Shown here: piece by piece, positions 1 through 64,000 of the stretch | How the letters are laid out: the number at the start of each line of letters is the position of its first letter | How positions within the stretch are numbered: position 1 is the first letter of the stretch | NCBI RefSeq assembly: GCF_039536205.1 | Contig: NZ_BAAAYL010000001.1 | Coordinates: 1,240,001-1,304,000 of the forward strand | Direction: 5' to 3' | DNA from: Streptomyces sannanensis | Lineage (GTDB): Bacteria > Actinomycetota > Actinomycetes > Streptomycetales > Streptomycetaceae | Length of the DNA: 64,000 bases | Translations under genes and position numbers: made by a program | Notes under the pieces: model-generated | What the model was told of the DNA's origin: nothing | Databases searched by the model: none | What the model saw: only the letters and a program-made list of their open reading frames with translations

Positions 1-762
1 TTCTGTGCCGAAGACCAGGGCGAGCTTCTCGTACTTCCGCGCGGCAAGCTCGTCGAGGGTGATCGCCCGGTCACTCAGGCAGAGTGCGGCGACCGTGAAG
101 CCCGCAGACCGCAGGAGCTCGGCGTCCTTCGGCCAGGACTCCAGGCGAGTCCACGGCACCTGGAAGACGGCCCCCATCGAGACCTTCACGGACCTGCGGT
201 AGAGGGGATCGGCACAGCGCGGGGTGAGGAGGACCACGTCGATCCCGAGAGCTGCGGCGTTTCTGAAGGCAGCCCCCATGTTTGCGTGATCGACGATATC
301 TTCGAACACGGCGACGCGCCGAACCGCACGTTCTCCTTGTAGCCCCAAAGGCAACATCGCGCCGATGTCGGTGTGGTCGTTGACCGACTCCATGACGACC
401 ACGCGGCGGGCCGTGGTGAGCAGTTCACCGGCCGGCGGCAGGGGCTTGCGCTGCATGGACGCGAGCGCACCTCGGTGGACGTGGTAGCCGGTGACCCGCT
501 CGGCGAGTTCCGGGCTGACCGCGTACACCGGGGCCGGGGCCTCGTCGATGACGTCCCGCATGACGTCCACCCACTTGGCCGAGAGCAGCATGGAGCGCAT
601 CTCGTAGCCGGCCTGCCTGGCGCGCCTGATGACTTTCTCGCCCTCGGCGATGAACAGGCCCTCGGCCGGCTCGCGTCTGCGCCGCAGCTCGACATCGGTC
701 AGGCCCGTGTAGTCGTGCAGGCGCGGGTCGTCGGGGTCGTCGATGGTGATGAGATCGGCCAC
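1..762 (-). CDS. SpoU/TrmH-family RNA 2'-O-methyltransferase, 3' end outside window, chimeric
   Basis: Predicted SAM-dependent tRNA/rRNA ribose 2'-O-methyltransferase of the SPOUT class. GTG start; 254 codons are visible and the window edge cuts the gene within SPOUT motif 2 (LVFGTE). The N-terminal substrate-binding part (LFIAEGEKVIRRA) is typical. Motif 1 occurs twice in tandem and in frame: RRVVVMESVNDHTDIGA (near residue 130) and RRVAVFEDIVDHANMGA (near residue 152), separated by a short linker. The family normally has one copy. Downstream of the second copy the codons include AGA, GCA and GCT, unusual for this genome, whereas the first half is typical. The likely explanation is recombination between two TrmH paralogues. 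Activity is uncertain because the duplication falls in the knot domain. The family is secure; the substrate is not known. Confidence 0.8.
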   Translation of the reverse strand, partial: MADLITIDDPDDPRLHDYTGLTDVELRRRREPAEGLFIAEGEKVIRRARQAGYEMRSMLLSAKWVDVMRDVIDEAPAPVYAVSPELAERVTGYHVHRGALASMQRKPLPPAGELLTTARRVVVMESVNDHTDIGAMLPLGLQGERAVRRVAVFEDIVDHANMGAAFRNAAALGIDVVLLTPRCADPLYRRSVKVSMGAVFQVPWTRLESWPKDAELLRSAGFTVAALCLSDRAITLDELAARKYEKLALVFGTE

Positions 763-834
763 AGGGGTGATACTGCCTTGTCCGAGATGTGGTGCCAACC
801 GGCAGGGACGGGATGAGTTACCGGCGGTAACTGA

Positions 835-2073
835 TTACTCGGCCGCCTGCTCGGGCGTGATGGTGACGACGTCGCCGATGACGATGACCGCGGGCGGGCG
901 TACGTCCTCCGCCTCGACCCGTTCCGCGACGGTCGCGAGGGTCGCGTCCACGCGGCGCTGAGCGGCCGTGGTGCCCTCCTGGATCACGGCCACGGGCGTC
1001 TCCGCGGACTTGCCGTGCGCGACCAGTGCCCGGGCGATCGCGCCGATCTTGTCGACGCCCATCAGGATCACGAGCGTGCCGCGCAGCCTGGCCAGCGCCG
1101 CCCAGTCCACGAGGGAGCGCGGGTCGTCAGGGGCGACATGGCCGCTGACCACCGTGAATTCATGGGCCACACCCCGGTGGGTGACGGGGATGCCCGCCGC
1201 GCTGGGGACACTGATGGAGCTGGAGATGCCGGGCACCACGGTGCACGGGATGCCCTCCGCGGCGAGCGCCTGTGCCTCCTCCATGCCGCGGCCGAAGACA
1301 TAGGGGTCGCCGCCCTTGAGACGCACCACCGCCTTGCCGGCCTTGGCGTGCTCTATGAGCGCGTTGTTGATGGCCTCCTGGGCCATGAAACGGCCGTAGG
1401 GGATCTTCGCGGCGTCGATCACCTCGACGTGCGGCGGGAGTTCGTCGAGCAGATCGCGCGGACCGAGCCGGTCCGCGATCACGACATCCGCCTCGGCGAG
1501 CAGCCTGCGCCCACGCACCGTGATCAGGTCCGGGTCGCCCGGGCCGCCGCCCACCAGGGCCACGCGGGGGCTGTCCTCGTGGGTGCGGAAGTACGGCGCC
1601 GCCAGAGAACCGTCGCCGAGCGCCTCGACGATCGCGTCCCGGACGGCCGCCGAACGACGCGGGTCCTGTCCGGTGAGCACCGCGACGGTGACGCCCGCGC
1701 TGCGGCCCGTGGCCGGCGTCCAGGCGGTGGCCGCTTCGGCGTCGTCGCTCCGTACGCACCAGACCCGGTTGCGCTCGGCCTCCGCGGACGCGGTGGTGTT
1801 GGCGTCAGGGTCGCTCGAGGCGATCAGGGCGTACCAGGCGTCGGCCAGGTCGCCCTCCGCGTACCGGCGGCGCTCCCAGCGGATCTCGTCGGCCTTCGCC
1901 ATCGCCTCCACGGACGGGGTCGCGGACGGTGAGATGAGCACGATGTCCGCGCCCGCGGCGATGAGCGCCGGGAGGCGGCGCTGAGCGACCTGGCCGCCGC
2001 CGATGACGACGACACGGCGTCCGGAGAGGCGGAGTCCTACGGGGTAGGCGGGGTACTCGGCGTGCTCGGCCAT
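835..2073 (-). CDS. cobA: Siroheme synthase / uroporphyrinogen-III C-methyltransferase
   Basis: Bifunctional CysG-type enzyme of 412 residues. The N-terminal domain (about 10-150) carries the NAD-binding glycine motif VVVIGGGQVA of precorrin-2 dehydrogenase/ferrochelatase. The C-terminal domain (about 165-412) is the SAM uroporphyrin-III methyltransferase, with signatures VALVGGGPGDPDLIT and RLKGGDPYVFGRG. It makes precorrin-2, which feeds siroheme and cobalamin. It lies on the same strand as cobT and cobL, which supports a role in B12 synthesis. It lacks the extra CysG extensions of enteric bacteria but is a normal actinobacterial length. The ATG start fits the conserved N-terminus. Confidence 0.93.
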   Translation of the reverse strand: MAEHAEYPAYPVGLRLSGRRVVVIGGGQVAQRRLPALIAAGADIVLISPSATPSVEAMAKADEIRWERRRYAEGDLADAWYALIASSDPDANTTASAEAERNRVWCVRSDDAEAATAWTPATGRSAGVTVAVLTGQDPRRSAAVRDAIVEALGDGSLAAPYFRTHEDSPRVALVGGGPGDPDLITVRGRRLLAEADVVIADRLGPRDLLDELPPHVEVIDAAKIPYGRFMAQEAINNALIEHAKAGKAVVRLKGGDPYVFGRGMEEAQALAAEGIPCTVVPGISSSISVPSAAGIPVTHRGVAHEFTVVSGHVAPDDPRSLVDWAALARLRGTLVILMGVDKIGAIARALVAHGKSAETPVAVIQEGTTAAQRRVDATLATVAERVEAEDVRPPAVIVIGDVVTITPEQAAE

Positions 2074-2285
2074 GACGGTACGGGCTCCTGGGGCAGAGGC
2101 GGAATTGTCCGGTCGCCGCTGCGACGGTGAAGCGGCTGGTGAAGCGGGGTTTCAGGGGTCCTCTCCGACACCTTACGGGCCGGGGTGCCCGGGGGGCGGG
2201 CGGGCCTCGGGCAGGCCGCTCCGGGAGGCCGTCCTCCGTCGACCGGCCCGGTGTGTCCGCTTTTCGGCCACCGGACCGCGCGCGT

Positions 2286-2308
2286 CGGCGCAGGGGTGCC
2301 CTGCGCCG
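2286..2308 (-). terminator. Intrinsic hairpin downstream of bluB-cobT
   Basis: A perfect 10-bp stem with a 3-base loop (CGGCGCAGGG / CCCTGCGCCG) lies about 55 bp beyond the cobT stop codon on the minus strand. There is no T-run, as is usual in Streptomyces. The rest of the 288-bp interval between cobA and cobT shows no gene and no cobalamin riboswitch that I can recognise. Confidence 0.5.
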
Positions 2309-2361
2309 GGACAGCACCCCCGTCCGGCCCGCTCAGTGCTGTCGGGAGGACTCGCCGAGGA

Positions 2362-5300
2362 CTACTTCTCGGTGACGCCCGCGGAGTCGAAGGTCGCCAC
2401 CTCGTGCATCGCGCGGGCCGCGCTCTGCACGACGGGGAGGGCCAGCAGCGCGCCCGTGCCCTCGCCGAGCCGCAGGTCGAGGTCGACCAGCGGACGCAGA
2501 CCCAGCTTGTTGAGGGCCGCCACATGGCCGGGCTCCGCGCTGCGGTGGCCCGCGATGCACGCCGAGAGTGACTCGGGCGCGATCGCCCGGGCCACCAGCG
2601 CCGCGGCGCCCGCGCTCACCCCGTCCAGGATGACGGGCACGCGGAGGGAGGCACCGCCGAGGATGAGACCGACGACCGCGGCGTGTTCGAGGCCGCCGAC
2701 GGCCGCGAGGACACCGATCGGGTCGGCCGGGTCGGGCTGGTGGAGCTCGAGCGCACGGCGGACCACATCCACCTTGCGGACGTGCATGTCGTCGTTGATG
2801 CCGGTGCCGCGCCCGGTGACCTCGATCGGGTCGACGCCCGTGTAGACGGAGATCAACGCGGCGGAGACCGTGGTGTTGGCGATACCCATCTCACCGGTGA
2901 GCAGAGCCTTGTTGCCCGCGGCGACCAGGTCGCGGGCGGTCTCGATGCCGACCTCGATCGCGGCGATCGCCTCTTCACGGGTCATGGCCTGGGTCGCGGT
3001 GAAGTCCGCCGTACCGGGACGTACCTTGCGGGGCAGCAGACCAGGCCTGGCCGGAAGTTCGCCGGCGACACCGACGTCGATCACGCACACTTCCGCGCCG
3101 ACCTGGTTGGCGAAGGCATTACAGACCGCACCGCCGCCCAGGAAGTTGGTCACCATCTGGCCGGTGACCTCCTGCGGCCAGGCCGTGACGCCCTGGGCGT
3201 GCACCCCGTGGTCACCGGCGAAGATCGCGACGGCCGCGGGCTCCGGGATCGGCGGCGGGCACTTCCGGGAGAGTCCGCTCAGCTGGGCGGAGATGATCTC
3301 CAGCATGCCCAGCGCGCCGGCCGGCTTGGTCATCCGCTTCTGGCGCTCCCAGGCCTCACCGAGCGCCTTGGCGTCCAGCGGGCGGATGTTCGCCATCGTC
3401 TCCTGAAGGAGGTCGTGCGGCTCCTCGCCGGGCAGGGCGCGGCGGCCGTACGTCTCCTCGTGGACGACCCAGGACAGCGGACGGCGCTTGGACCAGCCGG
3501 CCTGCATCAGCTCCGGCTCCTCCGGGAACTCGTCGACGTAGCCGACGCAGAGGTAGGCCACGACCTCGAGGTGCTCGGGGAGACCGAGGGTGCGGACCAT
3601 CTCGCGCTCGTCGAAGAAACTCACCCAGCCGACGCCGAGGCCTTCGGCACGGGCGGCGAGCCACAGGTTCTCCACGGCGAGGGCGGAGGAGTACGGGGCC
3701 ATCTGCGGCTGGGTGTGCCGGCCGAGGGTGTGACGGCCGCCTCGGGTGGGATCCGCGGTGACCACGATGTTGACCGGGGTCTCGAGGATCGCCTCGATCT
3801 TCAGTTCCTTGAACTGCTTGGCCCGGCCCTTGGGGAGGGACTTCGCGTACGCCTCGCGCTGACGCTGCGCCAGATCGTGCATAGTGCGGCGCGTCTCGGC
3901 GGAGCGGATGACGACGAAGTCCCAGGGCTGCGAATGCCCGACGCTGGGCGCGGTGTGGGCCGCCTCCAGGACGCGGAGGAGGACCTCGTGCGGGATGGGG
4001 TCGCTGCGGAAGCCGTTACGGATGTCGCGCCGCTCGCGCATCACACGGAGCACGGCCTCGCGCTCGGCGTCGGCGTACCCGGGTGCGGGCGGCGTGCCGG
4101 GCACGGCGGCCGCCTCGACAGCCGGGACCGCGGCCGGCTCCGGCTCGCTGCCGGGCACGACGGCCACCTCGACGCCCGGGACCACGGCCGGCCCCGACTC
4201 GCTGCCGGGCACGACGGCCACCTCGACGCCCGGGACCACGGCCGGCCCCGACTCGCTGCCGGGCACGACGGCCACCTCGACGCCCGGGACCACGGCCGGC
4301 CCCGACTCGCTGCCGGGCACGACGGCCACCTCGACGCCCGGGACCACGGCCGGCCCCGACTCGCTGCCGGGCACGACGGCCACCTCGACGCCCGGGACCA
4401 CGGCCGGCCCCGACTCGCTGCCGGGCACGACGGCCACCTCGACGCCCGGGACCACGGCCGGCTCCGACTCGCTGCCGGGCACGACGGCCACCTCGACAGC
4501 CGGGACCACGGCCGGCTCCGAGGAAGGGGCGGGGACGGCCTCGGCGCTGGGCACGGCGGACTCGCTGCCGGGCGCGGCCTCGGCCACGGTCATGGCCTGG
4601 GCGTCGGTTTCGGGAGCTGCCTGAGCGGCGGGCTCCACGACGGGCTCCGCCGCGCTGCCGGACTCCGCGCCAGACACCGACACAGCAGCAACACCCTCGG
4701 CACCGACCGCGGGCACGGGCACGGCCTGCGCGACGGGCTCGGCCGCGAGCGCCGCGACGGGCTCGACCCCGGCCGCGGGCACAGCCTGGGCGTCGGGCTC
4801 GGGAGCCGCCTGAGCGGCGGGCTCCACGACGGGTACTGGTGCGCCGGCAGGCTCCGGCACAGCAGCACCCTCGGGCACGGCCTGCGCGACGGGCTCGGCG
4901 CCTGTCTGGACGGCGGGCTGCACAACGGGCTCGGCCGCGCTGCCGGACTCCGCGCCAGACACCGGCACAGCAGCAACACCCTCGGCACCGACCGCGGGCA
5001 CGGGCACGGCCTGCGCGACGGGCTCGGCCGCGAGCGCCGCGACGGGCTCGACCCCGGCCGCGGGCACAGCCTGGGCGTCGGGCTCGGGAGCCGCCTGAGC
5101 GGCGGGCTCCACGACGGGTACTGGTGCGCCGGCAGGCTCCGGCACAGCAGCACCCTCGGGCACGGCCTGCGCGACGGGCTCGGCGCCTGTCTGGACGGCG
5201 GGCTGCACAACGGGCTCCGCCGCGCTGCCGGACTCCGCGCCAGACACCGGCACAGCAGCAACACCCTCGGCACCGACCGCGGGCACGGGCACGGCCTGCG

Positions 5301-6495
5301 CGACGGGCTCGGCGACGGGCGTCGCGGTCTCACCGGCAGGCGCAACAACGGCCTCGGGCGCGGCCACGGGCATCGCCTCCGCCGCGGTCACGGTCTGGGT
5401 GCCGGACTCGGCGGCGGGCTCCGCCTCGTTGCCGGAGACGGCGAGGGGCTCGACCACGTCGGCGGCTTCGGCGGGGGACGCGGACTCGGGCAGCGTGGCT
5501 GCTTCGGCGCCGGGTACGACAACGGCCTGCGGCGCGGGTGCGGCGGCCTCGGTGCCGGGAACGGCGACGACGGGCGCGAGCACGCCTTCAGCGGCGGCCT
5601 GGGAGTCGGGAACGGTCACGGCGACGGGCGCCGGCACGGTCTGGGGGGCAGCAGGTGCCTCGGCGGTGGGTGCGGCTTCGTCCACGGGTGCCGTGACGGG
5701 TCCGGCCACGACGGCGGGGGCTGCTTCGGCGGCCGGTACGGCACCGACGACGGACTCGGGCGCGGGCGTGGCGTCAGCGGCTGCCGCCTCGGCCGGGGCG
5801 GGCACGGCCACGGGCACCTCGGCCGGCGGAGACGGGGCGAGGTGGGGCGTGGTCGGGACCGTGCCCTCCACCGGGACGAACTGGCCCACGGGCTGCTGCG
5901 GCTCGGGGGCCGGGAACGGGGCCGGGGTGGGGACGATGGTCTCCGCCGGGGCGGCGGGGTTGCCGAGTGACAGGTGGGGCGAAGGAGGCATCGGCGTCCA
6001 CGGAGCGGCGGGCTGCGGCCCCGGCAGTACGGCCGACTCGTCGCGCGAGGTGTCGAGGTACTCGGGACCGGCGGCGGACGCACCGGGGTTGCGGACCGGC
6101 GTACCGGCCGGACCCCGGTCGGCGAGCGAGCGGACCACACCGGCCGAGGCGTCCGGTATGGGCGGGCCCATGTGCAGCGGGCGGCGCGCGGGCGGCGGGC
6201 CGGCCGGGGACGGGATACGGACCTCGCCGAGGTCGACGGAGCCGGTGTCACGGCCGGCGGCCTCGTGCGCGCCCTGCTCGTGCGGCGGCATGGGGGCCGG
6301 GGCGGGCGGGGGCACGATCTGGGGGTCGGTCCAGGTGCCCGGGGCGCCCGGCATCAGCAGGAGGTCCTCGTCCTCCGTGACGATCTCGGAGGGGTCGAGG
6401 AAGGTGTACGCCCCGGGCGCGGCGATGCCCGGCTGCTCCACCATGCCTGCGTTCTCCGGCAGTCCCTCGCCCGGGACCTGGCCGGTGTCAGTCAT
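2362..6495 (-). CDS. cobT: BluB-CobT fusion: DMB synthase and nicotinate-nucleotide:DMB phosphoribosyltransferase
   Basis: A 1377-residue protein joining two consecutive steps of lower-ligand assembly for cobalamin. Residues about 806-1025 are a BluB-type nitroreductase (RRDIRNGF, APSVGHSQPWDF, LWLAARAEGLGVGW), which makes 5,6-dimethylbenzimidazole from FMN. Residues about 1032-1377 are CobT (KPAGALGMLE, AIFAGDHGVHAQGV, LTGEMGIANTT), which converts the base to alpha-ribazole phosphate. The first 800 residues are low-complexity Ala/Pro/Val/Glu sequence with an acidic N-terminus and internal repeats, and are probably disordered. I chose the ATG at 6495 because the long upstream extension of the frame runs through the intergenic region and has no family similarity. 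Plain CobT is about 350 residues, so this is an extreme expansion. Fusion of BluB with CobT makes functional sense, passing DMB directly to its acceptor enzyme. Confidence 0.9.
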   Translation of the reverse strand: MTDTGQVPGEGLPENAGMVEQPGIAAPGAYTFLDPSEIVTEDEDLLLMPGAPGTWTDPQIVPPPAPAPMPPHEQGAHEAAGRDTGSVDLGEVRIPSPAGPPPARRPLHMGPPIPDASAGVVRSLADRGPAGTPVRNPGASAAGPEYLDTSRDESAVLPGPQPAAPWTPMPPSPHLSLGNPAAPAETIVPTPAPFPAPEPQQPVGQFVPVEGTVPTTPHLAPSPPAEVPVAVPAPAEAAAADATPAPESVVGAVPAAEAAPAVVAGPVTAPVDEAAPTAEAPAAPQTVPAPVAVTVPDSQAAAEGVLAPVVAVPGTEAAAPAPQAVVVPGAEAATLPESASPAEAADVVEPLAVSGNEAEPAAESGTQTVTAAEAMPVAAPEAVVAPAGETATPVAEPVAQAVPVPAVGAEGVAAVPVSGAESGSAAEPVVQPAVQTGAEPVAQAVPEGAAVPEPAGAPVPVVEPAAQAAPEPDAQAVPAAGVEPVAALAAEPVAQAVPVPAVGAEGVAAVPVSGAESGSAAEPVVQPAVQTGAEPVAQAVPEGAAVPEPAGAPVPVVEPAAQAAPEPDAQAVPAAGVEPVAALAAEPVAQAVPVPAVGAEGVAAVSVSGAESGSAAEPVVEPAAQAAPETDAQAMTVAEAAPGSESAVPSAEAVPAPSSEPAVVPAVEVAVVPGSESEPAVVPGVEVAVVPGSESGPAVVPGVEVAVVPGSESGPAVVPGVEVAVVPGSESGPAVVPGVEVAVVPGSESGPAVVPGVEVAVVPGSESGPAVVPGVEVAVVPGSEPEPAAVPAVEAAAVPGTPPAPGYADAEREAVLRVMRERRDIRNGFRSDPIPHEVLLRVLEAAHTAPSVGHSQPWDFVVIRSAETRRTMHDLAQRQREAYAKSLPKGRAKQFKELKIEAILETPVNIVVTADPTRGGRHTLGRHTQPQMAPYSSALAVENLWLAARAEGLGVGWVSFFDEREMVRTLGLPEHLEVVAYLCVGYVDEFPEEPELMQAGWSKRRPLSWVVHEETYGRRALPGEEPHDLLQETMANIRPLDAKALGEAWERQKRMTKPAGALGMLEIISAQLSGLSRKCPPPIPEPAAVAIFAGDHGVHAQGVTAWPQEVTGQMVTNFLGGGAVCNAFANQVGAEVCVIDVGVAGELPARPGLLPRKVRPGTADFTATQAMTREEAIAAIEVGIETARDLVAAGNKALLTGEMGIANTTVSAALISVYTGVDPIEVTGRGTGINDDMHVRKVDVVRRALELHQPDPADPIGVLAAVGGLEHAAVVGLILGGASLRVPVILDGVSAGAAALVARAIAPESLSACIAGHRSAEPGHVAALNKLGLRPLVDLDLRLGEGTGALLALPVVQSAARAMHEVATFDSAGVTEK
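4093..4524 (-). repeat. Eight tandem 54-bp units inside bluB-cobT
   Basis: Units with a 54-bp period begin at 4093 (degenerate), 4147, 4201, 4255, 4309, 4363, 4417 and 4471. Each encodes 18 residues ending GSESGPAVVP. The central copies are nearly identical at the DNA level, so expansion is recent or kept uniform by recombination. They sit just before the BluB domain. A collapse or expansion by whole units would keep the frame. Confidence 0.92.
4651..5312 (-). repeat. 285-bp (95-residue) direct repeats in bluB-cobT linker
   Basis: The sequence CGCGCTGCCGGACTCCGCGC recurs at 4651, 4936 and 5221, giving an exact 285-bp period. The first two units are complete and nearly identical; the third is partial. 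Each codes for Ala/Val/Pro-rich sequence with Glu and few hydrophobic core residues, fitting a disordered linker. Confidence 0.92.
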
Positions 6496-6830
6496 GCGTA
6501 CCCCTCGCCCATCGGTAGTGCTTCTTCGGCCGTCGCCCGGGGCGCGCCCGTCGCGGCGCACCGGGCGCCCGTCCTGAAGAACGAGCGCGCGCGCCGCGCG
6601 GTGCGATCGGCCCGCGGACAACAAGTATTGTCGCGGCCGTTCGCCGCCGTGACAGTCATTCCGGCCACGGCCCGCTGTGGACTGCGCCACGTCGCGCGTC
6701 CTCCGGTTCGCCGTACCACAGAGGGCGCCAAACCGGCCCCCTTTTGAGGACTTTGGCGAACGGAACGCCGAACGCCCCACTGCGGTACAACGATCGGTCA
6801 GCCTACCCTCCCGCAGCGCGCCTGACCTGG
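6496..6830 (-). promoter_or_regulatory. Intergenic region upstream of bluB-cobT
   Basis: 335 bp without a convincing gene. An open frame continues upstream from cobT but is arginine-rich and unlike any family. The interval should hold the cobT promoter; the AT-richer spot near 6624-6636 (ACAAGTATTGT, a short inverted repeat) is a weak candidate. No cobalamin riboswitch was recognised. Confidence 0.3.
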
Positions 6831-8036
6831 TCAGGGGGCTCGGTCCGGACGCCTGCCGCAGAGCAGGAACGCCACCGAGCGTTCGCGTTCCGACCAGGCG
6901 TCGGTATCGAGTTCGACGGACTGCAGGAGGGCGCATTCCACGGCGTATCCGTGTTCGGTCAGCGCGGTGCCGATGGCCTCCGCTTCGTCGCGGGTCGAGG
7001 CATGGGTGACGATACGTTCGGGCCGCCGGTCGGCGCAGGCGGACACCACGGCCTCTCCCCCGCCCCCGACGCGCACGACGTCGGGCTCGGGGAGGTTCTC
7101 CAGCACATGGGGGGCGCGTCCGTGGACGACCTGGAGCTGGACGCCGAAGCGGCGTGCGGTGGCTTCGGTACGGGCGCATGCCGCCGAGTCGGTGTCCACG
7201 GCGATGACCGCGGCGCCGAAGCGTGCGGCCTCGGTCGCGAAGGCGCCGCCGCCGCAGCCGATGTCCCAGACGAGGTCGCCCACACGGGGCCCGAGCCGGG
7301 CGAGCTGGGCGGAGCGCAGCCCGGCCGACTCGCCCTCGCCGGCCGGGGCGTGGCCGTAGGCCTCGGAGGGCAGTGCCCAGCCGCGCACCGGGTCGGCCGA
7401 GTCGCCGGCGAGCCAGCCGCCCTGTGCGGCCGCGGCGCCGCCGATGACGATGACGACGTTGGGATCGCGCCAGGTGTGGTCGGCGGCCTTGTCGGAGGTG
7501 AGGACGGTGACCTGTTCACGCTCGGTGCCGAGCTCCTCGCAGATGACGAAGGTGCGGTGGACGCCGTCGAGCAGCAGTGCGAGTTCGGCGGGCCCGGCGC
7601 CCGGGGAGGTGAGCACGGCGACCTTGGGGTGCGCCCGGCACACGTTGACGGCGCGGCGGAGCGTACGGGGGTGGGCGACGACGATCTTGGCGTCGTCCCA
7701 CGGCATACCGGCCCGGGCGAAGGCGGCGGCCACGCTGGAGACGGCGGGCACGACCTCGACCTCGAGCCCGTGCTCGGGCGCTCTCAGGGTCCGTACGACA
7801 CCGAAGAACCCGGGGTCGCCGTCGGCGAGGACCACCACGCTGCCGCGGTGGCGGGCGATGTGCCGGGCGGCAAGGTCCACGCTGCCCAGCCGGATCCGCT
7901 CCGCGTTCGGCGGCACCTCGGGCAGCGCCAGGTGGTGGGCGGCGCCGGCCACCAGGGTGGCGGCGGAGAGGGCGGACCTGGCCGCTGCGGTGAGGGGCGA
8001 TCCGTCCCAGCCGATCACCGTGACCCGGTCGGCCAT
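6831..8036 (-). CDS. cobL: Precorrin-6Y C5,15-methyltransferase (decarboxylating)
   Basis: 401-residue CbiE-CbiT fusion of the aerobic cobalamin pathway. It methylates precorrin-6B at C5 and C15 and decarboxylates the C12 acetate. The N-terminal half is a tetrapyrrole methylase fold (VTVIGWDGSP, VVVLADGDPGFFGV). The C-terminal half is a class I methyltransferase with the SAM-binding motif VWDIGCGGGAFATEAA near residue 250. It belongs with cobA and bluB-cobT on the same strand, although 335 bp separate it from the latter. Length matches CobL. The rest of the corrin ring genes must lie elsewhere. Confidence 0.93.
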   Translation of the reverse strand: MADRVTVIGWDGSPLTAAARSALSAATLVAGAAHHLALPEVPPNAERIRLGSVDLAARHIARHRGSVVVLADGDPGFFGVVRTLRAPEHGLEVEVVPAVSSVAAAFARAGMPWDDAKIVVAHPRTLRRAVNVCRAHPKVAVLTSPGAGPAELALLLDGVHRTFVICEELGTEREQVTVLTSDKAADHTWRDPNVVIVIGGAAAAQGGWLAGDSADPVRGWALPSEAYGHAPAGEGESAGLRSAQLARLGPRVGDLVWDIGCGGGAFATEAARFGAAVIAVDTDSAACARTEATARRFGVQLQVVHGRAPHVLENLPEPDVVRVGGGGEAVVSACADRRPERIVTHASTRDEAEAIGTALTEHGYAVECALLQSVELDTDAWSERERSVAFLLCGRRPDRAP

Positions 8037-8082
8037 CGTCGTCTGTCTCCTGGGGTCGTCGCAGGTCGAACGCTGCCTGCTG

Positions 8083-8133
8083 GGCGAGCGAAGCGAGTGG
8101 GGGTACCCCCAGGCGCAGCTCTGGGGGAGGGCA
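8083..8133. repeat. Palindromic C5/G5 dispersed element upstream of cobL
   Basis: Contains GTGGGGGTACCCCCAGG and a distal CTGGGGGAGG, with GCGAGCGAAGCGAG at one side. It is a member of the dispersed family also found at 12337, 32517, 44400, 47249, 51032 and elsewhere, and lies between cobL and its upstream neighbour, so it could form hairpins in the cobL 5' region. Confidence 0.7.
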
Positions 8134-8172
8134 GGCTGACACTACCTGGTCCGGACCGGAGACCGCTTCAGG

Positions 8173-8808
8173 TCAGTTCCAGTCGGTGTAGCCGTATCCC
8201 CCGACGTCGGCCATCTGGTCGGCGACGCCCTCCAGGTCCTCGGGCAGCAGGCTCCAGACGATGAGGTCGGTACGGATGTCGGTCCAGCCGCCGTCCTCCG
8301 TCTGGGTACGCGCTATCCACGCGTTGCGCAGCACGCCCTCGCTGACGCAGCCGATCTTCTGGGCGACCTGCTGGGAGGCGGTGTTGTCGGCGGCCGTGCG
8401 GAGCTCGAGGCGTTCGAAGCCCTGGTCGCGGAACAGCCACTGGGCCACGGCGAGCAGTGATTCGGTGGCATAGCCCTCGCCACGCGCCCAGGGGGCGGTG
8501 ACATAGCCGGCCTCGGTGGCACGGGTGCGCCAGTCGGTGTTCTGGAGGTGGACGGTGCCGACGAGCCTTTGGGTGAGGAACTCGGTGACGGCGAAGACAA
8601 TGCCGCGGCCCTCGGCGCGCTCGGCAGGAGCGGTCCTGCGGACCCAGTCCTCGGCGTCCCGGGCGGTGTACGGATGTGGGACGGAGGTCCAGGCGGTGAC
8701 CATCTCGTCGTTCATCATCTCGATGTGCGCCGGGATGTCCGCTTCCTCGAAGGGGCGCAGCACCAACCGGTCCGTGCTGATGGAGATGTCCGGAAAGGTG
8801 GTAGTCAT
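8173..8808 (-). CDS. GNAT acetyltransferase, RimJ-like
   Basis: 211-residue N-acetyltransferase of the RimJ/RimL type. The N-terminal signature TDRLVLRPFEEADIP is followed by a central acetyl-CoA-binding region (APWARGEGYATESLLAVAQ) and a strand with NTASQQVAQKIG, the usual Asn of this subgroup. The ATG at 8808 is preceded by GGAG at good spacing; the longer open frame to 8964 is unlike the family. The substrate cannot be predicted. It stands alone between cobL and the metNIQ operon, all on the minus strand. Confidence 0.85.
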   Translation of the reverse strand: MTTTFPDISISTDRLVLRPFEEADIPAHIEMMNDEMVTAWTSVPHPYTARDAEDWVRRTAPAERAEGRGIVFAVTEFLTQRLVGTVHLQNTDWRTRATEAGYVTAPWARGEGYATESLLAVAQWLFRDQGFERLELRTAADNTASQQVAQKIGCVSEGVLRNAWIARTQTEDGGWTDIRTDLIVWSLLPEDLEGVADQMADVGGYGYTDWN

Positions 8809-8884
8809 GCGCAGCTCCAGCCGAAGACCGTCGTAAGTGCACAGCATGCAGCATCGGCCTGACGATGCGCATCGCCGGGTGGAC

Positions 8885-8930
8885 ACGGCAAGGCCCCGGG
8901 AACCGCCGTCGATTCGCGGGGCCTTGCCGT
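8885..8930 (-). terminator. Hairpin terminator of the metNIQ operon
   Basis: A perfect 14-bp stem (ACGGCAAGGCCCCG and its complement) with an 18-base loop, 18 bp beyond the metQ stop codon. Confidence 0.75.
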
Positions 8931-8947
8931 CAGGGGATCTCGGCGCG

Positions 8948-9808
8948 TCAGGACTTGGCGGCACCGAAGGCCGGGATGACCGAGCCGTCGTACTTGTCCT
9001 CGATGAACTTCTTGACCTCGGGGGAGTTGAGGAGCTCGGCGAGCTTCTTCACCCGGGGATCGTTCTCGTTGCCCTGCTTGACGGCGAGGAAGTTGGTGTA
9101 GGGGTTGCCCTCTGACTTCTCCAGCGCCAGGGCGTCCTTGGCGGGCTTGAGGTCCGCCTCGATGGCGTAGTTGCCGTTGATGACCGCGGCATCGACGTCG
9201 TTCAGGGCGCGGGGCAGCGTGGCCGCCTCCAGCTCCTTGAACTTCAGGCCCTTGTCGTCCTTGATGTCGGACAGCGTGGCGTCGGTGCCGACACCGTCCT
9301 TGAGGGTGATGAGGCCGTTGTCGGCGAGCAGGTGCAGCGCACGGCCCTCGTTGGTGGTGTCGTTGGGCACCGCGACGGTCTGGCCGGACTTGATGTCCGT
9401 GACGGCCTTGGCCTTCTTGGAGTAGAGGCCGAGCGGCTCCAGGTGGACGTTCACGACGGGCACGATGTGCGTGCCGTTCTTCTTGTTGAAGTCGTCGAGG
9501 TACGGCTTGTGCTGGAAGAAGTTTGCGCCGACCTCGCCGCTCTCGGTGGCGGTGTTCGGCAGGACGTAGTCCGTGAACTCCTTGACCTCCAGCTTGAGGC
9601 CTGCCTTCTCCGCCAGGTTGTCCTTGACGAACTTCAGGATGTCCGCGTGCGGGACCGGCGTGGCCGCGACGACCAGCGGCTTGCTCTCGTCGGTCTTGCC
9701 TCCCTCGGCCTGGGCGGCCGGGTCGGAGGAAGTGCCGCAGGCGGTGAGGCCGAGGGCGAGGGCGGCGGTTACGGCGGCAGCCGCGGTGATCTTGACGGTG
9801 TTACGCAC
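8948..9808 (-). CDS. metQ: Methionine ABC transporter substrate-binding lipoprotein
   Basis: 286-residue NlpA/MetQ-family lipoprotein. The signal peptide ends in the lipobox LTAC (Cys near residue 25), so it is anchored to the outer face of the membrane. The mature part has the family signature ATPVPHADILKFV and the ligand-pocket sequence VALPN-like AVPNDTTNEGRAL. It delivers D/L-methionine to MetNI. It is the last gene of the operon but is separated from metI by 305 bp containing a MITE-like element, so its expression may partly depend on read-through or on sequences in that insert. Confidence 0.94.
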   Translation of the reverse strand: MRNTVKITAAAAVTAALALGLTACGTSSDPAAQAEGGKTDESKPLVVAATPVPHADILKFVKDNLAEKAGLKLEVKEFTDYVLPNTATESGEVGANFFQHKPYLDDFNKKNGTHIVPVVNVHLEPLGLYSKKAKAVTDIKSGQTVAVPNDTTNEGRALHLLADNGLITLKDGVGTDATLSDIKDDKGLKFKELEAATLPRALNDVDAAVINGNYAIEADLKPAKDALALEKSEGNPYTNFLAVKQGNENDPRVKKLAELLNSPEVKKFIEDKYDGSVIPAFGAAKS

Positions 9809-9879
9809 GAAAAGTGCCTCTTTCTGGTGGTGCGGGTTGTCGCCCGGACAAGGAGTACGGGCCCTGCGGGGGTGTGGTC

Positions 9880-10116
9880 TAGGTCCTGTCCGGTCGATCA
9901 GGCCGGATCAGGGAGCGCCCGCCGCGGAGCGGCTGGTGTCTCGTGGTGCCGTGCATCGCACGGCGGAGGAGGGCCCGCCGCGGAGCGGCTGATGTCCACG
10001 CATGCGGTGGGGGCACCTCCCAGCGACAGCGCTGGGGACATCGGCGACCGACGGCAACGCGGAGAGCTGCGGTACCGGACGTCGCGAGCCCGGCATGATC
10101 GGCCGGACAGGGCCTA
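9880..10116. mobile_element. MITE-like element with inverted ends between metI and metQ
   Basis: 237 bp bounded by inverted sequences: left TAGGTCCTGTCCGGTCGATC and, read on the other strand at the right, TAGGCCCTGTCCGGCCGATC, continuing to about 27 bp with few mismatches. The inside holds two copies of GCCCGCCGCGGAGCGGCTG (about 9920 and 9967) and a C5/G5 motif. There is no transposase. The TA at each edge is compatible with IS630/Tc1-type TA target use, which is inference. The TAG stop codon of metI is the first three bases of the right end. A related but shorter copy is at 51976-52080. Confidence 0.65.
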
Positions 10117-10785
10117 CGAGGCGGTACGCCCGCGGCGTGCCAGGAGCCGTACCGCGCCGTCACCGATGAGCTGGACCGCGGTGACGATCGCGATCAGGAC
10201 GACGACGGTGACGAGCATGAACCCGGTCTCGAAGCGCTGGTAGCCGTAGGTGATGGCCTTGCTGCCGAGGCCCTCGCCGCCGACGGCGCCGGCCATCGCC
10301 GAGTAGCCGATGAGCACGATGACGGTGGTGGTCAGCCCGGAGATCAGCGAGGGCAGGGCCTGCGGCAGCAGCACCTTCCCGACGATGGTCGGGATACCGC
10401 CGCCCATGGCCTGGACGGCTTCGACCAGTCCGTGGTCGACCTCACGGATCGCCGTCTCGACCAGCCGCGCGAAGAACGGGATCGCGCCGATGGCGAGCGG
10501 CACGATCATGGCGGTCGGGCCGATGAAGGTGCCGACGATCAGCTTCGTAAAGGGAATGAGAGCGATGAGCAGGATGATGAACGGCAGCGAGCGTCCGATG
10601 TTGACGATGGTGCCGACGACCTTGTTCACCACGATGTTCTGCAGCAGTCCGCCCTTGTCGGTGAGGACCAGCAGAATGCCCAGCGGGAGTCCGCCGATGA
10701 TGGCGACGACCGTGGACCACAGCACCATGTAGAGGGTGTCGATGGTTCCCTGGCTGAGCAGCGGCTGCATCTCCGACCAGCTCAC
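10114..10785 (-). CDS. metI: Methionine ABC transporter permease
   Basis: 223-residue integral membrane permease of the MetI family, with about five or six hydrophobic segments and the EAA loop (EAVQAMGGG) that contacts MetN. Its start overlaps the metN stop by four bases (ATGA), indicating translational coupling. The stop codon TAG is formed by the end of an inverted repeat of the inserted element, so the native C-terminus may have been altered slightly; the protein ends at RRGRTAS and is of normal length. Confidence 0.94.
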   Translation of the reverse strand: MSWSEMQPLLSQGTIDTLYMVLWSTVVAIIGGLPLGILLVLTDKGGLLQNIVVNKVVGTIVNIGRSLPFIILLIALIPFTKLIVGTFIGPTAMIVPLAIGAIPFFARLVETAIREVDHGLVEAVQAMGGGIPTIVGKVLLPQALPSLISGLTTTVIVLIGYSAMAGAVGGEGLGSKAITYGYQRFETGFMLVTVVVLIAIVTAVQLIGDGAVRLLARRGRTAS

Positions 10786-11834
10786 TTGGCACCTTCCTTC
10801 ACAAGCTGCGCCGGGATCGAGGTCGCGGCGTTCGGATCGACGACGTCGACCTGGAGTCCCTGTTCGCGCAGGAAGCCGATCGGTACGACGTTCTCCTCGA
10901 AGCGGCCGGGCAGTTCGATGCGCATCCGGCCGATCTGGCGTCCGCCGACCGTGTCCATCGCGGCGCCGAGGATCGAGATGTCGATGTTGTACGTACGGGC
11001 GAGCTGCGAGATCACCGGCTGGCCGGCCGCCGCACCGTGGAAGGTGATGTCGACGACCGTATGGTCCGGGGCGGACGCCGTGCCGCCGACCGGGAAGAGT
11101 TCATGCGCGAGCTCGGAGCCGGGGGTGGCGAGCAGCTCGCTCACCGTGCCGGACTCGACGATCTTCCCCTTCTTCATCAGCGCGGCCGAGTCGCAGATCG
11201 TCTTGACGACGTCCATCTCGTGGGTGATGAGCAGGACGGTCAGGCCGAGCTGCTGATTGAGGTCGCGCAGCAGCTGGAGGATGGAGCGGGTGGTCTCGGG
11301 GTCGAGCGCGGACGTCGCCTCGTCGGAGAGCAGCACCTTGGGGTCGCCGGCCAGGGCGCGGGCGATGCCGACGCGCTGCTTCTGGCCGCCGGAGAGCTGC
11401 TGCGGGTATGCCTTCGCCTTGTCGCCGAGGCCGACCAGGTCGAGGAGCTCCAGCGCCTTGCGGGTGCGCTCCTTGCCGGAGACGCCCAGGATCTCCAGAG
11501 GCAGCTCGACATTCGCCTGCACGGTTCGCGAGGACAGCAGGTTGAAGTGCTGGAAGACCATGCCGATACGGCTGCGGGCCTCGCGCAGCGCCTTGTTGGC
11601 GCGGCGGCCGTTCCCGGCCAGGGCGGTGAGGTCGACGCCGTCCACGGTCACCGTGCCGGCGGTGGGGCGCTCCAGGAGGTTGACACAGCGGATCAGGGAG
11701 GACTTGCCGGCGCCGCTCTGGCCGATGACGCCGTACACCTCGCCCTCACGGACGTGCAGGTCGACTCCGTCCAGGGCGGTGACCTCGCGGTCACGCGACT
11801 GATAGACCTTGGTGAGGCCGTTGGTGGTGATCAC
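10782..11834 (-). CDS. metN: Methionine ABC transporter ATP-binding protein
   Basis: 350 residues. Walker A GQSGAGKSS, ABC signature LSGGQKQRV, Walker B VLLSDEATSALD and the His switch ITHEMD are all present. The C-terminal 100 residues form the NIL/ACT-like regulatory domain that binds methionine and inhibits transport in known MetN proteins. The GTG at 11834 begins ITTNGLTKVY, the family start. First gene of metN-metI-metQ. The roughly 200-bp leader holds a short Met/Cys ORF and hairpins that could regulate the operon. Confidence 0.94.
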   Translation of the reverse strand: MITTNGLTKVYQSRDREVTALDGVDLHVREGEVYGVIGQSGAGKSSLIRCVNLLERPTAGTVTVDGVDLTALAGNGRRANKALREARSRIGMVFQHFNLLSSRTVQANVELPLEILGVSGKERTRKALELLDLVGLGDKAKAYPQQLSGGQKQRVGIARALAGDPKVLLSDEATSALDPETTRSILQLLRDLNQQLGLTVLLITHEMDVVKTICDSAALMKKGKIVESGTVSELLATPGSELAHELFPVGGTASAPDHTVVDITFHGAAAGQPVISQLARTYNIDISILGAAMDTVGGRQIGRMRIELPGRFEENVVPIGFLREQGLQVDVVDPNAATSIPAQLVKEGAK

Positions 11835-11954
11835 AGGATTTCCGTCACTGTCGAGTGCACGGCGCGGATTCCGCCGGGCACGGGGCATTCGTCTGGAAAC
11901 GCGGCACGGCCGATTCGGTGGGTGACCGGAGGGCAACGTGTGCGCTGGGGGCAG

Positions 11955-12011
11955 GCCCGGTCCGGATCAGACGGACGCGGCCGGGCTCTCGGTCTCGCTT
12001 CGGGGCGCGAG
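11955..12011 (-). promoter_or_regulatory. Stem-loops between the Met/Cys leader ORF and metN
   Basis: Two potential hairpins follow the short leader ORF on the minus strand: 11994-12011 (CTCGC/GCGAG with an 8-nt loop) and 11955-11986 (GCCCGG/CCGGGC outer stem with an inner TCCG/CGGA stem). They are placed as attenuator structures would be. I could not match this region to SAM-I or SAM-IV riboswitch consensus. Confidence 0.4.
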
Positions 12012-12029
12012 GCGTGAATTCAGGGACCC

Positions 12030-12074
12030 TCAGATGGCGCACATTCGACACATGCGACGAGCACCGGGCGTCAT
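12030..12074 (-). CDS. Candidate Met/Cys leader peptide of metNIQ
   Basis: A 14-codon frame, MTPGARRMCRMCAI, that starts with ATG after a GAGG Shine-Dalgarno-like sequence and ends TGA about 195 bp upstream of metN. An in-frame ATG at 12116 would give 28 residues, but with no ribosome site. Two Met and two Cys codons are packed in the last seven residues, as in ribosome-mediated attenuators of amino-acid genes. Hairpins follow. The composition matches the sulfur amino acid carried by the downstream transporter. That it regulates metNIQ is inference. Confidence 0.5.
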   Translation of the reverse strand: MTPGARRMCRMCAI

Positions 12075-12116
12075 GGTCGCCTCGGTCGCAGGGGTGCGGT
12101 TGCTCGTCGTGGTCAT

Positions 12117-12762
12117 GGCCGCAAGTAAAGCAGAGAGGCCACGGAACGGAAGACGCCCGTCCGTATAGCGGACAGGCCGGGCCCGCCATGCGGACCCGAC
12201 GGCGGCCGAGATCTTCTCAACCCACCCGGAGTGACCTGCAAGGACACGGCTCGCGGCCGCTGCGGGACGGGGGCGGCTGTGGCCAAGGCCACGGTCTCCG
12301 CTGGTGAATGCGGCGTCCGGTGTGTCCGTCCTCAAACTCCCCCAGCTACCCCTGGGGGTACACCCAGGGTCCGCCCAGGACTGGCTTGATCGGGGGCGGG
12401 CCGGATGGTCCGGTTGTGCCCACGGCACGACCGTGCAGCAGTCGAAGGGGGACGCGCAGGGGGTGCTGGCCGGGCCGTAGAACGTGATGTGTGACGCGCG
12501 AACGTGCCGGGCGACGTCACGGACTCCGAGAACGCGCGGCGTACGGAGGTCCGGGGCCCGCGGCGCAGCCGCTGATGTCACGCCCCGGAAAAACACAGCG
12601 TGCCCGGCCCGGACAGTACCCCCGGAGCGGCACCCGGCAACCGGCAGCACCCCCGGACCAGCGACCACCCCCGAGCCGCACCCGGCAACCGGCACCAACC
12701 CCCAGCACCGCACACCGGGGGCGCGCGCATCGGGATCATTGGGCCGTAATACGCTCGGGCGC
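12117..12762. other. Gene-free interval with repeats
   Basis: About 645 bp without a convincing gene. It contains an imperfect inverted repeat GTCCGCTATACGGAC near 12157-12171 (possible metN promoter zone), a 19-bp word shared with 55498-55516 (CCGGTGTGTCCGTCCTCAA, at 12317), a C5/G5 palindromic element at 12337-12369, and two near-direct repeats of CACCCGGCAACCGGCA at about 12630-12700. Open frames here are Pro/Arg-rich and look like noise. Confidence 0.5.
12337..12369. repeat. Palindromic C5/G5 dispersed element
   Basis: CTCCCCCAGCTACCCCTGGGGGTA followed by CACCCAGG. Same family as the units at 40842, 47249, 44400 and 51032. Confidence 0.75.
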
Positions 12763-13122
12763 ATGCTTGACGCCCTGACGGTCGCAATCGGTGTGGCCGC
12801 GTTCGCTCTCGCCGCCTGGTGCGGTTTCGCCGCATACCGCGACCAGCCGACCAAGGACTGGCACTTCATCGGCATGGCCGTGGTGACGGTACTCGCCCTG
12901 GCCCAGCTGGTGACCGGCATCGTGCAGCTCGCGCGCGGCGAGAAGCCGGAGCAGGGCACGGCGATCTTCCTCGCGTATCTGATCGGCGCGTTCGCGACGA
13001 TCCCGGCGGCCGGATTCCTGTCGCTGGCCGAGCGGACCCGCTGGGGTTCCGTGACGGTCTCGGCCGGCGCCGTGGTCCTGGCCGTGCTCGAAGTACGGCT
13101 CTACGACATCTGGGGAGGCTGA
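12763..13122 (+). CDS. Small membrane protein of unknown function
   Basis: 119 residues with about four hydrophobic segments (VAIGVAAFALAAWCGFAAY, GMAVVTVLALAQLVTGIVQL, IFLAYLIGAFATIPAAGF, and VTVSAGAVVLAVLEVRL). No catalytic motif is seen. The stop is one base from the GTG start of the next gene, also a small membrane protein, so the two are probably co-translated and may work together. I do not recognise a function. Confidence 0.8.
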   Translation: MLDALTVAIGVAAFALAAWCGFAAYRDQPTKDWHFIGMAVVTVLALAQLVTGIVQLARGEKPEQGTAIFLAYLIGAFATIPAAGFLSLAERTRWGSVTVSAGAVVLAVLEVRLYDIWGG

Positions 13123-13123
13123 T

Positions 13124-13546
13124 GTGACCGAGTCCGCCACCGAGCAGAAGGCCCCCGACCGGCTGGTCCAGGGGCCCGGTCTGCTGCTGCTCTGGCTCTA
13201 CGGTGTGATGTCCGTCGGCGCGGTGTCGCGCTCCGTCTATCAGATCCTCACCGAGTTCGACCGGGCGCCGCTCGCCCACACGCTCTCCGCCGTCGCCGCC
13301 GTCGTGTACGGCTTCATCACGTACTCCCTCGTCCGCGGCGGCGAGAAGGCACGCCGGGCGGCGCTGATGTGCTGCGCCGCCGAACTGGTGGGCGTACTGA
13401 CCGTCGGGACCTGGACGCTGGTGGAGCCGTCGGCGTTCCCGGATGCCACCGTCTGGTCCGACTACGGCATGGGCTATCTCTTCATTCCGGTGATCCTGCC
13501 GGTCACCGGAATGCTGTGGCTCCGGAAGGCCAGGCGTCAGGCCTGA
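13124..13546 (+). CDS. Small membrane protein of unknown function
   Basis: 140 residues with a GTG start directly after the stop of its partner. About four membrane segments are visible: GLLLLWLYGVMSVGAV, a second near residue 50, CCAAELVGVLTVGTWTLV, and a C-terminal FIPVILPVTGMLWL, ending in a basic tail RKARRQA. Its last codons overlap the 3' end of the convergent GNAT gene by 10 bp. Function unknown. Confidence 0.8.
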   Translation: MTESATEQKAPDRLVQGPGLLLLWLYGVMSVGAVSRSVYQILTEFDRAPLAHTLSAVAAVVYGFITYSLVRGGEKARRAALMCCAAELVGVLTVGTWTLVEPSAFPDATVWSDYGMGYLFIPVILPVTGMLWLRKARRQA

Positions 13547-14040
13547 GGCGCGTACGCCCCGGCGGGCGCTTCCTTCTCCAGCGTGACGATCGTCAGCCGA
13601 GGACCGGACTGCTCGGTGCCGACCTGGGCGTAGCCATGGCTGCGGTACAACCGCAGGTTGCCCTCGCTGCGATGGCCGGTGAAGAGCTGGAAGCGCTTGG
13701 CGGCGAAGCGCGTGGCGTAGTGCTCCTCGATCGCGTTGAGCAGCCGTCCGCCGAGGCCGTGCCGCTGCATCCGCGGGTGCACGATGAGCTTTCCGAGCCG
13801 GACCGTGCCGGCCTCGTCGACACTGCCGCGCACCGAGGCCACGACCTCCTCGCCGAGCCGTGCCACGAGCGCGTGGCCCGCGGCGAGTTCGGTACGCAGG
13901 GAGTCGAGGGTCTGGGTGAGCGGTTCGATGGAGTAGTCGCCGTAGAGCTCGGCCTCGCTCTGGTAGCAGAGATACTGCAGTTTCAGTATCTGCTCGGCGT
14001 CCTGGTCGTTCGCCGCAGAGATGGTCACGCTCATACCCAT
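13537..14040 (-). CDS. GNAT acetyltransferase
   Basis: 167-residue GNAT-fold protein. It has an acetyl-CoA-binding segment VHPRMQRHGLGGRLLNAIE and the C-terminal strand NLRLYRSHGYAQVG typical of the family. The ATG at 14040 (MGMSVTIS) is preceded by GGAGG with nine bases spacing; an ATG at 14061 lacks such a site. Substrate unknown. Convergent overlap with the preceding plus-strand membrane protein gene. Confidence 0.85.
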   Translation of the reverse strand: MGMSVTISAANDQDAEQILKLQYLCYQSEAELYGDYSIEPLTQTLDSLRTELAAGHALVARLGEEVVASVRGSVDEAGTVRLGKLIVHPRMQRHGLGGRLLNAIEEHYATRFAAKRFQLFTGHRSEGNLRLYRSHGYAQVGTEQSGPRLTIVTLEKEAPAGAYAPQA

Positions 14041-14076
14041 GTGCGCATGCCTCCCGCTCATCTGTCCGCCGGTTGT

Positions 14077-14613
14077 CTATCGCTCCTTTCCCCGAAGTCC
14101 AGGAGTCGCAACCTCCGCCGCGAGCATTCTGCGCAGACATCCCAGGCAGCGGGAACGCATTGGCCCCAGGCTGCCTTGTGAGATACCCAACTCTCCTGCG
14201 ATTTCACGGTAGGTGAGATCGTCCGGGGACAACATCGCAGCCAGCAGCCGTGGACAGCGGCCGGGCGTCCTGCCCACCGCGGTGCGCAGCGCGCGCCGCC
14301 GCTCGGCGTTCAGCGCGGCCGGTTCGGGGCATGCCTCGGGGCCGGCGGCGGGCTCGGTGGCGTACAAGAGTTCACGGGCGGCCGTGCGCCGGGCGCGGCG
14401 GGACTCGGCGCGCACCGCGGACCGCACCCAGCGCGCGGCGTCGGCCGGCGGGTCCTCGCGCTCCAGTCGTTCCAACAGGCGCACCCAGACGGTCTGCTCG
14501 AGATCGCCGGGGTCGGCCGCGGCTGCCGCGGCCTCGGCAGCCGCCTCGGCGGCCACCAGTCGGTGCAGGGTGCCGACGACGTTCAGGGCAGGGGTGTTCA
14601 CAAGCGACGTCAT
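14077..14613 (-). CDS. Sigma-70-like (ECF-type) regulator
   Basis: 178 residues. An N-terminal helical part rich in Ala is followed by an LEQTVWVRLLERLE segment resembling the end of sigma region 2. A C-terminal sigma region 4-like helix-turn-helix contains LTYREIAGELGISQGSLG. Cysteines occur near the end (CLGCLRRM). Start at 14613 is chosen because MTSLVNTP begins the compact protein; a GTG at 14667 would add 18 residues. It could be a genuine but weak ECF factor or a transcription factor using only region 4. No anti-sigma factor is adjacent. Confidence 0.7.
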   Translation of the reverse strand: MTSLVNTPALNVVGTLHRLVAAEAAAEAAAAAADPGDLEQTVWVRLLERLEREDPPADAARWVRSAVRAESRRARRTAARELLYATEPAAGPEACPEPAALNAERRRALRTAVGRTPGRCPRLLAAMLSPDDLTYREIAGELGISQGSLGPMRSRCLGCLRRMLAAEVATPGLRGKER

Positions 14614-14680
14614 GCCCGGCTGGACGGGTGCGCGCGAGGGCAGGTTCCGGCCGGGCAGGACAGTCACCCGTACGAGGACA

Positions 14681-15832
14681 TCAGCGCCGGAAGTCGGCGG
14701 CGGCCAGCAGACCCGTGTCCGGGTTGTCGGTGAATATGCCGTCGATTCCCTGCTCGAACCACAGCTTGAAGGCCGCGAACGCGTCGCCGTAGTCGGCGTC
14801 GGCGCCGCGGTCGAAGTCCGCGGGCAGCTGGGAGTTCTCGTTGCGCATCGTGTAGGGGTGGAGGATCAGCCCCTGCGCATGCGCGTCCCGCACCAGCGTG
14901 GTCGGCGTGAGCAGCTTCTTGTTCGCGTCCCTGGGAATGATCAGGTCCAGGGTGGGGCCGATGCCCTGGGCGAAGGAGGCGATCCACTGCAGGCCCTCGG
15001 GCTTGACGAGATCGGCGACCTTGCGCGGGTCACCCGCTTCCACGAAGTCCCACGGCCGCGAGTTCGCCCCGGAGAGCAGGACGACGCCCGGCGAGTCGAC
15101 CAGCCGGGAGAGGCGCTGGATGCTGCTCGGCTCGAAGGACTGCAGGAAGACCGGGGAGTTCGCACGGTGCCGGCCGTAGCGGCGCAGCAGCTTGGCGAGC
15201 GGCTCCTCCAGCCCCAGGCCGAGCTTGCGGAAGTAGGAGGGGTGCTTGGTCTCGACGTGGAGCCATACGGGCCGGCCGCGCCTGCGCCCTTCCTCGTCCG
15301 CCCAGCGCAGCACCTCCTCGAAGGTGGGCACCGTCCACCGGCCGTTGTAGAGGGTGTTCTCCTGGCGGAGCTCGGGGAGGCGCTCCTTGGCACGCAGCGT
15401 CTTGAGCTCGGCGAGCGTGAAGTCCTCGGTGAACCAGCCGGTGGTGGCCGTCCCGTCCACCGTCTTGGTGGTGCGGCGGTCGGCGAACTCCGGATGATCG
15501 GCGACGTCGGTCGTGCCCGTGATGTCGTTCTCGTGACGGCAGACCAGATGCCCGTCCCTGGTGGGGACCAGGTCCTGCTCGATGACATGCGCGCCCATGT
15601 CGAGGGCCAGTTGGTAGGAGCCCAGCGTGTGCTCGGGCCGGTAGCCGCTGGCGCCCCGGTGGGCGATGATCGTCGGCACGGGCAGGCTGCGGTAACCGGC
15701 ATGCGTGGAACCCCGGTCCTCACGCTCGTCGGCGTGGGCGGCCGTGGCGGGCAGTCCGAGTGCCGCCGTTCCGAGTACCGCCGCGCCCAGAACGGTCCGG
15801 CGCCCCGGGCTCTTCTGCGCATCCGATGTCAT
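14681..15832 (-). CDS. Secreted glycerophosphoryl diester phosphodiesterase
   Basis: 383-residue GDPD-family TIM-barrel enzyme that hydrolyses glycerophosphodiesters to glycerol-3-phosphate and an alcohol. A twin-arginine signal (SPGRRTVLGAAVLGTAALG) predicts Tat export. The catalytic region is clear: IIAHRGASGYRPEHT with the His and Glu, EQDLVPTRDGHLVCRHE with the metal-binding residues, and HVETKHP. The ATG at 15832 has GAGGAG six bases upstream. It could scavenge phosphate and glycerol from phospholipid head groups or teichoic acids. Its upstream neighbour on the other strand is an acyltransferase. Confidence 0.92.
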   Translation of the reverse strand: MTSDAQKSPGRRTVLGAAVLGTAALGLPATAAHADEREDRGSTHAGYRSLPVPTIIAHRGASGYRPEHTLGSYQLALDMGAHVIEQDLVPTRDGHLVCRHENDITGTTDVADHPEFADRRTTKTVDGTATTGWFTEDFTLAELKTLRAKERLPELRQENTLYNGRWTVPTFEEVLRWADEEGRRRGRPVWLHVETKHPSYFRKLGLGLEEPLAKLLRRYGRHRANSPVFLQSFEPSSIQRLSRLVDSPGVVLLSGANSRPWDFVEAGDPRKVADLVKPEGLQWIASFAQGIGPTLDLIIPRDANKKLLTPTTLVRDAHAQGLILHPYTMRNENSQLPADFDRGADADYGDAFAAFKLWFEQGIDGIFTDNPDTGLLAAADFRR

Positions 15833-16051
15833 GAAAGCTCCTCGATGTGATGTCGAGCACCTGATCTCTGCGGAGGCCCGATCGTAGGCGTGCCACAGTG
15901 ACGGCAGAGAGACCCGTGACGGAACACGGCCGAAACACACATCAACTCTGCGTATCGAATGCGTGAACCCGATGTGCGATCAGCGTTGAGCCGCGAGTAT
16001 CGTCCTCACCTGCACAATCTTCGCCGGACACCCACGACACCGGAGGATGCG

Positions 16052-16723
16052 TTGTCCCGCTTCGCGCTCATCAAGGCAGTGCTCGGACCGATCATGCGCC
16101 TGATGTTCCGCCCTCGGGTGGAAGGCGCAGAGAACATCCCCGGTACCGGCCCCGTGATCCTGGCAGGCAATCACCTCACCTTCATCGACTCGATCGTTCT
16201 GCCGATCGTCTGCGACCGTCAGGTCGTCTTCATCGGCAAGGACGAGTACGTCACCGGCAAGGGTCCCAAGGGCCGGCTGATGGCCTGGTTCTTCACCGGC
16301 GTCGGCATGATCCCGGTGGACCGTGACGGCGCCAACGGCGGTGTCGCCGCGCTGATGACCGGCCGCCGGGTGCTGGAGGAGGGCCGGATGTTCGGTATCT
16401 ACCCGGAGGGCACCCGCTCCCCCGACGGCCGTCTCTACCGCGGCCGTACCGGCATCGCCCGTCTCACCCTGATGACGGGTGCGCCGGTGGTGCCGTTCGC
16501 GATGATCGGCACGGACAAGCTCCAGCCGGGCGGCGCCGGCCTGCCGCGCCCGGGCCGGGTCACGGTCCGCTTCGGCAAGCCCATGGAGTTCTCCCGGTAC
16601 GACGGCATGGACCGCGACCGCTATGTGCTGCGGGCGGTGACCGACTCGGTGATGACCGAGGTCATGCGCCTGTCCGGGCAGGAGTACGTCGACATGTACG
16701 CCACGAAGGCGAAGGCCGCCTGA
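16052..16723 (+). CDS. PlsC-family 1-acylglycerol-3-phosphate acyltransferase
   Basis: 223-residue lysophosphatidic acid acyltransferase, putting the second acyl chain on phosphatidic acid at the membrane. Catalytic NHxxxxD motif is NHLTFID; the substrate-binding motif is YPEGTRSPDG; VPFAMIGTDKL follows. The start is a TTG at 16052 with GGAGG five bases upstream; the open frame upstream of it (from 15959) is not family-like. A strong terminator follows. Divergent from the glycerophosphodiesterase gene. Confidence 0.92.
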   Translation: MSRFALIKAVLGPIMRLMFRPRVEGAENIPGTGPVILAGNHLTFIDSIVLPIVCDRQVVFIGKDEYVTGKGPKGRLMAWFFTGVGMIPVDRDGANGGVAALMTGRRVLEEGRMFGIYPEGTRSPDGRLYRGRTGIARLTLMTGAPVVPFAMIGTDKLQPGGAGLPRPGRVTVRFGKPMEFSRYDGMDRDRYVLRAVTDSVMTEVMRLSGQEYVDMYATKAKAA

Positions 16724-16752
16724 GCGACCGTCCGCCGACCGGCGCAGACGGA

Positions 16753-16781
16753 CGGAACCGCCCCTGGCAGGGGCGGTTCCG
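16753..16781 (+). terminator. Intrinsic terminator of the acyltransferase gene
   Basis: Perfect 13-bp stem CGGAACCGCCCCT with a GGC loop, 30 bp after the stop codon. Confidence 0.85.
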
Positions 16782-16870
16782 TGCGTCATTTCCCGGTCAC
16801 ATCAGTTGAATACGAGGGCCCACCAGTACCGACCCCGGTTCCCTGTTCAGTGCGTCAGTACGACACTGCA

Positions 16871-18415
16871 TCAGTGCTCAACGCCCTCCTCGAGCTTCTG
16901 GCCGCGCAGCAGGAACCAGGCCGCGACCGCCGTCGCCAGCAGCACCACCGCGCCCACGCCCGACGCGAGCCGCAGACCCTCGACGAACGCCTCCTGTGCC
17001 GCGCCCACGAGCTCCGCGCCGCTCCGCGCGGGCAGCGTGGCGGCGGCCTCGAACGCGCCGCCCAATGATTCGTGCGCGGCGGCCGACGCATCGGCCGGTA
17101 TGCCCGCCGGGGTCGCGAAGTCGCGGTAGACACCGGTGACGACGGAGCCGAGCAGGGCGATGCCGAGCGCCGCACCGAGTTCGTACGCCGTCTCCGAGAC
17201 CGCGGAGGCCGCGCCGGCCTGCTCCTTGGGCACGCTGGACAGGATGATGTCCGCGGTGACGGTGAAGGAGAAGCCCGCCCCGATACCGACGACCAGCAGG
17301 ATCGTGCCGAGCACCGGGTACGCGGTGGACTGGCCGATCATGGTCAGCGCGGCGAGTGCCACACCGACCGCCGCGAGTCCGCCGGCGACCACGGCGCGTA
17401 CGGAGTAGCGGCGTGCGGCCGTACCGGCGATCAGACCCGTCGCCGCCGCGCCGACAGCGGCGGGCAGTTCGGCGAGTCCCGCCTCGAGCGGCGCCCTGCC
17501 CTGGACCAGTTGCAGGAACTGGGACAGGAAGAAGACCAGGCCGGACAGACCCAGGATGGTCAGCAGATCCGCCAGCACCGCGGCGGAGAGGCCGCGGTGC
17601 CGGAACAGCCTCATGTCCAGCAGCGGCGTGGGCAGGGTCAGCTGCCTGCGTACAAAGCCGTAGAGCGCGGCCGCACCGGTCAGTGCCGTGGCCGCGGCCA
17701 CCGTGCTCGGCCCGTGTGTCGCCGTCTCCTTGACGGCGTAGACGACACCGATCATTCCGATGAGGGACAACAGGACGCTGATCAGATCCCACGGTCCGCG
17801 CCGGGGGTTCCTGGACTCGGGGATCAGCTTGGCGCCCACGACGACCAGAACGGCCATCACCGGCAGGTTGATCAGGAAGACCGAGCCCCACCAGAAGTGC
17901 TCCAGCAGGAAGCCGCCGACCATCGGACCCACGGCCGCGCCCGCGGACGCCATGGCGCCCCAGATGCCGATGGCGAGACTGCGCTCCTTCGAGTCGTGGA
18001 AGATATTGCGGATCAGCGCCAGGGTGGACGGCATCAGCGTCGCGCCGGCGACGCCGAGCAGCGCCCGGGCGAGGATCATCATCTCGGGGCTGGTGGCGTA
18101 CGCGTTGAGGACGGACACCGCGCCGAACGCGACGGCGCCGGTGAGCAACAGCTTCTTGCGGCCGATGCGGTCACCGAGGCTGCCCATGGAGACGAGCAGG
18201 CCTGCGATGACGAACGAGTAGACGTCACCGATCCAGAGGAGCTGGGTGCCGGACGGCTTCAGGTCCTCGCTGAGGAAGGGGGTCGCGAGGCCGAGTACGG
18301 TGGCGTCGACAGCCACCAGAAGTACGGCCAGGACGAGTACGACAAGTGCCGGCCAGCGGCCCGGCCGGTACACGGTGGTGTCCGCCCCGGTCGTGCGCTG
18401 GGCGGTACTGGTCAT
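16871..18415 (-). CDS. MFS drug efflux transporter, DHA2 (14-TMS) type
   Basis: 514 residues with about 14 membrane segments. Family motif A is GSLGDRIGRKKLLL, and the first helix carries VAVDATVLGLATPFL, characteristic of EmrB/QacA drug:proton antiporters. It starts three bases beyond the stop of the TetR gene on the same strand, so the two form a regulator-pump operon. A palindrome upstream of tetR is a likely operator. Probable role is export of a toxic hydrophobic compound; the substrate is not predictable. Confidence 0.92.
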   Translation of the reverse strand: MTSTAQRTTGADTTVYRPGRWPALVVLVLAVLLVAVDATVLGLATPFLSEDLKPSGTQLLWIGDVYSFVIAGLLVSMGSLGDRIGRKKLLLTGAVAFGAVSVLNAYATSPEMMILARALLGVAGATLMPSTLALIRNIFHDSKERSLAIGIWGAMASAGAAVGPMVGGFLLEHFWWGSVFLINLPVMAVLVVVGAKLIPESRNPRRGPWDLISVLLSLIGMIGVVYAVKETATHGPSTVAAATALTGAAALYGFVRRQLTLPTPLLDMRLFRHRGLSAAVLADLLTILGLSGLVFFLSQFLQLVQGRAPLEAGLAELPAAVGAAATGLIAGTAARRYSVRAVVAGGLAAVGVALAALTMIGQSTAYPVLGTILLVVGIGAGFSFTVTADIILSSVPKEQAGAASAVSETAYELGAALGIALLGSVVTGVYRDFATPAGIPADASAAAHESLGGAFEAAATLPARSGAELVGAAQEAFVEGLRLASGVGAVVLLATAVAAWFLLRGQKLEEGVEH

Positions 18416-18417
18416 TT

Positions 18418-18963
18418 CTACACGCTCCGTCGTGCTCCGCCGAGCAGCAGCTCGGCGATCATGTATGTGAAGTCCTTCTTGGCCACCCGACCGTCCATCA
18501 CGGCCCAGGCACAGCTGCCGATGAGCCCGTACAGGGCCTCGGTCAGCCAGCCCGGCGAGAGGTCGATCCGGAACTCGCCCTGCTCCTGACCGCGCCGGAA
18601 CAGCGCCGACACGCGGGCGTCCAGCCGGGCCCAGCCCTCGTTGATCTCGTCGCCCTCGAACAGCTGGTTCTCGGTGACGAGGAACGCGAGCAGCTCGGCG
18701 CCCGGCTCCATCTCGGCGATCAGCCGCCGCAGTGCGTCGTCCGCCGGGCCTTCGTCGAGCCGGGCCCGGTCGAGGGCCGCCTCGCACTCCTCGATGCCCA
18801 GGTCCTCGAGCGCCTTGACCAGCGCATCCCGCCCGGCGAAGTGCCGGTGCAGCGTCGCGCGGCCGATGCCGGCGGCTCTGGCGACCTCGTCCATGGTGGC
18901 GGTCGACTTGCGGGCGAGGAGGGCTGCAGCGGTGCGCAGCACCTGTTCACGATCCATGGCCAT
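18418..18963 (-). CDS. TetR-family transcriptional regulator
   Basis: 181 residues. The N-terminal helix-turn-helix is DEVARAAGIGRATLHRHFAG, the classic TetR form, followed by an all-helical ligand domain. It is co-transcribed with the downstream MFS pump and has an inverted repeat 18 bp upstream of its start, so autoregulation and control of the pump are likely. In-frame starts at 18978 (ATG), 18963 and 18957 are all possible; I used 18963 because it leaves the operator outside the coding sequence. Confidence 0.9.
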   Translation of the reverse strand: MAMDREQVLRTAAALLARKSTATMDEVARAAGIGRATLHRHFAGRDALVKALEDLGIEECEAALDRARLDEGPADDALRRLIAEMEPGAELLAFLVTENQLFEGDEINEGWARLDARVSALFRRGQEQGEFRIDLSPGWLTEALYGLIGSCAWAVMDGRVAKKDFTYMIAELLLGGARRSV

Positions 18964-18981
18964 GAGACGAGCATACATCAA

Positions 18982-19001
18982 ATGAGACTTAAATGTCTCA
19001 T
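18982..19001. promoter_or_regulatory. Probable TetR operator
   Basis: ATGAGAC-N6-GTCTCAT, perfect 7-bp arms in an AT-rich stretch directly upstream of tetR. It probably overlaps the promoter of the tetR-MFS operon. Confidence 0.75.
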
Positions 19002-19017
19002 ATGAAATGGCGATGCC

Positions 19018-20397
19018 TCACTCAGGAATCGAAGAAGGTGACTCTTCCGGTGTGCCGGAACGGTCGTCCCGGCCACGCAGGTCACCGGCTGTCTCCAGCG
19101 TCGTCCCACGGGTCTCCGGCAGCCGGACGAGGAAGACGACCGCGGCCGTGGCCTCCAGGGCGACGATGTAGTAGGCCAGCAGCAGAGGACGGTCGTGGGC
19201 GATGCTCCAGGTGGCGATGAGGGGCGCGCTGCCGCCGAAGACGGTGACGGCGAGGTTGTACGCGACGCCGACGCCCGAGGTCCGGATGCCGGTGGGGAAC
19301 AGCTCGCAGAACACCGCGGCGGCGTTTCCGTAGGTGAGTGCCAGCAGCACGTTGCCGACCACCGCGACCAGCAGGTAGCCGGCCGGACTCGGATGCTGCA
19401 GCAGGCGCAGCATGGGGTACGCGAGGACGGCGAAGCCCAGGGCCTCGGCGATGATGAGAGGCCGTCGGCCGGTCTTCCGGTCCGAGACCGCACCGACCAG
19501 CGGCAGTACGAGCACGAAGGCCGCCAGCGCGACGGCGTTCAGGGCCAGACCGGTCTTGAGCGGGAAACCGGAGACCAGGTTCGCGTAGGTGGGCAGGAAG
19601 ACCTGCCAGGTGAAGAACGTGACCTGGCTGAACTGAATCACGATCACCAGGAGCAGGCTTCGCCGGTGCAGTGTGAGGGCTGTCCACAGCGGCCTGCGCT
19701 CGACCCGGCCCGAGGCCTGCAGCCCGGTGAAGAGCGGACTTTCCGGTACGGCCTGTCGCAGGTGGACACCGTAGAGGCAGAGGACCGCGCCGATCAGGAA
19801 CGGCACCCGCCACCCCCAGTCGGCCAGCATCTGCTTGGGGAGCACGGTGGTGAGCACCGTCGAGACCAGTGTGGCGGCCAGGATGCCGAGACCGGCGGTC
19901 ATGTACTGGGCGGCGCCGGCCGAGGCCCGGCGATCGGGCGGGGCGTGTTCGACGATGAACGCGGAGGCGGCCTGGAACTCGCCGGAGTTGGAGACGTTCT
20001 GAGTGGCGCGGCCGAGCACCAGGCAGACCGGCGCCAGCGCCCCGATGGTGCGGTAGGAGGGCGACAGACCGATGAGCAGCAGGCCCGATCCCATGATGAA
20101 CAGGCTGAGCGAGAGCAGTTTGCGACGGCCGTGCCGATCCCCGTAGGGCGACAACAGCATCGCGGCGACGGGGCGCACCACGAAGGCGACGCCCACCACG
20201 AGCCCGTAGGTGTAGAGCAGCGCGAACGCCTTGTTGCTGGTGGGGAAGAACTGCTGGGCGAAGACCGGGGCGAGCAGGGAGTAGATCGTCGCGTCGTAGT
20301 ACTCGATGAGGTTGCCGATCGCCCCCGCCCGGATCGCCTTGCGGGAGCGGGGGGACGCGGTGGAGAGGTCCTGCGGGGGCGTGAAGGGCGCGGACAA
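19018..20397 (-). CDS. MFS transporter, metabolite:H+ symporter (MHS) type
   Basis: 459 residues with 12 predicted membrane helices. The N-terminal sequence AGAIGNLIEYYDATIYSLLA and the loop GDRHGRRKLL are typical of the MHS subfamily (ShiA, ProP, citrate and dicarboxylate carriers). It is the last gene of the 29-19 kb operon, 40 bp after the P450 gene. In that context it could import a precursor, such as shikimate-like acids handled by ShiA relatives, or export the product. Substrate is inference. Confidence 0.88.
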   Translation of the reverse strand: MSAPFTPPQDLSTASPRSRKAIRAGAIGNLIEYYDATIYSLLAPVFAQQFFPTSNKAFALLYTYGLVVGVAFVVRPVAAMLLSPYGDRHGRRKLLSLSLFIMGSGLLLIGLSPSYRTIGALAPVCLVLGRATQNVSNSGEFQAASAFIVEHAPPDRRASAGAAQYMTAGLGILAATLVSTVLTTVLPKQMLADWGWRVPFLIGAVLCLYGVHLRQAVPESPLFTGLQASGRVERRPLWTALTLHRRSLLLVIVIQFSQVTFFTWQVFLPTYANLVSGFPLKTGLALNAVALAAFVLVLPLVGAVSDRKTGRRPLIIAEALGFAVLAYPMLRLLQHPSPAGYLLVAVVGNVLLALTYGNAAAVFCELFPTGIRTSGVGVAYNLAVTVFGGSAPLIATWSIAHDRPLLLAYYIVALEATAAVVFLVRLPETRGTTLETAGDLRGRDDRSGTPEESPSSIPE

Positions 20398-20437
20398 TAC
20401 GGCTCCAGGGGTGCGGGGGCGTCAGGCCGCGCGCGGT

Positions 20438-21637
20438 TCACCAGGCGACGGGCAGCGCAGCCATTCCGTGCAGGCGTGGTGCGTCCTTCCAGACGACGTC
20501 CGGCTCGGCCGCGGCGAGCCGTAGCTCCGGAAAGCGGGAGAGCAGGGAGGAGAGAGCGACCTGGAACTCGGTCCTGACCAGGTGACGCGCCAGGCAGCGG
20601 TGGATCCCGGCCCCGAAGGCGAGGTGGGGGTTCTCGGGGCGCCCCAGATCGAGACGGTCGGGATCGGCGAAGACGGCGGGGTCCCGGTTGGCGGCGTTGA
20701 CCGAGACCACCACGGGATCACCGGCGCGCATGGTCACCCCGGACAGGGTGATGTCCTCCGTGGCGATGCGCAGGTGACCGTCCTTCTGCACCAGATGCCA
20801 GCGCAGCATCTCCTCCGCCGCCACGGGCACCGATTCCGGGTGACGCCGAAGCCGTGCCCACTGGCCGGGGTGGCGCAGCAGGTTCTCCACGGCGGCGGTG
20901 ACCAGGGAGGTCTGTGTGGTGTGGCCGATGAAGACGATGGCGATGCCGAGCCCGATCAGCTCCGGCTCGCTCAGTGCGCCCTGCTCGTCGCGGGCTTCGA
21001 CCAGGGCACTGAGCAGGTCGTCGCCCGGCGAAGCCCGGCGCTCGTCCATCGCCCGGGCGATGTAGTCCCGCATCTGCCGCTGAGCCTCGACGATCTCGTC
21101 AGCAGGCCCTGCGCCGGTGGCCGTGGCGATCAGCGCCAGGATGGGGTCGACGTCCTCCTCCGGCAGCCCCATCGCGGCGCACATCACCAGGTGCGGCAGC
21201 GGCGCGGTGACAGCGGACACCAGGTCGGCGGGGGCGCCCGCCTTGGCCATCTCGTCCAGCAGCCGGTCCACCACCTGCTGGACGAGCGGCCTCAGCCGCT
21301 CGACCTGGTGCGCGCTGAAGGCCAGGGCCACGAGCTTGCGCAGCCGGGCGTGGTCGGGCGGATCGCTGTGCCTCATATGGACGACGTCCGGCGGCTTCGA
21401 CGGTACGGAGGTCAGGCTCGGCAGGCCGGGCATGTCCGTGCCGGCCGAACTGAACCGCTGGTCGCTGAGGACCTGCCGGACGTCCTGGTGCCTCGTCACC
21501 AGCCAGGCGTGGTGTCCGCTGGGCAGCACGACGCGGGAGACCGGCTCCTCCTGCCGCAGCCGGGCGAGCTGGGAGTACAGCTCGGGCGGGTCGGTGAAGG
21601 GGAACGGGAAGGGGCTCGCGGCGTGGTCGTCTGCCAT
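20438..21637 (-). CDS. Cytochrome P450 with non-canonical I-helix
   Basis: 399 residues, a soluble bacterial P450. The heme-binding loop is FGAGIHRCLARHL with the ligand Cys, the ExxR motif is EEMLR, and the K-helix region is intact. The oxygen-activation motif, usually AGxET or AGxDT, reads FIGHTTQT here, so the acidic residue before the conserved Thr is replaced by Thr. The segment SDPPDHARLRKLVALAFS is canonical. Part of the minus-strand operon, 20 bp after the flavoprotein gene. The unusual I-helix may mean altered proton delivery. No ferredoxin gene is adjacent. Confidence 0.92.
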   Translation of the reverse strand: MADDHAASPFPFPFTDPPELYSQLARLRQEEPVSRVVLPSGHHAWLVTRHQDVRQVLSDQRFSSAGTDMPGLPSLTSVPSKPPDVVHMRHSDPPDHARLRKLVALAFSAHQVERLRPLVQQVVDRLLDEMAKAGAPADLVSAVTAPLPHLVMCAAMGLPEEDVDPILALIATATGAGPADEIVEAQRQMRDYIARAMDERRASPGDDLLSALVEARDEQGALSEPELIGLGIAIVFIGHTTQTSLVTAAVENLLRHPGQWARLRRHPESVPVAAEEMLRWHLVQKDGHLRIATEDITLSGVTMRAGDPVVVSVNAANRDPAVFADPDRLDLGRPENPHLAFGAGIHRCLARHLVRTEFQVALSSLLSRFPELRLAAAEPDVVWKDAPRLHGMAALPVAW

Positions 21638-21657
21638 CTCGTGGATCCCTTTCGGGT

Positions 21658-22869
21658 TCAGGGCTTGTGGAACGACGGGTCGTGTGCGAGGCCCAGCGCC
21701 GCCCGGCCCACGGAGGCCAGGATGTGGTCGTCGTTGTCGTGCCGCTGGTAGAAGGTCAGGTCGCGCAGGATGCGTTCCACCGGTGCGGGCCGGACCAGGC
21801 TGCGGGCGCCGCAGGCGCGGATGCAGTGGTGCAGGGTCTCCTCGGCCAGATGCTCGATCACATGCCGGGCCCGGCTGCCGGCGATCCGGGCCTCGCCGAT
21901 CCGTCCCTCGTCCCACAGGGCGGCCACATGACGCAGCCACAGCCGGGCGGTGTCGACGTTGACCGCCATGCTCCCGACCCGCTGCTGGACATGCGGGTCA
22001 CCGGTCTTGCCCTGGTGCTCCAGATACCCGAGGGCGTACCGGTAGGCGGCCTCGGCAGCCCCCAGGAAGCTGGCGGCGTAGTGCGGGACGAAGGCACTCT
22101 GCCAGTGACCGGCGAGATAGCTGCCGGGCTCGCCGATGAGCTGGTCGTGGGGGATGAAGGTGTCGTCGAAGCGCACGACATGGCTTGCGGTGCCGCGCAT
22201 CCCGACCGGATCCCACCAGGAGGTGTCCACGCTCAGGCTGGGATCCGTCAGATCACAGGCCAGCATGAGCAGCCCGTCGGCGGCCCCCGAGGCGGAGTGC
22301 CGGGCGCCGCCGGGGCCGGCCGGGTCGACGAGCAGGATCGCCCAGCGGGCCCCGGTGGCGCTGGTGGCGAAGGCCTTGGTGCCGTTGAGGATCCAGCCGC
22401 CTTCGGCCGCTGCCACCGTGGTGCCGAACGTGCGGACCTCGCCGGGCTTGGGGGCCTGGGGCTCGCCGCTCCAGGCCACCCAGATCTCCCCGCGCTCGAC
22501 GACGCCTTCGAACCAGCGCCGCTGCTGCTGCTCGTTGCCGAGGGCGTCGATCAGCACCAGTGAGTTGGCGTGGCCTTCCCAGCAGCGGGCCAGCGACAGA
22601 TCGGCCTCGGCCAGGCGTGTGGTCATCTCCCACAGCGGCAGTGTGTTGCGCTGCTGCGGGCCGAAGCCGAGGCCGCCGTACGGCCGGGGCACCGCCGCGC
22701 CCAGCAGACCTGCGGCGAACAGGTCGTCGAAGTCCTCGGTGGGGAAGGCGGCCGAGCGGTCATAGCCGTCGGCCCGGCCGGCGAAGACATCGTGGGCCAG
22801 GACGTCGGTCTTCTGAAGGGCTGTCGGTTCGCCGGCGACGGTACGGCCGGACGCGAGGTTGGTGATCAT
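21658..22869 (-). CDS. Acyl-CoA dehydrogenase-like flavoprotein, catalytic Glu apparently replaced
   Basis: 403 residues with the ACAD fold: an N-terminal helical part with GLLGAAVPRPYGGLG, a middle beta domain (GWILNGTKAFATSATGA), and a C-terminal helical bundle. In dehydrogenases the C-terminal catalytic motif is YEGT; the matching position here reads FYQRHDNDDH, with no Glu. This resembles flavin-dependent monooxygenases of the DszC-like type more than true dehydrogenases, an inference from manual alignment. Its start overlaps the stop of the preceding gene (ATGA). Likely an oxygenating or hydroxylating enzyme of the operon's pathway. Confidence 0.85.
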   Translation of the reverse strand: MITNLASGRTVAGEPTALQKTDVLAHDVFAGRADGYDRSAAFPTEDFDDLFAAGLLGAAVPRPYGGLGFGPQQRNTLPLWEMTTRLAEADLSLARCWEGHANSLVLIDALGNEQQQRRWFEGVVERGEIWVAWSGEPQAPKPGEVRTFGTTVAAAEGGWILNGTKAFATSATGARWAILLVDPAGPGGARHSASGAADGLLMLACDLTDPSLSVDTSWWDPVGMRGTASHVVRFDDTFIPHDQLIGEPGSYLAGHWQSAFVPHYAASFLGAAEAAYRYALGYLEHQGKTGDPHVQQRVGSMAVNVDTARLWLRHVAALWDEGRIGEARIAGSRARHVIEHLAEETLHHCIRACGARSLVRPAPVERILRDLTFYQRHDNDDHILASVGRAALGLAHDPSFHKP

Positions 22870-23297
22870 GCCTTCGGCGGTCCTTCGGGACGGTAGAAGT
22901 GGTTGCGGTACGTCGCGTTGGCCTCCGGATCCTCCGGGTGGGAGGTGTAGACGTCGATCACCAGCAGGCCCCGGTTCAGGTAGCCGCAGAGGAAGACCTC
23001 CCGGGAGCGTGTGCCCGGGAGGCGCGTGCCCGCCGTGAAGAAGCCGAAGATCTCGTCGCTGTCGGCCGAGCGTGCCAGTGGAGTGGCCTCGATGGGGGAC
23101 CACTCCCCTTGCCCCTCCTCGGCGTGGGTGAACCGCAGCCACAGCCGTCCCCCCTCGAGCTCTGCCTCCGCCACGGCGATGCCGGTCGCGGGCTCGAAGT
23201 TGACCCACCGTCCGGTGATCGGCAGGACGTCGAAGGTCACCGGCGCCTGTGCCGCGCCGAACCTGTCCCGTTCGCGGCTGATACCGGGTGCTGTCAT
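22866..23297 (-). CDS. Small protein of unknown function, relative of its neighbour
   Basis: 143 residues, soluble and rich in aromatic residues. The pattern is GRWVN near residue 30, EWSPIEATPL in the middle and YRNHFYR near the C-terminus. The adjacent 133-residue protein shows the same order (GTWLN, DWGEVPAVLF, LTREFFHR), so the two look like diverged duplicates. A compact beta-barrel such as a lipocalin-like fold is plausible but not shown. It overlaps both neighbours by four bases, so it is translationally coupled in the operon. No catalytic motif recognised. Confidence 0.8.
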   Translation of the reverse strand: MTAPGISRERDRFGAAQAPVTFDVLPITGRWVNFEPATGIAVAEAELEGGRLWLRFTHAEEGQGEWSPIEATPLARSADSDEIFGFFTAGTRLPGTRSREVFLCGYLNRGLLVIDVYTSHPEDPEANATYRNHFYRPEGPPKA

Positions 23298-23695
23298 GAC
23301 TGCCCCCCGATCCGGTGGAAGAACTCACGGGTCAGGTAGTCGGCGCGCCCACTGCCGTCCCGGAAGGCGGTGGAGACGACGGTGGCCAGAATCCCGAACT
23401 TGTGGGTACCGGCGATCACCGTGCGCAGGAAGCCGAGGTCGAACTCCGCCGTGAACGCCGGACCGACCCTGGGGTCGGCGCCCGCCCCGAACAGGACGGC
23501 GGGCACCTCGCCCCAGTCGCGTTCGTCGGGGCTGCCCGTACCGAAGGCCCGTACCCGGAGTCCGCCGTCGTGCTCGGTCACGGCGATGCGCAGGATGCCT
23601 CCGGACGCTCCGTGGTCGGTATTGAGCCAGGTGCCGACCAGTGGCTTCGGGTCGAGCTCCGATGATGTGGCGATCTTGGGATGTCCCGTCATCAC
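23294..23695 (-). CDS. Small protein of unknown function, relative of its neighbour
   Basis: 133 residues. GTWLNTDHGASGG near the N-terminus, DWGEVPAVLFGAG in the middle and YLTREFFHR at the end parallel the next gene. No signal peptide or membrane segment. Two consecutive ATG codons are available as start. Starts 20 bp after the AroD/AroE-like fusion gene. The two paralogues could form a heterodimer that binds or shapes a pathway intermediate; this is inference from their coupling. Confidence 0.8.
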   Translation of the reverse strand: MMTGHPKIATSSELDPKPLVGTWLNTDHGASGGILRIAVTEHDGGLRVRAFGTGSPDERDWGEVPAVLFGAGADPRVGPAFTAEFDLGFLRTVIAGTHKFGILATVVSTAFRDGSGRADYLTREFFHRIGGQS

Positions 23696-23715
23696 GCCTC
23701 CCTGGGGTGGTGGGA

Positions 23716-25215
23716 TCAGATCGGTTCGGCGGGGCAGAGCGTGCTGTCGTGCCCCGAGGCGGCCCGGATCAGGGTGCGGGCCGTGCCCGCGGGCATCTCG
23801 TACCCGGTCAGCAGCCTGAACTGCTCGTGTACCTCTATGAGCAGCACCTCCCGTCCGTCGATGGCGGGCAGCCCGCGGGCGCGGGCCGCGGCCATCAGCT
23901 CGGTGGGCTTCTCCCCGTATACCAGTTCCAGCACGGCGGTCCCCGGGTCGGCGGCGGCGACCGGGAACGGGGGGTGGTCGGCCAGCGGAGTGGCATGCAC
24001 CAGCAGGGAGTGCCCCCGCACGGAGAATCGGGAGAGCGGCACGAAGGACAGGCCCGTCATCCTGGCCGCCCGCAGGCCACGGTCCGGGCTGCGATTCACC
24101 AGCGTCACCCGGGCACCGGCCTGACGCAGCGCCAGGGCGACGGCCCTGCCGGCGCCCCCGCAGCCCACGACGGCCGCGCTGCGCCCGGCCGGGTCGAGCC
24201 CGGCCGCGGCCAGGGCGCCCAGCACGCCCGCGATGTCCGTGGTGTCGGCCCGCCAGCGGCCGTCCGCCGTATACAGCACGTTCGCCGCCCCGGCTTCGTG
24301 TGCGGCCGGGGACGCCTCGTCGGCCAGGGCCAGGGCGTCCTCCTTGTGCGGGGCGATCACCGTCAGTCCGCGCAGCGGCAGACCTGCCCGCACCCCGAGC
24401 GCCTGTGTCGTCCGCAGCAGGCGGGGCACCGAGTCGGTCGGGAACGGCAGGTAGAGCGCGCGCAACCCCAGCTTGCGCAGCGCAGTGTTGTGCAGCCGGG
24501 GAGAGAGCGAGCGGCCGGGGGACACTCCGGCGATGCCGTAGAGGCAGTCCAGCTCCGGCAGCGCGGGCAGACCGTAGTCCATGACGAGCTGACGCAGGCT
24601 CGGCATTCCGGCCGGTCCGGACTCGCCGACGCGGCCGAACATCACGGGTGCTCCCAGCCAGGGGGCCAGGACGCGGGTCCAGATCCCGGCCGGGCCGGAG
24701 CCGAAAGCTGTCACATCGGAGCGTCCGAGAGCGCTGAGCATCAGCGGTGCCGATACGCCTGCCGCCCTACCGGGGGCCGGCTCGAGCAGATACAGCGCCG
24801 CCGGAACCTGCGCCATCGAGCCGAAGACCCGGCGCAGCCCGTCGGGATCGGTCTCCGGGCCGTGCCACGAGATGCGCCGCTGCTCCGGCGGGACGCCGGC
24901 CAGTACGTCCGGCGTCAGGTCATGGGGCCACTCGAGGTCGACCAGGTCGTAACTCCCGGCGGCGCGTACCAGCCTGACGGACCGCTCCGCCGTCCGGACG
25001 TGCTGACGGCCGCCGTGCCGACGGGTGCGCAGGCAGTAGGTCAACGACCCGGTGAAGTGCCTCCGCAGCCGGTGCGGGTCCGGATCACCGAGCAGGTCGG
25101 CGCGGACCTCCAGGCCGTCGGCGATCGGATCGATACCGCTCAGCCGGTCACTGCCGAGGTCGTCCGGAGAGGACAGGACGGCCACCAGCTCCGCCCGCCG
25201 CCCGCCTGGTCTCAT
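23716..25215 (-). CDS. Fused dehydroquinase-like and shikimate dehydrogenase-like protein
   Basis: 499 residues. Residues about 8-215 resemble type I 3-dehydroquinate dehydratase: GLEVRADLL (the E-x-R-x-D motif), the Arg in CLRTRRHGG, DLVDLEWP, and the catalytic-type His in ISWHG. The position of the Schiff-base lysine (PKIALMP in E. coli AroD) reads PAALYLLEP, so the lysine appears to be missing. Residues about 225-499 resemble AroE: GRSLSPRLHN for the substrate, LTVIAPHKEDA with the catalytic Lys, GCGGAGRAVALAL for NADP, and DTTD. The fusion order is that of plant DHQ-SDH. Starts with ATG overlapping the nitroreductase stop. A secondary-metabolic role on a quinate- or shikimate-like ring is likely; the reaction is unknown. 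Confidence 0.85.
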   Translation of the reverse strand: MRPGGRRAELVAVLSSPDDLGSDRLSGIDPIADGLEVRADLLGDPDPHRLRRHFTGSLTYCLRTRRHGGRQHVRTAERSVRLVRAAGSYDLVDLEWPHDLTPDVLAGVPPEQRRISWHGPETDPDGLRRVFGSMAQVPAALYLLEPAPGRAAGVSAPLMLSALGRSDVTAFGSGPAGIWTRVLAPWLGAPVMFGRVGESGPAGMPSLRQLVMDYGLPALPELDCLYGIAGVSPGRSLSPRLHNTALRKLGLRALYLPFPTDSVPRLLRTTQALGVRAGLPLRGLTVIAPHKEDALALADEASPAAHEAGAANVLYTADGRWRADTTDIAGVLGALAAAGLDPAGRSAAVVGCGGAGRAVALALRQAGARVTLVNRSPDRGLRAARMTGLSFVPLSRFSVRGHSLLVHATPLADHPPFPVAAADPGTAVLELVYGEKPTELMAAARARGLPAIDGREVLLIEVHEQFRLLTGYEMPAGTARTLIRAASGHDSTLCPAEPI

Positions 25216-25886
25216 GTGTGCCACTGGGTGTACTCCTCCAGGCGGGCCCTCGGCGGAACGAAGCGATTGACGGGGGCGGCCTCGTCCGGATATCCGGCAG
25301 AGACGGTGCAGGCGATCAGGCGGTCCTCGGGGATCCCGAGCTCCTTGCGCAGGATGTCGGCGTAGCGCGCGACGCTGAACTGCGGGCAGCTGCCGAGGCC
25401 CCGGGCGACCAGGCCCAGCATCATGTTCTGCAGAAAGCAGCCCAGCTCCAGGAAGGTGCCCGGTACGGCGTTGGCCGGCAGGTGGCAGACCAACGCGACG
25501 GGTGCGCCGTAGAAGCCGAGGTTGTCGCGCAGATGGGCACGCCGTGCCAGGTCGTCCGCGACGGCGACGCCCTTGGCGCGCAGCACGCCCGTTCCGGCCG
25601 ACCGGGCCCGTCGCTCGGCCGCCGGGTCGAGCGCGGGCGGGCGGTTGCGGTAGTCCGGCGACACGGGCTCGCCCCGGTCGAACGCCTCCCGCAGCCTGCG
25701 CACCAATGCCTCCAGACTTCGGCCGGTCACAACCGTGACCTGCCACAGCTGTGTGTTGCGGTTGGACGGTGCATGGCCGGCTGCCCGCAGTACGTCGGCC
25801 AGTAGACCGTGCGGGACGGCGTTGTCCAGGAAGGCGCGCTTGCAGTGGCGGTCCATGATCACTTGCAGGGAGTCATCCCCCGTCAT
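25212..25886 (-). CDS. Nitroreductase-family flavoprotein
   Basis: 224 residues. The N-terminal pattern MDRHCKRAFLDNAV and HAPSNRNTQLWQV, which bind FMN, and the C-terminal LGSCPQFSVARYADILRKELGIP place it in the FMN nitroreductase superfamily. It could reduce a quinone, enone or nitro group, or oxidise an intermediate with FMN. It ends in an ATGA overlap with the AroD/AroE-like fusion and begins eight bases after the phosphatase fusion gene. Function in the pathway is not known. Confidence 0.85.
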   Translation of the reverse strand: MTGDDSLQVIMDRHCKRAFLDNAVPHGLLADVLRAAGHAPSNRNTQLWQVTVVTGRSLEALVRRLREAFDRGEPVSPDYRNRPPALDPAAERRARSAGTGVLRAKGVAVADDLARRAHLRDNLGFYGAPVALVCHLPANAVPGTFLELGCFLQNMMLGLVARGLGSCPQFSVARYADILRKELGIPEDRLIACTVSAGYPDEAAPVNRFVPPRARLEEYTQWHT

Positions 25887-25893
25887 CGGAGCC

Positions 25894-27351
25894 TCACCCG
25901 CTGTCCGGTGCGAGCGCGCTCAGGGCCGTTTGCTCGTGCAGGAGGGTGCGGACGGACTGCTGGATGTGCTGCGCGCATGCCCGGTGGACCTCGGCCGACC
26001 GGCCCGCGGGATCGGGTATGTCCCTGGCCGGGTCCAGGCAGAACACCCGTCCGCCGACCTCCGGCACCAGGGCGATCACCTGGTCGCGCTGGGCGCCGGT
26101 CATGCAGTAGATCGCCGTGCTCCTCCTGCAGAGGCCCGGGGTGACGGGGCGGGCCCGGTGGGTACGGGCCGCCGCACGGTGGTAGCCCAGTTCGGCGAGG
26201 GACGTGCGGGCGGCCCGGGTCATCGCCGCTCCGGGCCGGGTGACCGCGACACCGCCGCTGGCGACGCGCAGCCGGGGCGTACTCCACCTCGTTCGCGCCT
26301 GGGCCAGTTCGGACCGGGCGATGCTCTCGGCCATGGCCGAGCGAGAGGTGTTGCCACCGCAGACGAAAAGCAGGAGCCGGCGGCGCCCTGCCCGGCTGAG
26401 CGTCGGGAACGACAGCGCCGCCACCGCGCAGACCACGAAGCTCAGTGCGGTCAGTTGCGCGGCCCCCGGGGCGGCGAGTCCGGCCAGCCACGCCAGGGCG
26501 AAGGAGGCGGCCAGACCGGAGAGCAGGCTGGCACAGCGGTTCGCCGGGACGCACCAGCTGTACTCACGACGATCGAGGTAGATCAGGGTGCCGAAGACGA
26601 AGAGCACCTCGTAGGCCACTCCGATCGCCGCCGCGGCCGCCGCTTCGGGCGTTCCGAGGAAGGTGGTGAAGCCCGCACGCAGCTGGGGATGGCCGGCCAG
26701 GGCCGCCACGGCCAGGAGCAGCACTTGGCATACCGGGGCGGCGGCATGCTCCTCGACGAAGTAGCGCCGGTCGGTCTCCCTGTTCCCGGTCTTGGCCACC
26801 CGGCTCATGATCTCGAAACGGCCCAGATACCCGGCCAGGTAGACGGCGACACTCAGCGCCGCGCCGATCGTGAGGTGATAGGTCGTCACATCGGCGAGGG
26901 TCACCGCCACCGCTACCAGGCTGAATCCGACGGCCACCCAGGACGAGGCCCGGACACGACGGCGCCGGGTCGCGTCGACCACGGGAGAGAGGATCAGTAC
27001 GCCACCGCGCATCAGCAGAAGCATGAAAAGGATGGAGACGCCGGCGAAGGTGAAGTTGAGTGTGGTGGTGGCGATGATGAGGGCCGTGAAGAACCCGGCG
27101 GCCCACATGTGCTGTGCCGGGAAGCGCATATAACGGCCGAGCACTTCGCGCCGCCCTGCGTATCGCCGCCACCAACCGGAGAGGCCAAGGAAGACGGGCA
27201 TCACGAGGAGTTGGCCGATGGCGGCGGCCGGCAGCAGGACGAGTCCGCTGTCAGGCGCGTCGGTCCCCGGCAGAACTCCGCTGGAGAGCGCCTTCACCAG
27301 CATTGTGTAGGGGATGTAGGAGAGAAAGTAACCGAGCGCGAGCCATCCCAT
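25894..27351 (-). CDS. Polytopic membrane protein fused to a low-molecular-weight phosphatase
   Basis: 485 residues. The first 320 contain about nine or ten hydrophobic segments resembling drug/metabolite (DMT/EamA-like) transporters. A C-terminal cytosolic domain (about 322-485) is a low-molecular-weight protein-tyrosine-phosphatase/arsenate-reductase fold: the P-loop LFVCGGNTSRSAMAE has the C-x5-R-S catalytic pattern, and VFCLDPARDIPDP supplies the conserved Asp-Pro general acid. Such a fusion is unusual. It could transport a phosphorylated compound and dephosphorylate it. Near the head of the accessory operon. Confidence 0.82.
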   Translation of the reverse strand: MGWLALGYFLSYIPYTMLVKALSSGVLPGTDAPDSGLVLLPAAAIGQLLVMPVFLGLSGWWRRYAGRREVLGRYMRFPAQHMWAAGFFTALIIATTTLNFTFAGVSILFMLLLMRGGVLILSPVVDATRRRRVRASSWVAVGFSLVAVAVTLADVTTYHLTIGAALSVAVYLAGYLGRFEIMSRVAKTGNRETDRRYFVEEHAAAPVCQVLLLAVAALAGHPQLRAGFTTFLGTPEAAAAAAIGVAYEVLFVFGTLIYLDRREYSWCVPANRCASLLSGLAASFALAWLAGLAAPGAAQLTALSFVVCAVAALSFPTLSRAGRRRLLLFVCGGNTSRSAMAESIARSELAQARTRWSTPRLRVASGGVAVTRPGAAMTRAARTSLAELGYHRAAARTHRARPVTPGLCRRSTAIYCMTGAQRDQVIALVPEVGGRVFCLDPARDIPDPAGRSAEVHRACAQHIQQSVRTLLHEQTALSALAPDSG

Positions 27352-27561
27352 GCCGCCCCACCCCTGCCCACGTCACCGTGCGAATGAACCCGTCAGCCGG
27401 GATCTTGAATTCACGTCGGAAAGGAGAGATTTCCGGTCGGCCGATCAGCACGCCGGAATTCTCTCAGTGTGCACGTGGCCCGGGGAACCGACAAGGGGCG
27501 CCCGGTCGCACAGAACGCCGGTTTCCGGTCATTCCTCCAGGGCCTTGCACAGCCGTGCGGT

Positions 27562-27618
27562 TCACTTGTTGGAGCGCATGTTCTCGATGCAACTGGAGGG
27601 ATCGCAGCGGCATTTCAC
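27562..27618 (-). CDS. Candidate 18-residue Cys-rich peptide
   Basis: VKCRCDPSSCIENMRSNK, beginning with a GTG that overlaps the stop codon of the upstream MFS gene (GTGA). Three Cys in ten residues and a charged tail are notable. A GGAGGG lies 15 bases before the GTG, too far for a strong site, but coupling to MFS termination could suffice. It could be a leader peptide, a peptide substrate for the operon's enzymes, or chance. Confidence 0.3.
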   Translation of the reverse strand: MKCRCDPSSCIENMRSNK

Positions 27619-29066
27619 CCGGGCAATTGCGAACCCTCCGCCCGGCGCCTCTCGGCAAGGACCCGGCCCAGCAGCCCGAGCAGCACGGCGGTGCAACTGA
27701 TCGCGCTCACACTGAAAACGGCGACATACCCCTCCTCCGTCGGGAAACCGTCGGAGGACGCGTAGGCGTCGAGGATCGCGCCGGTCGCGGCGCTGCCGAT
27801 CGCGCTGCCCGCGACCCGCAGGACATGGTTGAAGCTGGTCGCAGTGCCGAGATCGTCGCCCGGGACCGCGGTATGGATGAGGGTGGGCACGACGGCCCAG
27901 ATGATGCTGCTGCCCACGCCGAACGCCAGCATGGCGAGAAGCAGATGCCACAGCCGGTCGTGGTGGACGACGAGCCCGGCATTGGCGCCGGCCACCAGGG
28001 CTCCTCCCAGGGGCAGCATCCCGTGGTGTCCCATCCGCGCGGTGAGCCGGCGTGTCAGCCGGCCGGCCAGCTGGCTTCCGGCCGACAGCGGGAGCATCAC
28101 ACACCCCGCGGTGAAGACCGAGAGGCCGAGCCCGTAACCCGAACCCGGGGGCACCTGGGCGAGCATGCCGATCGCGGAGTAGCCGACGAACGTCGTGGCG
28201 CCCAGCACGACGGCTGTGATATTGGCCAGCAGTACATCGGGGAGCAGCAGCAGGTCGGGGCGGATCAGCGGCTGGGCGGCACGCCGCTCCCACCACGCCC
28301 ATGCCGGGATCAGCGCAGCGGACCCGGCCAGCGGGCCCAGCGCGGCCACGGAGGTCCAGCCCCACGAGGAGCCCTTGCTCACCACGAGGAGCAGACACGC
28401 CAGTCCGGCCGTGAGAAGAACGGCACCGACCGGGTCGGCGCGCTTGAACCCGGACGGCGCGCCCGCGTCCGCGCCCCGGTCGGCGGCCGGACCCTTGTCC
28501 GGGGGCAGGATCAGCAGGACTCCTGCGACGGCCGGCGCGACGAAGGCCACGGCGAACCAGAACGCCCAGTGGTAGTCGAGGCAGTCGGCGATCAGACCGG
28601 TCAGCGGATAGCTGATCCCGGAGCCGGTGGCCGCGGCCACCGTGAGCACGACGATACCCTCCGGCACCCTGGCCGGGGCCAGATGGCGGTGCGCCAGGGC
28701 GATCGTCATCGGGAGCATCCCACAGGCCGGGCCCTGCAGCGCCCGGCCGATCAGCAGCTGCGGAAGGCCACCGGCCATCGCCGCGAGAACGGAACCCGAG
28801 ACCACGAGAACGAGCGCCGCCAACAACGCCCGCCTACTGCGGCAGCCGTCCGCCAGCCGGCCCAGGACCGGTGTGGTCACCACCCCGGCCAGCAGGTTCA
28901 CGGTCAGCACCCACTGGGCTGTACTCACCGGTACGTGATGGGTCCTGGCGATGGAGGGAACCAGCAGCCCCCCGAGCGAACTGATCACGGTGTTGGACAG
29001 TCCGCAATAGACCAGCAACAGCAATACGGCATTGGGCCGTTTCAGCACCCTGCCACCCATGTCCAC
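27615..29066 (-). CDS. MFS efflux transporter, DHA2 type
   Basis: 483 residues with about 14 membrane segments. The first helix region is followed by VSTAQWVLTVNLLAGVVTTPVLGRLAD (positions about 47-73) and the motif-C-like APARVPEGIVVLTVAAATGSGISYP. A probable exporter for the product of the downstream operon. It lies 263 bp upstream of the phosphatase-fusion gene on the same strand, so it is either the first gene of that operon or separately transcribed. Divergent from the DyP peroxidase gene, sharing an AT-rich promoter region. Confidence 0.88.
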   Translation of the reverse strand: MDMGGRVLKRPNAVLLLLVYCGLSNTVISSLGGLLVPSIARTHHVPVSTAQWVLTVNLLAGVVTTPVLGRLADGCRSRRALLAALVLVVSGSVLAAMAGGLPQLLIGRALQGPACGMLPMTIALAHRHLAPARVPEGIVVLTVAAATGSGISYPLTGLIADCLDYHWAFWFAVAFVAPAVAGVLLILPPDKGPAADRGADAGAPSGFKRADPVGAVLLTAGLACLLLVVSKGSSWGWTSVAALGPLAGSAALIPAWAWWERRAAQPLIRPDLLLLPDVLLANITAVVLGATTFVGYSAIGMLAQVPPGSGYGLGLSVFTAGCVMLPLSAGSQLAGRLTRRLTARMGHHGMLPLGGALVAGANAGLVVHHDRLWHLLLAMLAFGVGSSIIWAVVPTLIHTAVPGDDLGTATSFNHVLRVAGSAIGSAATGAILDAYASSDGFPTEEGYVAVFSVSAISCTAVLLGLLGRVLAERRRAEGSQLPG

Positions 29067-29189
29067 CGCCTGTGCCGCCTGTCACGCCGATCACTCAGCG
29101 ATCTGGCTCACGGACGGCGGCTCGAACCCCGTATTCACCCCCTCGACGGCGTGTCGCTCCCCCGAACGGCCGCACGGAGGAGTCCCGTC

Positions 29190-29291
29190 ATGGCCGATCG
29201 GGTGAATTGCAAATACATATTTCTTTCACATATTCCGTCCGGGTACGGATGAGGCCGAAAACTCCTCGCCGAATTCCTGGAGGCAGCCACC
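29190..29291. promoter_or_regulatory. AT-rich divergent promoter region (MFS / DyP)
   Basis: The stretch 29205-29235 (TTGCAAATACATATTTCTTT and on) is by far the most AT-rich spot nearby and lies between divergent genes. A GGAGG is at 29278, about eight bases before the DyP ATG. It probably holds the DyP promoter, and possibly the MFS promoter. Confidence 0.5.
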
Positions 29292-31226
29292 GTGACCACA
29301 GCCACCGACCCGAAGGAACTGCTGCGCATCAACAGCGATTTGTATCTGCGCGAGAACACCGAGATCCAGGGTGATGTGCTCGCCGGGTTCAAGAAGGACC
29401 ACATGCAACTGCTGTTCCTCCGGTTCGAGGACCAGCAGATGACGCGCACGTGGCTGAAGCAGTTGCGGCCGCTCATCGCCACCACCAAGCAGGTGGCGAC
29501 CTTCAACAGGGAGTTCTCCAAGGCGCGTTCGTACTCCGGCGGTGACGACCCGAGAAACCTCAACGCCCTGTGGTACAGCATCAGTTTCACCTACCACGGT
29601 CTGAGGTTCATCACCGGAACGAACCCGCTTCCCGCCACCACCGACAGCAGCGTCGACGGCCCGCACAAGGCGTTCGTGCAGGGCCCGGCACGGCGGGCCG
29701 AGGCGCTCGGCGACACGGGCCCGAACCACCCCCACAACTGGCTGTTCGGGAACTTCGGCGACGGAGACATCCATGCGGTCCTCACCCTCGCCGCCGACCA
29801 GGCCACCGTCCTGCGTGCCACCCTCGGCGACGTCCGCCAGGACCTCGCCCGCGCCAGGATCGTGACCATCTACGAGCAGGAGGGCGCGACCCTCGAAGGA
29901 GCCCGCCGCGGCAGGGAGCACTTCGGCTTCAAGGACGGCGTCAGCGAGCCGGCGATCAAGCACCTCGACGAGCCCGACTCCCAGAACCCGGTGTACGAGA
30001 AGGGCCACCCCGGCACCATCCTCATCAACGCCGGAGAATTCGTCGTCGGACTCGAACGGGAAAGGCCGCATCCGCTGCCCTACCCCGAGTGGGCGACCCA
30101 CGGCTCCTTCCAGGTGGTGCGCCGGCTGGCTCAGGACGTCCCCGGCTGGTGGGCGGGCGTGGCCGAGCAGCTCAAGGTGCTGAAGGAGGCGAAGGCCGCG
30201 CCCGATCACGCCACGACCGAATGGCTGGCCGCTCGCCTGGTCGGGCGCTGGCGCACGGGGACGCCCGTGGCGAAGTGCCCGCACGCCGATATGTCGTACA
30301 ACGCGGAATCGTCGAACGACAACGACATCTCGTTCGCCGACGACCCCGAGGGCACGACCACTCCCCTGTGGTCCCATCTCCGGAAAACCAACCCCCGTGA
30401 CGGCTTCCCCGACGAGAGGAACCCGGGGAAGACCCTCCCGGACACGAGGTTCAACCACCGCCGCATCATGCGCCGCGGCATTCCGTACGGCCTGCCCTTC
30501 GACCCGTCGGCCTCGGCGCTCAACGGCCCGGACGCGCCCCGTGGTCTGGTCTTCGTCTCCTATCAGGCCGACCTCTTCCGGCAGTTCGAGTTCATCCAGA
30601 AGGACTGGATGAACGACGAGATGTTCCCCAAGCCGAACCTCAACCCCCAGAACGACAAGAAGAAGCCCAAGCCCGGCGAGTCCGTCACCGGCGCCGACCC
30701 CGTCGCGGGCGAGGAAACCGAGGTCGCATGGCAGCGGGGAAACGGTCAGCCCCCGGTCAAGCTGCGCTTCTCCCAGTTCGTACGGACCGAGGGCGCGGTC
30801 TACGCCTTCATGCCGTCGATCTCGGTCCTGGACCAGCTCGCGGAGGGCCGGATGAACACCAACATGGTCGTCGCCGGCCGCACGATCTTCACGGTCGCGA
30901 GCTTCGACCACACCGAACGGGACTCCGTCGACTCGGGCACGGTCCGGCTGGTCCTGCAGCGCGACGGCAACCTCGTGGTCGTCGACAAGCAGAACAGGGT
31001 CCGCTGGGCCGCGCTGAGGAGCGCCTCCCCCGCCGGCGACAAGACCCAGGCGAGGTTCGAGGACGGCGAGCTCTTCCTCATCGACCCCGCGAAGCCGCAG
31101 ACGAAGCTCTGGTCCTCCGGGACCGGCGGCAACCCGGACGCCAAGCTGGTCGTCCAGATGGACGGAAACGTGGTGATCTACAAACAGGGCAGGGCGATCT
31201 GGCACACCAACACGGTGGGGCGCTGA
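29292..31226 (+). CDS. DyP-type heme peroxidase with C-terminal bulb-type lectin domain
   Basis: 644 residues. The peroxidase part (about 1-520) has the family Asp motif HFGFKDGVSEPAI (GxxDG) and the basic distal segment NHRRIMRRGIPYG. The C-terminal 110 residues carry repeats of the mannose-binding (bulb) lectin type: RLVLQRDGNLVVVDKQN and VVQMDGNVVIYKQGRAIW. A sugar-binding peroxidase that could act on glycans or a polysaccharide-bound substrate is suggested, but no Sec or Tat signal is visible, so export is unclear. ATG at 29292 follows GGAGG. Convergent with the methyltransferase gene. Confidence 0.9.
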   Translation: MTTATDPKELLRINSDLYLRENTEIQGDVLAGFKKDHMQLLFLRFEDQQMTRTWLKQLRPLIATTKQVATFNREFSKARSYSGGDDPRNLNALWYSISFTYHGLRFITGTNPLPATTDSSVDGPHKAFVQGPARRAEALGDTGPNHPHNWLFGNFGDGDIHAVLTLAADQATVLRATLGDVRQDLARARIVTIYEQEGATLEGARRGREHFGFKDGVSEPAIKHLDEPDSQNPVYEKGHPGTILINAGEFVVGLERERPHPLPYPEWATHGSFQVVRRLAQDVPGWWAGVAEQLKVLKEAKAAPDHATTEWLAARLVGRWRTGTPVAKCPHADMSYNAESSNDNDISFADDPEGTTTPLWSHLRKTNPRDGFPDERNPGKTLPDTRFNHRRIMRRGIPYGLPFDPSASALNGPDAPRGLVFVSYQADLFRQFEFIQKDWMNDEMFPKPNLNPQNDKKKPKPGESVTGADPVAGEETEVAWQRGNGQPPVKLRFSQFVRTEGAVYAFMPSISVLDQLAEGRMNTNMVVAGRTIFTVASFDHTERDSVDSGTVRLVLQRDGNLVVVDKQNRVRWAALRSASPAGDKTQARFEDGELFLIDPAKPQTKLWSSGTGGNPDAKLVVQMDGNVVIYKQGRAIWHTNTVGR

Positions 31227-31244
31227 CGCCGCTCCCCGGCACGG

Positions 31245-32108
31245 CTATGACGACGCCCCGCCGACGAGACAGCAGTGCTGCCGCTCCGGCTCCACCGGGG
31301 CGCGGACCTCGGCGGCGGGGAACAGCGACCGGGCGTGCTCCACGCTCCAGAACACCTCGTACCGTCCGCACGCGGGGACCGGGGTGCGGGCGTCGAAGTG
31401 CACCGTGTGATCCACGATGGCGCACCAGGAGGCGCCGCACGCCCGGTCGGTCACGGGGTCCTGATGCTCCGGCACGGCCACGCCGCCGTATGCGGTGCGG
31501 CCGGGCCAGGAACCCAGCCGCCACCGGACGTTGGGCGTCCCCCGGCCGGCCGGCGGCGACCAGGCCGGGTCCATGAAGGTGAAGGCCAGGACTCCGTCGT
31601 CGGCCAGCATCGACCGCAGCCCGCCGACCAGTTCGACGGCCTCGTCGTCGGACAGATGGGTGAAGACGGAGTACGCGAGGACGTAGTCGAAACGCGCTCC
31701 GAGGCCGGGCAGCGGAAGCCGGTGGACGCCTTCCGGATTGAACTGGGGGTTGTACCGGTCGTAATGCACCCAGTGGGCCTGCGGCCGACGTCGCCGCCCC
31801 TCCGCGACCGCGGCCCGGGAGACGTCCAGACACCAGTAGTCCGACGGCTGGATCCGGTCTCCGGCCCCGTCCAGGAACGCGCCGGCGTTGCCACCGAAGT
31901 CCAGCACCTTCCGGCCCGCCCAGTCCGGGTGGCCGAGCTGGGCGTCGAAGTAGCGGAACTGGCCGGTCTTCGCGGAGATGAAGGTCACTTGCCACACCAC
32001 CTGATCCGGGTCGGGGTGGGCCGTCGGGCGGATGACTTCTCCGAATGACCCGTTTTCGTACGGCCCGTGTGATGGACGATAACCGCATGGGCCGGCGGAG
32101 GACGCCAT
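31245..32108 (-). CDS. Class I SAM-dependent methyltransferase
   Basis: 287 residues. The SAM motif VLDFGGNAGAFLDGA near residue 70 and the downstream CLDVSRAAV acidic strand identify the class I fold, with SVFTHLSDDE as a motif IV-like segment. There is no clear ribosome site at the ATG at 32108, so the true start may be internal, before VIRPTAHPDPDQVVW. Substrate unknown. It is transcribed toward the DyP gene. Confidence 0.75.
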   Translation of the reverse strand: MASSAGPCGYRPSHGPYENGSFGEVIRPTAHPDPDQVVWQVTFISAKTGQFRYFDAQLGHPDWAGRKVLDFGGNAGAFLDGAGDRIQPSDYWCLDVSRAAVAEGRRRRPQAHWVHYDRYNPQFNPEGVHRLPLPGLGARFDYVLAYSVFTHLSDDEAVELVGGLRSMLADDGVLAFTFMDPAWSPPAGRGTPNVRWRLGSWPGRTAYGGVAVPEHQDPVTDRACGASWCAIVDHTVHFDARTPVPACGRYEVFWSVEHARSLFPAAEVRAPVEPERQHCCLVGGASS

Positions 32109-32153
32109 GCAATACCTGCACGTCCCTCGCTCGCGACCGGCATCATCGGTGCG

Positions 32154-32663
32154 ATGAAGTCAACACTGCCTCTTCTGCTGATCGACATCGACGGCCCGCT
32201 CAATCCGTACGGAGGACAGCCGGAGCGCAGGCCGGAGGGCTACACCACGCACCGGATGTGCCCGTCCGGCTGGACGCACGGGAAGCCGTTGCGGGTCTGG
32301 CTGAACCACGGGCACGGCGAGGAGCTGCTGGCACTGGCCGAACAGTACGAGCTGGTGTGGGCGACGACCTGGAAGGGCGAGGCCAATGTGTGGATCGGCC
32401 CGCGGCATGCCTGTGGAGGCACCCAAACGAGGGACACGGACACGCACAAGGCAGTCGGAAAACGCGGCCGGGCGGCCGTTCGCCTGGGTCGACGATGAGA
32501 TCACCCACCTCGACCGGTGGGGGTACCTCCCACGCCCGCAGGGCGTAGGGGGAGGGTGGAACAGAAACACCTCGCCGCCGCTCTGCTGCTGTGCATCGAC
32601 CACCGGATCGGGCTGACCCGGCCGGACTTCGACGCGCTCGCGGACTGGGCGGCGGCGCTGTAG
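32154..32663 (+). pseudogene. HAD-like family gene broken by frameshift and a repeat insertion
   Basis: The first 80 residues are intact ([34 protein letters not shown]), a HAD-like family common in Streptomyces. After codon 82 the family sequence is lost. It resumes in the next frame ([20 protein letters not shown]), then a 35-39-bp C5/G5 element (32517-32555) intervenes, and the frame resumes in a third phase ([20 protein letters not shown] to a TAG at 32661). Removing 35 bp would rejoin LDRW to VEQKH in frame. At least two lesions are present, so it is non-functional. Confidence 0.8.
32517..32555. repeat. C5/G5 element inside the HAD pseudogene
   Basis: GTGGGGGTACCTCCCACGCC followed by CGCAGGGCGTAGGGGGAGG. 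GTGG on both sides could be a target duplication. It shifts the reading frame. Confidence 0.75.
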
Positions 32664-32677
32664 AACGCGGGAATGGA

Positions 32678-32713
32678 ACCGCCCCGGCCGGAACGGCGTC
32701 CGGCCGGGGCGGT
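32678..32713 (-). terminator. Terminator of icd
   Basis: 13-bp perfect stem ACCGCCCCGGCCG with a 10-nt loop, 17 bp beyond the icd stop codon. Confidence 0.8.
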
Positions 32714-32729
32714 ACGGGTACGCAGACGG

Positions 32730-34997
<2,268 letters not shown>

Positions 34998-35029
34998 TCA
35001 AGATATCTCGTGATCGGCCTCCCGTGGGC

Positions 35030-35062
35030 AGGGCCCCGTCGCACAATGTGCGGCGGGGCCCT
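35030..35062 (-). terminator. Terminator of argH
   Basis: 15-bp stem AGGGCCCCGTCGCAC with its complement (one G-T wobble) and an AAT loop, 15 bp after the argH stop. Confidence 0.85.
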
Positions 35063-35076
35063 TGAGTGCGGAAAGG

Positions 35077-36975
<1,899 letters not shown>

Positions 36976-38169
36976 TTACGTCAGGTCGCGCTTCGCCGCG
37001 ATCTTCGCCGAGAGACCGAAGAGCTCGATGAAGCCCTGCGCCTTGGACTGGTCGAAGGTGTCGCCCGTGTCGTAGGTGGCGAGGTTGAAGTCGTACAGCG
37101 ACTCCTCGGACTTCCGGCCGGTGACGACGGCGCGGCCGCCGTGCAGGGTCATCCGGATATCGCCGGTGACGTGCTCGTTGGCCTCGTTGACGAACCCGTC
37201 CAGGGCCCGCTTGAGCGGGGAGAACCACAGGCCGTCGTAGACGAGCTCGCTCCAGCGCTGCTCGACCTGCCGCTTGTACCGGGCCAGCTCGCGCTCGACG
37301 GTGACGTTCTCCAACTCCTGGTGGGCGGTGATCAGGGCGATCGCGCCGGGCGCCTCGTACACCTCGCGGGACTTGATGCCGACCAGCCGGTCCTCGACCA
37401 TGTCGATCCGGCCGATGCCCTGGGCGCCGGCCCGCTCGTTCAGCTGCTGGATCGCCTGCAGGACGGTGACGGGCCTGCCGTCGATGGCGACCGGGACACC
37501 CTGCTTGAAGGAGATGACGACCTCGTCGGGCTCACGGGAGACCGCCGGGTTCTGGGTGTAGTCGTAGATGTCCTCGATCGGCGCGTTCCAGATGTCCTCG
37601 AGGAAGCCGGTCTCGACGGCCCGGCCGAAGACGTTCTGGTCGATGGAGTACGGGGACTTCTTGGTGGTCGCGATCGGGAGCTTCTTCTCCTCGCAGAAGG
37701 CGATCGCCTTGTCCCGGGTCATCGCGTAGTCACGGACGGGCGCGATGCACTTGAGGTCGGGGGCGAGGGAGGCGATACCGGCCTCGAACCGCACCTGGTC
37801 GTTGCCCTTGCCGGTGCAGCCGTGGGCGACGATCGAGGCGTTGTGCTTCTTCGCGGCGGCGACCAGGTGCTTGACGATGGTCGGCCGGGAGAGGGCCGAG
37901 ACCAGCGGGTAGCGGTCCATGTAGAGAGCGTTGGCCTTGATGGCCGGGAGGCAGTACTCCTCGGCGAACTCGTCCTTGGCGTCCGCGACCTCTGCCTCGA
38001 CGGCACCGCAGGCGAGCGCGCGCTTGCGGATGACGTCCAGGTCCTCGCCGCCCTGGCCGACGTCCACAGCAACGGCGATGACCTCGGCGCCCGTCTCCTC
38101 GGCGATCCAGCCGATGGCGACGGAGGTGTCCAGGCCGCCCGAGTAGGCGAGTACGACGCGCTCGGTCAC
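36976..38169 (-). CDS. argG: Argininosuccinate synthase
   Basis: 397 residues; condenses citrulline and aspartate with ATP. PP-loop ATP-binding motif [10 protein letters not shown] near the N-terminus, [13 protein letters not shown] and the central [10 protein letters not shown] are canonical. GTG at 38169 follows AAGGAG. An ARG-box-like palindrome precedes it. This completes the last two steps of arginine synthesis with argH. Confidence 0.96.
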
Positions 38170-38185
38170 GGGTTTCTCCTTACAG

Positions 38186-38213
38186 TGCATACGCTGATAG
38201 GTATAACTATGCA
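38186..38213. promoter_or_regulatory. ARG-box-like operator upstream of argG
   Basis: TGCATACGCT followed by GATAGGTATA and ACTATGCA. The ends TGCAT and ATGCA form an inverted arrangement like ArgR sites. It lies 17 bp before the argG start and could also affect the divergent PqqD-like gene. Binding by ArgR (41094-41630) is inference. Confidence 0.6.
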
Positions 38214-38266
38214 GAGGGCCGTATGTTTTGTCAAAGGGGCGCGACGGACCGGACTACGGTGAGTTC

Positions 38267-38548
38267 ATGACCCTCGCGCTGCGCGGCGGAGTGTCGTGGG
38301 CACAGACCCAGGACGGGCTCGCGCTGCTCGACGACAGGCGCGGCCTGGTATGGACCCTCAACCCCACCGGCGCCCAGGTACTGCGGGCCCTCCTCTCCGG
38401 ACACACGCCCGAGCAGGCCGTCCGGGAACTGGCGGCGGAGTACGGCGTGGTCGTCTCCAGTGTCCGCCGCGACGTGCAGGAACTGCTGGTGGGGCTCTTC
38501 GCCTCGGGCGTGCTGGTCCGCGGGAAATCCAGCGGCGACGACGCCTGA
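38267..38548 (+). CDS. PqqD-like RiPP-recognition protein, stand-alone
   Basis: 93 residues with the PqqD/RRE pattern: WTLNPTGAQVLRALLSG, EQAVRELAAEYGV, then SSVRRDVQELLVGLFASGVL. In RiPP pathways this winged-helix domain binds precursor leader peptides. No radical-SAM, protease, cyclase or precursor is next to it; the neighbours are argG and a HEAT-repeat protein. It may be a conserved regulatory or accessory protein rather than a RiPP gene. Confidence 0.75.
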   Translation: MTLALRGGVSWAQTQDGLALLDDRRGLVWTLNPTGAQVLRALLSGHTPEQAVRELAAEYGVVVSSVRRDVQELLVGLFASGVLVRGKSSGDDA

Positions 38549-38596
38549 TCCCGTCCTACGCTCATCCCTCCGAACGCATGAGGGGGCGGAACAGGG

Positions 38597-39940
38597 ATGA
38601 GCACGGAACGCGGGGACGGCATGGCGGCCGCCAGGGCGCTGATGAACGGCGAACCGCTGCATACGGTGCTCGACACCAGTGACCCGGCCGCCTGGACCGC
38701 CCTGGACTTCGGCGTGCGGGAGCCGGCCTGGTACGAGCAGGAGCGGGAGCCGCTGGACACCCGCGACTCGATACGCCGACGGCGCCTGAGCCTGGACGGG
38801 CACGCCCTGCTCCCGACCGGGAGCCTGGCACGCACGCGCGGACTCGCGCTCGCCCTGTGCCATGACGACGGGCGGACCCGTGAGCGGGCCCTCGGCGCGG
38901 CGGCGGGCGTCCGGGAGCTGCTCCCTCTGGTGGTGATCCGTTGCACGGACTGGGCCGAACCGGTGCGCGAGCGGGCACGCGCGGTGCTGCGCGAGGCACT
39001 CCCGGGCGCCCCGGCCGAGGACCTGCCCCTGCTCACCGCCCTCGTGCTGCGCCTTGCCGTACGCGCCCGGGGCGACTTCGCCCGGGGACTGCTCGACGAG
39101 GTCCTGCGCTCCGCCCCGTACGAGACGGTGCACGCCCTCCTCGGCAGCGGCGACCGCGCCACGCGGCGCTTCGCCCATCGGATCGCCGTCGACAAGCGGA
39201 TGTTCTCCCCCGTCGAGCTGGCCCGCATCGCCGCATCCGCGGACGACGTCGTCGTCCAGGACATGTGCGGCCAGGCGGCCTTCGCCGCGGTGGGCGACGA
39301 GGGCCAGGACGAGGTGCTCGTACCTCTGCTCTCGGCGCGGAACCCCCGGGTGCGGTCCTGGGGTGTCACCGCGCTGCGCCGGGCCGGGCGTCATGCGCAG
39401 GCGGAGCCGTATCTCGCGGACCGTTCGGCGGTCGTACGGGCCTGCGCGCGCTGGGTGGTGCGGCAGGACGGCGCCGACCCGGTGGCGGTATACCGGGCCT
39501 GGTGCACCGGGGACGACATGCCGCCGCACGCCCCGCTGGGCCTGGCCGAATGCGGTGTGCGCGCGGACGCCGCGCTGCTGTGGCCGCTTGTCGCCCACCC
39601 TGTGGCGGGGGTGCGGGCCGGTGCGGTGGCGGGGCTGCGTGCGCTGGACACGGCGGACGCGGAGCGGCTGCGGCCGCTGCTGGACGACCCGGCGCCGGCC
39701 GTGGTCCGCGAGGCGGCCGCCTCGCTCGAGGCGTCCGCTCGGCAACTGCCTGAGGCCTGGCTCGTCGAGCGGCTGGCGACGGACCGGCCCCCACATGTCC
39801 GGGCCGCGGCGTTCCGATTGCTGTGGGCACGCGGCGGGACCGCGGGCCCGGCTGCCGCGCGGCAGCTGGCGGACGACCCGGACCCGAAGCTGAGCGCCCG
39901 CGCCCGGCAGGCCCTCCGGCGGTCGGGGGCCGTGCGCTGA
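38597..39940 (+). CDS. HEAT-like repeat protein
   Basis: 447 residues of mostly alpha-helical repeats. Units with VRxRA/VRxxA signatures recur (EPVRERARAVLREALPG, NPRVRSWGVTALRRAG, DPAPAVVREAAASLEASA, PPHVRAAAFRLLWARGG). Typically a protein-binding scaffold. It follows the PqqD-like gene by about 48 bp on the same strand, so the pair may be one unit. No catalytic motif. The partner is unknown. Confidence 0.78.
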   Translation: MSTERGDGMAAARALMNGEPLHTVLDTSDPAAWTALDFGVREPAWYEQEREPLDTRDSIRRRRLSLDGHALLPTGSLARTRGLALALCHDDGRTRERALGAAAGVRELLPLVVIRCTDWAEPVRERARAVLREALPGAPAEDLPLLTALVLRLAVRARGDFARGLLDEVLRSAPYETVHALLGSGDRATRRFAHRIAVDKRMFSPVELARIAASADDVVVQDMCGQAAFAAVGDEGQDEVLVPLLSARNPRVRSWGVTALRRAGRHAQAEPYLADRSAVVRACARWVVRQDGADPVAVYRAWCTGDDMPPHAPLGLAECGVRADAALLWPLVAHPVAGVRAGAVAGLRALDTADAERLRPLLDDPAPAVVREAAASLEASARQLPEAWLVERLATDRPPHVRAAAFRLLWARGGTAGPAAARQLADDPDPKLSARARQALRRSGAVR

Positions 39941-40098
39941 CAGGTGCGCGAGTCCGGCCATGACCACGTCGGAGGAACGGTCAGCATCGACGGACTGCCG
40001 GGGCTTCCGCTGCCGCTGCCGCCCACCCCCTGAGCCGTTGGGCCGTACGGCCCAACAGCTCACTGCCGGGTCGTCCACCGCTGCGTATGGTCCTGAGC

Positions 40099-40806
40099 AT
40101 GCTCAGGAAACTCGCGCTGACGGCGGTCCTGGTCGGGGGCACGGTCGCCGCCACCCCCGGCGGTCCGGCGCTGCCCGCGCCGCTGCCCGCACGGATGGCC
40201 GACACCGGCGGCGGACGTCAGCTGATCACCGCCGAGGCTCCGGCCCGCGGCTCGACCACGGGCAGAGTGACCTGGTGGGAGCGACGTCCCGACGGCCGCT
40301 GGGTGGCGGCCGGGTCGGCCGGGGCACGGTTCGGTGCCAAGGGGCTGGCCGAGGGCCGGACGCGGAGGCAGGGCACCTCGACCACGCCCACCGGGCTGTA
40401 CCGCCTGCCGTACGCGTTCGGGATCACGAACGCGCCGAAGGGGACCCGGTACAGCTACCGTCGCGCCACCAACCGGTCCTGGTGGTGCCAGGACAACCAT
40501 TCACGGTCGTACAACCGCTGGGCGGAGGGCCTGCCGGCGGACTGCCCGGCGAGCGAGGCCGAACATCTCTTCGACTACCGCGCGCAGTACGCGCACGCGC
40601 TGGTGATCGGCTTCAACTACGACCGGCCGGTACGCGGCCGCGGAGCCGGGATCTTCCTCCATGTCAACGGGCGCGGCGCGACGGCCGGTTGTGTGTCCGT
40701 GCCGGCCGAGGCGATGAAGCGCATCCTCGCCTGGGCCGATCCGAAGCACAGCCCGCACATCGCGATCGGGACCGGAGAGGGCCCGACCGCGATCACGCGG
40801 TACTAG
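40099..40806 (+). CDS. L,D-transpeptidase (YkuD-type) family protein
   Basis: 235 residues. N-terminal signal-like segment MLRKLALTAVLVGGTVAAT predicts secretion. The active-site sequence HVNGRGATAGCVSVP has the His and catalytic Cys of the YkuD fold. Members cross-link peptidoglycan or attach proteins to the wall. An ATG at 40087 is an alternative start; neither has a strong ribosome site. The stop TAG coincides with the left end of an inverted-repeat element. Confidence 0.85.
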   Translation: MLRKLALTAVLVGGTVAATPGGPALPAPLPARMADTGGGRQLITAEAPARGSTTGRVTWWERRPDGRWVAAGSAGARFGAKGLAEGRTRRQGTSTTPTGLYRLPYAFGITNAPKGTRYSYRRATNRSWWCQDNHSRSYNRWAEGLPADCPASEAEHLFDYRAQYAHALVIGFNYDRPVRGRGAGIFLHVNGRGATAGCVSVPAEAMKRILAWADPKHSPHIAIGTGEGPTAITRY

Positions 40807-41097
40807 TGCCCCCTCCCGGCAACGTTTGCCCCGTCGCGACGCTCCCCCAGCTACCTCCCCCAGCTACCTCCCCCAGCTACCTCCCCCAGCTACCTCCCCC
40901 AGCTACCGCTGGGGGTGCCCCCAGGGGTGCCCCCAGGGGTGCCCCCAGGGGTGCTCCCAGGGTGCCCTCGGGCACGCACGCTCGCTGCGTCGGCCGAAAA
41001 CCCAAGGAGCGCTGCTACGAGGGCCTTCGGCCGCCTTGCGATCGCACGCACCGGACGCCGCTCCTCGACGGGCAAACGTTGCCGGTCGCGGCACTAG
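40803..41097. mobile_element. MITE-like inverted-repeat element between L,D-transpeptidase and argR
   Basis: 295 bp running from CTAG (40803) to CTAG (41094). Its ends are inverted: left CTAGTGCC then CGGCAACGTTTGCCC; right, read on the other strand, CTAGTGCCGCGACCGGCAAC. The interior contains the C5/G5 tandem array. No transposase gene. Both flanking convergent genes end in the TAG within the terminal CTAG. It could also act as a large bidirectional terminator. Confidence 0.55.
40842..40957. repeat. Tandem C5/G5 palindromic array
   Basis: Five exact 13-bp units (CTCCCCCAGCTAC) at 40842-40906, followed by GCTGGGGG and several 12-bp units GGTGCCCCCAGG to about 40957. The arms are complementary, so long hairpins can form. 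Same family as the dispersed elements. Confidence 0.85.
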
Positions 41098-41630
41098 GCG
41101 TCCCGCTGGGCCAGCCGCAGCAGATGGTCCGCCAGCGCCTGGCCGCCCGCGGGGTCGCGGCTGATGAGCAGCAGGGTGTCGTCGCCGGCGATGGTGCCGA
41201 GGATGTCGTGCAGTTCCGCCTGGTCGATGGCCGAGGCGAGGAACTGTGCGGCACCCGGCGGTGTGCGCAGGACCACGAGGTTGGCGGAGGCCTCGGCGGA
41301 GATCAGCAGTTCGCCGGAGAGGCGGCGCATCCGCTCCTCCTTGGCCGATTCGCCCAGGGGGGCCTTGGGGGTACGGAACCCCCCCTCGCTCGGCACCGCG
41401 TAGATCAGCTCGCCGCCGGTGTTGCGGATCTTCACCGCGCCCAGCTCGTCGAGGTCCCGGGAGAGCGTCGCCTGGGTGACGCTCAGCCCGTCGTCCGCGA
41501 GGAGCTTCGCGAGCTGGCTCTGGGACCGCACCGGCTGCCGGTTGAGGATGTCCACGATCCGGCGGTGGCGGGCGGTGCGGGTCTGCGGCACGGCGGGGCC
41601 GCCGTGCTCGTGTTCCTGCGCCTCGGTCAT
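41094..41630 (-). CDS. argR: Arginine repressor
   Basis: 178 residues. Winged helix-turn-helix at [33 protein letters not shown] and C-terminal arginine-binding/oligomerisation domain ([27 protein letters not shown]). Hexameric repressor of arginine biosynthesis by family. Last gene of argC-J-B-D-R, starting seven bases after argD. Its TAG stop lies in the inverted-repeat end of the adjacent element. Confidence 0.95.
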
Positions 41631-41637
41631 CGTCGTC

Positions 41638-42831
41638 TCATTTCCCGGATCGTCCGTCCCCGTATGCCTCGTCGAGAACACCGGGCAGTGCCTGGAGGAA
41701 AGCGTCCACCTCGTCGTCACCGATGATCAGCGGCGGCATGAGCCGTACGACATCGGGGGCGGGCACGTTCACCAGGAATCCGGCGTTCTGAGCCGCCTGC
41801 TGCACCTGGGGCGCGAGGGACTCGGTGAGCACGATACCCAGCAGCAGTCCGGCCCCGCGGACGTGGGAGACCAATGGGTGCCCGAAGGACTCGATTCCGC
41901 CGCGCAGTTTCTCACCGAGCCGCTTCACGTTGTCGAGTGTTCCGCCGGCCGCGAGGGTGTCGATGACGGCGAGCCCGGCGGCGCAGGCGACCGGGTTGCC
42001 GCCGAAGGTCGTGCCGTGCTGACCGGGTTTGAGCAGGTCGGCTGCCGCGCCGAAGGCGACGACCGCGCCGAGCGGGAGGCCACCGCCGAGGCCCTTGGCA
42101 AGGGTGACGACATCGGGCTCGACACCCTGCGCCAGGTGCTCGAACCAGTGACCGGTACGGCCGATTCCGGTCTGCACCTCGTCGAGGACGAGGAGCGTGC
42201 CGGTGGCCCGGGTGATCTCCCGGGCGGCCTCGAGGTAGCCGGCCGGCGGGACGACCACACCGTTCTCGCCCTGGATGGGCTCGATGATGACGAAGGCGGT
42301 GTCCTCGGTGACCGCGGCCCGCAGCGCCTCCACGTCTCCGTAGGGGACGTGTGTGACCTCACCGGGCAGCGGCAGGAAGGGCTCCTGCTTCTTCGGCTGA
42401 CCGGTGAGGGCGAGCGCGCCCATGGTGCGGCCGTGGAAGCCACCCTCGGTGGCGACCATGTGGGTGCGCCCGGTCAGTCGGCCGATCTTGAAGGCCGCTT
42501 CGTTGGCCTCGGCGCCGGAGTTGCAGAAGAAGACCCGGCCGGGGCGGCCGGAGAGCTGGATCAGCCGCTCGGCGAGGGCGACCGGCGGCTCGGCGACGTA
42601 CAGGTTGGAGATGTGGCCGAGCGACGTGATCTGCCGCGAGACGGCCTCCACGACGGCGGGGTGTGCGTGGCCGAGGGCGTTCACGGCGATGCCGCCGACG
42701 AAGTCGGTGTACTGCGTGCCGTCCGCGTCCCAGACCTGGGCGCCGGCGCCACGGACGAGGGACAGCTTCGGCGTGCCGTAGTTGTCCGTCATGACGCTCT
42801 GCCAGCGCTGCGAGAGCTCCTGGTTGCTCAC
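41638..42831 (-). CDS. argD: Acetylornithine aminotransferase
   Basis: 397 residues, class III PLP aminotransferase. [46 protein letters not shown] and the PLP lysine region [15 protein letters not shown] are canonical. It forms N-acetylornithine from the semialdehyde. Overlaps the argB stop by four bases. Confidence 0.96.
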
Positions 42832-43726
42832 TGTTCGTCCCCCTGCATGTCGGGCACGACCATGGTGCCGATGCCTTCGTCGGTGAAGATCTCCAGCAGG
42901 ATCGAGTGCTGCACGCGCCCGTCGATGACCCGGGCGGTCCGGACGCCGTTGCGTACGGCGTGGAGGCAGCCCTCCATCTTGGGGACCATGCCGCTGGAGA
43001 GCTCGGGCAGCAGCTTCTCCAGTTGGCTCGCGGTGAGCCGGCTGATCACTTCGTCACTGTTCGGCCAGTCCTCGTAGAGGCCCTCGACATCGGTGAGGAC
43101 CATCAGCGTCTCGGCTCCGAGCGCGGCGGCGAGCGCGGCCGCGGCGGTGTCGGCGTTGACGTTGTAGACATGACCGTCGTCGACGGAGCGCGCGATGGAG
43201 GAGATGACCGGGATACGGCCGTCCTCCAGCAGTGCCTCGATGGCGCCGGTGTCGATCGCGGTGATCTCACCGACCCGCCCGATGTCCACCAGTTCGCCCT
43301 CGATCTCGGGCAGATGCTTGGTGGCGCTGATGGTGTGGGCGTCCTCGCCGGTCATGCCGACGGCGAGCGGACCGTGCTGGTTGAGCAGCCCGACCAGCTC
43401 GCGCTGGACCTGGCCGGCCAGCACCATCCGTACGACGTCCATCGCTTCCGGCGTGGTGACCCTGAGGCCCGCCTTGAACTCGCTGACCAGGCCCTGCTTG
43501 TCCAGCTGGGCGCTGATCTGCGGACCGCCCCCGTGCACGACGACGGGCTTGAGGCCGGCGTGCCGCAGGAAGACGACATCCTGGGCGAAGGCGGCCTTCA
43601 GCTCGTCGTCGACCATGGCGTTGCCGCCGAACTTGATGACGACGGTCCTGCCGTGGTGGCGGGTGAGCCAGGGCAGCGCCTCGATGAGGATCTGTGCCTT
43701 GGGCAGGGCGTTGTGCTTCCGGGTGC

Positions 43727-43730
<4 letters not shown>
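42828..43730 (-). CDS. argB: Acetylglutamate kinase
   Basis: 300 residues. Amino-acid kinase fold with [31 protein letters not shown], and the C-terminal nucleotide-binding part. Phosphorylates N-acetylglutamate, the usual arginine-feedback step. ATG overlaps the argJ stop (ATGA) and its own stop overlaps argD. Confidence 0.96.
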
Positions 43731-46010
<2,280 letters not shown>

Positions 46011-46130
46011 TTCCGTAGTACTCCAGAGCCACGCCGAAGTGCACTCCCCGGCGTGACGCCGACCACGGGGCGTGATTCATAGCTTCCTTACCGGAACCAC
46101 GAACGACATCCGGTACGGAAGGAGCGCCCC

Positions 46131-47894
46131 ATGGCGTCCCGCCAGCGCAGCCCCCGCAGCAACCGCCTGCGCCGCACCCTGCTCGCCGCCCTCGTCGCCG
46201 CATCAGTTGCGGTGCCGGTGTCGGGTGCGGCCCGCCCCGCGGCCGTCCCGGCGCCCGCCCCGCCGCACCGGCCCCGCTGGGGGATGCCTCCCTCCGCCGC
46301 CCTCGGCACGCGGTACGCCGCGAGCCGCGACGAGATCCGGGCAGCCGAGAGAATGGCCGACGCCCACGGCGACCGCCGACGGGCCGCCGTGTTACGCGCC
46401 ATGGCCGACCCGGCACGCCGCTTCCTCTCCTTCGACGGCCGCGACGGCGGCCGCATCGCCGAGGTCTTCGGCGACCTGGCGCACGCCGGGCGGATCGCCG
46501 TACTCGTACCGGGCTCGAACACCAGCCTGGACACCTACGAACGCTTCCGGGCCGGCGCCGTCGCGCTCCGGCGGGAGTTGGGCGACGGGGCCGCGGTGAT
46601 CGCCTGGCTGGGTTACGAGACGCCGGACACGGTCAGCCCCGAGGTACTGACCGCGGGCCGGGCCGACGAGGCGGCTCCCCGGCTCCGCAGCGCCGCACGC
46701 GAACTGGGCACGGCCCGGCCCACCGCCCGGATCTCACTGCTCTGCCACTCCTACGGCTCGGTCGTCTGCGCCCGCGCCGCACCGGGCCTGCCGGTCGACG
46801 TCATCGTCCTGTACGGCAGCCCCGGCACGGGCACCCGCAACGCCGGCGCACTGCAGACCCGGGCCGCTGTCTGGGCCGGCCGGGGCACCGGCGACTGGAT
46901 CGCCGATGTGCCGCACGTAAGGCTCCGACTGCCCTTCGCCACCGTCGGGTTCGGCATTGACCCGGTATCGGAGGAGTACGGCGCCCACACCTTCGATGCG
47001 GGCGCCGCCGACCACAGCGCGATGCTCGCCTCGGGGGTGGGCTTCGAGACCCTGCACACCCTCCTCGAACTGGTCCTGTCTCCGCTGTGGTTCCTGCTGG
47101 TCTTCACGGCGCTGACGGCGGCGACCCCGCTGGTCGCCCGGGTGCACCCGCTGTGGCCCCTCGCGGTCGTGCTGTACGTGGACCTGGCCAGGTTCGGCCT
47201 CGGCGGGCCCGAGCCCGCCTCGGTCCTTCGTTCCTCAGGACCTCCGCGCTCCCCCAGCTACCTCCCCCAGCTACCGCTGGGGTTACCCCCAGAGGTGCCC
47301 CCACTCCCTTTCGGCACTCGCGCGCCCCTTCGGCTCACTCGCGGCTCAGGGATTGAGAAGCACCATCCACTTCTCGGGGTCCGCCAGCGGCTCGAAGCCG
47401 AGCTTGGCGTAGACGCCGTGCGCGTCGTCCGTCGCAAGCAGGAGGCGGCGCAACCCGCTGGGCGCGAGATGGTCGCGGACCGCCGCTACGAGGGCGGTAC
47501 CGAGCCCTTTGCCCCGGGCGTCCCGGTCGACGTAGACATCGCAGAGGTAGGCGAAGTCGGCGTGGTCGGTGACGACACGGGCGTAGGCGACCTGTTCGCC
47601 GGACGCCGCGCCGTACACACCGAAGTTGAGCGAGGCGGCGATGGCCCGGTCCAGCTTCTCGCGGGGGCGGCCGATGGCCCAGTAGGCATCGGTGGACAGC
47701 CAGTGGTGGATGCGGTCCACATCGAGCCGGGCGGGGTCGGTGGAGAACTCGTATGCGCCGAAGGTCGTCTCGTTCATGCCGGAAGCCTCCCAGGCCGGAG
47801 GCCGATTGTCAGTGGCGGGTGCCATGATGAGACGCCCGGGCTGCTGGACGGCGCGGAGTTCATATGCGGGACCGCGCCGATGCCCGGGCGCTGA
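46131..47894 (+). CDS. DUF1023 alpha/beta hydrolase with an abnormal antisense C-terminal extension
   Basis: The first 370 residues look like a secreted DUF1023-type alpha/beta hydrolase: a signal-like N-terminus (RRTLLAALVAASVAVPVSG), VLVPGSNTSLDTYERF, nucleophile elbow CHSYGS and a C-terminal membrane segment (LWFLLVFTALTAATPL). After GLGGPEPASVLR the frame reads through a C5/G5 element (SPSYLPQLPLGLPPEVPPLP), and then antisense across the next gene for about 180 codons until a stop at 47894. The native stop seems to have been lost. ATG at 46131 has GGAAGGAG. The extended form is predicted, not established. Confidence 0.8.
   Translation: MASRQRSPRSNRLRRTLLAALVAASVAVPVSGAARPAAVPAPAPPHRPRWGMPPSAALGTRYAASRDEIRAAERMADAHGDRRRAAVLRAMADPARRFLSFDGRDGGRIAEVFGDLAHAGRIAVLVPGSNTSLDTYERFRAGAVALRRELGDGAAVIAWLGYETPDTVSPEVLTAGRADEAAPRLRSAARELGTARPTARISLLCHSYGSVVCARAAPGLPVDVIVLYGSPGTGTRNAGALQTRAAVWAGRGTGDWIADVPHVRLRLPFATVGFGIDPVSEEYGAHTFDAGAADHSAMLASGVGFETLHTLLELVLSPLWFLLVFTALTAATPLVARVHPLWPLAVVLYVDLARFGLGGPEPASVLRSSGPPRSPSYLPQLPLGLPPEVPPLPFGTRAPLRLTRGSGIEKHHPLLGVRQRLEAELGVDAVRVVRRKQEAAQPAGREMVADRRYEGGTEPFAPGVPVDVDIAEVGEVGVVGDDTGVGDLFAGRRAVHTEVERGGDGPVQLLAGAADGPVGIGGQPVVDAVHIEPGGVGGELVCAEGRLVHAGSLPGRRPIVSGGCHDETPGLLDGAEFICGTAPMPGR
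47249..47304. repeat. C5/G5 element at the end of the DUF1023 gene
   Basis: Two 13-bp CTCCCCCAGCTAC units, then CGCTGGGGTTACCCCCAG and AGGTGCCCCCAC. In frame with the hydrolase; likely removed its stop. Confidence 0.82.
47346..47777 (-). CDS. GNAT acetyltransferase
   Basis: 143 residues. GNAT motif A is CDVYVDRDARGKGLGTALVAA; the end VYAKLGFEPL is the typical last strand. ATG at 47777 follows a GGAGG-rich sequence; an upstream extension to 47825 is unlike the family. Entirely overlapped on the opposite strand by the aberrant tail of the DUF1023 frame, which argues that this tail is not native. Substrate unknown. Confidence 0.86.
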   Translation of the reverse strand: MNETTFGAYEFSTDPARLDVDRIHHWLSTDAYWAIGRPREKLDRAIAASLNFGVYGAASGEQVAYARVVTDHADFAYLCDVYVDRDARGKGLGTALVAAVRDHLAPSGLRRLLLATDDAHGVYAKLGFEPLADPEKWMVLLNP

Positions 47895-47901
47895 TTGTGG
47901 C

Positions 47902-48020
47902 TCAGCCGAGCCCCTCGTCGCAGGCGGTGCGCAGCCTGCGTACGCCCTCCGCGATCTCGGCCGGGCCCGCTACGCCCGCGAAGCTCAGGCGGAGGTGGCC
48001 GGCGGGCGGCTCCGGGCAGA
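47902..48020 (-). pseudogene. C-terminal remnant of a PLP aminotransferase (MocR-like)
   Basis: The minus-strand frame ending at the TGA at 47904 reads CPEPPAGHLRLSFAGVAGPA and ends RLRTACDEGLG, the usual C-terminus of a class I/II aminotransferase or MocR regulator. Upstream (to about 48060) the frame stays open but no longer resembles the family, and no helix-turn-helix or PLP lysine domain is present. It stops where a divergent DMT-transporter remnant begins, so a deletion probably removed both 5' halves. Confidence 0.6.
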
Positions 48021-48116
48021 TCCGATCGCGGCGCTGCTGGTGTGTGCCGCGGGTTGCACCGAGGGCGGGCGGCACGGCCCGGGTGTTGCCCGGCTGGCAG
48101 GTGATCGGCTGGGGCG

Positions 48117-48425
48117 CTGATCCTCTGTCTGCCGCTGATGGCCGCGGGGGCGGCCGTGGCTCTCTCCTTCGAGCGGGTCAGCCTGACCGCCCTGGGTGCG
48201 GCCGGTCTGCTCCGGGTCGCGGCGGGCTCCACCTTCTTCGGCCTCTGCGTCTGGTACCGGGGCATGGCGGCGATCGGTGTCGCCCGGGCCAGTCGGCTCC
48301 AGCCGGCACAGCCGCCGCTCACCCTGGTCTGGCCGGTGCTACTGCTCGGCGAGCCGCTCTCCCCCGCCGCCCCGGTGGCCGCGGCGGGCGTTCTGGCGTG
48401 CATCGCGGTCACGCAGCGTGCGGGC
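48117..48425 (+). pseudogene. C-terminal remnant of an EamA/DMT transporter
   Basis: About 100 residues, including LILCLPLMAAGAAVALSFERV, GLCVWYRGMAAIGVARA and LTLVWPVLLLGEPLS, match the last three helices of a DMT-type permease; the other seven helices are missing. The frame also runs on without stop into the following DUF1918 gene. Divergent placement with the MocR-like remnant is typical of intact regulator/transporter pairs. Confidence 0.65.
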
Positions 48426-48501
48426 TCATGGCCTCGCACGCCAGGAGGGGCGGCCGTAGACTTTTCGGTACGGACCGCCCAGCCCAAGGAGGTCACTCCC
48501 G

Positions 48502-48699
48502 ATGCGAGCGAGCAAAGGCGACAAGCTGACGATGCACGGCAGGATTGTCGGGCAGCACGACAAGACCGCCGAAATCCTCGAGGTGCTGGGAGACAACGGA
48601 GCTCCCCCCTACCGTGTCCGTTTCCAGGAGGACAAGCACGAGGCCATCGTGACGCCGGGCTCCGACTGCACCGTGGAGCACAAGAAGCCCGAGGCGTAG
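48502..48699 (+). CDS. DUF1918 small protein
   Basis: 65 residues: MRASKGDKLTMHGRIVGQH, then EILEVLGDNGAPPYRVRF and EAIVTPGSDC. Matches the conserved actinobacterial DUF1918 pattern (a small beta-barrel-like domain). AAGGAGG precedes the ATG. Its stop abuts the stop of the convergent hydrolase gene (48699/48700). Function unknown. Confidence 0.9.
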   Translation: MRASKGDKLTMHGRIVGQHDKTAEILEVLGDNGAPPYRVRFQEDKHEAIVTPGSDCTVEHKKPEA

Positions 48700-49938
48700 T
48701 CAGCGCCGCGTCCTGACCCGGGTCGGATAGTGGTCGGCCACCGCCCTGGCCATTGCACCGATCCGGTCCACGGTGACTTCCTTCGCCGAGAAGAAGCAGT
48801 GTCCGCGCACGCCCGGATAGTCCTTGGCCAGCGTGAGATGGCGGGAGAGTTCGGCCGGGTCCTGCCAGGCGGCGGGCTGGGCCGGGTCTCCCGCCTTGTA
48901 CAGGGCCTCTCCGATGAAGAGATCGACGCCGGTTCCCCTCACCACGTCGTGCCACCAGGGCAGCAGCTTGGCGTAGTCGGCGGCGGCGAAGCCGATGTGC
49001 CAGTAGATCTGCGGAACGATGTAGTCGATCCAGCCCTCCCGGACCCACTTCCGCGTGTCGGCGTGCAGATCGTCATACGTTTGCACGCCGGCGGTGGTGT
49101 CCGAGCCGAGCGGATCGGTCGCGGCATTGCGCCACACCCCGAACGGGCTGATGCCGAAGCGCACAGCCGGCCTGATCTCCTTGATGCGTTCGGCGGTCTC
49201 CCGCACCAGCAGGTCGGTGTTGTCGCGCCGCCAGGCGGCCCGGTCGGGAAAGCCCGCGCCGTACCGTGCGTACGCCTCGTCGTCGGCGAAGACCTGGCCC
49301 GCCACCGGGTACGGGTAGAAGTAGTCGTCCCAGTGCACGGCGTCGATGGCGTAGCGGCTCACCGCATCCAGGATCGCGTCCTGGACGAAGCCGCGGACCT
49401 CGGGGAGCCCGGGGTTGTAGTAGAGCTTCCCGCCGTACGGCACCACCCATTCGGGGTGGACCCTTGCCGGATGTGTGGGGACCAGCCGGTTCGGGTCCGT
49501 GTGGTTGGCGATCCGGTACGGGTTGAACCAGGCGTGCAGCTCCAGGCCGCGCGCATGCGCCTCCTCGACGGCGGTGCCCAGCGGGTCCCAGCCGGGGTCC
49601 TTGCCCTGGACACCGGTGAGGTACTGGGCCCAGGGCTCGTACGGCGAGGGCCACAGCGCGTCGGCGGTCGGCCGTACCTGGAGGACGACGGTGTTCAGCC
49701 TGCGCTCGGCGGCGGCGTCGAGATGGGCCAGCAGTTCGGCCCGCTGCTGGTCCGCCGTGAGGCCGGCCTTCGAGGGCCAGTCGCGGTTGGCCACGGTCGC
49801 CAGCCACATTCCGCGCATCGCCGGGCGCCCGGTCCGTCTCCTGGTGCCCGCTTGTGCCTCGCCCGCCGTGGTGAGCCCGGACAGCGTCAGCGCCCCGGCC
49901 ACCCCTGCCATCAATCCCCTCCGAGTGATCCGTCCCAC
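48700..49938 (-). CDS. Exported GHL10-type glycoside hydrolase
   Basis: 412 residues. A twin-arginine-like signal (GRITRRGLMAGVAGALTL) begins at a GTG at 49938. The mature protein has the DUF187/GHL10 pattern: MRGMWLATVANRDWPS, VLQVRPTADALWPSPYEPW, LHAWFNPYRI, IDAVHWDDYFYPYP, and DYIVPQIYWHIGF. Family members are lipoprotein or secreted hydrolases of unknown glycan substrate, with a TIM-barrel fold. Terminates exactly next to DUF1918. Confidence 0.88.
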   Translation of the reverse strand: MGRITRRGLMAGVAGALTLSGLTTAGEAQAGTRRRTGRPAMRGMWLATVANRDWPSKAGLTADQQRAELLAHLDAAAERRLNTVVLQVRPTADALWPSPYEPWAQYLTGVQGKDPGWDPLGTAVEEAHARGLELHAWFNPYRIANHTDPNRLVPTHPARVHPEWVVPYGGKLYYNPGLPEVRGFVQDAILDAVSRYAIDAVHWDDYFYPYPVAGQVFADDEAYARYGAGFPDRAAWRRDNTDLLVRETAERIKEIRPAVRFGISPFGVWRNAATDPLGSDTTAGVQTYDDLHADTRKWVREGWIDYIVPQIYWHIGFAAADYAKLLPWWHDVVRGTGVDLFIGEALYKAGDPAQPAAWQDPAELSRHLTLAKDYPGVRGHCFFSAKEVTVDRIGAMARAVADHYPTRVRTRR

Positions 49939-50107
49939 TTGTGACCCCCTTGTCCCCTCGGTCCGCCAGATGCGAACCGTATCCCCGCTGAGCATGCCCG
50001 CCCCACCCCGCCACGCACACGTGCGTTCGGAGTAACGTCGTGGGCCGAGGCGGGCGCCGGAATCACACGGGAGACCCGCCGGACCGGAGCAGAGCGAAAG
50101 GCACGAT

Positions 50108-50968
50108 GTGACCGACATCGAACGCGTCGGAGTGGTGGGCTGTGGCCAGATGGGCGCGGGCATCGCAGAGGTGTGCGCCCGCAGCGGCCTGGAGGTCAAG
50201 GTCGCCGAGACCACCGGTGAAGCCCTGGAGATCGGCCGTACCCGGCTCCACAACTCCCTCTCGAAGGCCGCGGAACGCGGCAAGATCACCGAGGAGGAGC
50301 GTGACGCCTCCCTCGCTCGGCTCACCTTCACGACGGACCTCGGGGAGTTCGCCGACCGCGACCTCGTCATCGAGGCGGTTGTGGAGAACGAGCAGGTCAA
50401 AACGGAGATCTTCCAGGTTCTCGACCAGGTGGTGACGCGTCCCGACGCGATCCTCGCCTCCAATACCTCCTCCATCCCGCTGGTAAAGCTGGCCGTGGCG
50501 ACCTCGCGTCCCGACCAGGTGATCGGCATCCACTTCTTCAATCCCGCCCCGGTGCAGAAGCTCGTCGAGCTGATCCCGGCGCTGACCACCTCCGAGGAGA
50601 CGCTCAAGCGCGCCGAGGCCGTGGCCCAGGAGGTGCTGGGCAAGCACGCCATCCGCGCACAGGACCGCTCGGGCTTCGTGGTCAACGCCCTGCTCGTCCC
50701 GTATCTCCTCTCCGCCATCCGGATGTTCGAGTCGGGCATCGCCAGCCGTGAGGACATCGACAACGGCATGGAGTACGGCTGTGCCCACCCGATGGGGCCG
50801 CTGAAGCTGTCCGACCTGATCGGCCTGGACACGATCGCCTCGATCGCCGACTCGATGTACGCGGAGTTCAAGGAGCCGCTGTACGCCGCTCCCCCGCTGC
50901 TCCAGCGCATGGTGGACGCGGGCCGGCTGGGCCGCAAGACCGGAGCGGGTTTCTACTCGTACAAGTGA
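50108..50968 (+). CDS. hbdA: 3-hydroxybutyryl-CoA dehydrogenase
   Basis: 286 residues. NAD-binding GVVGCGQMGAGIAEVCA and the catalytic motif ASNTSSIPLVKLA, then GIHFFNPAPVQKLVE with the catalytic His. Reduces acetoacetyl-CoA or oxidises 3-hydroxybutyryl-CoA. GTG start after AAGG-like sequence. It stands alone, divergent from the GHL10 gene. A secondary role in butyryl- or ethylmalonyl-CoA supply is plausible. Confidence 0.93.
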   Translation: MTDIERVGVVGCGQMGAGIAEVCARSGLEVKVAETTGEALEIGRTRLHNSLSKAAERGKITEEERDASLARLTFTTDLGEFADRDLVIEAVVENEQVKTEIFQVLDQVVTRPDAILASNTSSIPLVKLAVATSRPDQVIGIHFFNPAPVQKLVELIPALTTSEETLKRAEAVAQEVLGKHAIRAQDRSGFVVNALLVPYLLSAIRMFESGIASREDIDNGMEYGCAHPMGPLKLSDLIGLDTIASIADSMYAEFKEPLYAAPPLLQRMVDAGRLGRKTGAGFYSYK

Positions 50969-51031
50969 GCCGCGAGCAGTCCTGCGGGACGTGTACGACC
51001 GGGCCTGGTTCCTCTGTGTGAGGGCCGGGCC

Positions 51032-51077
51032 CTCCCCCAAGCTCTCGGCTTCGCTCGAGCAGGGGGGACCCCCATCC
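51032..51077. repeat. C5/G5 element, intergenic twin of the argJ insert
   Basis: CTCCCCCAAGCTCTCGGCTT, CGCTCGAGCAGGGGGG and ACCCCCATCC. Differs from the argJ copy at only a few positions. Confidence 0.88.
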
Positions 51078-51094
51078 TTCACACGGAGTGTGCG
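51078..51094. promoter_or_regulatory. Inverted motif TTCACACGGAGTGTG
   Basis: Resembles GATTCACACGGGGTGTGAATC at 54068-54088. It lies upstream of the small protein at 51197 and could be a second site for the same DNA-binding protein. Confidence 0.4.
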
Positions 51095-51196
51095 GAACGT
51101 GCTCGCATATGCCCCGCGCACACGCTCCCCCGGTGCCTACGGGGCGAGTTGACTCGGTGCCGCACAGTCCCAGTCGTCCACCGGAGGAGGACCACC

Positions 51197-51454
51197 GTGT
51201 CCACGGACCCCGACCATGCCGTGGTCGTCGATGAACTGGCGGAGTTACGCCGTTGCCTCGAAGTCGGGCTCGCCCGGATAGACGGGCACCTCGCATTGGC
51301 CGCGCAGCGCTGTGACCAGACCGAGCGGGATCTTGCCGATCTGGCCGCGCGCGTGGCGGCTCTGGAACACGGCCGCTGGCCGCTTCCCGCGGTGACCGTG
51401 CTGGCCTCGGTCGGCGCAGTCTGCCTGGGCGTCTGGCAGGCGCTCGGCCGCTGA
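51197..51454 (+). CDS. Small coiled-coil membrane-anchored protein
   Basis: 85 residues. GTG start at 51197 with GGAGGAGG upstream. The body is a heptad-like helix (VDELAELRRCLEVGLARIDG to DLAARVAALE), ending in one C-terminal hydrophobic segment (LPAVTVLASVGAVCLGVWQAL). Tail-anchored topology is likely. No family recognised. Confidence 0.75.
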   Translation: MSTDPDHAVVVDELAELRRCLEVGLARIDGHLALAAQRCDQTERDLADLAARVAALEHGRWPLPAVTVLASVGAVCLGVWQALGR

Positions 51455-51519
51455 GGTCTCCCGTCGTCCGAGCGCGCTACGGTGCCCTCGGCCTGGCGTC
51501 GGCATCGGCGCGCCCCACC

Positions 51520-51975
51520 TCATGGCCGAGGGCCGCCCCCGGCGGGCTCGCACCAGCGGGCGAATCCGTCGCTGGACCACACCATCGCGTCGTGGTCCGC
51601 GATCAGCAGCTCGTAGCCGTCGACGGACGCGATCCAGTCCTTGGCCCGCTCACCCATGGCGATCGCTGCGGTGGCATAGGTACCGGCCCACGTCAGGCTC
51701 GGACCGACCACTGTCACCGACAGCAGGCCGCGGGCGGGCACGCCGCTACGGGGATCCAGGATGTGCGCGCCCCGTTCTCCCGTCCCCGACGTGGCGACGG
51801 CGAAGTCCCGGCCGGAGACGACGGTGAGCAGCCGTCCCCGCCGCACGGGACCGGTGATACCGATCCCGTGCGGCAGGCCGGGAGCCGCCGCTCCCCCGAG
51901 CCGGATGTCACCTCCGCCGTTGACGTAGGAGTCGGGGGCGCCTGCCTCGTGCAGCATCCGTGCGGCACGTTCCAC
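51520..51975 (-). pseudogene. ApbE (FAD:protein FMN transferase) C-terminal remnant
   Basis: Only the last 150 residues of the family remain: VNGGGDIRLGG, then FAVATSGTGERGAHILDPRSG, the metal- and FAD-binding part of ApbE. The N-terminal half, including the FAD-binding start, is absent. Immediately upstream the frame runs into a repeat element (51976-52080), which supplies an artificial ATG at 52017 and codes for WGHLWGHPRGTP. The gene was cut by the element or an associated deletion. Confidence 0.75.
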
Positions 51976-52080
51976 AGGGGTACCCCGAGGGTGCCCCCAG
52001 AGGTGCCCCCACCGCATGCGTGGACATCAGCCGCTCCGCGGCGGGCGCTCGCCGAGCCGGCCTGATCGGCCGGACACCCC
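51976..52080. mobile_element. Partial copy of the metI-metQ MITE-like element
   Basis: Read on the minus strand it starts TAGGGGGTGTCCGGCCGATC, with the TAG of the Nudix gene as its first bases. GCCCGCCGCGGAGCGGCTGA and CACGCATGCGGTGGGGGCAC are shared with 9960-10020. Only one terminal arm is present. It abuts truncated apbE. Confidence 0.7.
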
Positions 52081-52617
52081 CTAACCGTCGCCGAGCCTCA
52101 AGTGGTGCAGAAGCAGCAGTCCGGCCGCCATATTGGCAGCCGGGACCTCGCCGCGGGCGACCATGTCGGGGATCAGCTTCAGGGGTATCCATTCGCGGCG
52201 CGACGACTCGAAGTCGTCCTCGGGATGGCCGATGTAGGTGGCGCCCTCCGACCAGTAGAGGTGATGGCGGGCGTCGGTGAGACCGTTGGACGGCTCGACG
52301 GTGAGCAGATGGCGGAGGGGGCCCGGACGCCAGCCGGTCTCCTCCTCCATCTCGCGGGCTGCCGCGGCGGCGATGTCCTCGCCGTCCTCCACGACTCCGG
52401 CGGCGAGCTCCCAGCCCCAGCTGTCGGTGATGAACCTGTGGCGCCAGAGCATCAGCACCTCGTTGGCCTCGTTGACCGCGGTCGCCACCGCCACCGGGCG
52501 CAGCCGGATCAGGAAGTGGTCGAGATGCCGTCCGTCGGGCAGCTCGACATCCGCGAGATTGACGCGGAACCAGCGATTCTCATAAACGGTGTGTTCGTTG
52601 AGGTTCGTCCACTGCAC
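52081..52617 (-). CDS. Nudix hydrolase
   Basis: 178 residues. Nudix box AGVVEDGEDIAAAAAREMEE followed by ETGW fits G-x5-E-x7-REUxEExGU. N-terminal segment VYENRWFRVNLADVELPDG resembles ADP-ribose pyrophosphatases. GTG at 52617 follows GGAAGGTGG. Its TAG stop forms the first three bases of the repeat element end. Hydrolyses a nucleoside diphosphate linked to a moiety X; exact substrate unknown. Confidence 0.88.
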   Translation of the reverse strand: MQWTNLNEHTVYENRWFRVNLADVELPDGRHLDHFLIRLRPVAVATAVNEANEVLMLWRHRFITDSWGWELAAGVVEDGEDIAAAAAREMEEETGWRPGPLRHLLTVEPSNGLTDARHHLYWSEGATYIGHPEDDFESSRREWIPLKLIPDMVARGEVPAANMAAGLLLLHHLRLGDG

Positions 52618-52684
52618 GTTTCTGCCACCTTCCGGCGAGTAGATGGCAACATCGCAGCAGGCCCGCTCTCCCTGTGGAAACCGC

Positions 52685-54025
52685 TCACAGGGGAACGCGC
52701 AACGCCCCGTCGATGAGTTCCGCCGCCTCCTCGGCGCTCGAGCATCCACTGTCCAGCAGATGCTCGCGGACCGTGCGCAGCCGGTCTCGCAGACGCTGCG
52801 ACTCCATGCCCCGGGCCCGCTCTGCCATCTCCACCGCGGTCGCCACGGCCCGGTCCGCCTCGCCCTGGCGGAGTTCGATCTGGGCGAGCATCGCCAGGCG
52901 GTGGACCCGCCCTCTGTCGTGCGCCGGAGCGCGCGCGGCGAGCGCTGCCTGTTCCCGGGCGCCCGTGAGGTCGCCGAGTCCGAGCAGCGCCTCCGCCACC
53001 TGTACATTCACCAGGCCCGGCTGGACGTAGCCCGTTTCGTCGGGCTCCTGGCCCGGCCTGATGCGATCGGCGGCCGCCTCCGCACTGGTGATGCACGACA
53101 GCGCGTTGTGCGCGTCGCCGAGATGGGCGTACGCCTTCGCCTGCATCGCGTGCAGATCGGATGCCAGCGCGGGGGTGATGTCACTGCCGGCCGCGCGCAG
53201 AGCGGCCTCCGCGAACGCCACGGCCTGCCGGTACTCCCGCAGGTACAGGGACTGGTTGACCAGCAGGGCGATCACATAGGCGCCGAGGCCGCGGTCGCCG
53301 CTCGCCTTGGCGAGCCGGAGCGCCTGATGGAAGTAACGCTGGGCGAGTCCCTGGGCGTTGGAGTCGTACGCACAGATGCCGGCGACGGCCACCAGGGCCC
53401 CGGTGGCACGGTGCAAGAGACGGCCGGTGGAGTCGGAGTAGCTGCCACGCAGCAGCGGGGCCGTCTCGGAGTTGAGGAATCCGACGATCCGGGCGCGCGT
53501 CGCGATGCCGCCCGCCTTGCGGTACATCAGCTCGTAGTGTGCCCGGGCCGCACGCAGCATCGCTATGTCGCTTTCGCCGACCCTGGTCTGCCCGTCACGC
53601 GAGACGTCCGTGTCCTCGGGGGGGTTCTCCCACTCCCACACCGGCATCACGGCCGGCGTGCCGGTGACCGCGGGCGCGCCCAGGACGTGGGGGCGCTGCT
53701 GCTCGTCCGAACGCCACAGAGCGGTGGCGCGTTCGACGAAACCCGCCAGGGGCAGTCCCACCGTGGAGGCCGGGCTCCCCGGTATCCCCAGCCCGATGTC
53801 GTCCAGCGTGACCGGCCGTTGCAGCCGGGCGGAGAGCACCTCGCAGATCAGGTCGGGCACTTTGCCACGCGGCCGCTGGCCCTTCAGCCAGCGCGCCACG
53901 GCCGTGTGCTCGTAACGCAGCGCCAGACCCCGGGACCTGCCCGCCATGTTGACATGGGCGGCGAGGCCGGCATGAGAGATCCCCGCTTCGTCGAGCAGGG
54001 CGTCGAGCAGGCTATTGGGCTGCAT
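52685..54025 (-). CDS. HTH-TPR transcriptional regulator, NsdA-like
   Basis: 446 residues. N-terminal XRE-like DNA-binding part with SLLDALLDEAGISHAGLAAH and HTAVARWLKGQRPRG, then a long TPR-type helical region. This arrangement resembles NsdA-type negative regulators of Streptomyces development and antibiotic production. ATG at 54025 has GGAGGG. A perfect inverted repeat at 54068-54088 precedes it. Could control morphology or secondary metabolism; the target is not known. Confidence 0.8.
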   Translation of the reverse strand: MQPNSLLDALLDEAGISHAGLAAHVNMAGRSRGLALRYEHTAVARWLKGQRPRGKVPDLICEVLSARLQRPVTLDDIGLGIPGSPASTVGLPLAGFVERATALWRSDEQQRPHVLGAPAVTGTPAVMPVWEWENPPEDTDVSRDGQTRVGESDIAMLRAARAHYELMYRKAGGIATRARIVGFLNSETAPLLRGSYSDSTGRLLHRATGALVAVAGICAYDSNAQGLAQRYFHQALRLAKASGDRGLGAYVIALLVNQSLYLREYRQAVAFAEAALRAAGSDITPALASDLHAMQAKAYAHLGDAHNALSCITSAEAAADRIRPGQEPDETGYVQPGLVNVQVAEALLGLGDLTGAREQAALAARAPAHDRGRVHRLAMLAQIELRQGEADRAVATAVEMAERARGMESQRLRDRLRTVREHLLDSGCSSAEEAAELIDGALRVPL

Positions 54026-54067
54026 GGGGCCCTCCGGTGGCTCGGTGCGCACAGCGTAGCCGAGCCG

Positions 54068-54088
54068 GATTCACACGGGGTGTGAATC
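54068..54088. promoter_or_regulatory. Perfect palindrome upstream of the NsdA-like gene
   Basis: GATTCACAC-GGG-GTGTGAATC, 9-bp arms, about 43 bp before the start codon. Candidate operator. Confidence 0.6.
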
Positions 54089-54279
54089 GAGTGCCCGCAT
54101 TTATGCGTGACGCGCTCTGCCGCCGCGCGGCCCGGCTCGGTTGACTGAACTGCCTCTCCTCGGAGGCGGCCGGGCCGCCGGCTCCCCCCTCGTACAGTGC
54201 GGCGGCCCGCTCCCGGCGCCGCCGGCCCTGCTGTTCTGCCCGACACTCCGCGGCAGGGCCGACGGCGCCTCGTCCCCGG

Positions 54280-55302
54280 TCAGCGATGGACCCGGGCGGG
54301 CGTTGGGGCGCCCGTCCGGGCGGCCGGTGTCCTGTGGCGGTCATTGCGCAGCACGAGCAGGGCCACGTCGTCGGTGAGCCTGCCGCCGGTGTGCCGCAAC
54401 AATGCCGCGTGCGCCCGGCGGATCACCTCTGCCGGCGGGACCGGCCTGCCGCAGGCGGCCTCCACGAGCACCTCGTCCAACCGGAAGAACAGTCCCGCGG
54501 CGTCTCTGTTGTCCTCGGCGCCATCGGTGTACAGGCAGAGGGCCTCTCCCGGCAGCAGGCGCGTACACCGCCGCGCCGTCAGCTCCGCGGGCAGCGGGAA
54601 CGGGCCGAGCGGGGGCAGCGGATCCCCGGCCGCGAGCGGCTCGGCGCCCCGGTCGATCAGACGGGGCCATGGGTGGCCGCAGTTGAGCGCCCATACCTCG
54701 TCGTCGTCGCGGACCTCCAGCAGCAGGACGGTCACGAATTCCTCCGCATCCTCCCCGGTCTCGGAGGAGCCGCCCGACCGCTCCAGCAGATACCGTTGCA
54801 GCGTACGGTCCATGCGGCTGAGCACGCCGGTGAGTTCGGGCTCGTCGTGCGCGGCCTCGCGGAAGCAGCCGAGTACCGCGGCCACCGCACCGAGAGCGGT
54901 CAGACCGTGCCCGCGCACATCCCCCATGACGATCCGGACGCCGTGCGGGGTGACCACCGCCTCGTACAGGTCCCCGCCGACCGACGCGGCCCGGTTCGCG
55001 GAGAGCTGGCCCGCGACGACCGAGAGGCCGTCCAGACGGGCCGGCAGCGGACGCAGCAGCACCTGCTGGGTGGCCCGGGCGACCTCCCGGACCCGCCGCA
55101 GGTCCCGCACCGGGCCTAGCCGCACTCCGGTGATCAGATGGACCACCCCGGTCAGGAACCCGATGCAGGTGGCGATCCGCGGAACGACGCCCTCCGTGGC
55201 GGCGAGCGGGCAGGCGAGTTCCCAGGCGACCGCGGCCCCGAGCCAGATCACGGCCAGCGCGTAGGCAAGGCACCGCCCGTCGCGAGGCGCGTGCGAGCCC
55301 AT
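54280..55302 (-). CDS. Membrane PP2C-type SpoIIE phosphatase
   Basis: 340 residues (a start at 55329 would add nine). Two N-terminal hydrophobic segments (LAYALAVIWLGAAVAWELAC, GVVPRIATCIGFLTGVVHLI) and a C-terminal SpoIIE domain: VGGDLYEAV, GDVRGHGLTALG, NCGHPWPRL, DDVALLVLR. Serine/threonine phosphatases of this type act on anti-anti-sigma factors. No sensor domain is visible beyond the membrane part. The partner is unknown. Confidence 0.88.
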   Translation of the reverse strand: MGSHAPRDGRCLAYALAVIWLGAAVAWELACPLAATEGVVPRIATCIGFLTGVVHLITGVRLGPVRDLRRVREVARATQQVLLRPLPARLDGLSVVAGQLSANRAASVGGDLYEAVVTPHGVRIVMGDVRGHGLTALGAVAAVLGCFREAAHDEPELTGVLSRMDRTLQRYLLERSGGSSETGEDAEEFVTVLLLEVRDDDEVWALNCGHPWPRLIDRGAEPLAAGDPLPPLGPFPLPAELTARRCTRLLPGEALCLYTDGAEDNRDAAGLFFRLDEVLVEAACGRPVPPAEVIRRAHAALLRHTGGRLTDDVALLVLRNDRHRTPAARTGAPTPARVHR

Positions 55303-55329
55303 GCCTGGACATGACCTGTTACGGATCAT

Positions 55330-55725
55330 GCCGACGGCCCCCCTGGGCGCTGAGTGAAACGTGGACCGGCCTTCTCGGCCGGAACGATTGTCCCGATCAC
55401 GCGAGGCTGATGGGGTGTGCGGCCCAGATTTGTCACCCGAACGGGTGCGGTGCGTTTCGCTCGCGTGTACCAGGCGTGCCGCGCTCCGTCAGGTTGACCG
55501 GTGTGTCCGTCCTCAAGCGCCGGACGGGCTGGGGGTTGCTGCCGGTTGCCGGGCGCGGCTCCGCGTTGCGGGGTGTGCATGGGCCCCCTTCGACCGCTGC
55601 CCGGTTGGGGGTACGACCGGATCTCCGGGCCGCACCCCGACAAGCCCGTCCTGGGGGCACCTCCGGGGTGCCCCCAGGAACGCCGGCCCCGTGGTCAGGG
55701 GTAAGTCACCCGGCGGGACGCCGAA
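55330..55725. other. Gene-free interval with dispersed repeats
   Basis: About 395 bp between the SpoIIE gene and the pheT terminator. CCGGTGTGTCCGTCCTCAAG followed by CGCCGGACGGGCTGGG at 55498 is a common Streptomyces intergenic word shared with 12317. GGGTTGCTGCCGGTTGCCGG at 55535 is the complement of a repeat at 12630. A C5/G5 element (GGGGGCACCTCCGGGGTGCC) is at 55649-55680. No gene seen. Confidence 0.6.
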
Positions 55726-55756
55726 GGGGCGCGTCCGGAAGGTCCGGACGCGCCCC
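55726..55756 (-). terminator. Terminator of pheST
   Basis: Perfect 13-bp stem GGGGCGCGTCCGG with a 5-nt loop, 14 bp beyond the pheT stop. Confidence 0.88.
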
Positions 55757-55769
55757 CTGAAGCAGCGCG

Positions 55770-58294
55770 CTACGCTCCGCGCAGCACCGCGCCCGTGCGC
55801 TCCGTCGCGAGGGCGATCGCCGTGTCGCGTGCGGCCGATGCCTCCTCGACCGTCAGCGTGCGGTCCGCGGCGCGGAATCGCAGCGCGTACGCCAGCGACT
55901 TCTTGCCCTCGCCGAGCTGCTCGCCCGTGAAGACGTCGAACAGCCGGATGGATTCGAGGAGTTCGCCCGCGCCGGCGCGCAGCGCCGCCTCGACCTCCGT
56001 GGCCGGGACCTCGGACGCGACGACGAGCGCCACGTCCTGGGTCGCCACCGGGAAGGTGGAGATCCGGGGCGCCTGCAGCGGGCCCTGGACGGCTGCGGCG
56101 AGCTGGTCCAGGTCGAGCTCCATCGCGCAGCTGCGCTCCGGAAGGCCCAGCGCCTTGACCACGCGTGGGTGCAGCTCACCGGCGTGACCAATGACGCGCT
56201 GCTCGCCGTCGACCGCGACGGAGAGCGTCGCGCAGCGGCCCGGGTGCCACGGACCGTACTGGCCATTGGCGACGATCAGCTCGGCCCCTGCCTCGGCGGC
56301 GACCGTACGGGCGGCCTGGATCGCGTCGGCCCAGTCGGCCGGGCGCCCCTTGCCCCACCATCCGGCCTGCTCGCGGGCGCCGGACAGCACCACGGCGGCG
56401 TGGCGCGGCTGTGCGGGCAGCGCGTTGTCGAGGTGGGCGATCTCTTCGTCGGTCGGGCGGCGGTCGGCGGGCAGCCGGGCCGCGGTGCGGGCCTCGTCCG
56501 GACGGAAGACCAGGCCGGTCTCGAAGAGGGCGAGGTCGTGGCTGCCGCGGCCGTGGTTCCGGCGCAGCGCGCTGAGCAGCCCCGGCAGCAGCGTGGTGCG
56601 CAGCGCGGGCTCCTCGTCGGAGAGCGGGTTGACCAGCTTCACCACGCGGCGCAGCTCGTCGTCCTTCTCCAGGCCGAGCTGGTCGAAGACCTGGTCGCCG
56701 ATGAAGGGGTAGTTCAGTGCCTCGACGTAACCGGCCCCGGCCAGCGCGCGGCCGACGCGGCGGTGCAGTCGCTGCCGCTCGGTGAGCCCGCGGCCGGCCG
56801 GCGGCTTCGGCAGCGTCGACGGCAGGTTCTCGTAGCCCTCCAGCCGGATGACCTCTTCGGCGAGGTCGTTCGGCTCGTTGAGGTCGGGACGCCAGGTCGG
56901 CACGGTGACGACGAGCTCGTCCTGTCCGACCACATCGCAGCCGACGTCCTGGAGGCGGCGTACGACCGTCTCGCGGCCGTAGTCGACGCCGGCCACCCGG
57001 TCGGGGTGGTCGGCGGCCATCGTGACCGTGCGGGGCGCGGACTGCGCGACGATCTCGGTGACGCCCGCCTCCGCGGTGCCGCCGGCGAGCAGCACCAGCA
57101 GGTCGACGGTGCGCTGCGCGGCAGCGGCGGCGGCCTGCGGGTCGACGCCGCGCTCGAAGCGCTTGGACGCCTCGGAGGACAGCTTGTGGCGCCGGGCGGT
57201 ACGGGCGATGGTGACCGGGTCGAAGTGGGCGGCCTCGATGACCACCTCGGTGGTGCCGCGCACCTCGCCGGTCTCCGGGTCGGTCTCGGAGTCGGCGATC
57301 TCGGTGTTGGCGCCGCCCATCACGCCGGCGAGGCCGATCGGGCCGCGGTCGTCGGTGATGACCAGGTCCTCGGAGTCCAGCGCGCGGTGCGCGCCGTCGA
57401 GGGTGGTGAACTTCTCGCCCTGCGCGGCGCGACGCACACCGATCGGCCCGTTGACGCGGGACCGGTCGTAGGCGTGCAGCGGCTGGCCGAGCTCGAGCAT
57501 CACGTAGTTGGTGATGTCGACCGCGAGGGAGATCGGGCGCATCCCGGCCTTCTGCAGCCGGCGCCGGAGCCAGATCGGGGAGCGGGACTCGGGGTCGAGG
57601 CCGGTGACCGTACGGGCGACGAAACGGTCGCAGCCGATCGCGTCGGAGACCTTCACCGCGTAGCCGAACGAGTTCGGGGCCGGGACGTCCAGCAGGGCCG
57701 GGTCGCGCAGCGGAAGGCCGTAGGCAATGGCGGTCTCGCGGGCGACACCGCGCATCGACAGGCAGTAGCCGCGGTCGGGGGTGACAGCGATGTCCAGAAC
57801 CTCGTCGACGAGCTGGAGCAGCTCGATGGCGTCGGTGCCGACCCCGTGCTCCGGCGGCAGCACGATGATGCCGTGCGAGCTGTCGTCGCCCATGCCCAGC
57901 TCGTCGCCGGAGCAGATCATGCCGTGCGAGTTGCGTCCGTACGTCTTCCGCGCGGCGATGGCGAAGTCGCCGGGCAGCAGCGCGCCAGGCAGGGCCACGA
58001 CGACCTTGTCGCCCTCGGAGAAGTTGCGGGCGCCGCAGACGATCTCCTGGGGCTCGCCGGTCCCGTTGGCCTGGCCGACGTCGACGGTGCAGAAGCGGAT
58101 CGGCTTCTTGAAGCCCTCCAGCTCCTCGATGGTCAGCACCTGGCCGACCACCAGCGGGCCCTTGAGGTCGCCGCCGAGCTGTTCGACGGTCTCGACCTCC
58201 AGACCGACGTCAATGAGCTTGGCCTGCACATCGCGGCCGGACTCCGTGGCCGGCAGGTCGACGTACTCCCGCAGCCAAGAAAGCGGGACCCGCA

Positions 58295-58295
<1 letters not shown>
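55770..58295 (-). CDS. pheT: Phenylalanyl-tRNA synthetase beta subunit
   Basis: 841 residues, the normal length. N-terminus [15 protein letters not shown], the tRNA-binding-type domain ([28 protein letters not shown]), B3/B4 editing region and B5, and a C-terminal ferredoxin-fold anticodon-binding domain. Forms the alpha2-beta2 enzyme with PheS. Its ATG overlaps the pheS stop by one base. Confidence 0.97.
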
Positions 58296-59539
<1,244 letters not shown>

Positions 59540-59587
59540 CTAAAGGTCGCGTGGGGTCGAAGAAGCCCGTGGGCCACCTGGCGAGAC

Positions 59588-60712
59588 TCAGGTCAGATAC
59601 GCCGGTGCGCCTACGGGCAGGATAAATCGGAACTCGGCCCCGCCACCGGGACCGCGCCCGACGGTGATCGTGCCGCCGTGCGCCTCGACGATGCCCTTGA
59701 CGATGTAGAGGCCCAGGCCCGTGCCACCGCGCTTGCTTCCCCGCCAGAAGCGGGTGAAGACACGGCCCATCGACTCCTCGGGGATGCCGGGGCCTTCGTC
59801 GCTCACGGTGACAGCCGTTCCCTTCTCCGCGTTCTTCGCCTGCTCCGCCGGTGCGGACGCCACTTCGATGGTGACGGTTCCCTCGCCGTGCCGCACCGCA
59901 TTTTCCAGCAGATTGCCGAGTACCTGGTCGACCTTGTCCGGGTCCGCCCAGAGATCGGGCAGCGGCTGCCGGATGCGGACCAGGAAACGGTCCGGGGCCT
60001 GGCCGGAGGCGATATGGGCCTGGACATGCCGGCCGACCGCAGCACATATGTCCACGGGTTGCCGGCGCACCTCGAGCCGGCCCGAATCGATACGGGAGAT
60101 GTCGAGCAGCTCGGCGATCAGCCGGGTGACCCGGTTGGCGTCGGCGTCGACGGTCTCCAGCATCAGCCTCTTCTGGTCGTCGGTGAATCGCTCCCACTTG
60201 GCGAGCAGGGTCGCCGTGAAGCCCTTCACCGAGGTCAGCGGGGAACGCAGCTCATGTGCGACGGTGGCGATCAGCTCGGCATGGCTGCGCTCCGTGCGCC
60301 TGCGCGCCTCGGTGCCGCGCAGCGACACGACCACCCGGTGCGGGGGGCCGGCCGGGTGTTCGCGTACGTACCGGGCGGAGACCAGCACCTCTCGGCCCCC
60401 GGGGAGCAGCAGATTGCGCTCGGGCTGCCCGGTGCGGGTCGACAGTCCGCCGTACGGGTCGGTGACCCGCCACCAGCGGCGTCCCTTGAGGTCCTCCAGC
60501 GGCAGCGCTCGCTCCAGCGGCTGCCCGAGGGCCTGTTCCCGGGGCACGGCGGTGATGCGTACGGCCGCGGCGTTGAAACAGACCACCCGGCCGGTCTCGT
60601 CGGCGACGACCAGTCCGTCGGGGAGGTCGTCCGGGTCGATGCCGGTCGGGCCGCTGTCGCCCGAAGGGCAGCGTTCCGTCCTCCCGACCGGCCCGCTCGT
60701 GCCGACAGCCAT
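59588..60712 (-). CDS. Orphan PAS-domain sensor histidine kinase
   Basis: 374 residues. A PAS-like domain (about 30-140: GLVVADETGRVVCFNAAAVR), a HisKA phosphoacceptor motif AHELRSPLTSVKGF, then N-box NLLENAVRHG, G1 box DEGPGIP and G2 box GGTGLGLYIVKGIVEAHGG. No membrane helix, so it is cytosolic. No response regulator is adjacent. ATG at 60712 is preceded by GGGAACGGGG; a GTG at 60724 is possible. Signal unknown. Confidence 0.9.
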   Translation of the reverse strand: MAVGTSGPVGRTERCPSGDSGPTGIDPDDLPDGLVVADETGRVVCFNAAAVRITAVPREQALGQPLERALPLEDLKGRRWWRVTDPYGGLSTRTGQPERNLLLPGGREVLVSARYVREHPAGPPHRVVVSLRGTEARRRTERSHAELIATVAHELRSPLTSVKGFTATLLAKWERFTDDQKRLMLETVDADANRVTRLIAELLDISRIDSGRLEVRRQPVDICAAVGRHVQAHIASGQAPDRFLVRIRQPLPDLWADPDKVDQVLGNLLENAVRHGEGTVTIEVASAPAEQAKNAEKGTAVTVSDEGPGIPEESMGRVFTRFWRGSKRGGTGLGLYIVKGIVEAHGGTITVGRGPGGGAEFRFILPVGAPAYLT

Positions 60713-60764
60713 CCCCGTTCCCACCTCTCCGAGCGCACAGTGGGCCCCCGAGCACGCAACACTA

Positions 60765-61619
60765 CTAGGCGGAGGTTACGGAGCGGCACCCTCCCGCAGC
60801 ACGCTGCGCACGGGCGGAGGCGTAGAGGCAGACCGCGGCGGCGGTGGCGAGGTTGAGGCTTTCGGCCTTGCCGTGGATCGGGACGCGCACCACCGCGTCG
60901 GCGAGTGCGCGGGTCTCCTCCGGCAGGCCCCAGGCCTCGTTGCCGAAGATCCAGGCGGTGGGTCCGCCCATGGTGCCCGCGTCGAGCTCGGTGTCGAGGT
61001 CCCGGTCGCCCGCGCCGTCCGCGGCGAGGATGCGTACGTCGGCGTCCTGAAGCCCCTGGACGGCCTGCTCGACGGGGACGCCGACGGCGACCGGCAGATG
61101 GAAGAGCGAGCCGACCGAGGCGCGTACGGACTTGGGGTTGTAGAGGTCGACGGAGGCGTCGGTGAGGACGACCGCATCGGCTCCGGCGGCGTCCGCGCAG
61201 CGCAGGACCGTTCCGGCGTTCCCGGGGTCACGTACGTGCGCGAGGACGGCGACCAGCCTGGGACGGGCCTTGAGGATCTCCTCGAAGGGCGAGTCCAGGA
61301 AGCGGCAGACGCCGACCAGGCCCTGCGGGGTCACGGTCTGCGAGACATCGGCGAGCACCGCGTCCGAGGCGTAGTGCACCCGGGCCCCGGCGGCACGGGC
61401 GGCGTCCATGATCTCGGCGTACCGCTCGGCGGCCTCGACGGTGGTGAACAGCTCGGTCAGCGTCGGCTCGCCGCCGCTGCGGTGTTCCACGGCCTCCCGC
61501 ACGGCCTGCGGCCCCTCGGCGATGAACCGTCGCTCCTTGCCGCGGAAGTGGCGCTTGGCCAGCCGCCGGGCGGCGATGACGCGCGGCGAACGCGGGGAGA
61601 TCAATTCCGGGGTGCGCAT
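60765..61619 (-). CDS. TrmH-family 23S rRNA/tRNA 2'-O-methyltransferase
   Basis: 284 residues. N-terminal RNA-binding part (GKERRFIAEGPQAVREA) and the three SPOUT motifs: LAHVRDPGNAGTVLR, WIFGNEAWGLPEE and VRVPIHGKAESLNLATA. Unlike the gene at the window start it has a single motif 1, so it is the normal comparison case. Adjacent to rplT in Streptomyces gene order. Confidence 0.93.
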   Translation of the reverse strand: MRTPELISPRSPRVIAARRLAKRHFRGKERRFIAEGPQAVREAVEHRSGGEPTLTELFTTVEAAERYAEIMDAARAAGARVHYASDAVLADVSQTVTPQGLVGVCRFLDSPFEEILKARPRLVAVLAHVRDPGNAGTVLRCADAAGADAVVLTDASVDLYNPKSVRASVGSLFHLPVAVGVPVEQAVQGLQDADVRILAADGAGDRDLDTELDAGTMGGPTAWIFGNEAWGLPEETRALADAVVRVPIHGKAESLNLATAAAVCLYASARAQRAAGGCRSVTSA

Positions 61620-61915
61620 GGTGCGGCTCTCTTGCTCTGGTTCCGCCGGCGGGCCGGCGAGCGGCCGGCCGCACGGCACGGATGGCTGGGGGTTGCGCCC
61701 CGCAGCCCCGGGTCCCGGGGCCGGCGCGGGGAGCTCGGGTGCGGACGAGGAACGACTGCCCCACAACCACCGGCCGGTTCCGGAGCCGCCCCGGCGGATG
61801 CGGGGCGGGAGCCCCGCGCGGGGGCGGGGCGAAGGCCCCGGGTACTGGCAACGCACCGGACCCGCAGGCGGCATGCACCTGCGGGTCCGGCGGGAGTGCC
61901 AGGAAGGCGCCTGGA
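61620..61915. other. Intergenic region between rplT and trmH
   Basis: 296 bp, GC-rich, with no gene recognised. Holds the rplT terminator at 61856-61890 and presumably the trmH promoter. Confidence 0.5.
61856..61890 (-). terminator. Terminator of the infC-rpmI-rplT operon
   Basis: Perfect 13-bp stem CCGGACCCGCAGG with a 9-nt loop, 26 bp after the rplT stop. Confidence 0.88.
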
Positions 61916-62302
61916 TCAGGCAGCGACCTTCGGGGCGTTGACGTCGCTCGGCAGCGCCTTCTGGGCGACCTCGACGAGCGCGGCGAACGCGTTGGCGTCG
62001 TTGACCGCGAGCTCGGCCAGGATCTTGCGGTCCACCTCGACGTTGGCGGCCTTCAGACCCTGGATGAAGCGGTTGTAGGTGATGCCGTTGGCGCGGGCAG
62101 CGGCGTTGATGCGCTGGATCCACAGCTGACGGAAGTCGCCCTTGCGCTTCTTGCGGTCGTTGTAGTTGTAGACCAGGGAGTGGGTGACCTGCTCCTTGGC
62201 CTTGCGGTACAGGCGCGAACGCTGACCGCGGTAACCGCTGGCCTGCTCGAGGATCGCCCGGCGCTTCTTGTGGGCGTTGACTGCCCGCTTGACGCGTGCC
62301 AC
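61916..62302 (-). CDS. rplT: 50S ribosomal protein L20
   Basis: 128 residues. [19 protein letters not shown] and [16 protein letters not shown] motif [20 protein letters not shown] are L20 hallmarks. AAGGAG precedes the ATG. Downstream of rpmI; primary 23S rRNA-binding and assembly protein. Confidence 0.97.
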
Positions 62303-62404
62303 TTGTTAACTCCTTGTAGCGGGGCCGTGGTTCAACTCACACGGCCCGAGAACGAATGGGTCCCGGTCTCGACGTTCCGCCCCCGTCACGGGGGCGGAGG
62401 AACG

Positions 62405-62599
62405 TCACTTGCCGAGAAGCTTCTTGATCTTCGCGGCGTCGCCCGGGGCCATCTCGGCGTTGCCGGTGAGGCGACGCGTCAGCTTGGACGACTTGTGCTC
62501 GAGCAGGTGGCGCTTGCCGGCGCGCTCGCGGAGCACCTTGCCGGAGCCGGTGATCTTGAAGCGCTTGCTGGCACCGCTGTGCGACTTGTTCTTCGGCAT
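62405..62599 (-). CDS. rpmI: 50S ribosomal protein L35
   Basis: 64 residues: [20 protein letters not shown] then [14 protein letters not shown], typical L35. Part of the infC operon. Confidence 0.97.
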
Positions 62600-62700
62600 A
62601 GCGCCGTTCTCTCCTCGTCAGTGGCGCTCCCGCCCGGTCCGGAGACCGGCACACGGGAGCGTCATATCAATCGGTTGTTGTCCTGGACTGACGCCCGGAC

Positions 62701-63321
62701 TCAGGCCTCGGCGGGCTCGTCGGTGGACTGCTCCGCCGGAGCGGACTGACCCTGGCGCTCCGCCTTGCGGGCGGCCTGCGCCTCACGGGCCTCGGCCATC
62801 GCCTCGGTCTTCTTCTTGTGCGGACCGAGGACCATGATCATGTTGCGGCCGTCCTGCTTCGGGTTCGACTCGACGAAACCGAGCTCCTGGACGTCCTCCG
62901 CCAGACGCTGCAGCAGTCGGTAGCCGAGTTCCGGCCGGGACTGCTCGCGACCACGGAACATGATCGTGATCTTGACCTTGTCGCCCTGCTTGAGGAACCG
63001 GACGACATGACCCTTCTTGGTGTCGTAGTCGTGCGGGTCGATCTTCGGCCGGAGCTTCATCTCCTTGATGACCGTGTGCGCCTGGTTCTTGCGCGCCTCA
63101 CGGGCCTTCATGGCCGACTCGTACTTGAACTTCCCGTAGTCCATGAGCTTGCACACGGGCGGACGGGCGTTCGCCGCGACCTCGACCAGGTCCAGGTCGT
63201 ACTCCTGCGCAAGCTCCAGTGCCTTGGCAAGCGGCACAATGCCCACCTGCTCGCCACTGGGACCGACAAGTCGCACCTCGGGAACGCGAATCCGGTCGTT
63301 GATGCGGGGCTCGGCGCTGAT
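62701..63321 (-). CDS. infC: Translation initiation factor IF-3
   Basis: 206 residues beginning at an ATC codon at 63321. GAGGAGG lies six bases upstream of ATC, and [20 protein letters not shown] is the family N-terminus. No ATG, GTG or TTG is available at this spacing. Rare AUU/AUC starts on infC are used in other bacteria so that IF-3 limits its own translation. Both IF-3 domains are present ([38 protein letters not shown]), and the C-terminal tail is Ala/Glu-rich as in other Streptomyces. Confidence 0.95.
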
Positions 63322-63723
63322 GGATCCTCCTCGGTAGCACCACGCGACGGCCTGGCGGGCGGTCACGCAACGTCTGTTTCAACAGACCAACCGCGCCGGT
63401 GCATGAAAAATGCCCCGGACGGACACAGGCGGAGCTCCATGAATACCGGAACACCGCCGCGTAGGCCGCGGGGCGCACATCGGACGGCTCCATCGCCCGT
63501 ACGGAACGATGGGGACCGTCTGACCGGTGACCCGCCGCCCTTGAGGGCGGCCAGGTGGGAGATCGGAGCCTCCACTTGTGGGCCGGACACATTCGCGTCC
63601 AGCCGGTCGTCACACAAGGTTAGCAGCTCCGGCCAGGACCGGCGAATCCTCCGCCGGAAGCGGCGGGCCGGAGCGCCACGGATGCGGACCGAGCACCGCG
63701 TGGCACCGCCTATCGTGTGAGGC
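63322..63723. promoter_or_regulatory. infC leader and divergent promoter region
   Basis: 402 bp between infC (minus) and the DUF1844 gene (plus). A hairpin GTCTGT-TTCA-ACAGAC lies at 63372-63387 and a GCATTTTTCATGC-like inverted motif near 63401-63413. An L20-type autoregulatory leader is possible but I could not recognise a consensus. No gene seen. Confidence 0.4.
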
Positions 63724-64000
63724 ATGACAGACCCCACCCCCGCCGCCGCGACCCCCGACTTCGACACCATGACCCAGGAGATCGCGGAGGTCCCTGCGGT
63801 CGCCGTGATCGTCGAGGCCGCGGTGACCCTCATGAGCGCCGCAGCCGTGAAGCTGGGCCTCAGCGAGGACGGCGACCAGTACAAGGACCTCGACGAGGCC
63901 CGCAAGCTGATCCACTCCCTGGCCGGCCTGCTCGACGCGAGCACGACCGAGGTCAGCTCCTTCCACGCCGCGCCGCTGCGCGACGGACTGAAGTCGCTCC
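63724..64000 (+). CDS. DUF1844 protein, 3' end outside window
   Basis: 92 codons visible. The conserved core AVAVIVEAAVTLMSAAAVKL and KLIHSLAGLLDASTTEVSSF matches the small helical DUF1844 family often found near infC in actinobacteria. ATG at 63724 has GAGG-like sequence upstream. Function unknown. The frame is open to the window end. Confidence 0.85.
   Translation, partial: MTDPTPAAATPDFDTMTQEIAEVPAVAVIVEAAVTLMSAAAVKLGLSEDGDQYKDLDEARKLIHSLAGLLDASTTEVSSFHAAPLRDGLKSL

Follow-up and report, generated by a model that had tools for sequence, protein, structure and literature searches.

Several described enzyme families frame the locus reported here. Type I 3-dehydroquinate dehydratases use a Schiff-base lysine as catalytic residue, with an ExR motif, two further arginines and a catalytic histidine also functional, and shikimate dehydrogenases combine a catalytic Lys-Asp pair with a conserved C-terminal glutamine that contacts the substrate. 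In low-molecular-weight protein tyrosine phosphatases (LMW-PTPs), the general acid is the aspartate of the DP loop. Acyl-CoA dehydrogenases (ACADs) carry their catalytic glutamate in a YEGT motif, cytochrome P450s an acid-alcohol pair in the I helix, and DyP-type peroxidases a GxxDG motif and a proximal histidine. Calycins and lipocalins fold as an up-and-down beta-barrel. Group D flavin monooxygenases share the ACAD fold and receive reduced flavin from a separate reductase (excerpt of PMC5481743), and in Streptomyces lividans the DyP peroxidase DtpA is paired with the copper oxidase GlxA (excerpt of PMC4736821).

In the 64,000-nucleotide window of Streptomyces sannanensis DNA analyzed here, nine minus-strand genes (A to I) occupy positions 19018-29066 (Table 1). 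All nine frames have a GC3 of 0.86-0.91 and zero internal stops. Pfam and NCBIfam matches (MFS for A and I, LMWPc for B, nitroreductase for C, DHquinase_I plus Shikimate_dh_N for D, Acyl-CoA_dh for G and p450 for H) agree with the enzyme names proposed for this operon in the initial annotation. Its description of the frames as mostly overlapping holds for three junctions (C-D, E-F and F-G, 4 bp each); the others are close, with gaps of 7 bp (B-C), 20 bp (D-E and G-H) and 40 bp (H-I), except that a 263-bp gap before B sets A off from the other genes. Gene starts were corrected for D (25215), G (22869) and H (21637), and two further genes, encoding a DyP-type peroxidase and a methyltransferase, belong to the set, which then reaches 32108. 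The initial annotation recognized no described cluster with this set, and no known cluster was matched; in the literature, judged by title and start of abstract and with curated cluster databases outside the comparison, no description of the cluster or of D was found.

Table 1. Genes of the operon and its extension, with family evidence and occurrence across the 14 loci.
Gene	Description	Coordinates	Strand	Family match	Loci
A	MFS transporter, DHA2/EmrB-like exporter	27615..29066	-	Pfam MFS_1 7e-35; efflux_EmrB below cut-off	4/14
B	Fusion of membrane domain (about 1-315) and LMW-PTP domain (328-471)	25894..27351	-	LMWPc 4e-15	14/14
C	NfnB-like nitroreductase family protein	25212..25886	-	Nitroreductase 8e-25	intact in 10/14
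D	Fusion of DHquinase_I-like (1-222) and shikimate dehydrogenase-like (about 225-480) domains	23716..25215	-		14/14 (query)
E	Small protein, paralog of F, family without description	23294..23695	-		13/14
F	Small protein, family of E; weak calycin/lipocalin-like all-beta model	22866..23297	-		13/14
G	ACAD-fold flavoprotein, HDN replacing the usual base motif	21658..22869	-		14/14
H	Cytochrome P450, I-helix acid-alcohol pair lacking its acid	20438..21637	-	p450 8e-26	8/14
I	MFS transporter of the metabolite/H+ symporter family, start codon TTG	19018..20397	-	TIGR00883 9e-95, below cut-off	6/14
DyP	DyP-type peroxidase, C-terminal stretch weakly B-lectin-like	29292..31226	+	TIGR01413 113 bits, above cut-off	6/14
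MT	Methyltransferase-domain protein	31245..32108	-	Methyltransf_12 3e-12	6/14

Searches with D as the query recovered 13 loci besides the window, so that the presence of D in all 14 follows from the search design; one decayed copy came to light as well. Eleven of the 13 are from the same genus or from organisms named Streptomyces, and two come from another genus of the family. B and G are likewise present throughout, E/F in 13 loci and the P450 in 8; C is degraded in two loci and absent from two. Neighbors and positions differ among the 14 loci, and the gene set is conserved. Conservation of gene order elsewhere had been set as a test in the initial annotation, together with the co-occurrence of the D and B fusions: the order B-C-D-E-F-G is kept in 10/14 loci including the window (C being degraded in two), the other four hold subsets of the order or a displaced D, and B and D are found together in every locus. 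On the strength of this repetition, chance assembly was rejected. The core is unidirectional in 12/14 loci, and D is displaced in two.

The core proteins are rare outside these loci. E/F profile matches occur in 4/295 genomes, all four D-positive, and G matches at E<=1e-60 in 2/199, both D-positive. B matches at E<=1e-25 occur in 3/199, of which two are D-positive and the third carries the decayed copy of the cluster (genome G090, locus L039). The natural deletion strain suggested earlier for metabolite comparison exists in this decayed form. Near the decayed copy are a gene for an ArsR-family regulator and one for a pyridine nucleotide-disulphide oxidoreductase, for which a link to arsenic or mercury was considered.

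Inter-locus distances of B, E, F and G correlate (r 0.77-0.92; 78-91 locus pairs); those of C include both degraded copies, and DyP was left out, the L016 and L017 proteins being incomplete at the locus ends. Four close pairs, none including the window, gave dN/dS values of 0.15-0.37 for B, D and G and 0.24-0.43 for the AroD-like domain alone; in these pairs, purifying selection acts on B, D and G. Mean column identity among the first seven loci was highest for G (87%), followed by C (85%, six sequences), B (81%) and D (69%). A simple insertion beside idh was considered and rejected: no empty site was found, and the idh flanks of other genomes differ. At the similarity searched, idh is present in 12/20 other genomes; the idh-side flanks of the 10 compared held neither cluster genes nor the tested left-flank genes of the window, the exceptions being three proteins of 29-37% identity, two of them P450s and the third an ABC protein. 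Because these flanks differ, the region is regarded as variable.

Both domains of D align, in the same order and over about 450 positions, with the plant DHQ-SDH (2gpt, E 3e-36). D nevertheless departs from this bifunctional 3-dehydroquinate dehydratase/shikimate dehydrogenase at catalytic positions, and it scores 78 of 598 bits against model NF006802, far under the NCBIfam cut-off. In the AroD-like domain, leucine occupies the aligned Schiff-base lysine position in 14/14 loci; the domain contains zero lysines in nine of them, and no lysine is conserved across all 14. Residues E36, R38, R63 and R181 are invariant, the catalytic histidine is kept in 11 loci (Gln in 3), and the glutamine of the GQ motif is replaced by methionine in 12 and threonine in 2. 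The AroE-like domain retains its aspartate and an asparagine in 14/14 loci and its lysine in 12 (arginine in L063 and L064), and all 14 carry Glu461, aligned to the glutamine of 2gpt and 2hk9; glutamine occupies this site in both the plant and the bacterial enzymes aligned. A separate AroE-like gene is encoded elsewhere in the genome (C1:1184406). A shikimate-like ring is a possible substrate of D.

The LMW-PTP domain of B has YwlE (4pic) as its nearest solved relative. Like YwlE and other LMW-PTP phosphatases, it carries the C(X)5R(S/T) phosphatase loop, here CGGNTxRS, with its cysteine and arginine, in 14/14 loci; B differs from them in its fusion to a membrane domain, an N-terminal region of ~315 residues that contains several hydrophobic segments and is not matched by Pfam. 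The general-acid position holds aspartate in 6/14 loci, including the window, and asparagine in 8/14. The structure model of B (pLDDT 43.6) was too poor for use. Profile searches matched C to 7dp1, 3gr3 and 2wzv, with near-full-length matches to 7dp1 (E 5e-42) and NfnB (2wzv, E 2e-35); what distinguishes C from these two is its position between B and D, which eight of its ten intact copies occupy.

For G, the best PDB match was 5z8t (E 2e-25), titled only as an ACAD type 2 domain protein; other matches include TdsC, DszC, DnmZ and a nitrososynthase (3mxl), and ordinary ACADs rank high too. An HDN sequence stands where the ACAD base motif is expected in 14/14 loci, a placement made by eye, with the alignment to human SCAD stopping just short of the SCAD motif. 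An ACAD fold without the usual base motif is what G shares with the group D flavin monooxygenases (TdsC/DszC, DnmZ, nitrososynthase), although G has no close characterized relative. Regarding the features of that group, the fold family is assigned to G by sequence, and the candidate reductase C is missing or degraded in 4/14 loci.

The twin small proteins of the initial annotation proved to be paralogs: E and F are 20-27% identical, and E retrieves F by tblastn in several loci. No significant match to either was found in Pfam, NCBIfam or PDB sequences. An all-beta model of seven strands (mean pLDDT 64, pTM 0.57), for which the best Foldseek match was a lipocalin at E 0.029 with none at 0.001, weakly suggests a calycin/lipocalin-like fold.

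Among the accessory proteins, the heme cysteine motif and ExxR are present in 8/8 P450s; with the I-helix motif placed by eye, its acid is missing in all eight and its threonine is kept in the window and L064. The methyltransferase gene immediately follows H in five other loci. The DyP protein matches DyP_N and Dyp_perox_C above the Pfam cut-off and B_lectin below it (the sequence entered the family scans from residue 14 and the genome search from residue 51), and the GFKDGVS and HLRKTNPR motifs are found in all four sequences examined (window, L009, L010 and L019). In five other loci, as with DtpA/GlxA, the peroxidase gene adjoins one that encodes a GlxA-like copper oxidase, whereas the window cluster is flanked by DyP alone. 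DtpA is a Tat substrate (excerpt of PMC4736821), whereas inspection of the window DyP by eye revealed no signal peptide.

We favor, with a probability of about 0.45, a specialized-metabolism operon of repurposed enzymes that is mobile between genomes. Its core would be B-(C)-D-(E-F)-G, with the P450, methyltransferase, DyP peroxidase (accompanied by the GlxA-like oxidase in the five loci named) and two MFS proteins as optional tailoring and transport functions. D would act as an NAD(P)H-dependent ring-ketone reductase whose AroD-like half has probably lost dehydroquinate dehydration and may now have a binding or scaffolding role or perform lysine-independent chemistry. G may be a monooxygenase or oxidase of the group D flavin type, and C, where present, could supply it with reduced flavin or act as the reductase of an N-oxide or nitro group. 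As putative calycin-like barrels, E and F may bind or cyclize an intermediate that H and the methyltransferase would decorate. B would carry the product across the membrane and, in loci that retain its acid residue, act on a phosphate ester. We take the P450, the methyltransferase and the exporter-like MFS protein, as usual tailoring and export functions, to count for a biosynthetic role. Also counted in favor of this reading are the conserved gene set in differing surroundings, its co-occurrence with D in the genome searches, the agreeing inter-locus distances, the dN/dS values, and the ACAD fold and separate flavin supply of group D enzymes. The conserved set contains no scaffold-builder (PKS, NRPS, ligase or terpene synthase), so any precursor is a guess, and steps would vary between loci, since C is missing or degraded in four, E/F are absent from one and the P450 is absent from six. 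Counted against this reading were the Asp-to-Asn change at the phosphatase acid in eight loci, the weakness of the calycin model, the lack of a regulator gene within the conserved set and the lack of TTA codons in the window's operon genes.

A catabolic or detoxification operon is an unlikely alternative, in which I would import a cyclic acid, G and C oxidize and reduce it, D reduce a ring ketone and A export waste. As a member of the metabolite/H+ symporter family, I shows matches, each under the cut-off, to models of shikimate and tricarballylate transporters, and L018 has a gene for a formyl-CoA transferase and further genes of CoA metabolism nearby. Two further points speak for it and were counted against biosynthesis: most homologs of the group D monooxygenase XiaF serve xenobiotic catabolism, according to an excerpt of PMC5481743, and a PcaR/PobR-like regulator, under the model cut-off, is encoded near L061. 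However, I was not found near 8/14 loci nor A near 10/14, the cross-locus frame comparison, which identified part of the neighbors, showed no additional enzyme recurring with the core, and a methyltransferase and a P450 suit decoration better.

It is distinctly improbable that D and B are pseudoenzymes sensing or binding a shikimate-type or phosphorylated ligand in a regulatory or protective operon. Catalytic residues are changed in both proteins and the altered AroD-like domain shows purifying selection in the four close pairs, but the AroE-like Asp and, in 12 loci, Lys are kept, as are the Cys and Arg of the B loop, and the best-conserved protein among the first seven loci is the flavoprotein G. 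The quinate/shikimate-type metabolite offered as one reading in the initial annotation, taken here with D as an active bifunctional AroD/AroE to supply or modify quinate or shikimate, has become very improbable. The two-domain alignment with 2gpt and the retained AroE-like Lys, Asp and Asn agree with it; the absence of the Schiff-base lysine in 14/14 loci weakens it, and the replaced GQ-motif glutamine, the Glu461 substitution and the two Lys-to-Arg changes also stand against it. A RiPP cluster with a missed precursor peptide is highly implausible: nitroreductase, P450 and methyltransferase families are known from RiPP clusters too and H reaches 47 of 525 bits against the RiPP P450 model ApyO, far below cut-off, but the 25 best-matching frames of at least 18 residues in the 700 bp upstream of B each matched three other loci at most.

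The favored reading, a specialized-metabolism operon, also has a bolder and rather doubtful form: a pathway not yet described in which the lysine-free AroD-like domain, the Glu-altered AroE-like domain, the acid-less P450 and the calycin-like pair would perform ring chemistry new to their families, finished or exported by the membrane-tethered phosphatase. Should its product be a small molecule, the operon would represent a compact pathway without the PKS, NRPS or RiPP precursor that usually reveals a cluster. It would then also show what the type I dehydroquinase fold is capable of without its defining lysine, and would provide a function for the new small-protein family of E and F.

There is a strong case that the genes form one functional unit. 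The window (C1:1240001-1304000 of a 7.8-Mb genome, GC about 70%) holds nine consecutive minus-strand genes from 19018 to 29066, lettered A to I starting at the 5' end, in agreement with the nine or ten frames claimed by the initial annotation. The set as first given was incomplete, since a methyltransferase and a DyP-type peroxidase also belong to it (see table). Housekeeping genes (isocitrate dehydrogenase and argininosuccinate lyase) begin at 32730, after the cluster. A TetR-family regulator and another MFS gene (16871-18981) directly adjoin the operon; this TetR gene has no match at the other 13 loci compared (E 1e-10).

Cluster genes in the window and shortened copies of gene C at two related loci
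Gene	Product	Position	Strand	Remark
A	MFS	within 19018-29066	-	
B	membrane+LMW-PTP fusion	within 19018-29066	-	
C	nitroreductase	within 19018-29066	-	
D	AroD/AroE-like fusion	within 19018-29066	-	
E, F	small paralogs	within 19018-29066	-	
G	ACAD-fold flavoprotein	within 19018-29066	-	
H	P450	within 19018-29066	-	
I	MFS, metabolite/H+ symporter family	within 19018-29066	-	
	DyP-type peroxidase	29292-31226	+	accompanies cluster (predicted-frame comparison, first seven loci)
	methyltransferase	31245-32108	-	accompanies cluster (predicted-frame comparison, first seven loci)
C	shortened nitroreductase gene	L059 10560-11039		
C	shortened nitroreductase gene	L060 8503-8982		

In the GTDB contig collection, 85 stretches matched the search pattern and 2 encoded a D relative; the two with species or strain names belong to Streptomyces adelaidensis CAP261 and Streptomyces sp. 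AC555_RSS877, so that the window's host is presumably a Streptomyces too. In samples that each include the window's own genome and may overlap, D was present in 5 of 392 genomes of the genus (threshold 1e-30), in 8 of 394 of the family (1e-60; two of the eight belong to another genus) and, among 396 of the phylum (1e-50), in the window's own genome only. Fourteen loci were compared (the window, L009, L010, L016-L019 and L058-L064), all containing D by selection, as D was the query. Within about 20 kb per locus, with further flanks viewed for four, B and G were found at all 14 and E and F at 13 (missing from L062). C is intact at 10, degraded in L059 and L060, and absent from L018 and L062; H occurs at 8, I at 6 and A at 4. 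A genome search for the co-occurring set, as the initial annotation had proposed, bore fruit: the order B-C-D-E-F-G recurs at 10 of the 14 loci (C being degraded in two), while L018 reads B-D-E-F-G and L062 B-D-G. D has moved to a place between MFS genes A and I in L016 (8065-12622) and L017 (7761-12321). In reverse searches, the E/F profile matched 4 of 295 genomes, all D-positive; G matched 2 of 199, both D-positive; and B matched 3 of 199, two D-positive and the third being G090. Near the cluster in L063 (13931-16311) lie a class III aminotransferase and a thioester-reductase-like SDR, a pair also seen in L064.

The profile of D aligns with Arabidopsis DHQ-SDH (2gpt) across both domains (E 2.8e-36). 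In the Arabidopsis enzyme the DIVKIA motif carries the Schiff-base lysine; D reads YLL there, with leucine replacing this lysine at all 14 loci. The GQ motif is GM in 12 and GT in 2, and the histidine is replaced by glutamine in 3. The ExR motif and two further arginines of the AroD-like domain are invariant; no lysine is conserved, and the domain is lysine-free in 9 of 14. By its sequence, D does not qualify as a functional type I dehydroquinase. In the AroE-like part, the Asp and Asn are invariant, Arg takes the place of the Lys in L063 and L064, and all 14 have Glu at the C-terminal position where the aligned known enzymes have Gln. An oxidoreductase role is possible for D; the window's genome carries another AroE-like gene.

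Across four close pairs (L016/L017, L059/L060, L063/L064 and L058/L061), dN/dS was 0.15-0.37 for B, D and G. The AroD-like domain alone gave 0.24-0.43 and is therefore kept. Change is more rapid in E and F (0.36-0.88). The nitroreductase C seems dispensable in L059/L060, because it is shortened and evolves nearly neutrally (0.94). Between-locus distances agree among B, E, F and G (r 0.77-0.92), but agreement with those of D is weaker (r 0.64-0.74). L016 and L017 resemble the window more in D than in the other core proteins, which, with the shifted place of D there, is a sign of block exchange. The window's D is closest to theirs (74-75%) and its B is not, a comparison that suggests exchange of D.

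Apart from E/F and B's membrane part, the components of the cluster belong to known families. The phosphatase loop of B keeps its Cys and Arg at all 14 loci; its acid residue is Asp in 6 (including the window) and Asn in 8. The first part of B has several hydrophobic segments and, up to E 10, matches nothing in Pfam, in a search whose filters remove most weak matches. Searches of Pfam, NCBIfam and PDB sequences gave E/F no significant relative; the predicted model is all-beta, with weak matches to lipocalin and FABP. C is NfnB-like by sequence match. H keeps the heme Cys and ExxR, and in 8 of 8 it lacks the acidic member of the I-helix pair. The best PDB matches of G are the ACAD type 2 domain proteins 5z8t and 5gj7, followed by ordinary ACADs, TdsC, DszC, DnmZ and a nitrososynthase. 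Where ACADs are expected to carry the base motif, G has HDN instead (14/14).

With about 20 kb examined per locus in seven of the 14 loci, the DyP-type peroxidase accompanies the cluster in 6 of 14, as does the methyltransferase. A GlxA-like copper oxidase adjoins DyP in five of the six DyP loci, the window being the exception. Outside the cluster, at about 844 kb of the window's own genome (L040 6000-9750), a second DyP-type peroxidase and a GlxA-like copper oxidase are immediate neighbours. In S. lividans, GlxA maturation under low copper needs the DyP DtpA (PMC4736821); the DyP and GlxA-like pair described here may be related to it in function. In G175, the genome of L018, a search of the whole genome gave no match to DyP or the methyltransferase, and the closest relative of C (37% identical) is located elsewhere.

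A decayed cluster in G090 (L039 7600-14300) provides the natural deletion strain that the initial annotation had sought. What remains is A, a B whose frame is broken close to the start, the final 85 residues of G and a broken I, and an ISAzo13-type transposase separates A from B. Within the 20 kb examined there, nothing matched C, D, E, F or H. This copy, the variable accessory genes and the scattered positions (in G905, 0.19 Mb of a 9.66-Mb contig) fit an operon that would move between genomes.

A catabolic role is a possibility, since most group D monooxygenase homologues in the set of PMC5481743 come from xenobiotic breakdown, and a PcaR/PobR-like regulator lies near the cluster in L061. 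The same paper states that reduced flavin for these enzymes comes from a reductase. The literature searched, which did not extend to curated cluster collections and so may have missed a known product, contained no description of the cluster, the gene combination or a lysine-free AroD-like fusion. As the smallest set observed (L062), B, D and G probably carry the essential function.
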